From Methanobrevibacter thaueri (GTDB lineage: Archaea; Methanobacteriota; Methanobacteria; Methanobacteriales; Methanobacteriaceae), in NCBI GenBank assembly GCA_015062925.1, contig SUTL01000016.1, positions 1 through 32,786 on the forward strand: a stretch of DNA of 32,786 nt, in the 5' to 3' direction. The notes below the pieces were generated by a model. It ran no database searches and was not told the DNA's origin. It saw only the letters and a list, made by a program, of their open reading frames with translations. This document shows positions 1-32,786 of this stretch, piece by piece; positions within the stretch are counted from its first letter, which is position 1; every line of letters begins with the position of its first letter. The translations under genes were made by a program, and so were the position numbers.

Positions 1-3000
1 TCATCCCCATTATAAGTTAAAGTTGCTGTGTAAGTTTGAGGATCTAATTTTATTGTTGGTATTTTAATTTGACCATTTTTATCGGTGATGTATGTTTTAT
101 CACCCTTTAAATTAACACTTACACTAACATTAGTTAAAGGATTGTTAGCATTATCTTTTAGAGTAATTACAAGATCTTTGTTAATGTTATATATGGTAGT
201 AATTGGACTTGCAGTTAGTTCTGTTTTAATTTTATTTATTGTAATTTCTATTTCAGTAGAGTTTTTAGCATAAATTACACCATCACCAACACTAACAGTA
301 ATAATCGCACTACCCTCACCAACAGCAAAAACATTACCCAAATCATCAACTTTCACAACAGACTCATTACTAGAAGTAAAAGTCACATTCAAAACAACCG
401 GACTAGTAGTAACAACAATAGTACTATTAGAACCAATATTTAACTCCATACTACTAATATTAACATTAACAACTGCAGGTTTTGTTTCAACCTTATTCAC
501 AGTAATTTTCACTTCAGTAGAGTTTTTAGCATAAATTACACCATCACCAACACTAACAGTAATAATCGCACTACCCTCACCAACAGCAAAAACATTACCC
601 AATTCATCAACTTTCACAACAGACTCATTACTAGAAGTAAAAGTCACATTCAAAACAACCGGACTAGTAGTAACAACAATAGTAGTATTTGAATTAATAT
701 TTAATTCAATATTTGTAATATTAATATTTACAGTTGTATTGATTGGTTTTTTGGAAGTTATTATAATATCTGCATTTGTTGATGCATTATTATAATTATC
801 ATCTCCTGAGTATGTGATATATGCTGTAGTATTTTGAATTATACCTGGGATAATGAATGTAGCAGTTCCATTATTAATTGTGGTAATGTAAATTCCATTA
901 CCTATGCGTGCTGTGACATTACCTGTTGCTTTTATAAAACCAGTGACAATAATGGTGGCATTTTCACCAGTTTCAATTGGATTGGATTTAGCAATTAGCG
1001 TTAAGTTTTGTTTTGGAATAATGTTTTCATATACATTTACAAGGATTGTTTTTTCATCACCTTCATAGTCTTTATTTCCAGAAAATGAAATGGTAATATT
1101 TGCACTGCCTATTTGTTTAGCAATTATTTCTCCAGTTACAGAGTCAACATTAACTATGCTGGAATTGCTGCTTGTAAATATTACTTCATTAATATTGTCA
1201 GGTATTATTGTATAGTTAACTGTGGATGTTTGTCCAACAATTAAATTTATAATTTCATTAGTTGGTGTTATTTTTGATTTTAGTTTTAAGATATTTGAAG
1301 TGGCATTTGCTTTTGAATCATTATATATGTCATCTGAAAATGTGAATGTCCATGTGTATTCACCACTTGAATATTCATTATTTAATATTTCGATAATTAG
1401 TGTGTTATTTATTTTTTTACCGTTAATTACGTTTATTATTTCGCCATTGCTTATGGTTATGTTTCCTGTTGCATTTTCAGGTAATGTGATGATAAACATT
1501 ATTCCATTAGTATCATTGACTGTGATGTTTCTAGCAGTGATTTGCATGTTGGTTTCTAATTTTTTAACGGTTAATTTTCCACTAGCCTCCATACTTGAAA
1601 AGATTTCATTCCCTGAATAGATGACTGTAATATTATATTCATCAGGTTTAATATTTCCTAATGAAATTATTTTATTTAAATTTAAATCTGTGAATATATA
1701 ATTGAATTTTTTTCCTTTTAAGGTTATATTGAGTGTTCCATTGGCAGTGTTATTATAATTAAGAGTTATTGTTGTGTTGTTAGTATAGTTTAGTGTTTGA
1801 GAGTTGACTGTTAAGTTAGGATCTGCTTTTAAATCAAATTCTATAGTGTATGTTGTATTTTCTATTGTTGCAGTTATACTTCCGGTTTCAGTGTTTATTG
1901 CACTATATTTTATTGTTTCTCCTAATTTTGCAAAGTGTTTGTCAACTTTACCATTTGATGTGATTGTTAAATTAATATTTTTAAATGAATTATTATCATA
2001 TTCAGTGATTTTATCTGAAGTGGAATTATATAAGTATAATTTAAAGACAATTTCATTTGAACTTAATTTAGATTTTTCTGCACCTAAAAATAACCAGCAA
2101 TTAGCATTTATAGGTGATGTTTTATTATAATTTGTTTTATTATTTCCAAACCAATTATAATCTGCATTTAAATTATATTTAGTGAATATCATAACATTAT
2201 TAGTTTCAGCAGTGTTATTGAAAAAACTACAATCATAAACTTTAAGATTCAAACCGGTTGAATAGATTGCCCCACCAGTACCATTAGCAGTGTTATTTAT
2301 AAAAAGAGAATTTTTCAAAGTAAGATTATTATTTTCATTATAAATTGCACCTCCATTATTATCTGCAATATTTCCTATAAATATTCCTGATAAAATAGCA
2401 GTTTCATCTAATTTACAAATATAAAATGCTCCACCATGACTGCTTACATGATTATTTTTATAAATTCCGCTTACATTGGTGTTGTTAATTATTTTACCAA
2501 AGTAGTTTACACCACCATTCCATGCTGTGTTATTTTCGTAATTTCCAGATATTGTTGAATTAAATAGTTTACACCAAAAGTAATTTGCACCACCTTGATA
2601 TGCAGTATTGTTTATATATGTCCCATTTATAAAACTGTTATTTAATTCATAATTAAATGAATTAGCTCCCCCACCACTATAGGTCATTTTATTCTTAACA
2701 TGATTATTGATAAAAATACCATTTAAAGTAATATTTACTAAATTAGCACTATAAAATTGATTTACACCACCATCTTCATCTGCTGAATTATTAATATAAA
2801 AACCTAAAATATTGATATTAGATGAAATATGTCCCTCAAAAGAGTTTGCACCACCACAATAAGCAGAATTATTAATGTAACATCCAGTTAAAGTAGCATT
2901 ATTAAGACCATTGAAAAAGCAGTTTGCACCACCAGCACCAGTTGCTGAATTATTAATATAATTTCCTGAAATAGTAACATTTTTAAAATATTCTCCAGCA

Positions 3001-4439
3001 AAATAATTTACACCACCATTAACCTTATCAGTATCACCAAATGCACTATTATTAATATAATCCCCGGTTATAGTAGCATTAATAATTGAATTTCCAAAAT
3101 AGTTTGCAGCTCCTCCCCCATAGGTTAAAAGATACTGTTGATGTACAGTATTGTTAATATAACTTCCGGATAAAGTAAGATTATATACCTCCCTGTGGAA
3201 TACATTTGCACTTCCACCTTTAACTGAAGTATTATTTACAAAGTATCCTGTTATAATAATATTGGTCGCTGTTTTTTCAAAGGAGTTTGCACCACCCATG
3301 TTATCTACAATATTATTTATAAAGTTTCCAGTTATAGTAATATTATCTGCAGTATCCTGAAAATCATTTATTCCACCTTCCACACCAACATTATTGGTGA
3401 AGTTCCCACTTATATAAGCATTAATTACATTATTTTTAAATAAATTTACACCTCCAGCATTACTTGCACGATTATTTGAAAAAAATCCTGTTATAGTGAT
3501 GTTTGTTACAGATCCTATGAATTCATTTCCAGTATAAAATCCAGTATTGTTTATATAATTACCTTTCAAGGTTATATTGGTTAATGATTTTCTAAATTCA
3601 TTCATAGCACCTCCACCGTCTGCATAGTTAGCGATGAAATCAGCCAATATATTAACATTGGTTAGTTCCTTATCAAAGTAATTTGCACCACCATCACTAT
3701 ATAAACTATAAGCTCCATTATTGGAAAAAATTCCAGATATGTTAACATTATTAAGAGTTCCGTTGAAAAAGTTTGCTCCACCACCTATATATTTAGCATT
3801 TGCATAATTATTATTAAATATTCCATTTAATGTAACATTGTTTAAATTTCCATTAAAATAAATTGCACCACCATTTATAGCATTATTATTTCTAAATGTA
3901 GCATTAATTTGAGAGTTTACAAGATCATTGTTAAAGTAAATTGCTCCACCATATTCTGATTTTCCTTTTATAAAGGTTAATCCATCAATAAATATACTAT
4001 TTGAATTAATATTAAAAATCCTATTCTCATCTTTACCATTAAAAATTACTTCACCATCACCATATTTTTTAAGAATTAAATTATTCTGATTAATAGTTAA
4101 ATTAGTATTATTGTTTCCCATGTATTTTCCAGATGCAATCATAATAGTGTCCCCATCACTACACTGGGCAAGTGCATCTTTTAAATTCTTAAATGGTTTT
4201 TCTAAGCTTCCTTCATTATCTTGTGAAGTTGAATTAACATACCATATATTACCGGTAGTTAATTTATTTTCATTATTATAATCTATTGAAATGTTTTTAT
4301 CATTTATTGCAGTTTCCATATTGTTATGTTCATTATTTAATCCTATTGATGTATCATTTACATCACTAGCATATGTGCTGGTTATGGTGAATAATGAAAT
4401 TATTAGAATTAGTATAATTATGCTTTTTTTATATTTCAT
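1..4439 (-). CDS. giant secreted adhesin-like protein, beta-helix plus Ig-like repeats (3' end outside window)
   Basis: At least 1479 codons read without a stop from ATG 4439 to the window edge, so the C-terminus is missing. AGGTG lies upstream of the start. Residues 1-25 are a signal peptide (Lys-rich start, Ile/Leu core, TYA|S-type cleavage). Roughly residues 75-720 are Asn-rich units of about 25-35 residues carrying a recurring NN-(S/T)A-x-GGAN-x-F pattern, typical of a right-handed parallel beta-helix like polymorphic outer-membrane/adhesin repeats. The rest is Ig-like domains. The last ones match the Big_2 pattern (SSNESVVKVD, then GNVFAVGEGSA). Many N-x-S/T sequons suit archaeal N-glycosylation. 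It resembles the Asn/Thr-rich surface proteins of gut Methanobacteriales, which are thought to mediate cell or host contact. A cell-surface role is inferred from architecture; the ligand is unknown. The missing C-terminus probably holds the wall or membrane anchor. Confidence 0.9.
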   Translation of the reverse strand, partial: MKYKKSIIILILIISLFTITSTYASDVNDTSIGLNNEHNNMETAINDKNISIDYNNENKLTTGNIWYVNSTSQDNEGSLEKPFKNLKDALAQCSDGDTIMIASGKYMGNNNTNLTINQNNLILKKYGDGEVIFNGKDENRIFNINSNSIFIDGLTFIKGKSEYGGAIYFNNDLVNSQINATFRNNNAINGGAIYFNGNLNNVTLNGIFNNNYANAKYIGGGANFFNGTLNNVNISGIFSNNGAYSLYSDGGANYFDKELTNVNILADFIANYADGGGAMNEFRKSLTNITLKGNYINNTGFYTGNEFIGSVTNITITGFFSNNRASNAGGVNLFKNNVINAYISGNFTNNVGVEGGINDFQDTADNITITGNFINNIVDNMGGANSFEKTATNIIITGYFVNNTSVKGGSANVFHREVYNLTLSGSYINNTVHQQYLLTYGGGAANYFGNSIINATITGDYINNSAFGDTDKVNGGVNYFAGEYFKNVTISGNYINNSATGAGGANCFFNGLNNATLTGCYINNSAYCGGANSFEGHISSNINILGFYINNSADEDGGVNQFYSANLVNITLNGIFINNHVKNKMTYSGGGANSFNYELNNSFINGTYINNTAYQGGANYFWCKLFNSTISGNYENNTAWNGGVNYFGKIINNTNVSGIYKNNHVSSHGGAFYICKLDETAILSGIFIGNIADNNGGAIYNENNNLTLKNSLFINNTANGTGGAIYSTGLNLKVYDCSFFNNTAETNNVMIFTKYNLNADYNWFGNNKTNYNKTSPINANCWLFLGAEKSKLSSNEIVFKLYLYNSTSDKITEYDNNSFKNINLTITSNGKVDKHFAKLGETIKYSAINTETGSITATIENTTYTIEFDLKADPNLTVNSQTLNYTNNTTITLNYNNTANGTLNITLKGKKFNYIFTDLNLNKIISLGNIKPDEYNITVIYSGNEIFSSMEASGKLTVKKLETNMQITARNITVNDTNGIMFIITLPENATGNITISNGEIINVINGKKINNTLIIEILNNEYSSGEYTWTFTFSDDIYNDSKANATSNILKLKSKITPTNEIINLIVGQTSTVNYTIIPDNINEVIFTSSNSSIVNVDSVTGEIIAKQIGSANITISFSGNKDYEGDEKTILVNVYENIIPKQNLTLIAKSNPIETGENATIIVTGFIKATGNVTARIGNGIYITTINNGTATFIIPGIIQNTTAYITYSGDDNYNNASTNADIIITSKKPINTTVNINITNIELNINSNTTIVVTTSPVVLNVTFTSSNESVVKVDELGNVFAVGEGSAIITVSVGDGVIYAKNSTEVKITVNKVETKPAVVNVNISSMELNIGSNSTIVVTTSPVVLNVTFTSSNESVVKVDDLGNVFAVGEGSAIITVSVGDGVIYAKNSTEIEITINKIKTELTASPITTIYNINKDLVITLKDNANNPLTNVSVSVNLKGDKTYITDKNGQIKIPTIKLDPQTYTATLTYNGD
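252..684 (-). repeat. near-identical tandem Big_2 repeat units (261-nt period) inside the adhesin
   Basis: Bases 252-423 recur at 513-684 with one mismatch (342 against 603). The spacing is exactly 261 nt, or 87 codons, so the reading frame is kept. Each copy encodes most of one Big_2 Ig-like domain. The upstream Ig-like units in the same gene are much more diverged, so this pair is either a recent duplication or kept similar by gene conversion. Confidence 0.9.
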
Positions 4440-4782
4440 ATTTTTTGAACACCTTTCTTAAAATTTTAATAAAATAATGTTTTATACTTAACAAACAATC
4501 TCTAAAACAATTATTTTTTACATAAAACACTAAATTATAATTTTATGAACATAAGTATAAAAGTTTTTTGAAAACCAAATATGCCATGTTAAAATTAAAA
4601 AGAATGTGTTAATAGTAAAAAGAAATATTATATATAGGATTTTTATGTGTTTGTACTTTTAAACATTACCGTATACTTCGTTTTGAAATATACGAAAACA
4701 AAATATTACAAAAAAATAGAAAAAAACCATTCAACTAACTAAATTATTAAATAATATAAAAAGATAAGAAGTGAGTTAACAT
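4440..4782. other. intergenic stretch with the adhesin promoter region
   Basis: No gene is seen. On the minus strand a TATA-like TTTTATACTTA lies near 4550-4565, followed by an AT-rich leader of about 100 nt and the AGGTG ribosome binding site. A small inverted repeat, CGTATA at 4670-4675 and TATACG at 4689-4694, lies nearer the pseudogene. It may be a weak hairpin. Nothing else is evident. Confidence 0.4.
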
Positions 4783-5022
4783 TCACATTGAAATCATAGA
4801 TTGAATAATTTTTTGAGCATCATTAGATTTTAAATCTCCAATTTTTTTCAACTGCTCTATTTTACTCTTATATAAGTTAATTTCATCATCCTTTAGATTT
4901 AAGTGCAACATCCTTAGATTTAATTTCATCATCTTTTTGTTTGAGAATGTCTCCAAATTCTTCGTATACAATTTTTGTCATTTCATCATCAATCTCTTTC
5001 ACATCAATCACATCCAATAGTT
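4761..5022 (-). pseudogene. decayed partial copy of the 3' end of the neighbouring Rpn-like gene
   Basis: This stretch matches 5068-5307, the last ~75 codons and stop region of the adjacent PD-(D/E)XK-like gene, at high identity. It keeps the final coiled-coil and the closing SNDAQKIIQSM. The alignment offset changes from 307 to 285 because this copy has a 22-nt insertion near 4902-4925 inside the KDDEI-type repeat. As 22 is not a multiple of three, the frame is broken. No N-terminal domain is present and similarity stops abruptly at 5022. A 62-codon frame (4783-4971) can be read here but joins two frames of the ancestor, so it is unlikely to be a real protein. It is best explained as a tandem duplication remnant. 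Confidence 0.8.
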
Positions 5023-5089
5023 ACTAGTTAACATGTTGAATTGAGATTATAACATTTTTTTACTAAAAAGATAATAAATGAGTTAACAC

Positions 5090-5956
5090 TCACATTAAAA
5101 TCATAGATTGAATAATTTTTTGAGCATCATTAGATTTTAAATCCCCAATTTTTTTCAACTGCTCTATTTTACTCTTATATGAATTAATTTCATCATCCTT
5201 AGATTTAATTTCATCATCTTTTTGTTTGAGAATGTCTCCAAATTCTTCGTATACAATTTTTGTCATTTCATCATCAATCTCTTTCACATTAATCACATCC
5301 AATAGTTCTTTTATTTTTTTATGTGAGGTTATACGTTTTGATATCATGGCACATATTATTGCTCCTATGTCGATTTTTAATTTTTTATCAGGGATTTTTG
5401 CATCTTTAAATATGTATGTTATTGTTTCTATGACTTTTGGTGCTTTTTTTGAGGAAATGAATTTGCATATGAATGCAAGATCCATTGCCTCAGTGTCTGT
5501 TAATATTTGTTTTTGTTTTACTTTATTAATAACATTTTCATATTTTTTGCATAATTCTTCCTGTGGGAAATAGTGATAGTGTATTTTTATATAGCATGAT
5601 GGTGCGTATTCGTAGCATTCATAATCTGATTTTGGTTTTTTGTGACATATGACTCCAAGATATACTTCTTTTGGGTAGTGCTGGTAGCTTAGAAAGATTA
5701 CATATTTTGCGAATTTTTTCAATGTGTCAGGAGATATTTCACCACTTTCCTCTTCAAGATCAATGACCCATCCTTCATCAGTTTGATATACCTCATCCAT
5801 TCTCCCACCATCCATGTTTCTAAAAACAATTTCCTGAGGATATCTCTGTTTAAATTCCCCTGGTAAATTCAGATATTGGTGCTGTCTTTTTGATTGAGCG
5901 TAAGACAAATATTTATGAGTCTTATCATTTAAATGATGCATATTTTTATTTTTCAT
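5090..5956 (-). CDS. PD-(D/E)XK / Rpn-like nuclease-family protein with C-terminal coiled coil
   Basis: A 288-residue protein. Residues 50-75 carry D54-E55, a short strand, then D66-L-E68-E-E70-S, which resembles the core of Rpn-type (recombination-promoting nuclease/transposase-like) PD-(D/E)XK proteins, although the usual catalytic Lys or Gln is replaced by Glu. Residues 75-215 are mixed helix and strand, with a Lys-rich helical region from 130. Residues 235-270 are a charged coiled coil with near-repeats of KDDEI, ending in SNDAQKIIQSM. Rpn-like families are numerous in gut methanogens and often multicopy, which fits the degenerate partial copy just downstream. A nuclease role is inferred from fold only, and activity is doubtful without the Lys. 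An alternative is a structural or regulatory relative of transposase-associated proteins. Confidence 0.55.
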   Translation of the reverse strand: MKNKNMHHLNDKTHKYLSYAQSKRQHQYLNLPGEFKQRYPQEIVFRNMDGGRMDEVYQTDEGWVIDLEEESGEISPDTLKKFAKYVIFLSYQHYPKEVYLGVICHKKPKSDYECYEYAPSCYIKIHYHYFPQEELCKKYENVINKVKQKQILTDTEAMDLAFICKFISSKKAPKVIETITYIFKDAKIPDKKLKIDIGAIICAMISKRITSHKKIKELLDVINVKEIDDEMTKIVYEEFGDILKQKDDEIKSKDDEINSYKSKIEQLKKIGDLKSNDAQKIIQSMILM

Positions 5957-6257
5957 ATTATTCTCACATATATTCTATTCATCGAATAACCAACTAAAAA
6001 TTGGAAATTCCAAATTAATGACATTAAATGATATGAAACTCATCTTATATAAAGTTTTATTATCTAAAAAAGCAATATTGCTATTAGTTTAAAATTTTAC
6101 AAGTTTAAAACAATATTTACTTCAATATGTAAAAAGAAATGATGATGAAATATTCAGTTAAAATCAGAGATTAGTTGAAAAAAAAATAGTTAATTTAAAA
6201 TAGTTAAATGAAATTTAAATAATAATTTGAAAAAAAGAGAGTTGTTAACGTGTTTAG

Positions 6258-6292
6258 AAGACCTAGTTTAATGATGAGATAAACTAGGTCTT
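6258..6292. terminator. 13-bp perfect hairpin with T-rich flank
   Basis: AAGACCTAGTTTA at 6258-6270 is exactly complementary to TAAACTAGGTCTT at 6280-6292, with a 9-nt loop. The plus-strand 3' side runs straight into TTTT. This looks like an intrinsic terminator or a stable RNA stem. No gene ends immediately upstream on either strand, so it may terminate an unseen small RNA. Confidence 0.5.
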
Positions 6293-6373
6293 TTAATAAT
6301 TTTAGGAAGTCATATGAATTTAAACATATAAAAAAATGAAAAATACATTTTTTTATTTAAAATTTTAATATTA

Positions 6374-6394
6374 CATGTTAATTATATTAACATG
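6374..6394. promoter_or_regulatory. 21-bp palindrome, possible regulator binding site
   Basis: CATGTTAAT at 6374-6382 and ATTAACATG at 6386-6394 are perfect inverted repeats with a TAT spacer. The same half-site recurs at 6961-6969, and a related TTAACATG lies at 5027-5034. A symmetric site with a short spacer suits a dimeric DNA-binding protein. No regulator is identified. Confidence 0.3.
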
Positions 6395-6446
6395 CTCAAA
6401 CGAATTGAACAAGATATTTAAATCTTTATACTTACTTATAGTTTTC

Positions 6447-6896
6447 AAATATTTATATTACCCAGTCTTTTTTTTTGTAACCAGAGAATAATCCGTTTAT
6501 ATATTTGAAAGAGTATATAAATAATTTAAAGGTTAAATATATTAATCATCTGTCTAGTATCGATGAAAACTGTTTTTTTTAAGAATAAAATTTAAATAGA
6601 GATGAATCTTTTTTTTATTCCTAAAATCGGAAAACATATAATTATATATTTTCCATTATTCTGTTTTATTCGTCATAATATATAAAGTTAATTATTAATC
6701 ATTAATGATATCAGTATTGTATTGCCCGATGAGAAAAGGCAATAACTTCCCTGATATACTGATATCCGTGTTTAATTAACTAATATTATGAGAAAAACAA
6801 GATAGTTTTCCTATTAACCAGTGAATTTTAAAACAAATATTAATATTATCCAGTTTTAGTTTTTTCACCAGATAACAGTCCATTTTAATATTTGAA
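6447..6896. repeat. degenerate direct repeat, two copies (6447-6509 and 6835-6896)
   Basis: Both copies follow the order AAATATT, TATTA(C/T)CCAGT, T-run, ACCAGA, AATAxTCCG or ACAGTCCA, then TATTTGAA. They share roughly three quarters of positions by eye. A weaker third version with AACCAAATAACAATC lies near 7030-7050. The unit resembles neither a CRISPR repeat nor an insertion-sequence end known to me. Confidence 0.5.
6679..6770 (+). ncRNA. candidate structured small RNA with its own TATA box
   Basis: GATATCAGTAT (6707-6717) pairs perfectly with ATACTGATATC (6756-6766). Inside it, ATTGCC (6721-6726) pairs with GGCAAT (6738-6743), leaving an asymmetric internal loop (3 and 12 nt) and an apical CGATGAGAAAA. 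TATATAAA at 6679-6686 sits about 25 nt before the first stem base, the usual distance from an archaeal TATA box to the transcription start. The inner stem is a G+C-rich island in very AT-rich DNA, a common sign of functional RNA in such genomes. The hairpin reads similarly on both strands; only the TATA placement favours plus. No known RNA family is recognised. Confidence 0.4.
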
Positions 6897-7102
6897 TTTT
6901 CGTCAAAATTTTTAACTTAAAATTCAACTGACTTTGGAAAATAAAAAATATAATTCATAACATGTTAATAATGGAGATCTAATTTTAATATTTATTTTTT
7001 AGTATATTATTTTATTTTTATTAATCAGCTTTTTAAACCAAATAACAATCTCTTAAAATAATATATGTATATTTTTTGTAATCATTTTTTTATCTTTTTA
7101 CC

Positions 7103-7187
7103 ATATTATATTATATTATATTATATTATATTATATTATATTATATTATATTATATTATATTATATTATATTATATTATATTATATT
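7103..7187. repeat. TTATA pentanucleotide tandem array, 17 uninterrupted copies
   Basis: 85 bp consist only of perfect ATATT/TTATA pentamers in tandem. The array lies about 190 bp beyond the 3' end of azlD and outside any coding frame. The unit resembles an archaeal TATA box, so the array could bind TBP promiscuously or act as a length-variable element. No flanking duplication indicates insertion. Confidence 0.95.
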
Positions 7188-7377
7188 CTTTCCACAAGAA
7201 AAACTATAATGTTTTTCTAATTAATAATAATAATTTCATTATATTTAAATTTAATTATTAACAAAATCAGTTAGAATAGGAAAAAAACTAAACATTAATT
7301 ATTAACAGTTCATAAACCTATATGAAAAGTTACACATTACCATAAAAAATTGAATAATAAATAATCATAATATGAAT

Positions 7378-7698
7378 TTAGACTGTAAAAAAACCAACAA
7401 TAGAATAAACCACAATTAAAATAACAACAGTTAAAATAACAATAGCACCTAAAGGAACCCTCTTCCATGACAACCCAGCAGCCACAACAGCACCAATCAA
7501 CCCAATATACCATAACTGATTATCAACAGTTAAAACACCAGGACATATTAAAGCAGCAAGAGCCGTGTAAGGGATTAAATTTAAAAATTTCTCAAATTTA
7601 GGTGAGAAATCCAATCTATCAATACATAATGCAGGTATTAACCTTGGAATAAATGTTACAACCGCACAGCCAAGAATAACAAAATCAATATAATTCAA
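7378..7698 (-). CDS. azlD: AzlD family small subunit of a branched-chain amino acid exporter
   Basis: A 106-residue, very hydrophobic protein with about four membrane segments and the AzlD pattern FIPRLIPAL near residue 20, followed by a predicted second helix with LIPYTALAALICPG. AzlC and AzlD together form an inner-membrane exporter of branched-chain amino acids or analogues (AzlCD/YgaZH family). The length is typical for AzlD. The start is TTG at 7698, two bases after the azlC stop (TAA 7701-7703), with GGAGA in the last azlC codons as ribosome binding site, so the two genes are translationally coupled. Substrate specificity cannot be read from the sequence. Confidence 0.85.
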   Translation of the reverse strand: MNYIDFVILGCAVVTFIPRLIPALCIDRLDFSPKFEKFLNLIPYTALAALICPGVLTVDNQLWYIGLIGAVVAAGLSWKRVPLGAIVILTVVILIVVYSIVGFFTV

Positions 7699-7700
7699 TT

Positions 7701-8399
7701 TTATAGGTCTCCTGAAATTAAATATTCATCATCAACAATATACATTCCAATTAAAGCCCCGATAAGAGTGGATATTATTAATGACCAGTTTCCCAGAATC
7801 TGAGATAAAATAATGTTTAAAACTGCAGTTACAAGAACCAGTACTGCGATTTGCTTGTTGTTTTTAACAGCAGGAGTTAATATTGCTACAAATAATGCAT
7901 ATAATGATATGTTAAAACTATTTGTAACTATTACCGGGAGTAAATCAAGAACAATAACACCAATTCCCGCTCCAAAACACCAGCTTAACCATGCAGTTAT
8001 TGCAATTCCGAGATAAACCCATATATCATAATCATCACTTAATGAAAACATTGCAAATGATTCATCAACAGTAACATGAGCTGAGAGAATATTCAATGGG
8101 AGATTTGTATTTTTAACCTTGTTTAAAACACAAGTGGACATTACAAAATATCTTAAATTAACAACAAAATTTGTTAAAATTATTGTAATTGCAGTTGCAC
8201 CGTTTAAAAGCATTGATGCTGCAATAATCTGACCTGCACCAGCATATACCAGAAAAGACATTGATATTGTTTGTAGTGGGTTCATACCTGCTTTTATAGC
8301 TATTGCGGCATATCCTATGCCCATTGGAATGTATCCTAGGGTGATTGGTATTGCTTTTTTAGCTCCTGTAATGAATTTTGATGTTTTTGAAATACTTAT
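7701..8399 (-). CDS. azlC: AzlC family large subunit of a branched-chain amino acid exporter
   Basis: Membrane protein with about five to six helices. The AzlC signature A-I-P-I-x-L-G-Y-I-P-M-G is encoded at 8351-8318, followed by FLVYAGAGQ and a domain ending LIGMYI. It pairs with AzlD to export branched-chain amino acids. Start choice: the first ATG in frame (8324) falls inside the conserved signature and would delete it. The frame stays open upstream to a TGA at 8400-8402. A strong GGGGAG (8404-8409) precedes it, so translation most likely begins at a non-standard ATA (8399) or ATT (8393). No ATG, GTG or TTG exists in frame between. Either a rare start codon is used or a small frameshift separates a lost start. 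The gene begins about 20 nt after the metX stop. Confidence 0.8.
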   Translation of the reverse strand: MSISKTSKFITGAKKAIPITLGYIPMGIGYAAIAIKAGMNPLQTISMSFLVYAGAGQIIAASMLLNGATAITIILTNFVVNLRYFVMSTCVLNKVKNTNLPLNILSAHVTVDESFAMFSLSDDYDIWVYLGIAITAWLSWCFGAGIGVIVLDLLPVIVTNSFNISLYALFVAILTPAVKNNKQIAVLVLVTAVLNIILSQILGNWSLIISTLIGALIGMYIVDDEYLISGDL

Positions 8400-8421
8400 T
8401 CAACTCCCCAACAATCCATTT

Positions 8422-9888
8422 TTAACTGAGCAGGTTACTTATCTGATCGGTTGTGATTAAACCTAACACTACCATATCCTCATCCACTACAGGCAGGCAG
8501 GATATGTCGAATTTACGCATTTTACGTGCAACTTCTTCTATTGTTTCATGTGCTCTTCCGTATTTGACTGTGGTTGTCATGATGTCTTTTAGTTTGTTGG
8601 AGTTGGTTGCAATTGATTTTGATAAATCCCAGCTTGTCACTATACCTATTAATTTATAATCATCTGTTACAACTGGTATGTGTGTTACATGTTTGTCAAG
8701 CATTATTTTTGCTGCATCTTCAATATCTGCAGTTTCACGTATTGTTGTTACTTCTTTTGTCATTATATCTTCAACTATATTATCTGCCAGGAATTTTGAT
8801 AATATGAAGTTTAACTGTCCCTGTTCCAGGAGGAATGCATCGTGTCCGTAGTTGGATTTGAGTTCTGAGAATGATGTTTCTATGTCGTTTGCGTTTAGTG
8901 AGGATACTATTTCTGTGCTTTGTTCTGTTGGGTATAGCCAATCTGAGTCTACAGATATTACATGTACTTTGGATTTGATGTTTTTAAATCCGTCTATTAA
9001 TGAATCGTTTATTCTAAGATCGAATAGGTCGACTGCTTTTGTTATGAATAGGTAGCTGTTTGCGTCGAATCTTTTTACAAATGTTTCTCCCTGGTGTTTG
9101 AGGTAGCTTTCAACTTGGAAGTCTACTGAGAAGTCGTAGCTTATTTCTTCTTTATCCTGCAGTCCTCGTCCGAATTTTATATCCATGGATTCGTCGCTTA
9201 GGTATGTGATGTGTGCTATCATTCTTGCCAGTGACAGGCCGTTTTCTGGGATTTTCCCGGTTTCATAGTAATTTCCTTTGTTCCAGTTTGGATCTGAAAA
9301 TATTGCTTGTCTTCCCACGTCGTTGAATGCTATTTGTTGTGGGCTTGAGCTTGCTGTTGTTGCTATTGGTATTGCTTTTTTCATCATGTCAGGGTAGTTT
9401 ACAAGCCATTGGAGTACTTGCATTCCTCCCATTGATCCTCCGATTATTGCGTTTAGTTGTTTGATTTTAAATGAGTCTATTAGTTTTTTTTGCACTTTTA
9501 CCATGTCGGATATTGTGATTACTGGGAAGTTGAGTCCGTATGGTTTTTTTGTTTTTGGATTTATTGAGCTTGGGCCTGTGGTTCCTTTGCATCCTCCAAG
9601 TACGTTTGAGCATATGATGAAGTATTTTTCACTGTCCAGTGCTTTTCCGGGACCTATTACTATTTCCCACCATCCTGGTTTTCTATCTCCTTTGTGCCAT
9701 CCTGCTGCGTGTGCGTCTCCTGTTAGTGCGTGACAGATTAGTATTGCGTTGGTTTTTTCTTTGTTGAGTTCACCGTATGTTTCGTATGCTACGGTTACGT
9801 TTTCTAGGATTTCTCCACTTTCCAGTTGGATTTCTTCATCTATGTGATAGTATTGTGTTTCTACAATACCGACGGATTCTTTGTTCAT
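8422..9888 (-). CDS. metX: homoserine O-acetyltransferase with C-terminal CBS pair
   Basis: 488 residues. Residues 1-372 are an alpha/beta-hydrolase of the MetX family with [12 protein letters not shown] (52-63), nucleophile elbow GGSMGG with Ser152, Asp316 in VDSDWLYP, and His349 in NYGHDAF, forming the catalytic triad. It transfers an acetyl group from acetyl-CoA to homoserine, activating it for methionine synthesis. Residues 373-430 and 433-488 are two CBS domains ([10 protein letters not shown] and [10 protein letters not shown]). These usually bind adenine nucleotides or S-adenosyl compounds, so allosteric feedback is plausible. MetX-CBS fusions are known from methanogens. ATG 9888 directly follows the rnc stop, with GGAG in the last rnc codons, indicating coupled translation. 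Confidence 0.93.
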
Positions 9889-10560
9889 TTATTGTCTCCA
9901 GGATTTTAATTTGTATAAAGCTTGTTTTGATGATGCTTGTTCTGCATCTTTTTTATTTCTTCCTTTTCCAATGCCCATTTCTTTATTGTTGATTAGGCAG
10001 GATATTATGAATGTTTTGTCGTGTGGTACACCATATTCTTTTAGTATTTTGTATTCTATGTTTAGGTTGTTTGCATCACAGTATTCTTTTATGTGTGATT
10101 TGTAGTCTTCAAAGAATATTTTATCTTCGTCAATGTATTTGAATATTGTGTTTGATATGAATTTTTTTGTAAATTCAATGCCTTGGTCAAGAAATATTGC
10201 TCCGGTGAATGATTCAAATATGTCTGCAGTTATTGATAGTATTTCGTTTTTTGTGAGGTTTGATTCTTCTACAGCTACTTGGAGGTATTGTTGGAGGTTT
10301 AGTTTGTGTGAGTAGTGTATTAGTGCGTTTTGGCATACGAAGTTTGATCTTTTTTTGGATAGTGGTCCTTCTTCGTATTCAGGGTATTTTTTGTAGAGGT
10401 ATTCTGATACGATTAGGTTTAGTATTGAGTCTCCCAGGAATTCTAGTCGTTCGTAGTTGTAGTTTAGGTTGTGTAGTGTTGCGTATGAGGCGTGTGTGAA
10501 TGCTGTTTTGTATAGTTGTTTGTTGTTTGGTTTTATGTTAAATTTTTCGTATATATCCAT
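9889..10560 (-). CDS. rnc: ribonuclease III
   Basis: 223 residues, the normal bacterial length. The signature ERLEFLGDS spans 37-45, with catalytic Glu40 and Asp44 and the second acidic pair Asp113 and Glu116 in ADIFESFTGA. Residues about 150-220 form a double-stranded RNA binding domain ending in KKDAEQASSKQAL. It cleaves double-stranded RNA in rRNA and mRNA processing. RNase III is rare in archaea but has been reported in some gut Methanobacteriales, which suggests acquisition from bacteria. It is the first gene of the rnc-metX-azlCD run. The stop is immediately followed by the metX ATG. Confidence 0.93.
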   Translation of the reverse strand: MDIYEKFNIKPNNKQLYKTAFTHASYATLHNLNYNYERLEFLGDSILNLIVSEYLYKKYPEYEEGPLSKKRSNFVCQNALIHYSHKLNLQQYLQVAVEESNLTKNEILSITADIFESFTGAIFLDQGIEFTKKFISNTIFKYIDEDKIFFEDYKSHIKEYCDANNLNIEYKILKEYGVPHDKTFIISCLINNKEMGIGKGRNKKDAEQASSKQALYKLKSWRQ

Positions 10561-10613
10561 TTTTTACGCCTGTTTTTTTATTTTTTTGTAATGTTTATAG
10601 TTTTGATTTTTGA

Positions 10614-10652
10614 GTTATATATAATTATTATATAACATTTGTTATAAATGTT
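10614..10652. promoter_or_regulatory. divergent promoter region with operator-like inverted repeat
   Basis: Between the divergent rnc and 10735 genes lies a near-palindrome, GTTATATA to TATATAAC-like (10614-10636), able to serve as a TATA box on both strands. Immediately after it, AACATTT (10634-10640) and AAATGTT (10646-10652) form a perfect 7-bp inverted repeat with a 5-nt spacer. The overlap of TATA and inverted repeat is what a repressor operator would look like. No matching regulator is in the window. Confidence 0.4.
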
Positions 10653-10734
10653 AGTTTTCAAACGCTCTTACAAAAACCAGAAAATATACTACCCCCAATA
10701 ATATAAATTAACTAAAAAAAAGGAATGATAAAAA

Positions 10735-11070
10735 ATGATAATCAACTGGCAAAAAGAAATAACAAAAATAGACCCCGACATAAAATTCAGACTCCACGGA
10801 GGATGGTTAAAAACAATAACAGAACTAGATAAAACCGTGAAAAACGGATACTCACTAGTAGGGGACTTCGTAAAAGCAGGAGACTTCGAAGAAGAATACA
10901 GCGAAGGAATATACCTTGACTGCAACAAAGAAGGAACCAGTAAAAAAACACAACAAGACTACAGACTATTCAGATTCAAAAACAACGAAGTAAGACTACT
11001 CGACATGGTAATAGATGGAAAACAAGGCTGGGCACCACAACTATGGGATGCACTGGAAGGAGAACTATAA
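10735..11070 (+). CDS. conserved small protein of unknown function
   Basis: 111 residues, soluble, no signal peptide or membrane segment. The composition is normal for the genome, with alternating short strands and charged helices: IINWQKEITKIDPD at the start, then RLHGGWLKTITEL, and GWAPQLWDALEGEL at the end. A clear ribosome binding site, GGAATGAT, lies 5 nt before the ATG. It is transcribed divergently from rnc and converges on the 11078 gene with a 7-nt gap. I do not recognise a family with known function. The Trp-containing motifs and compact size suggest a folded enzyme-associated or binding protein. Confidence 0.75.
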   Translation: MIINWQKEITKIDPDIKFRLHGGWLKTITELDKTVKNGYSLVGDFVKAGDFEEEYSEGIYLDCNKEGTSKKTQQDYRLFRFKNNEVRLLDMVIDGKQGWAPQLWDALEGEL

Positions 11071-11077
11071 CAATACA

Positions 11078-11422
11078 TTAAATCTGAAAATACTCCCCAG
11101 GACGAGAACAACGAGGCTGTTCTAAAAGAATAATCTTATGGTCAAGGTTTTTGGAAAAATTCTTAGCCTTACCATCAATAATACCTCTGAAATTAACATT
11201 AAAACCACCAGCCCCACCAATATCCATCACCAACTTACCCGAAGAATCCATAGAATCAAAAAAATTCTCCAAATCCATAACATCAAAAATAGGAGCAATA
11301 TAACTTAAAGCCATCAAACCACTTTGATTCTCACGAATCCTAACCCTTCTCTGATCCAGCTCAATAACCTCACCAGACAAAGACTTAGTTAAAGTTAACT
11401 TATCTGAAAAACCATTAAACAT
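11078..11422 (-). CDS. conserved small protein of unknown function
   Basis: 114 residues. The N-terminal half has alternating strands (SGEVIELDQRRVRIRE) that look like a small beta-barrel. The middle is acidic (DVMDLENFFDSMD) and is followed by a Gly-rich VMDIGGAGGFNVNFRG segment. No membrane segment, signal peptide or metal-binding cysteines. It lies 63 nt downstream of the L37e gene on the same strand but with its own AT-rich spacer, so co-transcription is possible. No function is recognised. Confidence 0.7.
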   Translation of the reverse strand: MFNGFSDKLTLTKSLSGEVIELDQRRVRIRENQSGLMALSYIAPIFDVMDLENFFDSMDSSGKLVMDIGGAGGFNVNFRGIIDGKAKNFSKNLDHKIILLEQPRCSRPGEYFQI

Positions 11423-11485
11423 AATAATGTTATTTAAAAAAAGTAATATATAAAAATTTATAAAAAAAAGAGAAAAGAATAAAAC

Positions 11486-11674
11486 CTACACTAACCTTTG
11501 TCTAGTAGTTGGTTTTTTATTCTGCCAGCTGTACCTTCTGAGTTTTTTAGATTTACCAAATCCACAAGAAGCACAAACTTTTTTACGAATGTGATAAGTG
11601 TTTCTACCACATCTTCTACATCTTATATGGGTTTTTTTATTCTTCTTACCCATTGATGGAGTTCCCTTTGACAT
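11486..11674 (-). CDS. rpl37e: 50S ribosomal protein L37e
   Basis: 62 residues, very basic, with a zinc finger built from Cys19-x2-Cys22 and Cys34-x2-Cys37, preceded by the conserved [16 protein letters not shown] and followed by [12 protein letters not shown]. It is an archaeal and eukaryotic component of the large ribosomal subunit, absent from bacteria, and so identifies the host as archaeal. A strong ribosome binding site, GGGAGGTG, lies 5 nt before the ATG. It sits 66 nt downstream of the Sm-like gene on the same strand, the conserved archaeal LSm-L37e pairing. Confidence 0.96.
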
Positions 11675-11740
11675 TGATACACCTCCCTTAAATATAAATC
11701 ATGACAAGAAAAAATCATTATATATTAATAGTATAATAAT

Positions 11741-11977
<237 letters not shown>

Positions 11978-12226
11978 TCACCTTTATAATATTAATATTT
12001 TTTTTATTAGACATAACATAATCAAGTTAAGAATATAAAGTACAAAACCTAATTAAAACTAATACTAATAATTATAACTAACCTACTATATAAATGTTAC
12101 CTTAATTTCACTAAATTTCATGAAAAAATAGGATGATTATTATAAACAAAAAAAATATAACAACAACATTATCAAATGCTCTCCCACAACCGGCTAATAT
12201 AATTAAAATAGAAAAACACTAAACAT

Positions 12227-12679
12227 ATGACATTCAACAAAGAAAAATATATTAATCTAATCCTCTACATATTACTCCAATGCAGTGATAGGCGGAATTT
12301 CGGCAAAACCATGTTATGCAGCATACTCTACTCAATAGATTTTAATCATTACAAACAATATGGTGATTTAATAACAAATGAAACATATATTAAATCCAAA
12401 AAAGGCATACAACCAAAACACTTCAGGAAAATAACAAAAGAACTGATTATGGATAAAAAATTATACTTGAAAAAACAAGCATACTACAACCGGACAATAC
12501 ACAAATACTATCCCCTCATCATACCACACACCAAATTCACAAAACCCGAATACAATACAATAAACCATACCATAAAACAATTAAAAAACAATAACGCCCA
12601 TACAATAACAAAACACCTAGTAAAAAACCCAGTGATAAATATTGTGGAATTTGGAGATGAAATCAACATGAAAATATAA
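12227..12679 (+). CDS. Panacea (DUF4065/SocA)-like domain protein
   Basis: 150 residues. The span from about 25 to 75 matches the Panacea pattern: a Lys-Thr-x-Leu-like start (GKTMLCSILYSIDFNHYKQYG), then LITNETYIKSKKGIQPKHF and an amphipathic helix ending ELIMDKKLYLKK. This corresponds to the canonical Y-x-D-x-x-x-Y-x-x-Y-G and TG-x-TYIK-x-x-x-G-P-x-P. Panacea domains act as versatile antitoxins in toxin-antitoxin pairs or as SocA-type proteolytic adaptors. Here no toxin-sized partner is adjacent: upstream is the divergent LSm gene, downstream a PUA protein 40 nt away. The C-terminal 60 residues are basic and Asn/Thr-rich. Assignment is by motif only. Confidence 0.6.
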   Translation: MTFNKEKYINLILYILLQCSDRRNFGKTMLCSILYSIDFNHYKQYGDLITNETYIKSKKGIQPKHFRKITKELIMDKKLYLKKQAYYNRTIHKYYPLIIPHTKFTKPEYNTINHTIKQLKNNNAHTITKHLVKNPVINIVEFGDEINMKI

Positions 12680-12719
12680 TAAATACTTTTATTTATTCAA
12701 AATACAAAAATATATAATT

Positions 12720-13202
12720 ATGGTTATCAAAGTTAAAAAAAGAAATTTCCTGAAAAAAAAGAAAATAAAACAGATACAAGCCGAACTAGGTGAATACGGG
12801 AATTTACTTCAAGGAAAAAAGAATGTTGAAATACTTGAAGCAGAACCACATTCATTTATCCTGGTTGATGGTGAACCCTACATTATCATCATAGATGAAA
12901 AACCATTCCCCACACTAAAAGCAGCCCTTGCTAATGAAATAGATGCTAAAACCGTAACCGTAGACATGGGTGCTATTAAATTCGTAAGTAATGGTGCTGA
13001 TATAATGAGTCCGGGAATAGTTGATGCATCAGCAAATGTTAATAAAGACGATATTGTACTAATTATAGATGAAACCCATAAAAAACCATTAGCAATAGGA
13101 ATCAGTTTAATAAGTGGAGAGGAAATGGTTGAAAATGATTCCGGTAAAGCAGTTGAAACCAAACACTATGTTGGTGATGATATCTGGAATTTTGAATTAT
13201 AA
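12720..13202 (+). CDS. PUA-domain RNA-binding protein
   Basis: 160 residues. A Lys-rich N-terminus (residues 1-20) leads into a pre-PUA region (25-75), then a PUA domain at about 76-150 with VTVDMGAIKFVSNGADIMSPGI, the diagnostic GA(D/N)-x-MxPGI, and the final strands PLAIGISLISGEEM. It resembles the archaeal MCT-1/DUF1947-like family, thought to bind structured RNA such as tRNA or initiation complexes. It is the middle member of a possible three-gene run (12227, 12720, 13226) with gaps of 40 and 23 nt. No clear Shine-Dalgarno precedes the ATG, so it may be leaderless or coupled. Confidence 0.8.
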   Translation: MVIKVKKRNFLKKKKIKQIQAELGEYGNLLQGKKNVEILEAEPHSFILVDGEPYIIIIDEKPFPTLKAALANEIDAKTVTVDMGAIKFVSNGADIMSPGIVDASANVNKDDIVLIIDETHKKPLAIGISLISGEEMVENDSGKAVETKHYVGDDIWNFEL

Positions 13203-13225
13203 TATAAATTAATAAGTGATTTAAA

Positions 13226-13918
13226 ATGGCAGAGTTAAGATTAAGAGCCGGAAAAATAAGAAACCCCGAAGTTCACAAAATCGGAATAATAGCACTAGGA
13301 TCACACCTGGAAAACCATGGACCCGCACTACCCATTGACACCGACGCTAAAATCGGAGCACACATCGCCTTTCAATCATCTCTTCAAACCGGAGCCAAAT
13401 TTCTTGGAATAATATTTCCCGCATATGAACTGGATACAATTGACCATGGAGTGCATGTTTCCCTTGAAGAGTTAAAGAATAATGTTATAAACACACTTAA
13501 TCAGGCTAAAAAATTCCTTGACATTGAAAAAGTAGTGATTGTAAACTCCCATGGAGGAAACATACCATTAATGACTGAACTCTGGGATATTGAAGATAAA
13601 ACTGACATGGCAATAGTATTTAATAATAAGGTGATTTCATCTGAAGGTCCGCATGGAGGCAGTGGTGAATTATCCATGGCAAAAGTACTGGATATTGTTG
13701 ATGAAACAGAACTGGAAAATCAGGGAAATGTCCATGAGTATGAGGAAGTGGGTTTGTATGGTTTTAAACAGGCACGTTGTGATGATCCCAATATTGAAGA
13801 AGGTGCAAGGGATGTTGAGGAAAACGGAGTTTATATTGATGAAGATTATGGTAATAAATTATTTAACCTTGCAATTAACTCCGTAATATTTGATGTTGAA
13901 AAACTACTTGATTTTTAA
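13226..13918 (+). CDS. arfB: FAPy deformylase ArfB, creatininase superfamily (F420/riboflavin pathway)
   Basis: 230 residues, close to characterised archaeal ArfB proteins. Metal-binding and catalytic positions of the creatininase fold are visible: GSHLENHGPALPIDTD (Glu29, His31, Asp38/Asp40), DHGVH (His74, His77), NSHGGN (His109) and GPHGGSGE (His143, Glu148). ArfB removes the formyl group from 2-amino-5-formylamino-6-ribosylaminopyrimidinone phosphate, the product of archaeal GTP cyclohydrolase III, feeding riboflavin and F420 synthesis. GTGAT lies 5 nt before the ATG, and the gene follows the PUA gene by 23 nt. Its last 4 bases overlap the convergent 13915 gene. Confidence 0.88.
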   Translation: MAELRLRAGKIRNPEVHKIGIIALGSHLENHGPALPIDTDAKIGAHIAFQSSLQTGAKFLGIIFPAYELDTIDHGVHVSLEELKNNVINTLNQAKKFLDIEKVVIVNSHGGNIPLMTELWDIEDKTDMAIVFNNKVISSEGPHGGSGELSMAKVLDIVDETELENQGNVHEYEEVGLYGFKQARCDDPNIEEGARDVEENGVYIDEDYGNKLFNLAINSVIFDVEKLLDF

Positions 13919-14295
13919 TCATCAACAGTTGTTTCAACAGAACTGTCACCTGAATCATCAGTTGTGGTTTCAACATCACTTGTTGGTTTTGAACTTGGTT
14001 TTGAAGATGAACTGTGACTGGATGATTTATCCTTAGTTGTTTCCACATTATGTTTATTATCATCACTGGAATCATCAGTATCTGAATGATCATAATCCTG
14101 ATAACCAAAACTACCACTATTACTACTACTGTTATTATCAGTTATTGCTGAGAGATTATCCAGAATTCCACCAGACTCATTATTATTTGGTAAAATTGAA
14201 ATTTGACCTGTCATGGATGCACAGACACTTGCAAAACAGAATGCAATAACTGCAACTATAAATATTACTAATATTGTAGCTGATCTACTTGACAT
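13915..14295 (-). CDS. small Ser/Asp-rich single-pass exported protein
   Basis: About 126 residues. Residues 1-26 form one hydrophobic segment with a short basic lead (SSRSATILVIFIVAVIAFCF), acting as signal or membrane anchor. The rest is low-complexity Ser, Asp and Thr with repeated VETT(D/K) patterns, probably disordered outside the cell and rich in O-glycosylation candidates. The longest frame starts at 14304, but GGAGG abuts that ATG directly; the ATG at 14295 is 9 nt away and fits better. It overlaps the arfB 3' end by 4 nt in convergent orientation. Function unknown; a surface or wall-spanning role is inferred. Confidence 0.7.
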   Translation of the reverse strand: MSSRSATILVIFIVAVIAFCFASVCASMTGQISILPNNNESGGILDNLSAITDNNSSSNSGSFGYQDYDHSDTDDSSDDNKHNVETTKDKSSSHSSSSKPSSKPTSDVETTTDDSGDSSVETTVDD

Positions 14296-14372
14296 GAAAA
14301 TCATCCTCCCATTATATTAAATTGATTAAATTTAATATGTTTAATTATATATATAAATATTGTTGATAGATT

Positions 14373-14972
14373 ATGAAAACAATAAGAAACCCTGTGCAGA
14401 GTGAAATTAATATTAAAAAATCCCAGTTTATTTGCAGTTTATACCCTACTAAAAACAAAAAGGAATCTAAAGAGATTATACGGGAATTAAATGAGAAGTA
14501 TAATGATGCAACTCATAATTGCACTGCTTATATTGTTAGTGATGGTGAGGGATTTGATGATGATGGCGAGCCCGGTGGAACTGCAGGAAAACCTATGATT
14601 AATGTTTTAAGGAAAAATGAACTTCATAATGTAACTGCTATTGTCACCAGATATTTTGGCGGGATTAAACTTGGAGCCGGCGGTCTTGTAAGAGCATATT
14701 CAAAATCAGTAATGGAGACTGTTGGTGTTTCGGATATTGTTGAGATTGAAGAGTATGATGTTTTTAAATTAACTTTTGAGTATAGTGATATTAAACTGGT
14801 TGATAGTGAAGTTAGAAATAATCAGCTTGAAGTTATTAGTAAGGATTATTCCGGTAATGTTTGTTATAGTGTTGTTTCAAAGGATAATCGTGATGTTTTA
14901 GGGATTTTTGAAAAATATAATGGTAAGGTTAATGTTTGTTTTTTAAATAAGCAGTTTCTTGAAAAAATATAA
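14373..14972 (+). CDS. YigZ/IMPACT (UPF0029) family protein
   Basis: 199 residues. The conserved IMPACT-N core spans about 15-125, with NATH-like DATHNCTAYIV (45-55), DDDGEPGGTAGKP and TRYFGGIKLGAGGLVRAYS. The C-terminal 75 residues form the DUF1949 ferredoxin-like domain typical of YigZ. Family members are implicated in translation regulation, the eukaryotic homologue inhibiting GCN2 activation. The molecular role in archaea is unknown. The gene is preceded by an AT-rich promoter region shared with the divergent 13915 gene, and it converges on the rubredoxin-like genes. Confidence 0.9.
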   Translation: MKTIRNPVQSEINIKKSQFICSLYPTKNKKESKEIIRELNEKYNDATHNCTAYIVSDGEGFDDDGEPGGTAGKPMINVLRKNELHNVTAIVTRYFGGIKLGAGGLVRAYSKSVMETVGVSDIVEIEEYDVFKLTFEYSDIKLVDSEVRNNQLEVISKDYSGNVCYSVVSKDNRDVLGIFEKYNGKVNVCFLNKQFLEKI

Positions 14973-14998
14973 AAAATAAAGAACAATTTATTATTTTT

Positions 14999-15109
14999 TT
15001 ATTGTTCTTCAAAGTTTGCAGCTGGCACGCCACATGTTGGGCATACGAAATCTTCTGGTAATTCATCTTCTTCTAAGACGAATCCGCAGACTTTACATAC
15101 ATAAGCCAT
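14999..15109 (-). CDS. short rubredoxin-like protein 1
   Basis: 36 residues: MAYVCKVCGFVLEEDELPED, then FVCPTCGVPAANFE. Two CxxCG knuckles (Cys5, Cys8 and the pair near 23-26) form a rubredoxin-type Fe(SCys)4 site. The protein lacks the long loop of full rubredoxins and resembles the detached C-terminal domain of rubrerythrin. Such proteins pass electrons to oxygen- and peroxide-detoxifying enzymes in anaerobes. It is the last of three rubredoxin-like genes in tandem; its stop lies near the end of the convergent yigZ-like gene. Confidence 0.88.
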   Translation of the reverse strand: MAYVCKVCGFVLEEDELPEDFVCPTCGVPAANFEEQ

Positions 15110-15123
15110 TTTTAAAACCACCA

Positions 15124-15243
15124 TTATTCTATTTTTTCAAACATATCTGCGGTTGCACCGCACATAGGACATTTGTAGTCTTCTGGAAGTTCATCGAACT
15201 CATCTGTTACAAATCCGCATAATTTACATTTAAATTTTGCCAT
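15124..15243 (-). CDS. short rubredoxin-like protein 2
   Basis: 39 residues: MAKFKCKLCGFVTDE, then ELPEDYKCPMCGATADMFEKIE. It has two CxxCG iron ligands pairs like its downstream neighbour and is clearly a paralogue of it. The gap to gene 1 is 14 nt, so they are probably co-transcribed. GGAGAT lies 6-7 nt before the ATG. The likely role is electron carrier in oxidative-stress protection. Confidence 0.88.
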   Translation of the reverse strand: MAKFKCKLCGFVTDEFDELPEDYKCPMCGATADMFEKIE

Positions 15244-15306
15244 GATAACAATCTCCTTTATTTATTCAATATGGTAATTTATATATTTAAATATATATAA
15301 AACTAC

Positions 15307-15465
15307 TTATATTTTTTCAAACATGGCTTTTGCCATTTTACATTTTGGACATTTAAATGAGGATGGTAGGTCTTCAAATCTTGTTCCTGGTGTTATGTTT
15401 AATCCTTCTTCTATGTTGGATTCGTCGAATATGTATCCGCAGATTTTACATTTATATTTACTCAT
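15307..15465 (-). CDS. rubredoxin
   Basis: 52 residues, full rubredoxin length. CKICGYIFDE near residue 6 and FKCPKCKMAK near residue 39 supply four Cys iron ligands, separated by the usual loop with a GLNITPGTRFEDLP stretch, which matches the classic rubredoxin spacer. It is a small cytoplasmic one-electron carrier. The second knuckle has Lys instead of the usual Gly after the last Cys. GGAAGTG precedes the ATG. Located 63 nt upstream of the shorter paralogues on the same strand. Confidence 0.9.
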   Translation of the reverse strand: MSKYKCKICGYIFDESNIEEGLNITPGTRFEDLPSSFKCPKCKMAKAMFEKI

Positions 15466-15484
15466 AATAGCACTTCCTTTTATT

Positions 15485-16282
15485 TTAGAATCTGTTTGGT
15501 ACTTTCAGGTGGTCTGGTAAGGGTTTGATACGTGCTGGTGTTCCTATTGCAAGGTAGAATGGTGGTACTGAATGTATTACAATTGCTCCTGCTGCTACAA
15601 TTGATCCTTCTCCCACTTCCACATTAGAGAGGAATGTGGTGTTTCCTCCGATTGATGCTCCACGTCTTACTTTTGGTCCTTGAAGTTCATAGTTGATTCT
15701 GACTGGGTATTTATCATTGGTGAAACAGGCGCATGGTCCGATGAATACATTATCTTCTATTACTGAGTTGGTTGGGATGTATACGTTGGATTGTATGCTG
15801 ACGTCGTTTCCAATTATTACATCTCCTTCTATTACTGTGTTGGTTCCGATTAAAACATCATCTCCAATATTGGTGTTTTCACGGATAACTACGTTGTGTC
15901 CTGTTCTGAAGTTATCTCCGATTATTACATCGTTGTAGATAATTGAATTGGATCTTATTGTGTAGTTGTTTCCTATGATTGGTGGTTTTGAGTTGGGTGA
16001 GTATTCAACTCCGAATTGGATGTTCTGGTCGTCTGGGAAGTTTAGTTCTGGTTTGGTGTAGTCTGGTCTTATTGATTCTCTTTCTATTTGTGGTTTTTCG
16101 TATATGATTTCTGCTGGTTCCTGTTTTTGTGGGTGTGTGTAGAAGTTATCCTGTTTTGGAGGTGTTCTTGGTTGATGATAGGTTTGTTCTGGTTGTGGGG
16201 AGTATATGTTTTGGGTTTCTTTATATGGATTTCCCCTGTTTTTTGCTTGTTTATCATCAAGTGTTTGTGAAAATCTCACCAT
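15485..16282 (-). CDS. left-handed beta-helix acyltransferase with disordered N-terminal extension
   Basis: About 265 residues. Residues 1-100 are Pro/Gln/Lys/Tyr-rich and look disordered ([14 protein letters not shown] and similar). Residues 105-255 are hexapeptide repeats of a left-handed beta-helix: [21 protein letters not shown] and onward, with an insert at [10 protein letters not shown], ending in the [13 protein letters not shown] cap seen in WbpD/WlbB-like sugar N-acetyltransferases. It probably transfers an acetyl group to an amino sugar for glycan or pseudomurein-associated polymers. ATG 16282 is preferred; an upstream TTG at 16294 preceded by AGG is an alternative. The N-terminal extension is unusual for the family and may anchor or recruit partners. 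Confidence 0.8.
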
Positions 16283-16520
16283 TATTTCATCCAACCTGTA
16301 TTTTTTTTATTATATGATTTAATGTATATTGTTTATTAGTATATATATTAACTGGTTTCATGATGAAATATTGATTATAATTTCATATGACAATAATTGT
16401 TTTCATGCAAAATTAAAATACACTTCTAATGGATTTAATATTAAATACATTAACACTTCTTTTATTAAATACATGGTAGAGTGTTTTAAATTAATAAACC
16501 CGTACTCCCATATAGATGTT

Positions 16521-17147
16521 TTAGATATTCTTTTTAATATAATATCCTAAATAAACCCCAAAGTATGCTGCAACAGAAATTAAAAGAACCATTAAAACAA
16601 TCTTAAAAAAACCACTTAAATCCACAGATGAAAAACCAGAAGCAGGATATGAAGATCCAAACCCGGAACTACTACCACCGGGAGAAATTGAGGATAATAC
16701 TGTAGTAAAACCGGTTAAAAATGTGAAAACCAAACCAAAAACACTTAATAAAACAGCGAAAATACTACCGGTAAACACAGAAAAATTAGGTAAAACATAG
16801 GATTGGTCTTTACAGGTGTAATAACCAGTGAACATTGCTGCGAAAAATACTGAAAACACTACTGTTAACAGTAAAAAGGTTAAAAAATCAATCCATGCAT
16901 TTTTTAAAAACAAAGACCAGAACAGGGAATCGACAAATAAGAAAACCCCGAATATTATGAATGAAAATATAATTACAGGAATATTAGTTTTTTCCTTTAA
17001 ATTTGTGAAAAATGATTTATTTTCATTAATTATAATATTGGTTGTGTCTGTTTTTTCATTTAAATCAAAACCGCATTCTGAGCAGAATTCTGCTTCATCA
17101 TCAATTTCAAATCCACAATTAGGACAGTGTTTAATAATTTTCAACAT
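16521..17147 (-). CDS. zinc-ribbon membrane protein
   Basis: About 208 residues. Residues 7-27 form a double zinc-ribbon of the CPNCG and CSECG type. After a short linker come four hydrophobic segments, at about 55-75, 85-110, 125-150 and 180-205. A Ser/Gly-rich loop lies before the last one. Such zinc-ribbon plus DUF-type membrane proteins are common in Methanobacteria and have no assigned biochemical role. The longest frame begins at a GTG that is itself part of the ribosome binding site (AGAGGTGATT); ATG 17147 is the realistic start. The protein is probably in the cytoplasmic membrane with the ribbon facing inward. Confidence 0.75.
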   Translation of the reverse strand: MLKIIKHCPNCGFEIDDEAEFCSECGFDLNEKTDTTNIIINENKSFFTNLKEKTNIPVIIFSFIIFGVFLFVDSLFWSLFLKNAWIDFLTFLLLTVVFSVFFAAMFTGYYTCKDQSYVLPNFSVFTGSIFAVLLSVFGLVFTFLTGFTTVLSSISPGGSSSGFGSSYPASGFSSVDLSGFFKIVLMVLLISVAAYFGVYLGYYIKKNI

Positions 17148-17225
17148 AATCACCTCTACTATTAATATCTTGTGATTAAGTTACATATATAATTTTATCC
17201 ACAAAAAAAATATGATGATGGGATT

Positions 17226-18074
17226 TTAGATTATCATACAGATTACCATTACAAACATTGCAAGTAATGCAAAAATGTTAAACTCATGCGGTGGTGTTTT
17301 AAACTCATCATTAATAACAGTTGATGTTAAATTATCATCATCAGATTCATCATCAAACTCATTAAAGAATAAGATATTGTAATAATCATTATAATCAGTT
17401 ATTGCAAAACATCCACTTGCAAAGTAGCATGTAAAACAGTGCATTCGTGTTGCGTTTTCAAAGCTTTCACTTTCATTCCAGGTGTAGTTTGCACTTACAT
17501 TACCGTAGTTGTTCAGGTAATAGATTATCATGAATGAGAAGTATTCTGTTTGGTTTTGTGTTAGGTTGTATTTTGCAAATGTTGATGTTATTGAGTCGTA
17601 TATTTTCTGGTATGTTTCATATCCTTCGAGGTTTGGGTTTAGTGTGTAGTTTTCTGGGTTTTTGAGGTATGTTTGGTATTGTGTTTGGAATTCTTGTGTG
17701 TTTGTCCAGTTGGAGGTGTTGTTTCCGTAGTTTTCAAGGTAGTATGGTATGTCTATTGATAATATTTGAAAGTCTGTGATGTTTTCATTATCATATTCAA
17801 AATCCTCATCATCATCTATATCCCAGTCATCATCATCTTCATCTTCGTCTATATCCTCATCATCCATGTCCCAATCATCATCTTCGTCTTCATCTATATC
17901 CTCATCATCCATGTCCCAGTCATCGTCATCTTCACTACTGATTTTAACAATTCCTGAATCATCATTAACTCCATTATCCAAATCAGTATGTTGTGAAGCA
18001 CTGATTGAAGTGGCAGTAAGGAATATGATGAGTAATATAATGGTTATTTTTAAAATATTATTAATATATTTCAA
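17226..18074 (-). CDS. secreted/membrane-anchored acidic-repeat protein
   Basis: 282 residues. Residues 1-27 are a signal peptide; residues 264-282 are a C-terminal membrane helix. Residues 48-95 are an extreme acidic tract made of 15-residue units DDDWDMDDEDIDEDE, two full and one partial. Residues 100-260 have many N-x-S/T sequons and Tyr/Asn-rich text and form a probable globular exported domain with three Cys near 214-222. The start is TTG 18074 with GAGGTGA 7 nt upstream. A divalent-cation binding function is a reasonable guess for the acidic tract, but no family is recognised. Likely an anchored surface glycoprotein. Confidence 0.75.
   Translation of the reverse strand: MKYINNILKITIILLIIFLTATSISASQHTDLDNGVNDDSGIVKISSEDDDDWDMDDEDIDEDEDDDWDMDDEDIDEDEDDDDWDIDDDEDFEYDNENITDFQILSIDIPYYLENYGNNTSNWTNTQEFQTQYQTYLKNPENYTLNPNLEGYETYQKIYDSITSTFAKYNLTQNQTEYFSFMIIYYLNNYGNVSANYTWNESESFENATRMHCFTCYFASGCFAITDYNDYYNILFFNEFDDESDDDNLTSTVINDEFKTPPHEFNIFALLAMFVMVICMII
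17802..17927 (-). repeat. 45-nt tandem repeat coding the Asp/Glu/Trp tract
   Basis: Units at 17883-17927 and 17838-17882 are nearly identical at the DNA level, with a third, partial unit to about 17802. The period is 45 nt, so copy-number changes would keep the frame. Confidence 0.85.
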
Positions 18075-18153
18075 CTTAAGTTCACCTCACTATAATTAAA
18101 ATATATTTGAAAACATGATATTTAAAACTAACCCCAAAAAAAAGAAAATTGGT

Positions 18154-19011
18154 TTAAAAAGAAAAAGATTTAAACCAATCCAAAAATGAATCCAGGGAAA
18201 AACCATCCCCAGAACCAGTATCATTTAAAAAACCACTAACCTGATCCTTATAATAATTAACATCACCCTGAACATTCTGAACCTGCTCAATAGTATCAGC
18301 CAACTTATCAATATCATTATTAGTAATATTAATATTCTTATTATCAGCATAATTATTAATAATATTCACAATAGAATCATGATCAGACACATTACCACGG
18401 GAAACCTCATTCTTAACATCATCCACAAGACCGGACAAATCATCAGCATCAACACCAGAATTATTAATAATTTCAGCCTGAGTATAAATCTCATCATTAG
18501 CAGCTTCTTTAACATTATCCGGAATCTCAACATCAGTAGCCTGCTCATAAGCATTCATAATACCTGCAAGAGCAGACTCACCAGTAGCACTCACAGGACT
18601 AGTAACATAAACATGACCGGAAGTAATACCTGCAGATTTCAAGGAAGAAATATACATATCCCCGGTAATAGTAGTAATCTTAGACTTATCCACACTAACC
18701 TCCAAATTATCATTATCATTCAAATCAAGAAATGCAGAAGAATAAATCTGATTAGAAGAATAAGATTTACCAGTAATACCCTGAGAAACACTATTAACCA
18801 TATCTGCACTAATCACCTTACTTTCCACATCACCTAAATCAACATTAGTTTGAGATTTGAAAAAATCATCAACCATACTTTTATAATTGGAATTTCCATA
18901 AGTGGTTTCACCATAAGTTACAACAAGATTGGAATCAGCTGAAAAACCAACCGGCAACAACATACCTATAACAACAAAACCCAACAATAACATAATAAAC
19001 TTATTATCCAT
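18154..19011 (-). CDS. DUF1002 family secreted protein (paralogue A)
   Basis: About 285 residues. Residues 1-25 are a signal peptide ending near GFSA. The DUF1002 hallmarks follow: VVTYGETT after the signal, then ITTITGDMYISSLKSAGIT, GHVYVTSPV(S), ESALAGIMNAYEQAT, and a helical C-terminal third. DUF1002 proteins are secreted proteins of unknown function in Firmicutes and methanogens. ATG 19011 is chosen because GGAGG lies 8 nt upstream; the ATG five codons earlier overlaps that site. The downstream neighbour is the acidic-repeat protein and the upstream one, 19033, is its paralogue. Codon use matches the surroundings. Confidence 0.8.
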   Translation of the reverse strand: MDNKFIMLLLGFVVIGMLLPVGFSADSNLVVTYGETTYGNSNYKSMVDDFFKSQTNVDLGDVESKVISADMVNSVSQGITGKSYSSNQIYSSAFLDLNDNDNLEVSVDKSKITTITGDMYISSLKSAGITSGHVYVTSPVSATGESALAGIMNAYEQATDVEIPDNVKEAANDEIYTQAEIINNSGVDADDLSGLVDDVKNEVSRGNVSDHDSIVNIINNYADNKNINITNNDIDKLADTIEQVQNVQGDVNYYKDQVSGFLNDTGSGDGFSLDSFLDWFKSFSF

Positions 19012-19032
19012 AAATAAAACCTCCATTATTTT

Positions 19033-19866
19033 TTATTTAATTATATTATAAAGTGAATATTCATCAGTACAACTTCCACCACTGAAATCAGAAATACGAA
19101 GCATATAATCCCTCGCATCATCCCTCTGCATATTCACAAACAAAATCATACTCGAAAGACTATCAACATCCTCCTCACATAAAGATAAATTATCCTTAAC
19201 CACACTCTTATTAATCAACTTAACCATATCATCATAAGTACTTATATTATCCTTAACACTCTCCTTTTTAACATCCTCAACCAGATTAATCAAATCCTTC
19301 TTACTGACATTAGAATTTTCAAGAATACTGGCCTCAACACTAATTTCACAAATAACCGCTTTTTTAACATCCCCAGGAATTTCCATATTAGTAACAGACT
19401 CATAAGAATTTAAAATCTCACCTAAAGCCATCACACCATTATCCTCAACAGGACTGGTAATGAAAACCCTACCATAAGTTATACCGGCAGACCTTAGAGC
19501 AGACTCCAACATATCCGAATCAACCAAAGTAATTTTAGATGAATCAACAACAACATCCAAATCATTAGTATCATTCAAATCCGCAAGAACAGTAGTGAAA
19601 ATCTGATCACGAGAAAAACTCTCATTAAAAACACTACCATACAAATCATTAATATCCTTTGAAGTCATAATCTTATTATTAGTACTACCCACATCAACAT
19701 GAGCATGATTAACAAAATAATCATTAACAATACCTTTATACTCCAAATTAGACTGAGTAGTCTCACCATAAGTAATAACCACCGAATCAGAATCATTACC
19801 AAAACCAACCGGCAATACTAAACAAACAATGATTAAAAACATACATAATACATGAATTCTAGACAT
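19033..19866 (-). CDS. DUF1002 family secreted protein (paralogue B)
   Basis: 277 residues. Similar layout to the adjacent paralogue: signal peptide about 1-23, VVITYGETT, ITLVDSDMLESALRSAGIT, GRVFITSPV, MALGEILNSYES, and a helical C-terminal region. The two share an organisation but only moderate identity, so this is an old tandem duplication. GGAGGTGG lies upstream of the ATG with a longer spacing (about 10 nt). The gap to paralogue A is small (about 21 nt from its start), so they probably share a transcript. Function unknown; both are predicted outside the membrane. Confidence 0.78.
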   Translation of the reverse strand: MSRIHVLCMFLIIVCLVLPVGFGNDSDSVVITYGETTQSNLEYKGIVNDYFVNHAHVDVGSTNNKIMTSKDINDLYGSVFNESFSRDQIFTTVLADLNDTNDLDVVVDSSKITLVDSDMLESALRSAGITYGRVFITSPVEDNGVMALGEILNSYESVTNMEIPGDVKKAVICEISVEASILENSNVSKKDLINLVEDVKKESVKDNISTYDDMVKLINKSVVKDNLSLCEEDVDSLSSMILFVNMQRDDARDYMLRISDFSGGSCTDEYSLYNIIK

Positions 19867-20059
19867 TTAAAAAAATCCACCTCCAAAAAATATTTACTAA
19901 TCATAATTGGCCTAAGTAGTATTTAAATGTTATAGATTGAATTTAAAAAAAATGTAATATAATTTTATCCAAAATCCAAAATAAAAAAAAAAACAAACAA
20001 CAATTAAATAATAGCATATATGAATCCTATATAATTGTAAAACCAACAATTAAACCTAA

Positions 20060-20731
20060 TTAATTTATTAAACATTTTTTATGTAATATAGACTTATATA
20101 TGTCACGGTTAGTAATAAAGTTTAAGTTATTTTTATAATATTCACATTCCTCTTCAGATATTTTATTTTGAAAATTAAGAAGATTGATTTGATCAACAAT
20201 TTTTGAAAAAGTATCTAATGAAATCAAATAGGCTTCAACATTTTCTTCATCAAGATATTCAACCAAATCATTTAAATGAACTGGTTTTAAATGATAACAT
20301 GAAAATTTAATATCAATAAATTTTATGATGTTACTTATTGAAATTATATCATATGGATGATTTTTTTCATCCCCATTGTTATAGGTTACCTTACATTCTT
20401 TATACAATTTATTATATAAACAATATTTCCTGATTAAGTTATAAACTAAAACTTCTAAAAAAGCTCCTTTAATATTTCCAATATTTTTACTTAAAAATTC
20501 ATCAACATGTTCATCAAATTCATGAAAATCAAATAATGCACCTTTATTTATATAGTATTCTTTGATTTTAGAAAGATATTCCCTTCTATCTTCTTCATTT
20601 GTCATTTCAAAGATAGAAATAATATCATCTAACAAAATATCTTCTTGTGAGTTAAATGCTAAATTAGATAAATATATAACTGATTCCTCATCATGAAATG
20701 GATTAAATGTTTCTCTAAATTGAAATTTCAT
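20060..20731 (-). CDS. PD-(D/E)XK nuclease-like protein, third gene of a three-gene operon
   Basis: 223 residues. Residues 85-145 look like a PD-(D/E)XK core: helix with Glu93 (KGAFLEVLVYNLI), a loop, then P126-Y-D128 followed by a hydrophobic strand and D140-I-K142 (KFIDIKFS). The strand-turn-strand spacing of 11 residues between D128 and D140 is normal for restriction-type nucleases. The N-terminal 80 residues are acidic and helical; the C-terminus is Lys-rich. Its ATG shares a base with the stop of the SecB-like gene (TAATG), with GGGGA 7 nt upstream, so translation is coupled. A DNA- or RNA-cleaving role is inferred from motif layout. Confidence 0.55.
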   Translation of the reverse strand: MKFQFRETFNPFHDEESVIYLSNLAFNSQEDILLDDIISIFEMTNEEDRREYLSKIKEYYINKGALFDFHEFDEHVDEFLSKNIGNIKGAFLEVLVYNLIRKYCLYNKLYKECKVTYNNGDEKNHPYDIISISNIIKFIDIKFSCYHLKPVHLNDLVEYLDEENVEAYLISLDTFSKIVDQINLLNFQNKISEEECEYYKNNLNFITNRDIYKSILHKKCLIN

Positions 20732-21093
20732 TATATTTCCCCAATACTTTGTGAAAATGAAGGTAAATTCATATCTACTAAAAAAGATATGTGTTCGATT
20801 TGTTTATCAATGATAGCGATTATTTCAGAACACTTTAAAAATTCTTCTTTTGTAATCTCTTGTTCTAATTTTTCATTTGAAGTTATAATGATTCTACATT
20901 CCCACATAATATCAAAAGGCAAATCATTAGATTTTATATTATATGTTAAAAATATTTTTTGTTCATTATCTTTTGGAGGTAATATATCCAAATTTGAATT
21001 AATTTTTAATAAAATAAATCTATTTTCATTGCATTCTGGAAAATGTATTATGTTTAATTTTGTAGTTTTCACCTCAAAGTTTTTAATTTCCAT
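20731..21093 (-). CDS. SecB-like chaperone-fold protein, second gene of the operon
   Basis: About 120 residues. The strand pattern (FEVKTTKLNI, RFILLKINSNLDI, KIFLTYNIKS, WECRIIITSNE) is followed by ILF-like IAIIDKQIEHISFLVDMNLPSF. The same order of strands plus a last helix with P at its end is found in SecB and in SecB-like chaperones of toxin-antitoxin-chaperone systems. It lacks an N-terminal signal or membrane segment. AGGTGAT, overlapping the stop of the first gene, lies 4 nt before ATG 21093. The frame can be extended 3 codons to a GTG inside that site, which I reject. The chaperone assignment rests on pattern only; alternatives are an unrelated beta-sandwich. Confidence 0.45.
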   Translation of the reverse strand: MEIKNFEVKTTKLNIIHFPECNENRFILLKINSNLDILPPKDNEQKIFLTYNIKSNDLPFDIMWECRIIITSNEKLEQEITKEEFLKCSEIIAIIDKQIEHISFLVDMNLPSFSQSIGEI

Positions 21094-21098
21094 TATAA

Positions 21099-21623
21099 TC
21101 ACCTAATTTTTAATTCAACGCTTTTGTTTTTAACTAATGGTGTTCCATAATCTCGAGCTATGGTGATTGATTGGTCATTATTTAAAACAAATTTATTAGA
21201 TTCTAATTTATCTTTTAATTTATAAAATGAATTAATTAAAGATTCAAAATTATTTTCATTAAGTGCGTTTCTTAAGAAAACATCTGCAATGCCAATTATT
21301 GATTTTAAAATTTTCAAATCTTTTTCTGTGAATACTTTAATAGTGTTTTCAGTATTTTCTAAAAAGGAATCAAAAGAGTTCATATTATAAAAATCAAATT
21401 CACTTCGATCAACATTATTAACTTTAATTAATTGATTGAGAGTTGCATAATATTTTAAACGATACTGGTTAATAAATACTTTTGCTAGATTATTTATGAA
21501 ATTAGAACTTATTTTATTAAGTTGTTTTTCATAGTAACTTTTATGAGTTTCTAATAAATATGTGAAATTTTGATTATTTATAATAATCTCATCTACATCA
21601 ATAGTATCTATAAAATATTCCAT
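21099..21623 (-). CDS. unknown mostly helical protein, first gene of the operon
   Basis: 174 residues. Predominantly helical and Asn/Lys/Leu-rich, with an acidic start (MEYFIDTIDVDE), a central helical stretch LKILKSIIGIADVFLRNAL, and a short strand-rich tail ending in TPLVKNKSVELKIR. ATG 21623 has GGAGTG 7 nt upstream; the ATG five codons earlier overlaps that site. No catalytic motif is visible and I do not recognise the family. By position it could be the regulator, immunity factor or effector of the SecB-like/nuclease pair. An AT-rich promoter (AAATATATAATA) lies about 60 nt upstream. Confidence 0.6.
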   Translation of the reverse strand: MEYFIDTIDVDEIIINNQNFTYLLETHKSYYEKQLNKISSNFINNLAKVFINQYRLKYYATLNQLIKVNNVDRSEFDFYNMNSFDSFLENTENTIKVFTEKDLKILKSIIGIADVFLRNALNENNFESLINSFYKLKDKLESNKFVLNNDQSITIARDYGTPLVKNKSVELKIR

Positions 21624-21904
21624 GATATGACACTCCATAATATAGTTTAATTATTATATAAGTTATTAACTAGTATTATATATTTGTATCTATTTTTTGA
21701 AATCAATATTGTATTTTCCTCATAACTTCTTTTTTAAGTTTTTTAAACAATTTAATGATAAATCCAGGTTTAATTTTAATCATTTACTATGATTATAAAT
21801 CATTGACAAAAATTATTTGATTTGGATAATAATTAAGTTTTTGGATAACTACTCTATTTTGCATGTTATTTGAAAAATAGTGCCTGATTTTTTAGCAATA
21901 TTTT

Positions 21905-22154
21905 TTTATATTATTCAATATAAATCTCATTTAAAACAAAATTCGTTGCGGAAATTAACTCATAAAAAGCAAACCCCACAACTTTATCCTCAAATAATAT
22001 TTCTTTAAAAACATCACCAAAATCCTTAATTTAAAATAGATTCATAAATATACATATAATTTTCTTTTAAAATAGATTCAACATCCAAATAATCTGATAA
22101 ATCCTAGATAATTCCAGGATTATTATCATTTCTAATTATAAACTCCACTATCAT
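21905..22154 (-). pseudogene. broken GNAT acetyltransferase-like gene
   Basis: On the minus strand from ATG 22154 the frame reads MIVEFIIRNDNNPGII, then a TAG, then DLSDYLDVESILKENYMYIYESILN, a further stop, and after a one-base shift KDFGDVFKEILFEDKVVGFAFYELIS and NFVLNEIYIE before another stop. The segments join into the N-terminal half of a GNAT N-acetyltransferase. The strand with KVVGFAFY and the start of the NEIY-V motif are recognisable; the acetyl-CoA binding half is gone. One substitution and one frameshift plus a truncation mark it as dead. Confidence 0.65.
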
Positions 22155-22334
22155 GACCCTTCACCATATTATCAATTATATTAAATTCTTTTATTAATTA
22201 ATATAAATCAAATTTTCTCCCTAATAAATAATAATCTAAGAATAAAACCCTCCAAGAAAAATATTCATCCAGCACCTAATCAACCAAGAGTAAAAAATTC
22301 AAAATTAATAATAAACAAAATCATAATAATTCAA

Positions 22335-22802
22335 TTAATCATATAAAGCAGTCATAAAAGCAATAAGCTCCCCATCACACTCAGGACACACACATATATC
22401 CCCAATGATTAAAGGTATTTTACAACCACAACCCGGACACTCACCATAATCCTCATTTAAAGAATCAATAGCTCCCTTCAACACATTATTAATTATCCTA
22501 TACCCATATTTTTCATCTAATACTTCTTTAAAATCTTTTTCATCCCTTTTAAGAGCAGATCTAATTTCTCTAATATATGACGGGTTTTCATTATAATAAA
22601 AATGCACTTCACAATCACAATCCCTGCAGAACGAAACAATCACTCTTCCTTTTACCTCAGAACCATCACCCATATTAAATGTTAACATACCGGATTCATG
22701 TTCCACAATACAATTGGTCTGTTCATCTATAAAATAATTCAAATCACAGTCTTCTATTTCAAAACCGCATTTTTCACACATATACTGTATTAGTTCACCC
22801 AT
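22335..22802 (-). CDS. zinc-ribbon protein of unknown function downstream of the helicase gene
   Basis: About 155 residues. Two metal-binding cysteine groups are evident: CEKCGFEIEDC near residue 9 and FCRDCDC near 60, then a C-terminal ribbon with CPGCGCKIP and CVCPECDG near 120-140. Between them is a helical stretch (IREIRSALKRDEKDF). It is a soluble, acidic protein. It follows the helicase-nuclease gene by about 18 nt on the same strand, so the two are probably co-transcribed, and it may act with nucleic acids. GGGATGAT precedes ATG 22802; the frame extends 3 codons further to an ATG fused to the ribosome binding site. No family is recognised. Confidence 0.7.
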   Translation of the reverse strand: MGELIQYMCEKCGFEIEDCDLNYFIDEQTNCIVEHESGMLTFNMGDGSEVKGRVIVSFCRDCDCEVHFYYNENPSYIREIRSALKRDEKDFKEVLDEKYGYRIINNVLKGAIDSLNEDYGECPGCGCKIPLIIGDICVCPECDGELIAFMTALYD

Positions 22803-22820
22803 ATTTATCATCCCTTTTAT

Positions 22821-25800
22821 TTAATTTTTTTTACAGAAGATTCTATATGAACAGTTTTCACAGGTATCTGATTTTTTCGGGAAGTTTTTCCCATTTTTAA
22901 TTTTCCAAGCCACCTGGTTTAACATTTCCAATTCATTATTTATTTCTTTATCATTGATTTCTACAATATGCTGATAATCATTTAAAACAAAGTGAATTAT
23001 GGCTTTTTTTATTGTGTAATTTTTAAATTCAGGTAATTTTTTAATTGCTGCTGCATAAAGATGTGATTGTTTAATATATCCGTCAATATGCTTTTCATCA
23101 TATTCCGCATATTTATAATCTAGAATTATAATTTCATCCTCACCTGTTTTATATATTAAATCAATAGCACCATTTAACAGGTAATCTTTCATGTCTATTT
23201 CAAAGTCAAGTTCTGATGCTAAAACTTCCCTATTTATGGAGTATTTATTATAATAGTTAATTACATTGTTTTTAAACTCTTCGTATTCATCAGGATTATC
23301 ATTTATATCAAACATGGATTTGTAATTTTCATATGTTAAATCCGTTAATTCTTTTTTAGTTAAAATTATATTATCTATAAGTTTCAGGTTTGTTTTTTCC
23401 ATGATGTTATGGAATACTGTTCCCCTGTTTGCTGCTTTAGCACCTGGACGTGCAAAACCCATATTATAAGTTAAATCATATTTAAATGGACATGAACAGT
23501 ATTTAGTATATTTAGAATAATTTAACACTAATGTTTCTTCATCCTGATTAGTGTAATGTTCTTTTATTTCAACCTGACTTAAATCATCATAATTAAAGTT
23601 TTTAAGATGGTTTTTAATCCGGTTGATTTGTTCTGGAGGATTATTTATTGTTGAGAGAATTAATAAATCTGCAGCTCTTGTCATTGCCACATAAAGAACC
23701 CTGTCTTCTTCCTCAATATTCAATTCATTTTCCTCTTCAATTGAAATACTTTGATAAGTTAACTCACCATCACTATTTTCCTTTAAAACTGTTTTATATT
23801 CTAAACATTCATTTGGAGTGTAAAATGTGTCATTTGGGAAAATATAATCTTTTTCACGATTCGGGTCTTTAGGAATCATTGGGAATTTATCTTTTTGAAG
23901 AGAAGTGATAATTGTCACTGGAAATTCCAATCCTTTAGCTGCATGAATAGTCATTAACTGAACACCACTACCATCATCATGATATGAATCATAATTTTCA
24001 ATAGAAAATTTTAAAAAATATAATAAACCCCTAATATCTGTTTCAGATATGAATGACTGGTAATTGGATATTGTTTGTGTTAACAGTGCAAGATTTGCAA
24101 TTTCTTTATAATTATTTTCAACATCCACAAACCAATCACCTAATGATACCAGTTCATAAAAAACTTCTAGGATTGTTGGTGGTTCATCGGATTTAACTTT
24201 TGTGCGAATACCTTCGAGTTTTTTGAAAAATTCCTTATCATTTTCATTTTCAATTTCTTCCAAATCAACAACCGGCATACTGATTTTTTTAAACATTTCA
24301 ATTAATGTATCCTGAGTTTTATTCTTTTTAATTGTATGAGGTGCTTTTGCAACACCATCACCTTCTCTTTTCCTGAAATCAGGTTCAATCTCCATAATCC
24401 TATTATAAAAAGCCTCCTGTAAACTATTCAAATAATCCTTTGTTGATTTATCAAAGGATATTTTAAAGTAATCACTGCAAAAAGCATTGAAATTCAAATC
24501 ACTGGATTTATCAAGCTCATCTTTTGAAGGCACATAACCCATATTTGTTCTGCGTGAAACATACCATAACATACTAATCACAGATTTAACTTCAGCTTGT
24601 CTGGATAAATCAGATTGTCCCCTGAAAGAAAAAGTAATATCCTCATCACAATTGAATTTATTAATTAAATATTCAATTGTTTTATCCGAATGCTTACGAT
24701 ATAAAACTGCAACATCAGAATAATCCCGGATTAAATCATTATCCTTTAAAAAACAGATAATATCATATATTTTATCCGCTTCTTCTTTACTGTCCTTATT
24801 TTCAACTAAAAAATTAGGATTATTATAATCCTTACCGGCACTCACCATATGTTTTTGAGAAGTTTCTTTTCTTTGAGGAGAAATAAACGCTTCAGTTAAA
24901 TTAACAATACCCTCAGTAGAGCGATAATTAACATCCAAACTCATACAATCAGGATTATCCAACCGAATAAGTTCATCGAAAAAATCATTAAAAGAACTTC
25001 TGAAAGCATAAATATGCTGATCAACATCACCAACAGCAGTGAAATAATCACAATCCCTTCTTAAAACCTCAAAAATCCTAAACTGCAACGGATCAGTATC
25101 CTGAAACTCATCAACAAAAACAGTTTTAAACCTAATACTAGAATCACACTCCAATTCCCTTAAAGCCTTCAACTGCAAAGTATCATAATCAACATAATTA
25201 AACTCATCCAACAACCTCAAATACTTAGGATAAGCCTTTGCAACCTGCAAATACCTTGCATTATACCATGAATTAGAAAAAACATCCTCCTCATCATACA
25301 ATGAATCCTCTTTTTTAAGATCCTTTTTAATAGGCTTATCATGATCATCAATACGTTTTTTAGAAAAATAATCCATAGACCCAACAAAATCAATATACTC
25401 CTTAGAAATAACCCTCGAACCACTAATCCTTTTAATTAAATCCTCTGAATTAACATTAAAACAAGCATACTCGCCAAATTTATTTAAAACACTAGGTAAC
25501 TGATAGTCAAAAACACAAGCCTCATCAACAAAACCAAGTTCCTTTTTATACTTCTGAATAAACAATGACTTCTTCTCAGAAGTATCATCATCCAACAAAG
25601 TCACAGCCTGATTTTTAGATTTAAGATACTCCAAACAAAAAGAATGAATAGTGGAAATCTGCATTTTCAAAACAACACTATTAGAAAGCTTCTCCCTTAA
25701 CTTAGTTTTCAAATTATCAGCAGCTTTAGTTGTAAAAGTAATAACAAGAAAAGACTCAGGATCAACACCCCTATTAATCAACTCCACAATCCTAGAAACA

Positions 25801-25895
25801 ATCACAGTCGTTTTACCAGAACCAGGACCTGCCTCAACTAACAAACTGCCTTTTCCAAAATTAATAACTTGTCTTTGCTCATCATTAAAATCCAT
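22821..25895 (-). CDS. UvrD-family helicase fused to a RecB/AddB-like Fe-S nuclease
   Basis: 1024 residues. SF1A helicase motifs: Walker A AGPGSGKTT (22-30), Walker B VDEFQD (about 261-266), GDVDQHIYAF, the nucleotide-binding MTIHAAKGLEFP and motif VI YVAMTRA. The C-terminal 220 residues are a PD-(D/E)XK nuclease (GAIDLIYK, then IIILDYKYAEY with the D-x-K). Four cysteines, one in SCPF near 800 and CENC plus a last Cys at the end (about 1012-1021), match the Fe-S cluster of AddB-type nucleases. It probably unwinds and resects DNA ends in repair or acts against foreign DNA. ATG 25895 (GGGA 5 nt upstream) is preferred to the ATG at 25940, which lies in poorly conserved leader. Confidence 0.85.
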   Translation of the reverse strand: MDFNDEQRQVINFGKGSLLVEAGPGSGKTTVIVSRIVELINRGVDPESFLVITFTTKAADNLKTKLREKLSNSVVLKMQISTIHSFCLEYLKSKNQAVTLLDDDTSEKKSLFIQKYKKELGFVDEACVFDYQLPSVLNKFGEYACFNVNSEDLIKRISGSRVISKEYIDFVGSMDYFSKKRIDDHDKPIKKDLKKEDSLYDEEDVFSNSWYNARYLQVAKAYPKYLRLLDEFNYVDYDTLQLKALRELECDSSIRFKTVFVDEFQDTDPLQFRIFEVLRRDCDYFTAVGDVDQHIYAFRSSFNDFFDELIRLDNPDCMSLDVNYRSTEGIVNLTEAFISPQRKETSQKHMVSAGKDYNNPNFLVENKDSKEEADKIYDIICFLKDNDLIRDYSDVAVLYRKHSDKTIEYLINKFNCDEDITFSFRGQSDLSRQAEVKSVISMLWYVSRRTNMGYVPSKDELDKSSDLNFNAFCSDYFKISFDKSTKDYLNSLQEAFYNRIMEIEPDFRKREGDGVAKAPHTIKKNKTQDTLIEMFKKISMPVVDLEEIENENDKEFFKKLEGIRTKVKSDEPPTILEVFYELVSLGDWFVDVENNYKEIANLALLTQTISNYQSFISETDIRGLLYFLKFSIENYDSYHDDGSGVQLMTIHAAKGLEFPVTIITSLQKDKFPMIPKDPNREKDYIFPNDTFYTPNECLEYKTVLKENSDGELTYQSISIEEENELNIEEEDRVLYVAMTRAADLLILSTINNPPEQINRIKNHLKNFNYDDLSQVEIKEHYTNQDEETLVLNYSKYTKYCSCPFKYDLTYNMGFARPGAKAANRGTVFHNIMEKTNLKLIDNIILTKKELTDLTYENYKSMFDINDNPDEYEEFKNNVINYYNKYSINREVLASELDFEIDMKDYLLNGAIDLIYKTGEDEIIILDYKYAEYDEKHIDGYIKQSHLYAAAIKKLPEFKNYTIKKAIIHFVLNDYQHIVEINDKEINNELEMLNQVAWKIKNGKNFPKKSDTCENCSYRIFCKKN

Positions 25896-26415
25896 AAAAA
25901 TCCCTTTAGTATTGTCATTATTATAACAATATATTAACATGATTATTTAATTATTGTGGACATGCATTTATCAAAATATACATATTTGCTTAATATAAAA
26001 AACTAAATAGAAAAATTTAACAAATTTCCCTGTTCATCCTGTGTTCAAATCATGACCCTAATTTATTTACAAATGTTTTATATAGGATATTAATATAATA
26101 ATATAAACAAGAGGTTTAAACCTCCACAATTAGAAGATAATTCTAATTGGCCGAAATTCAATGCGGTAAAAATCAATATCATTGTGTTAAATTGTAGAAT
26201 TCCATTTTCTACAATTGATATTGATTATAAATCTAGTTTTATACATATTTTTCTTAATTATCCAAAATATTTCATCTGCCGAAAGCATCACTACCTAAAT
26301 TAGTTTACAAGCTTAGATTTTTTTAATAATTTACTATTTTCAACATGAACCTATATTTTCAATACCCCCAATGTATTACTTCTTTGAAATTATTTTTTTT
26401 TTGATTCTATAATAA
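25896..26415. other. intergenic stretch of 520 bp holding a candidate RNA gene
   Basis: Apart from the helicase leader (the frame remains open to 25940 but without homology) and the structured element at 26076-26235, the sequence is AT-rich with no coding frame. The last 180 bases, 26236-26415, show nothing beyond T-rich tracts and the end of the 26416 gene. Confidence 0.5.
26076..26235 (+). ncRNA. candidate promoter-driven structured non-coding RNA
   Basis: TTTTATATA at 26076-26084 is an excellent archaeal TATA box; a start about 25 nt later would be near 26105. The predicted transcript then carries in order a perfect 14-bp palindrome (GAGGTTTAAACCTC, 26111-26124), an 8-bp hairpin (AATTAGAA 26128-26135, TTCTAATT 26141-26148, 5-nt loop), a short CCG/CGG pair (26151, 26164), and a long two-part stem: AATCAATATC (26171-26180) with GATATTGATT (26217-26226) enclosing AATTGTAGAA (26190-26199) with TTCTACAATT (26207-26216). 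T-rich DNA follows at 26236-26260. No open frame is present. Family unknown; the strand is inferred from the TATA box. Confidence 0.55.
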
Positions 26416-27150
26416 TTAATATCTTGGATTGTGAACCAAATATTCACTATATTCCCAATCTATCCTATCATTATTCTTATATAATCTCCTTATTTCATCT
26501 CTTAGTTCCATTAAGGCAAATCCAAATAAGTTTTCATCTCCACCCCATTCATCATCAGAGATATAAACTAATGATTTATCCCCAGTATCTAAAAGAGTTT
26601 GTTTTAACTTATCATCAGCCATTATTTTATAATATGCTCCATTTAAACAGGCAGAGTATTTATAATGATTCCATAATTCCTGCTGACTTTCTGTGAGCTC
26701 GAAATCATCATCCAAATTAGTAAAATCAAACTCATCATGAGGCTTGTTAAATAAATCATATTTTGCACATAGAATATAATTTCTAATGCTTGAAAAATGC
26801 ATTGCATTTAATCTAAACTCTTTATCAACTTGATTTAAAGTAATAAAATCATTTACAACAATTTTATCCTCACCTAATATGGAATATTTTTGAATTCCAT
26901 CCATTCTCCAGAATCTTGCAAAAAATGAATATTTCTCTAGTTTATCAGCACCATTACGACCTTCCTCCAAATAATACAACCAATTAAGAGGTTTTTGGAA
27001 TAATTTATCAAATTCTTCAGTTTCAAAAGGTATGCTCCTCCAATATGACTCACCATAACCCATTCTCCACCCTATAGTTGTACAAGATAATTCAGGATAC
27101 ATTAACCATCTTGGAGCTGCAAATTTCCCCACATCCAAATAAGATTTCAT
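26416..27150 (-). CDS. NADAR-like glycosidase domain protein
   Basis: 244 residues. The C-terminal two thirds look like a diverged NADAR (YbiA/DUF1768) domain: SFFARFW (around 75), SSIRNYILCAKYDLFN, then LLDTGDKSLVYIS-DDEWGGDENLFGFALMELRDEIR, matching the NADAR elements where the body of the domain usually has EQYMMAQKA, LLxTG and D-x-x-WG-x-G-NxLG-x-LMxxR. The first 70 residues (GWRMGYGESYW and surroundings) form an extra N-terminal region. NADAR enzymes hydrolyse N-glycosidic bonds in riboflavin intermediates or remove ADP-ribose from guanine in DarT-NADAR systems. GAGGGGG lies 8 nt before the ATG. The gene overlaps the upstream gene by 59 nt in another frame. Confidence 0.6.
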   Translation of the reverse strand: MKSYLDVGKFAAPRWLMYPELSCTTIGWRMGYGESYWRSIPFETEEFDKLFQKPLNWLYYLEEGRNGADKLEKYSFFARFWRMDGIQKYSILGEDKIVVNDFITLNQVDKEFRLNAMHFSSIRNYILCAKYDLFNKPHDEFDFTNLDDDFELTESQQELWNHYKYSACLNGAYYKIMADDKLKQTLLDTGDKSLVYISDDEWGGDENLFGFALMELRDEIRRLYKNNDRIDWEYSEYLVHNPRY

Positions 27151-28588
27151 GATGATTCCCCCTCAAATCATCACCAATAATCTGATTTAAATATTGTGGA
27201 ATATGATTGTTTATTATATTAACATCCTTTGCATAGATTGCCATTTTTTCAATGTATTTTTCATTAGTTACTTCTCTAAAATCCAACAGATTAACAATTT
27301 GGGCATGTATAATATTTGATTTTTTATTTTGAGGTAAAATCTTTTTAACCCAATCATTAGGTTTAAATTCAATTTTATCATTTAAAATATCAATGATTTG
27401 ATTTTCATTGAGATTTTCAGAAATTACTTGATTTTGAAGATTATATGCGAAATCTAAATCCAAATTAAGCAAATCAATAAGATCCTCATATACACTAGTG
27501 AAATCTTTTCTGGAAATCATATCCACTAAATTATTTTCATCAAGTTTAATTCTTTCATAAGACTTTTTATTTAACTCATCAATGTAGTAATATTTTTTAT
27601 CCTCTTTTAAACAAGCAAATATTTTTAATTTAAAGTTATCATAATCAATGATTTGTTCTTCACTAGATTCACAATATTTCCCATATTTATCAAACATTTT
27701 AAGTGTATAAGCATATTTTGATTTATCATCCACTTCTACTGCTAATAAATCCTGAACAAGATTAGCATTTATAATAAATTTAGAATCATCAAATCGTTTT
27801 TTAAAAACAATTCCCCCATCATGTTTTAATCCACAGGCAAATACTTGAAAAACTCTTTCATTATTGAGGAATGTTTCATCAACAAGCAAATAATCACAAT
27901 CTGAACGATTATACTTATCACAGCTTTTAGCAATTAATTCATCAATAAAATTAGCCAAATAATTATCTTCAATTATTAAAAATACATCAAATAAAGCTCG
28001 TGAATCAAAATCCTTAACTTTAATTGAAGGAAAAGTCAACATATGTTCCAAAGTTTTTTCATAAAAACTAGAAATATCTTCAAAGCATAATGGATTGTTT
28101 TTAAATTTAACAAATAGCTCATTGATTAAAAAATTCTTTGAAGTATTAGATAAACGCTTTTTGTTTATTAAAAATCCAACAATAAGGATTAATATAGTTG
28201 CTTTAGCTAGTTCCACTTTATCTGGATAAAAATTAGATAATAAACTTTTTAGATATTTATCAAGCAAATAAAAACTATTAATTTTACCAGAACTCATAGA
28301 CCTAAATGTTAAATCAAAAGTTTCACTACAATAAGGGTCAAAGATATGAAAATAATACTCATAATCCCGTAAAACCTTCCAAATTTTACTTGAATCCACA
28401 GGATGATTATCAAATACGAAATCCTTTTTCATAATCTGATTATAAATTACCAAAGCAATTGAATCTTCAATATTAGTTTTATCATCCAGATTACAGATTT
28501 CCTGTTTAGTATCATATTCTGAAATATCCAATGCATAACATAATTTCTTAAAATTATTTGAAAGTAAATACTCATTTAAATCAAACAT
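27092..28588 (-). CDS. 498-residue protein of unknown function
   Basis: 498 residues, mixed helix and strand, Asp/Lys/Asn-rich, with no signal peptide or zinc motif and only one long hydrophobic helix (about 125-145, ATILILIVGFLI). No catalytic motif is recognisable. Its 3' end overlaps the NADAR-like gene by 59 nt, and it begins 20 nt after the upstream TPR gene, so all are likely one transcript. Because it is sandwiched between a TPR-zinc protein and a glycosidase it may be the substrate-recognition or effector member of that set. The family is unknown to me. Confidence 0.75.
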   Translation of the reverse strand: MFDLNEYLLSNNFKKLCYALDISEYDTKQEICNLDDKTNIEDSIALVIYNQIMKKDFVFDNHPVDSSKIWKVLRDYEYYFHIFDPYCSETFDLTFRSMSSGKINSFYLLDKYLKSLLSNFYPDKVELAKATILILIVGFLINKKRLSNTSKNFLINELFVKFKNNPLCFEDISSFYEKTLEHMLTFPSIKVKDFDSRALFDVFLIIEDNYLANFIDELIAKSCDKYNRSDCDYLLVDETFLNNERVFQVFACGLKHDGGIVFKKRFDDSKFIINANLVQDLLAVEVDDKSKYAYTLKMFDKYGKYCESSEEQIIDYDNFKLKIFACLKEDKKYYYIDELNKKSYERIKLDENNLVDMISRKDFTSVYEDLIDLLNLDLDFAYNLQNQVISENLNENQIIDILNDKIEFKPNDWVKKILPQNKKSNIIHAQIVNLLDFREVTNEKYIEKMAIYAKDVNIINNHIPQYLNQIIGDDLRGNHHEILFGCGEICSSKMVNVS

Positions 28589-28608
28589 TTAATCATCTAT
28601 AAATTCCT

Positions 28609-30021
28609 TTACCATGTAAAAAATAAATCCCAATATAATTCAATGAAACCATTTAATTTAATAAACCCTTTTTCAGTTTCAAAAATTAAATTAATTGATT
28701 TCAATTTATCAATGAACTTATTAAATTCAATTTCATCAAATTCTTCACAGTGGTCGAATAATTTTTTTAATGAAACTTGACCATCCACTTCAAATTCAAC
28801 CATATGGTCAATGAATTCATTTAGTTTATGTTTTATAAATCCTTTTAGGGTTTCATCATCACATTCTATTTTAATACTGTAAAATCCAAAATCAAATGAT
28901 TTATCACAATAACTACAATATCCCAATATGTGATTATGAGAGTGAGGATAGCTATAAGGTAGAAATATTTTATCACCAATTATTTTATTTAAATTTTTAT
29001 TATCATCAAAAACGAAAACAACTTTAAGCAATTCATTCCCACAATGAGGACATGGTTTGAATTCGTTTAAATGTTTAATTGAATCAATCCAGTGCATATA
29101 ATAGTGTTTAGGATATTTTGGTTCCTCATTGACATCATAGATATTGAATATTCTTTTTATTTCATCAATATGATAATAACCAGTAGGACATTCATTAAAT
29201 GAGGTATAATGATAATCAATAAAATAATCAAATCGTTTTATTCTTTCTAATTCATTCATTAAGTAATGAGAATAGGATAATGAGCCTGTTTTATCAGATA
29301 GATTCATATAATACTCATAAGCTTCAGGAGTTCTATTTAATTTTATTAATGAAAATATTTTATTGGAAATTATATATTCATCATTTTCAATTTTTAATAC
29401 TTCATCACAATAAATTAATGATTCACTAAACTGTTTTAACTTATATAATTCCTTTGCGATTATCTTTAAAACATTTACATCATTTGGATTGAATTTTAAA
29501 AGTTTACGGCAACATTCAACTGCATTCACACTTAGATAATTATCAGCGAAAAACTTTGCCTTATCATACCAAATTTGATAATTATCATCAGTTATTCTAA
29601 AAAGATTTGTGAAAAAACTCTGATAATCACCTGAAAAGTTAAATAAACAATTTAATAAAATTTCATCATACCATCGGAATGATTCTATCCAATCCTTCTT
29701 TTTGAAATCTATTGTATCTTCCATAATACTATAATAACATTCATAAGATTCTTTTAATTGATTATTTAAGTATAATTCATAAGCTGTTTTCTCAATAGTA
29801 GTAAGTTTTTCAACAATCTTTTTATAATCCTTTCTTTTAAAATGCTCTTTTTGCCAATTTTTAAATTTATAGTATTTTTGTTCATCTTTATGTTTTAAAT
29901 CTTTTAAGAATTCAATTTTCTCATTTTCAGATAAGTTATTTAAATTCCACTGCCAACGATAAAAAGGAATTCTAATACCCAAACGAGTCATATAAACAAT
30001 CACCATAATATTTTTATTCAT
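28609..30021 (-). CDS. TPR protein with C-terminal zinc-binding domain
   Basis: 470 residues. Residues 60-260 are helical TPR-like repeats (AYELYLNNQLKESYECY, then AVECCRKLLKFNPNDVNVL and ESLIYCDEVLKIENDEYI). From about 310 a second domain begins: CPHC at 324-327 and CSYC at 369-372 for a zinc site, then a strand-helix section ending FDEIEFNKFIDKLKS. The same domain, in the same order, is found in the 31474 gene (CPDC, CC-x2-C), so the pair are paralogues. TPR domains bind protein partners. The start may be internal (an ATG at residue 12 precedes GIRIPF). Spacing to neighbours is 12 and 20 nt. Confidence 0.75.
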   Translation of the reverse strand: MNKNIMVIVYMTRLGIRIPFYRWQWNLNNLSENEKIEFLKDLKHKDEQKYYKFKNWQKEHFKRKDYKKIVEKLTTIEKTAYELYLNNQLKESYECYYSIMEDTIDFKKKDWIESFRWYDEILLNCLFNFSGDYQSFFTNLFRITDDNYQIWYDKAKFFADNYLSVNAVECCRKLLKFNPNDVNVLKIIAKELYKLKQFSESLIYCDEVLKIENDEYIISNKIFSLIKLNRTPEAYEYYMNLSDKTGSLSYSHYLMNELERIKRFDYFIDYHYTSFNECPTGYYHIDEIKRIFNIYDVNEEPKYPKHYYMHWIDSIKHLNEFKPCPHCGNELLKVVFVFDDNKNLNKIIGDKIFLPYSYPHSHNHILGYCSYCDKSFDFGFYSIKIECDDETLKGFIKHKLNEFIDHMVEFEVDGQVSLKKLFDHCEEFDEIEFNKFIDKLKSINLIFETEKGFIKLNGFIELYWDLFFTW

Positions 30022-30033
30022 ATTATTTCTTCA

Positions 30034-31338
30034 CTATCCCCAACAATACCCTACTTCTATTATACAATAAGCAGCAGGTTCTTTATATTCAAATGAACTT
30101 TTAATATATTCCATATTGCATTTTGTCAAAAATCTTGAATTTTCTTCACTGTGTTGAGGATATGATTCCATTAAACAAATTACTACATCACGAACATATT
30201 CTTCAAATGAATTATAATCTTTAAATTCACTACATCCACTCACATAATCTTCATCATATTCTCCAATAACAATTGTTTCTAAAAAGTCATCAAGTTGTTT
30301 AATTTTTCTTTGTGACTCTTCTTTTAACTTTAAAGATTCATTGTAATGTTCACTAGGAGTATAATCAATATTATGTTCTTTTGTTAGTGAATTTATTTTA
30401 TCCAATGCTTTGAATTCTTTTGGTTTGTAAAATAGAATTTTATCATAAATCTGAACTGCATCTTTGTAGTTATCTGATTCAATAAGTTAATCTGCTTTAT
30501 CATTTAATGCCCAAACTAATTGATCAATTTGACTCCAATGTTCACGTGGATTTCTAAAAAGAGATAGTCCTTTTTCATATAATTTAATTGCTTTATCTAA
30601 ATCTTCTAAATCATAATATGCTACCTCAGCTTTTTGAAGATAAAACATTGGTACTTTAGGATATAATTTTATTCCATAATCCGCATATTTTAATAACTCA
30701 TCATTTCTTTCCAAATGTGATAGAGCATATACTTTATAAATTAATGCAGCCTCATTATCTTTATCTATTTTAAATATCTCATCACAAGCTTTTAGAACTT
30801 CTTCATATTTACTTTTATTATCTAAATCGAAACATCTATTTAATAAATATTCCACTAATTCGTCATTAGATAAATCATTATCCATATATTTGGAGATTTC
30901 AGAGTATTTTCCACAATTGATTAATGCTTTTGTGAAATTGTAATCTGGTATTCGTGAACTGTTGTAGAATTTATATGCTTCGTCAATTCTATTTAAACTA
31001 ATTAAAGCTTCAATCTTATTTATTCTAAGCCAATAATAATCCTTAATTTTCAAACCTTCACTACAACAATCCAATGCTTTTTTAAACTCATTTTTACCTA
31101 AATACACTATTGCCTTAGCATTATAAACATGAATATTATTAGGATATAACCTATGAATTTGATCTGCAATACTGAAAACTGAATGATATTGACGCCAGTT
31201 ACAATAAATGTATAATTTGTAGGTTAAGGCAGTTTCATTATTTTTATGTTGTTCCAATATTTGATTACAAGCCCAATCCAATCTTGAGTAATCTTTTTCT
31301 TGATATGCTTTCCCACATTCCTTTAATAATTCCTGCAT
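30034..31338 (-). pseudogene. TPR protein gene interrupted by an in-frame TAA (two readable halves)
   Basis: From ATG 31338 (GGTGG 7 nt upstream) 283 codons of TPR repeats run to TAA at 30487-30489. The same frame continues directly with LIESDNYKDAVQIYDKILFY, a good TPR helix pair, and on to 30034 without another stop. Restoring a Lys (AAA to TAA is one change) gives DKADKLIESDNYKDA, a normal TPR junction. So this is one gene of about 434 residues split by a nonsense mutation, not two genes. The upper half (30487-31338) alone could still make a folded TPR protein; the lower half (ATG 30405) lacks a good ribosome binding site. A sequencing error is the other explanation. The start of the protein (MQELLKECGKAY) parallels that of the 31474 gene. 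Confidence 0.75.
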
Positions 31339-31473
31339 TTTTTTACCACCACAAACCATATTTTAAATATTCACTATAATTCCCCAGTCGATTAAAACCT
31401 TATTTTTAGAAATTCTTCATATTTTCATCTGTCTGAATTCATCCAAACTAATTCTTTTGCACATATTAAATCA

Positions 31474-32466
31474 TCATAAGCCAATTAATTTAATATAACC
31501 TTCACATGGCTCACAGAGGCATTCTAACTCTTTTAAGTGCTTTATGAATGCTTTAAATTCCTTATCATCGAATCCTTTTAATTCATTTTTAACTGAATCA
31601 AGAGATTTGATAAATACACTTGAATCTCTTTTGAGTATGGATGTTAATTCCTTGATTTTGTATTCAGTATACTCATATTGTTTATAATCCTTGCATTCAA
31701 TGTGTAATCCTCCTATTCCTAAGTTATATTCTTTATAACATTTTTTGCAGCAATAATTAGGGGGATTTGGAGGTTCACAGCAGCCTCCTAAAAATATTTC
31801 GCCACGATTAGCTTTTTTAAGTAATCCATCATGTGGCAATCCCCAGACTATTGGAATCAATTCACCACCACAATCCGGACAAGATCTAATGTCGTATTTT
31901 GATTTGATATTATAAATCCATGAGAGGTAATAATCTCCAACTGCAGATGTGTTTTTTTCTTTGATTTTATCAATGATTACCTTATATTCGTTTGAGTCTT
32001 CTTCTAAGCAGTATTTTAATGCTTGAGAGTATTTTCCAGTTTCAATTAATAGGTCCGTAATTCCAACATTACAGTGTCCGTTTTCATAACAATCTGTTGC
32101 TTCATCGATTCTATCTAGTTTAAGTAAAGCTTTGATTTTGTTTTCATATAACCAATCCAACTCATCAATCTTTAATCCTTCATCACAGTATTTTAGGGAT
32201 TTTTCATATTCTCCTAAATCATAATAGGCCATTGCAGTGATGTTTTTATAGTGATAGTTATTTGGATGGAGTTTATTTGCTTTTTTTAAGATTTCCAGGG
32301 TTTTTTTTGGTTGGTTTAAAAAGCAGTAGGATATTGATTTATAGCTCATTGCAATTGGATTATCCGGGTCCTTTTTGAAAACTTCATCACAAAGTCCTAC
32401 TAAGGTTTTAAAGTCTTTTTTATTGTATGTGTGTTCACATTTTTTTAATAAATCTTGTATGGTCAT
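31474..32466 (-). CDS. TPR protein with C-terminal zinc-binding domain (paralogue)
   Basis: 330 residues. Residues 1-165 are TPR repeats with clear consensus (ALKYCDEG, YEKSLKYCDEGLKID, with the D-x-L-Y-x-N-K helix start). From 185 comes a zinc-binding domain: CPDC at 196-199, then a Cys/Pro-rich loop GGCCEPPNPPNYCCKKC (228-243) and GLHIECKDYKQYEYTEYKIKE, ending in the same helix (KEFKAFIKHLKEL) as in the 28609 gene. It is the first gene of the minus-strand TPR cluster. Soluble, no signal peptide. Its start codon overlaps that of a small plus-strand frame at 32465. Confidence 0.82.
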   Translation of the reverse strand: MTIQDLLKKCEHTYNKKDFKTLVGLCDEVFKKDPDNPIAMSYKSISYCFLNQPKKTLEILKKANKLHPNNYHYKNITAMAYYDLGEYEKSLKYCDEGLKIDELDWLYENKIKALLKLDRIDEATDCYENGHCNVGITDLLIETGKYSQALKYCLEEDSNEYKVIIDKIKEKNTSAVGDYYLSWIYNIKSKYDIRSCPDCGGELIPIVWGLPHDGLLKKANRGEIFLGGCCEPPNPPNYCCKKCYKEYNLGIGGLHIECKDYKQYEYTEYKIKELTSILKRDSSVFIKSLDSVKNELKGFDDKEFKAFIKHLKELECLCEPCEGYIKLIGL

Positions 32467-32587
32467 GTTTTATTCACCGAAATTGGATTTGATTTATCAG
32501 AGGTATGATGAAAGGTTTAAGTTGAGGAGGGATAAGGTTAGGAAGAAGGAGTTGGCTCGTTTGAAGAGAATTAGGGGTATGAAGTAA
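32465..32587 (+). CDS. possible 40-residue basic protein
   Basis: A 40-codon frame on the plus strand: MFYSPKLDLIYQRYDERFKL followed by an Arg/Lys-rich tail RRDKVRKKELARLKRIRGMK. Base use (G-rich, many AAG, AGG, TTG codons) differs from the minus-strand genes around it, and a long T tract (32598-32630) right after the stop looks like an archaeal poly-U terminator. No ribosome binding site is visible before the ATG, which overlaps the start of the divergent TPR gene. A leaderless mRNA is possible. Basic tail suggests nucleic-acid contact. Could also be non-coding. Confidence 0.3.
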   Translation: MFYSPKLDLIYQRYDERFKLRRDKVRKKELARLKRIRGMK

Positions 32588-32593
32588 AAGGAG

Positions 32594-32640
32594 TGTTTTT
32601 TTTTTATTTTTATTTTTTTTCCTTATATTATTTTTCTCTT
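32594..32640 (+). terminator. long poly-T tract between convergent genes
   Basis: Runs of 8-10 T with single A interruptions follow the small plus-strand frame and face the end of the incoming minus-strand gene. Archaeal transcription ends at such U-rich tracts without needing a stem. Confidence 0.5.
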
Positions 32641-32662
32641 TAAATATGGATTCTATTTTTTT

Positions 32663-32786
32663 TTATAGTTCTAATTTCATTGGTTTAATTTTATCCCATC
32701 TTTTTTCAAATTCTTTATATTCATAATATTCTTTTTCATTTTCGTCTTTTAATCTTTTTTCAATTTTCTTTTTTGTTTCTTCATCT
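32663..32786 (-). CDS. 3' end of a Lys/Glu-rich protein (5' part outside window)
   Basis: The last 40 codons of a minus-strand gene with TAA at 32663-32665. The visible part is a charged helix, ETKKKIEKRLKDENEKEYYE followed by a Trp and ending in KPMKLEL. Too little is present for family assignment; a coiled coil is likely. Confidence 0.65.
   Translation of the reverse strand, partial: DEETKKKIEKRLKDENEKEYYEYKEFEKRWDKIKPMKLEL

Follow-up and report, generated by a model that had tools for sequence, protein, structure and literature searches.

A three-gene operon of Methanobrevibacter thaueri that encodes a SecB-like protein and a predicted PD-(D/E)XK nuclease resembles toxin-antitoxin-chaperone systems

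Results

The A-B-C operon and its surroundings

The window analyzed here is a stretch of 32,786 nucleotides of Methanobrevibacter thaueri DNA (contig SUTL01000016.1). Three consecutive open reading frames on its minus strand, designated A, B, and C, lie with overlapping ends within 21638-20060 (Table 1). A sequence-only reading of this DNA had described three coupled frames on one strand, and both junctions, AGGTGAT between A and B and TAATG between B and C, were found as described; in the latter, the TAA stop of B overlaps the ATG of C. The frame of A opens at 21638, and GTG 21102 is an alternative start for B. The starts at 21623 for A and at ATG 21093 for B are favored because they agree with the starts of the relatives and with the GGAGTG and AGGTGAT motifs.

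Table 1. Coordinates of the A-B-C module and its features in the window.
Feature	Position	Strand	Remark
Gene A, 174 aa (179 if from 21638)	21099..21623	-	proposed antitoxin: shared core and C-terminal tail
Tail of A, 32 residues past the shared core	21102..21197	-	proposed ChAD-like (chaperone-addiction) extension
Gene B, 120 aa (123 from GTG 21102)	20731..21093	-	SecB fold; proposed dedicated chaperone of A
Gene C, 223 aa	20060..20731	-	PD-(D/E)XK nuclease; proposed toxin
E93 codon of C	20453..20455	-	kept in 16/16
D128 codon of C	20348..20350	-	kept in 16/16; aligned with Can2 D278
D140-I141-K142 codons of C	20306..20314	-	D/E at 140 and K at 142 in 16/16; aligned with Can2 Glu-Cys-Lys
GGAGTG, likely ribosome-binding site of A	21631..21636	-	read from sequence
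AGGTGAT, contains TGA stop of A, likely ribosome-binding site of B	21098..21104	-	read from sequence

The GC content is 20-22% across the module (20001-22000), which is low even for this AT-rich window; the segment 6001-7000 is equally low. For the A, B, and C proteins of the window, searches of Pfam, PADLOC, NCBIfam, and PHROGs gave nothing convincing; the matches returned by PHROGs, NCBIfam, and a PADLOC scan of relatives were weak and scattered. The operon is not a chance arrangement of frames, because its gene order is repeated at six intact loci, with protein identities of 17-25% at the lowest, and because the dN/dS values among the three closest loci are 0.13-0.37.

On one side, the module is flanked by two adjacent DUF1002 genes with apparently exported products (18154-19866); a DUF1002-like ORF also adjoins the module at L045 (L numbers denote loci, G numbers genomes). 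The other side holds a gene for a small cysteine-rich protein, a gene for a UvrD helicase of 1039 aa that has a PDDEXK_1 domain at its C-terminus, in an AddA-like layout (22821-25940; its PADLOC matches are the GajB and RTasHel helicases), and, at a distance of about 5 kb, a gene with a NADAR domain (26416-27150). In L068 (8349-10676), too, a NADAR protein is encoded near the module, about 2 kb away, which is possibly a coincidence. The dead gene reported earlier next to the operon is present: positions 21917-22197 are the remnant of a gene start, with 74-77% DNA identity to three relatives, and the counterpart in two listed relatives is the start of an intact ORF of 702-704 aa.

Protein B has a SecB fold

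The AlphaFold2 model of B, calculated from 6 sequences (pLDDT 85.2, pTM 0.79), consists of four strands followed by helices. In a Foldseek search, the first match was M. tuberculosis Rv1957 with the ChAD peptide (5mtw_B, E 4.7e-4), followed by the SecB proteins of H. influenzae and E. coli; only two rows of this list were at E <= 0.001. VIA-align returned Z scores of 9.3 to 5mtw_D (2.9 A over 118 residues), 9.3 to 1qyn_A, 9.1 to 1fx3_D, and 8.9 to 1ozb_G. The next matches were two streptococcal proteins without known function (Z 7.4) and a further SecB entry (7.2), and all others scored 4.7 or less. The identity to the aligned SecB structures is 3-9% in the VIA-align rows. As judged from the model and both structure comparisons, which agree with the SecB-like assignment made from the sequence, B has a SecB fold, and its nearest solved structures are Rv1957, the chaperone of a toxin-antitoxin-chaperone (TAC) system, and SecB.

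The Pfam SecB model PF02556 did not match B at E 1, and it was above its cut-off in none of 150 genomes; of the control genomes, 4 of 14 gave a match above the cut-off in the same search. Among PDB sequences, the single B protein had no match at E 10, and the B profile had unrelated weak matches only. A SecB-like protein from an archaeon, Mj0357, was already known according to the accessible text of PMC4361572.

Protein C resembles the effector half of Card1 and Can2

The model of C, calculated from 16 sequences (pLDDT 89.6, pTM 0.88), contains a PD-(D/E)XK core, and the residues E93, D128, D140, and K142 are where the sequence-only reading had placed them. In all 16 aligned sequences, position 93 is E, 128 is D, and 142 is K; position 140 is D in 4 and E in 12. 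Can2, Cdn1, and Card1 were at the top of the Foldseek list. VIA-align ranked Cdn1 first (Z 12.0, 4.5 A over 189 residues, model residues 1-223 against chain residues 153-398), followed by Can2 (10.9, chain residues 157-435), Card1 (9.8), Can1 (9.4), and the restriction enzyme AgeI (8.6). Can2 was also the first match of the C profile among PDB sequences, at a non-significant E of 0.035, with D128 aligned to D278 and positions 140-142 to Glu-Cys-Lys. A match to Card1_endonuc was found only for the relative of C at L005 (E 0.063), and likeness of sequence alone is not significant. In the available portion of PMC7969007, Can2 is described as breaking down supercoiled DNA and RNA, and the E276A/D278A double mutant as inactive.

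The whole length of C can be aligned to the C-terminal half of Card1, Can2, and Cdn1, and C has the positions G-x-F/W-x-E, D, and E-C-K in common with Can2. In contrast to these proteins, the 223-aa C is too short to include a CARF domain, which senses cyclic oligoadenylate, and it is linked to A and sometimes to B. Since C aligns to the part of Can2, Cdn1, and Card1 that follows the CARF domain, it corresponds to their effector half without the CARF sensor; lacking that domain, it is not itself a member of the Card1/Can2 group.

Distribution of the two-gene and three-gene forms

A first search for B covered 138 genomes from the family, of which nine matched at E 0.01, several of them weakly. 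Profiles of A, B, and C were then searched in 151 genomes of the phylum. Strong matches to B were found at eight places in 7 of the 151 genomes, and all eight lie between an A and a C gene. Matches in G104 and G048 (E 0.004-0.006, with stops) were left out of this count. Six of the three-gene operons are intact (the window, L002, L003, L004, L005, and L010), and L028 and L029 are decayed.

That B is an ordinary export-type SecB lying by chance between unrelated genes is hardly credible: B does have the SecB fold, but its linkage to A and C, without exception among the strong matches, already disfavors this explanation, and archaea lack SecA, the partner of SecB in export, according to the part of PMC4361572 that is accessible.

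C occurs at 23 places in 15 of the 151 genomes. The A profile returned 33 rows in 21 genomes, from which 29 places with E 2e-9 or better were counted; four weak rows (the places of L106, L107, L115, and G123:C15) were excluded. All but one of the C places (22/23) adjoin an A gene, the remaining one, L036, being an 84-residue fragment. Conversely, 22 of the 29 A places have a C gene, one has a remnant of C (L112), and six are without C (L099, L101, L103, L104, L105, and L114), where only about 0.6 kb downstream is visible at L103 and L114, and the A genes of L104 and L114 are themselves broken. In Methanosphaera, each of the 13 C places, four of them in a single genome (G115), has an adjoining A gene and no B at E 1e-3, which constitutes a two-gene A-C form.

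None of the three findings that the sequence-only reading had named as refuting it was made: B has the SecB fold, C has the PD-(D/E)XK core, and A, B, and C are linked outside the window as well, within one archaeal family in searches of one archaeal phylum. In 392 genomes sampled from the phylum to which a metagenome-assembled genome (MAG) named Bacillota belongs, the B profile had one match (E 7e-4), which was rejected because of its 7 stops. The locus L056, one of seven genome-contig loci, is from this Bacillota MAG (SIG197) and is a probable contamination, because its A, C, and neighboring ORFs are the same, as they read, as in Methanosphaera stadtmanae SIG25, and its A and C are as in Methanosphaera L035. 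Viral contigs were searched with B, C, the profiles A2 and A6, and three further C proteins (from L005, L010, and L041); the sole match, L118, was rejected for having no support from the A, B, or C profiles at 1e-3. There was no match in phages, searched with C and B, or in plasmids, searched with C and the Methanosphaera C of L041. Among the literature matches listed, mostly papers available without subscription and therefore a weak negative, we recognized no description of a TAC module whose toxin is a PD-(D/E)XK nuclease, or of this archaeal operon.

A C-terminal tail of A accompanies B

The A protein, described as unknown and helical in the sequence-only reading, could not be matched to any known family of antitoxins, and it had no match to the HigA, HicB, or MqsA models in Pfam. 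Kinship to Cas10 or to colicin immunity proteins was considered and rejected, the matches (E 0.006 and 0.17) being far below the cut-offs. Among PDB sequences, the A profile matched best to a designed protein of helical repeats (33 positions, E 3.5e-6), which we take to reflect composition.

Tail length was measured as the number of residues beyond the shared core of A, as defined by an HMM. At the eight loci with B, the tails are 32, 32, 30, 39, 46, 33, 45, and 48 residues long, that is, 30-48 residues in all eight. At the 20 loci of the tree without B, the tail has 1-12 residues in 18, and the Methanosphaera A proteins end near the last conserved helix. The two exceptions are L114 (28 residues), where the gene is broken and B is absent, and L103 (56 residues), where no B is found in the 613 bases downstream to the end of the contig. 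The tail of L104 was scored as 1 residue, but its A gene is frameshifted, and the C-terminal piece gives 5. The tree left out L058, L060, L062, and L037 as duplicates of other rows, L031, whose A reads as that of L032, and L106, which is weak; L107 had no match at 1e-3.

Within the clade of A sequences that contains the B-bearing loci, L098, L101, L104, and L105 are without both B and the tail. The most telling of these is L098, the only one of the four with a C gene: B and the tail are gone, and the start of C lies 80 bases past A, but C is cut by the end of the contig. At L101 and L104, a single deletion could have removed the tail, B, and C together, because C is gone there too. The tree requires five changes of the B label. 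The three independent pairs on well-supported branches change in the same direction 2.7 times on average and never in the opposite direction, which is too few for a test. Among the window, L002, and L003, the identity of the tails is 45-58% compared to 79-85% for the core; the tail evolves faster.

The antitoxins of TAC systems are described, in the available text of PMC5105189, as carrying C-terminal extensions of variable length and composition that are absent in two-component homologs and that impose the requirement for the chaperone. At the level of sequence, the association between tail and B is the signature of such a ChAD extension.

Occurrence and decay of A and C

Broken C genes are found beside unbroken A genes at L029, L031, L042, and L045. 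At L028 the situation is reversed: A and B are broken, and C is open with all four active-site residues. This would be unexpected for a strong toxin and counts against C being one at this locus, unless C is silent or the MAG contains an error. The dN/dS values among the window, L002, and L003 are 0.17-0.21 for A, 0.13-0.37 for B, and 0.19-0.23 for C; relative to L004 they are 0.33-0.57, with synonymous sites near saturation.

These patterns bear on the possibility that A and C make up a defense complex of the sensor or restriction type, in which A would recruit or activate the nuclease, and B would fold or assemble A or the A-C complex. The linkage of A and C both with and without B would suit such a complex, as would the open C beside broken A and B at L028, and the role of A as an inhibitor is itself inferential. 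However, the occurrence of A without C at six of 29 places and beside a broken C at four loci is easier to reconcile with an inhibitor than with an activator, and the association of tail and B copies the pattern known from TAC systems. We therefore regard the defense complex as unlikely.

Proviruses and other neighborhoods

In the provirus of L066, the module comes after the genes for terminase, portal, and Mu-F head proteins, and at L064 it lies beside a prohead protease gene. The two loci have an XkdF-like protease in common (90.5% protein identity), and their flanking DNA is 84-88% identical. Between the common flanks, L064 holds the three-gene module; L066 holds an M78-peptidase protein, which has a PADLOC match to RmrA (E 3.6e-23), and a DUF4411 protein, for which PADLOC found no RmrT match. 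L066 has its own distant module (22-34% identity in the aligned parts), which abuts the left flank. The comparison looks like an exchange of cassettes at one position of a provirus. The interval (L064 1663-5654, L066 10124-14179) is a candidate cargo hotspot adjoining the XkdF-like protease.

Integrase-like genes are found near the modules of L064 and L067, both under the Pfam cut-offs, and L067 also has a PIN gene nearby; a DDE transposase gene adjoins the module of L063. The sequence-only reading had raised the question of neighboring defense genes. These were found at L077 (Cas5b, Cas7b, and a type IIG restriction enzyme) and at L066 (the RmrA-like protein), but several other copies lie among housekeeping or adhesin-like genes, and for this reason the association with defense is anecdotal.

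The setting in a provirus head-gene cluster at L066 and beside a prohead protease at L064 could also indicate that the cassette serves the virus, with C degrading the DNA of the host or of rival viruses for the provirus that carries it, and A and B silencing or folding C. The inspected places among the 13 Methanosphaera C places argue against this explanation, in that their surroundings are housekeeping, adhesin-like, cas, or restriction genes with no evident virus setting. We consider a virus-serving role improbable as the main explanation, although it overlaps with the TAC reading, because defense borne by a provirus also benefits the virus.

Discussion

Comparison to known TAC systems

Like HigBA-SecB of M. 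tuberculosis (Rv1955-Rv1957), A-B-C is a three-gene operon that includes a SecB-like protein, the first Foldseek match of which is the complex of Rv1957 with ChAD, and its putative antitoxin A is extended at the C-terminus by a variable stretch that the two-gene homologs do not have. Two features of TAC systems, the SecB-like gene in the same operon and, as a sequence feature, the antitoxin extension absent from two-component homologs, are therefore present. The proposed toxin differs: a predicted PD-(D/E)XK nuclease here, the mRNase HigB there. The host is an archaeon, the order is A, chaperone, nuclease, and A has no HigA, HicB, or MqsA match. The earlier judgment that this layout departs from the classical HigBA-SecB system is borne out by the toxin, by the lack of a HigA match, and by the gene order. 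The two-gene form, the link between tail and B, the kinship of C to Card1 and Can2, and the provirus slot had gone unnoticed in that reading.

That the toxin-antitoxin pair of a TAC system comes from the HigBA, HicAB, or MqsRA families is presented as general, though not obligatory, in the accessible part of PMC5105189. A and C had no Pfam match to these families, and CmdTAC is a precedent for other pairs. SecB genes are described in the available text of PMC4257090 as having joined several unrelated toxin-antitoxin families, and a further such pairing is plausible for that reason. CmdTAC of E. coli, as far as the accessible text of PMC11618068 goes, likewise combines a SecB-like chaperone, an antitoxin of a new family, and an effector in one operon; its effector is an mRNA ADP-ribosyltransferase, whereas that of A-B-C is a predicted nuclease. 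In phage defense, the T4 capsid protein takes the chaperone of CmdTAC (same source), and the lambda major tail protein takes that of HigBAC (PMC11980606, in the part available); the diversion by the capsid protein serves as our model for A-B-C. CmdTAC and MqsRAC are reported to be protective in E. coli in the portion of PMC9519451 at hand.

A proposed mechanism

Taken together, A-B-C is probably a conflict module of the TAC type that combines an antitoxin from a new family with a toxin resembling Card1/Can2, and we infer its mode of action as follows. C would be a nuclease toxin, equivalent to the effector half of CRISPR nucleases of the Card1/Can2 type but lacking their cyclic-nucleotide sensor, and A, which would represent a new antitoxin family, would bind and block it. 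In the three-gene form, the variable tail would destabilize A unless the SecB-like B binds to it; the two-gene form has neither tail nor chaperone. If B were drawn off, for example by newly made structural proteins of a virus, A would be lost, and C would be released to cut nucleic acid, so that the infection would be stopped.

More tentatively, and with less confidence than we place in the assignment to the TAC type, the module may be an archaeal immunity system in which a sensor-free nuclease half of the Card1/Can2 kind is paired with a chaperone-dependent antitoxin. Diversion of the SecB-like chaperone by virus structural proteins would then take the place of second-messenger signaling, the module would be exchangeable cargo of methanogen proviruses, and its chaperone-free and chaperone-addicted forms would differ by the tail and the chaperone.

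If this is true, chaperone-addicted toxin systems extend to the archaea, gain an antitoxin family and a class of toxin that are both new to them, and are tied to type III CRISPR effectors. The finding would also point to exchangeable conflict cargo in the viruses of methanogens. With the two-gene form, the three-gene form, and A alone as a natural series, the question of how chaperone addiction arose becomes open to direct testing.

Follow-up and report, generated by a model that had tools for sequence, protein, structure and literature searches.

An orphan antitoxin-like RNA, predicted from sequence, in the methanogen Methanobrevibacter

We analysed a stretch of 32,786 nucleotides from a Methanobrevibacter genome (contig SUTL01000016.1, hereafter the window). 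A gene for a UvrD helicase and PD-(D/E)XK nuclease (the helicase-nuclease gene) lies on the opposite strand, and a gene for a NADAR domain protein lies nearby. The intergenic DNA between these neighbours carries a TATA-like box, TTTTATATA, followed 24-27 nt downstream by the predicted start of a hairpin-rich element and then by a T-rich tail (Table 1). No ORF of 80 aa or more overlaps this element and it includes no tRNA. Its predicted fold has a minimum free energy of -35.6 kcal/mol, against -16.0 +/- 3.1 for dinucleotide shuffles (z = -6.35, 0/200). Over the larger interval 26076-26235 the z-score is -5.43. The word TTTATATA alone is not evidence of a promoter, since it occurs 17 times in this AT-rich window where 12 are expected, but the homologs described below conserve it at the same distance. 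Searches against Rfam 15, at the gathering score and at E <= 10, gave only chance matches. Elsewhere in the window we noticed an RNase III with a dsRNA-binding domain, and a tandem duplication of two clearly similar secreted-type proteins (290 and 277 aa).

Table 1. Features of the window, and of loci in other contigs mentioned in the text (C, contig; G, genome; L, locus).
Sequence	Positions	Strand	Feature	Observations
Window	9889-10560	-	RNase III with dsRNA-binding domain	
Window	18154-19866	-	Two adjacent similar secreted-type proteins	
Window	25940 or 25895 (start)	-	Helicase-nuclease gene	
Window	26025-26075	+	Remnant of the conserved stretch that in complete modules lies between peptide ORF and RNA promoter	DNA homology to the complete module begins at 26025
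Window	26076-26084	+	TATA box of the RNA promoter	Conserved as TTTATATA at the same distance in homologs
Window	26105-26226	+	Antitoxin-like small RNA (predicted transcript body)	Covariance model match of 102.5 bits over 26110-26230
Window	26111-26124	+	Hairpin 1, GAGGT/ACCTC	All 5 pairs show changes on both sides
Window	26127-26149	+	Hairpin 2, 9 bp	All 7 modelled pairs show changes on both sides
Window	26150-26170	+	Hypervariable linker, antisense (targeting) stretch	Predicted target TTTACCGCATTGAATTTCGGC beside a Shine-Dalgarno
Window	26171-26226	+	Hairpin 3	Outer stem (11 bp) 26171-26181/26216-26226; one-sided bulge (9 nt) 26182-26190; inner stem (9 bp) 26191-26199/26207-26215
Window	26227-26254	+	T-rich tail, probable transcription end	Tail also placed at 26236-26254; T-rich tails follow homologs too
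Same genome, contig C7 (L232)	5529-5591	-	Complete module of the second type	
G018, contig C29 (L044)	2957-3109		Apparent inversion product	
L031	6959-7077		Family member with hairpin-2 loop AGGTGATAA	
G029, contig C17 (L032)	around 10525-10761		Two similar short ORFs beside a solo RNA copy	

The element belongs to a family. A DNA search of 67 genomes of the same genus found full-length relatives at 70-79% identity, and several genomes had more than one. The hosts are Methanobrevibacter species, mostly represented by animal-gut metagenome assemblies. A covariance model built from 12 copies found the RNA in 23 of the 67 same-genus genomes and, in diverged form, in 8 genomes of one sister genus, all Methanobacteriaceae, whereas nothing reached E <= 0.01 in the other genera of the order. 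In an alignment of 33 copies, 24 of 32 base pairs change on both sides in at least one sequence. In this alignment 96.4% of the cells pair, against 81.7% when shuffled and 32-46% when slid by 1-3 columns, and the covariation is 0.406, against 0.156 when shuffled and at most 0.083 when slid. The alignment fitted to the covariance model favours its own structure, but an independent MAFFT alignment of 12 copies also covaries, less strongly because the copies are closer. Further subfamilies have different stem sequences in the same architecture, e.g., ACAATACCTA/TAGGTATTGT in place of AATCAATATC/GATATTGATT. Exact-pattern hits in viral contigs and bacteria were not family members, and phages and plasmids gave no match. 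In the window's own genome, weak DNA matches on three other contigs (C82, C12 and C143) appear to lie in protein-coding sequence, and the model gave nothing convincing there.

The first-pass annotation had proposed that this region is an unrecognised structured non-coding RNA, and its observation is confirmed and this interpretation supported: the homologous regions conserve the pairings and the promoter. It had left open whether the element was a free sRNA, an RNA part of one of the neighbouring systems, or a palindromic protein-binding array. The homologs have other neighbours, and the element is neither part of the helicase or TPR/NADAR systems nor a protein-binding array. Our analyses point instead to an antisense sRNA belonging to a small peptide gene that is missing at this locus. 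The first-pass annotation had not noticed the linker between hairpins 2 and 3, which would be the functional part.

In most homologs a conserved unit lies about 250 nt upstream on the same strand. It has its own TATA box, a strong Shine-Dalgarno (SD), a leader ORF (ORF1, often 23-65 aa) and, overlapping it, a second ORF (ORF2) with its own GGAGG-type SD. ORF2 encodes 30-33 aa with a strongly hydrophobic segment (best 15-residue Kyte-Doolittle mean mostly 1.8-3.2, lowest 1.63). It mostly starts about 250-290 nt before hairpin 1, even where no sequence similarity remains, and the predicted RNA of about 120 nt begins about 150-190 nt after its stop. The peptides fall in two main sequence groups, MESEVSIAVTVDLTHILDIICMMVLLYIFL-like and MSIQSKIWLALVVYLIYLWCMAFIIIMIVYKLL-like, neither of which is known to Pfam or NCBIfam.

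To understand the relation between the two units, we scanned each RNA against its own upstream region. The hypervariable linker between hairpins 2 and 3 is complementary to the mRNA directly 5' of, and often into, the SD of ORF2. The unbroken complementary stretch is typically 9-17 nt, and 11-17 nt in many loci (0/60 shuffles in the best). Using the same two windows of sequence in 25 loci, cognate duplexes averaged -20.1 kcal/mol and non-cognate ones -8.8, and none of 20,000 permutations reached the observed sum. Most RNAs ranked their own target first, several exceptions being near-identical loci, although some loci (G018a, G003) showed weak cognate pairing and related loci are not independent replicates. 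We had first considered a pairing of hairpin 1 (CCUCC) with the SD and of the hairpin-2 loop AGGTGATAA with a downstream TTATCACCT site. This fits part of the family but is not general, whereas the linker is the general rule. The same loop, found in several family members, is complementary by eye to a conserved TTATCACC(T) site in the 3' part of the peptide mRNA; this is possibly a second contact or a resemblance to a Shine-Dalgarno, and the window copy has lost it.

Since the sequence windows of this test were chosen after the initial scan, we also tested loci found from the peptide side. A profile of the second peptide group hit 41 of the 139 genomes of the family. At the new loci examined, an RNA-like region with a matching linker lies about 295 nt after the ORF2 start (permutation 0/20000); one row of this test (G023b) was cut at a wrong coordinate and should be ignored, and related targets raise the background. 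In a complete single-contig genome (G089) all three peptide loci have a matching RNA, e.g., TTATTGTTTTATTCAATT against AATTGAATAAAACAATAA. Linkers of different loci are unrelated to each other, so this is compensatory evolution of an sRNA with its target, i.e., direct, though computational, evidence for base-pairing at the ribosome-binding site of the peptide.

Some loci depart from the usual layout. In one (L044) the peptide ORF now lies on the opposite strand, with its SD region running into the RNA linker in a cis-antisense layout. Linker and target are inverted repeats in the DNA, so recombination between them could flip the segment. Two loci (L072 and L071, in genomes G019 and G020) share a one-base deletion that frameshifts ORF2, while the RNA and its linker/target match stay intact. 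Another (L215, genome G061, contig C31) has two peptide genes in tandem with identical ribosome-binding sites, and only the second one's RNA linker matches well. Finally, a solo RNA copy in genome G029 (L032) sits beside two similar short ORFs starting M(I/L)FVPKK(R/K), which resemble a duplicated small antitoxin-like protein.

In the window, the homology to the complete module starts just upstream of the RNA promoter, and the peptide unit is missing. The target predicted by the window linker, TTTACCGCATTGAATTTCGGC, was not found in this genome at up to 3 mismatches, and no partial match lies beside a Shine-Dalgarno. No target was found in the window either. The search of the family gave no convincing target: apart from the locus itself there were only 3-mismatch hits in 7 genomes, close to the control read backwards. 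The window's own gene starts and the peptide on contig C7 paired only weakly (best -13.2 kcal/mol, below cognate level). No peptide of the first group was found, but the assembly is 86.8% complete and a target on missing DNA cannot be excluded. Interestingly, the same genome holds one complete module of the second type on contig C7, with a leader ORF, the peptide MSIHEKIWIVIVLYMTYLFCMELLSSTLITKSL, and a downstream RNA whose linker TTTTAATTTAAATTCTT matches AAGAATTTAAATTAAAA beside the SD over 17 nt. We therefore call the window copy an orphan antitoxin-like RNA, not a toxin-antitoxin module, and its antitoxin role rests on homology.

The simplest reading of the family is translational repression of a membrane peptide, which is the logic of a type I antitoxin. 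The linker would pair with the mRNA directly upstream of and into the SD of the peptide, so that the ribosome cannot start, and since linker and target have diverged together at each locus, each RNA would silence its own peptide. We are fairly confident that the window element is the RNA half of such a type I-like module in an orphaned state, although transcription, the translational block and the toxicity of the peptide are inferred. Toxicity is suggested by size, hydrophobicity and genomic behaviour. Cleavage of the duplex by RNase III is possible, given the one encoded in the window, but this is speculation. The window copy may be either a fairly recent leftover or, more interestingly, a solo antitoxin that would neutralise an incoming matching toxin.

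The main alternatives concern the peptide and the fate of the window copy. The base-pairing evidence says nothing about toxicity and the peptides match no known toxin family, so the RNA might repress a membrane microprotein with a physiological role, for example in stress signalling or in modulating a transporter. We regard this as unlikely, because a patchy distribution, tandem and multiple copies per genome, loci where the peptide is lost or frameshifted and the RNA kept, and rapidly diverging pair specificity are typical of addiction-type modules rather than of a housekeeping microprotein. It remains possible, though we do not favour it, that the window copy is a decaying relic without function, left when the helicase-nuclease gene and its flank replaced the peptide unit. 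The absence of a detected target, the point where module homology stops, and the hairpin-2 loop, which is AGAAGATAAT in place of the family's AGGTGATAAT, are consistent with this. Yet all helices and the promoter are intact, and the copy scores higher than many that do have a peptide. Other solo copies also keep promoter and structure (e.g., G021c, G029a and G029b), and the solo RNA of genome G015 would pair with the peptide mRNA of another species at cognate strength (-22.1 kcal/mol). This favours an anti-addiction role for solo copies over simple decay, without proving it.

Two further readings are very unlikely. In a CreTA-like (type VIII) system the RNA would guide a CRISPR effector to repress a toxic small transcript whose strong Shine-Dalgarno ties up ribosomes, and ORF1 indeed has a very strong SD. 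However, the complementarity lies at the SD of ORF2 and not at the promoter, the RNA is not repeat-spacer-repeat, ORF2 is a conserved peptide sequence, and no cas genes were noticed in the neighbourhoods surveyed, although CRISPR arrays and cas genes were not searched for. A palindromic DNA-binding array or miniature mobile element would account for the perfect inverted repeats and for the multiple copies in different contexts. It does not fit with the asymmetric conserved bulge, the single-strand-specific complementarity of the linker to an mRNA site, the promoter at fixed distance, and the changes on both sides in all helices. No transposon-like ends or target-site duplications were seen, albeit without a systematic search.

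By mechanism, the closest systems seem to be the bacterial type I pairs ShoB/OhsC and ZorO/OrzO of E. coli, where a separately transcribed sRNA beside the gene of a tiny hydrophobic peptide appears to have a short complementarity (about 18-20 nt) to the 5' part of the toxin mRNA rather than a full overlap. Those pairs are divergent, whereas here both units run on the same strand, the RNA has a fixed three-hairpin frame with the targeting stretch in a linker, and the host is an archaeon. The leader ORF overlapping the peptide ORF recalls mok and hok in Hok/Sok, where an antisense RNA blocks translation and toxin translation may be coupled to the leader. Sok, however, appears to be encoded on the opposite strand, overlapping the leader, whereas here the RNA lies downstream in tandem and pairs at the peptide's own SD. 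CreTA of Haloarcula hispanica (PMC12737573) is also archaeal and also has an RNA antitoxin with a short stretch complementary to its own toxin locus, but CreA needs Cascade and targets the toxin promoter DNA, and its toxin is an RNA. The sRNA162 of Methanosarcina mazei (PMC3510493) is a methanogen sRNA that pairs with mRNAs, but it is not linked to a toxin-like peptide gene.

Type I toxin-antitoxin systems had been reported only from Proteobacteria, Firmicutes and Tenericutes, with Cyanobacteria added in 2025 (PMC12390103), and we found no report of one in Archaea in the open-access literature searched. It is possible, if slightly less likely than not, that these modules, widespread in two genera of Methanobacteriaceae and with re-programmable targeting linkers of about 15 nt in a fixed RNA frame, are the first type I system in Archaea, and that solo copies such as the one in the window act as anti-addiction antitoxins against incoming modules. 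The analysis also shows a way to find such systems without similarity to known ones, by looking for a hypervariable linker in a covarying RNA that matches a nearby ribosome-binding site. A family in Methanobrevibacter, the main methane producers of the rumen and gut, would carry the class into a second domain of life, give a natural set of orthogonal sRNA/target pairs with co-evolving specificity, and name small peptides that may stop methanogen growth.
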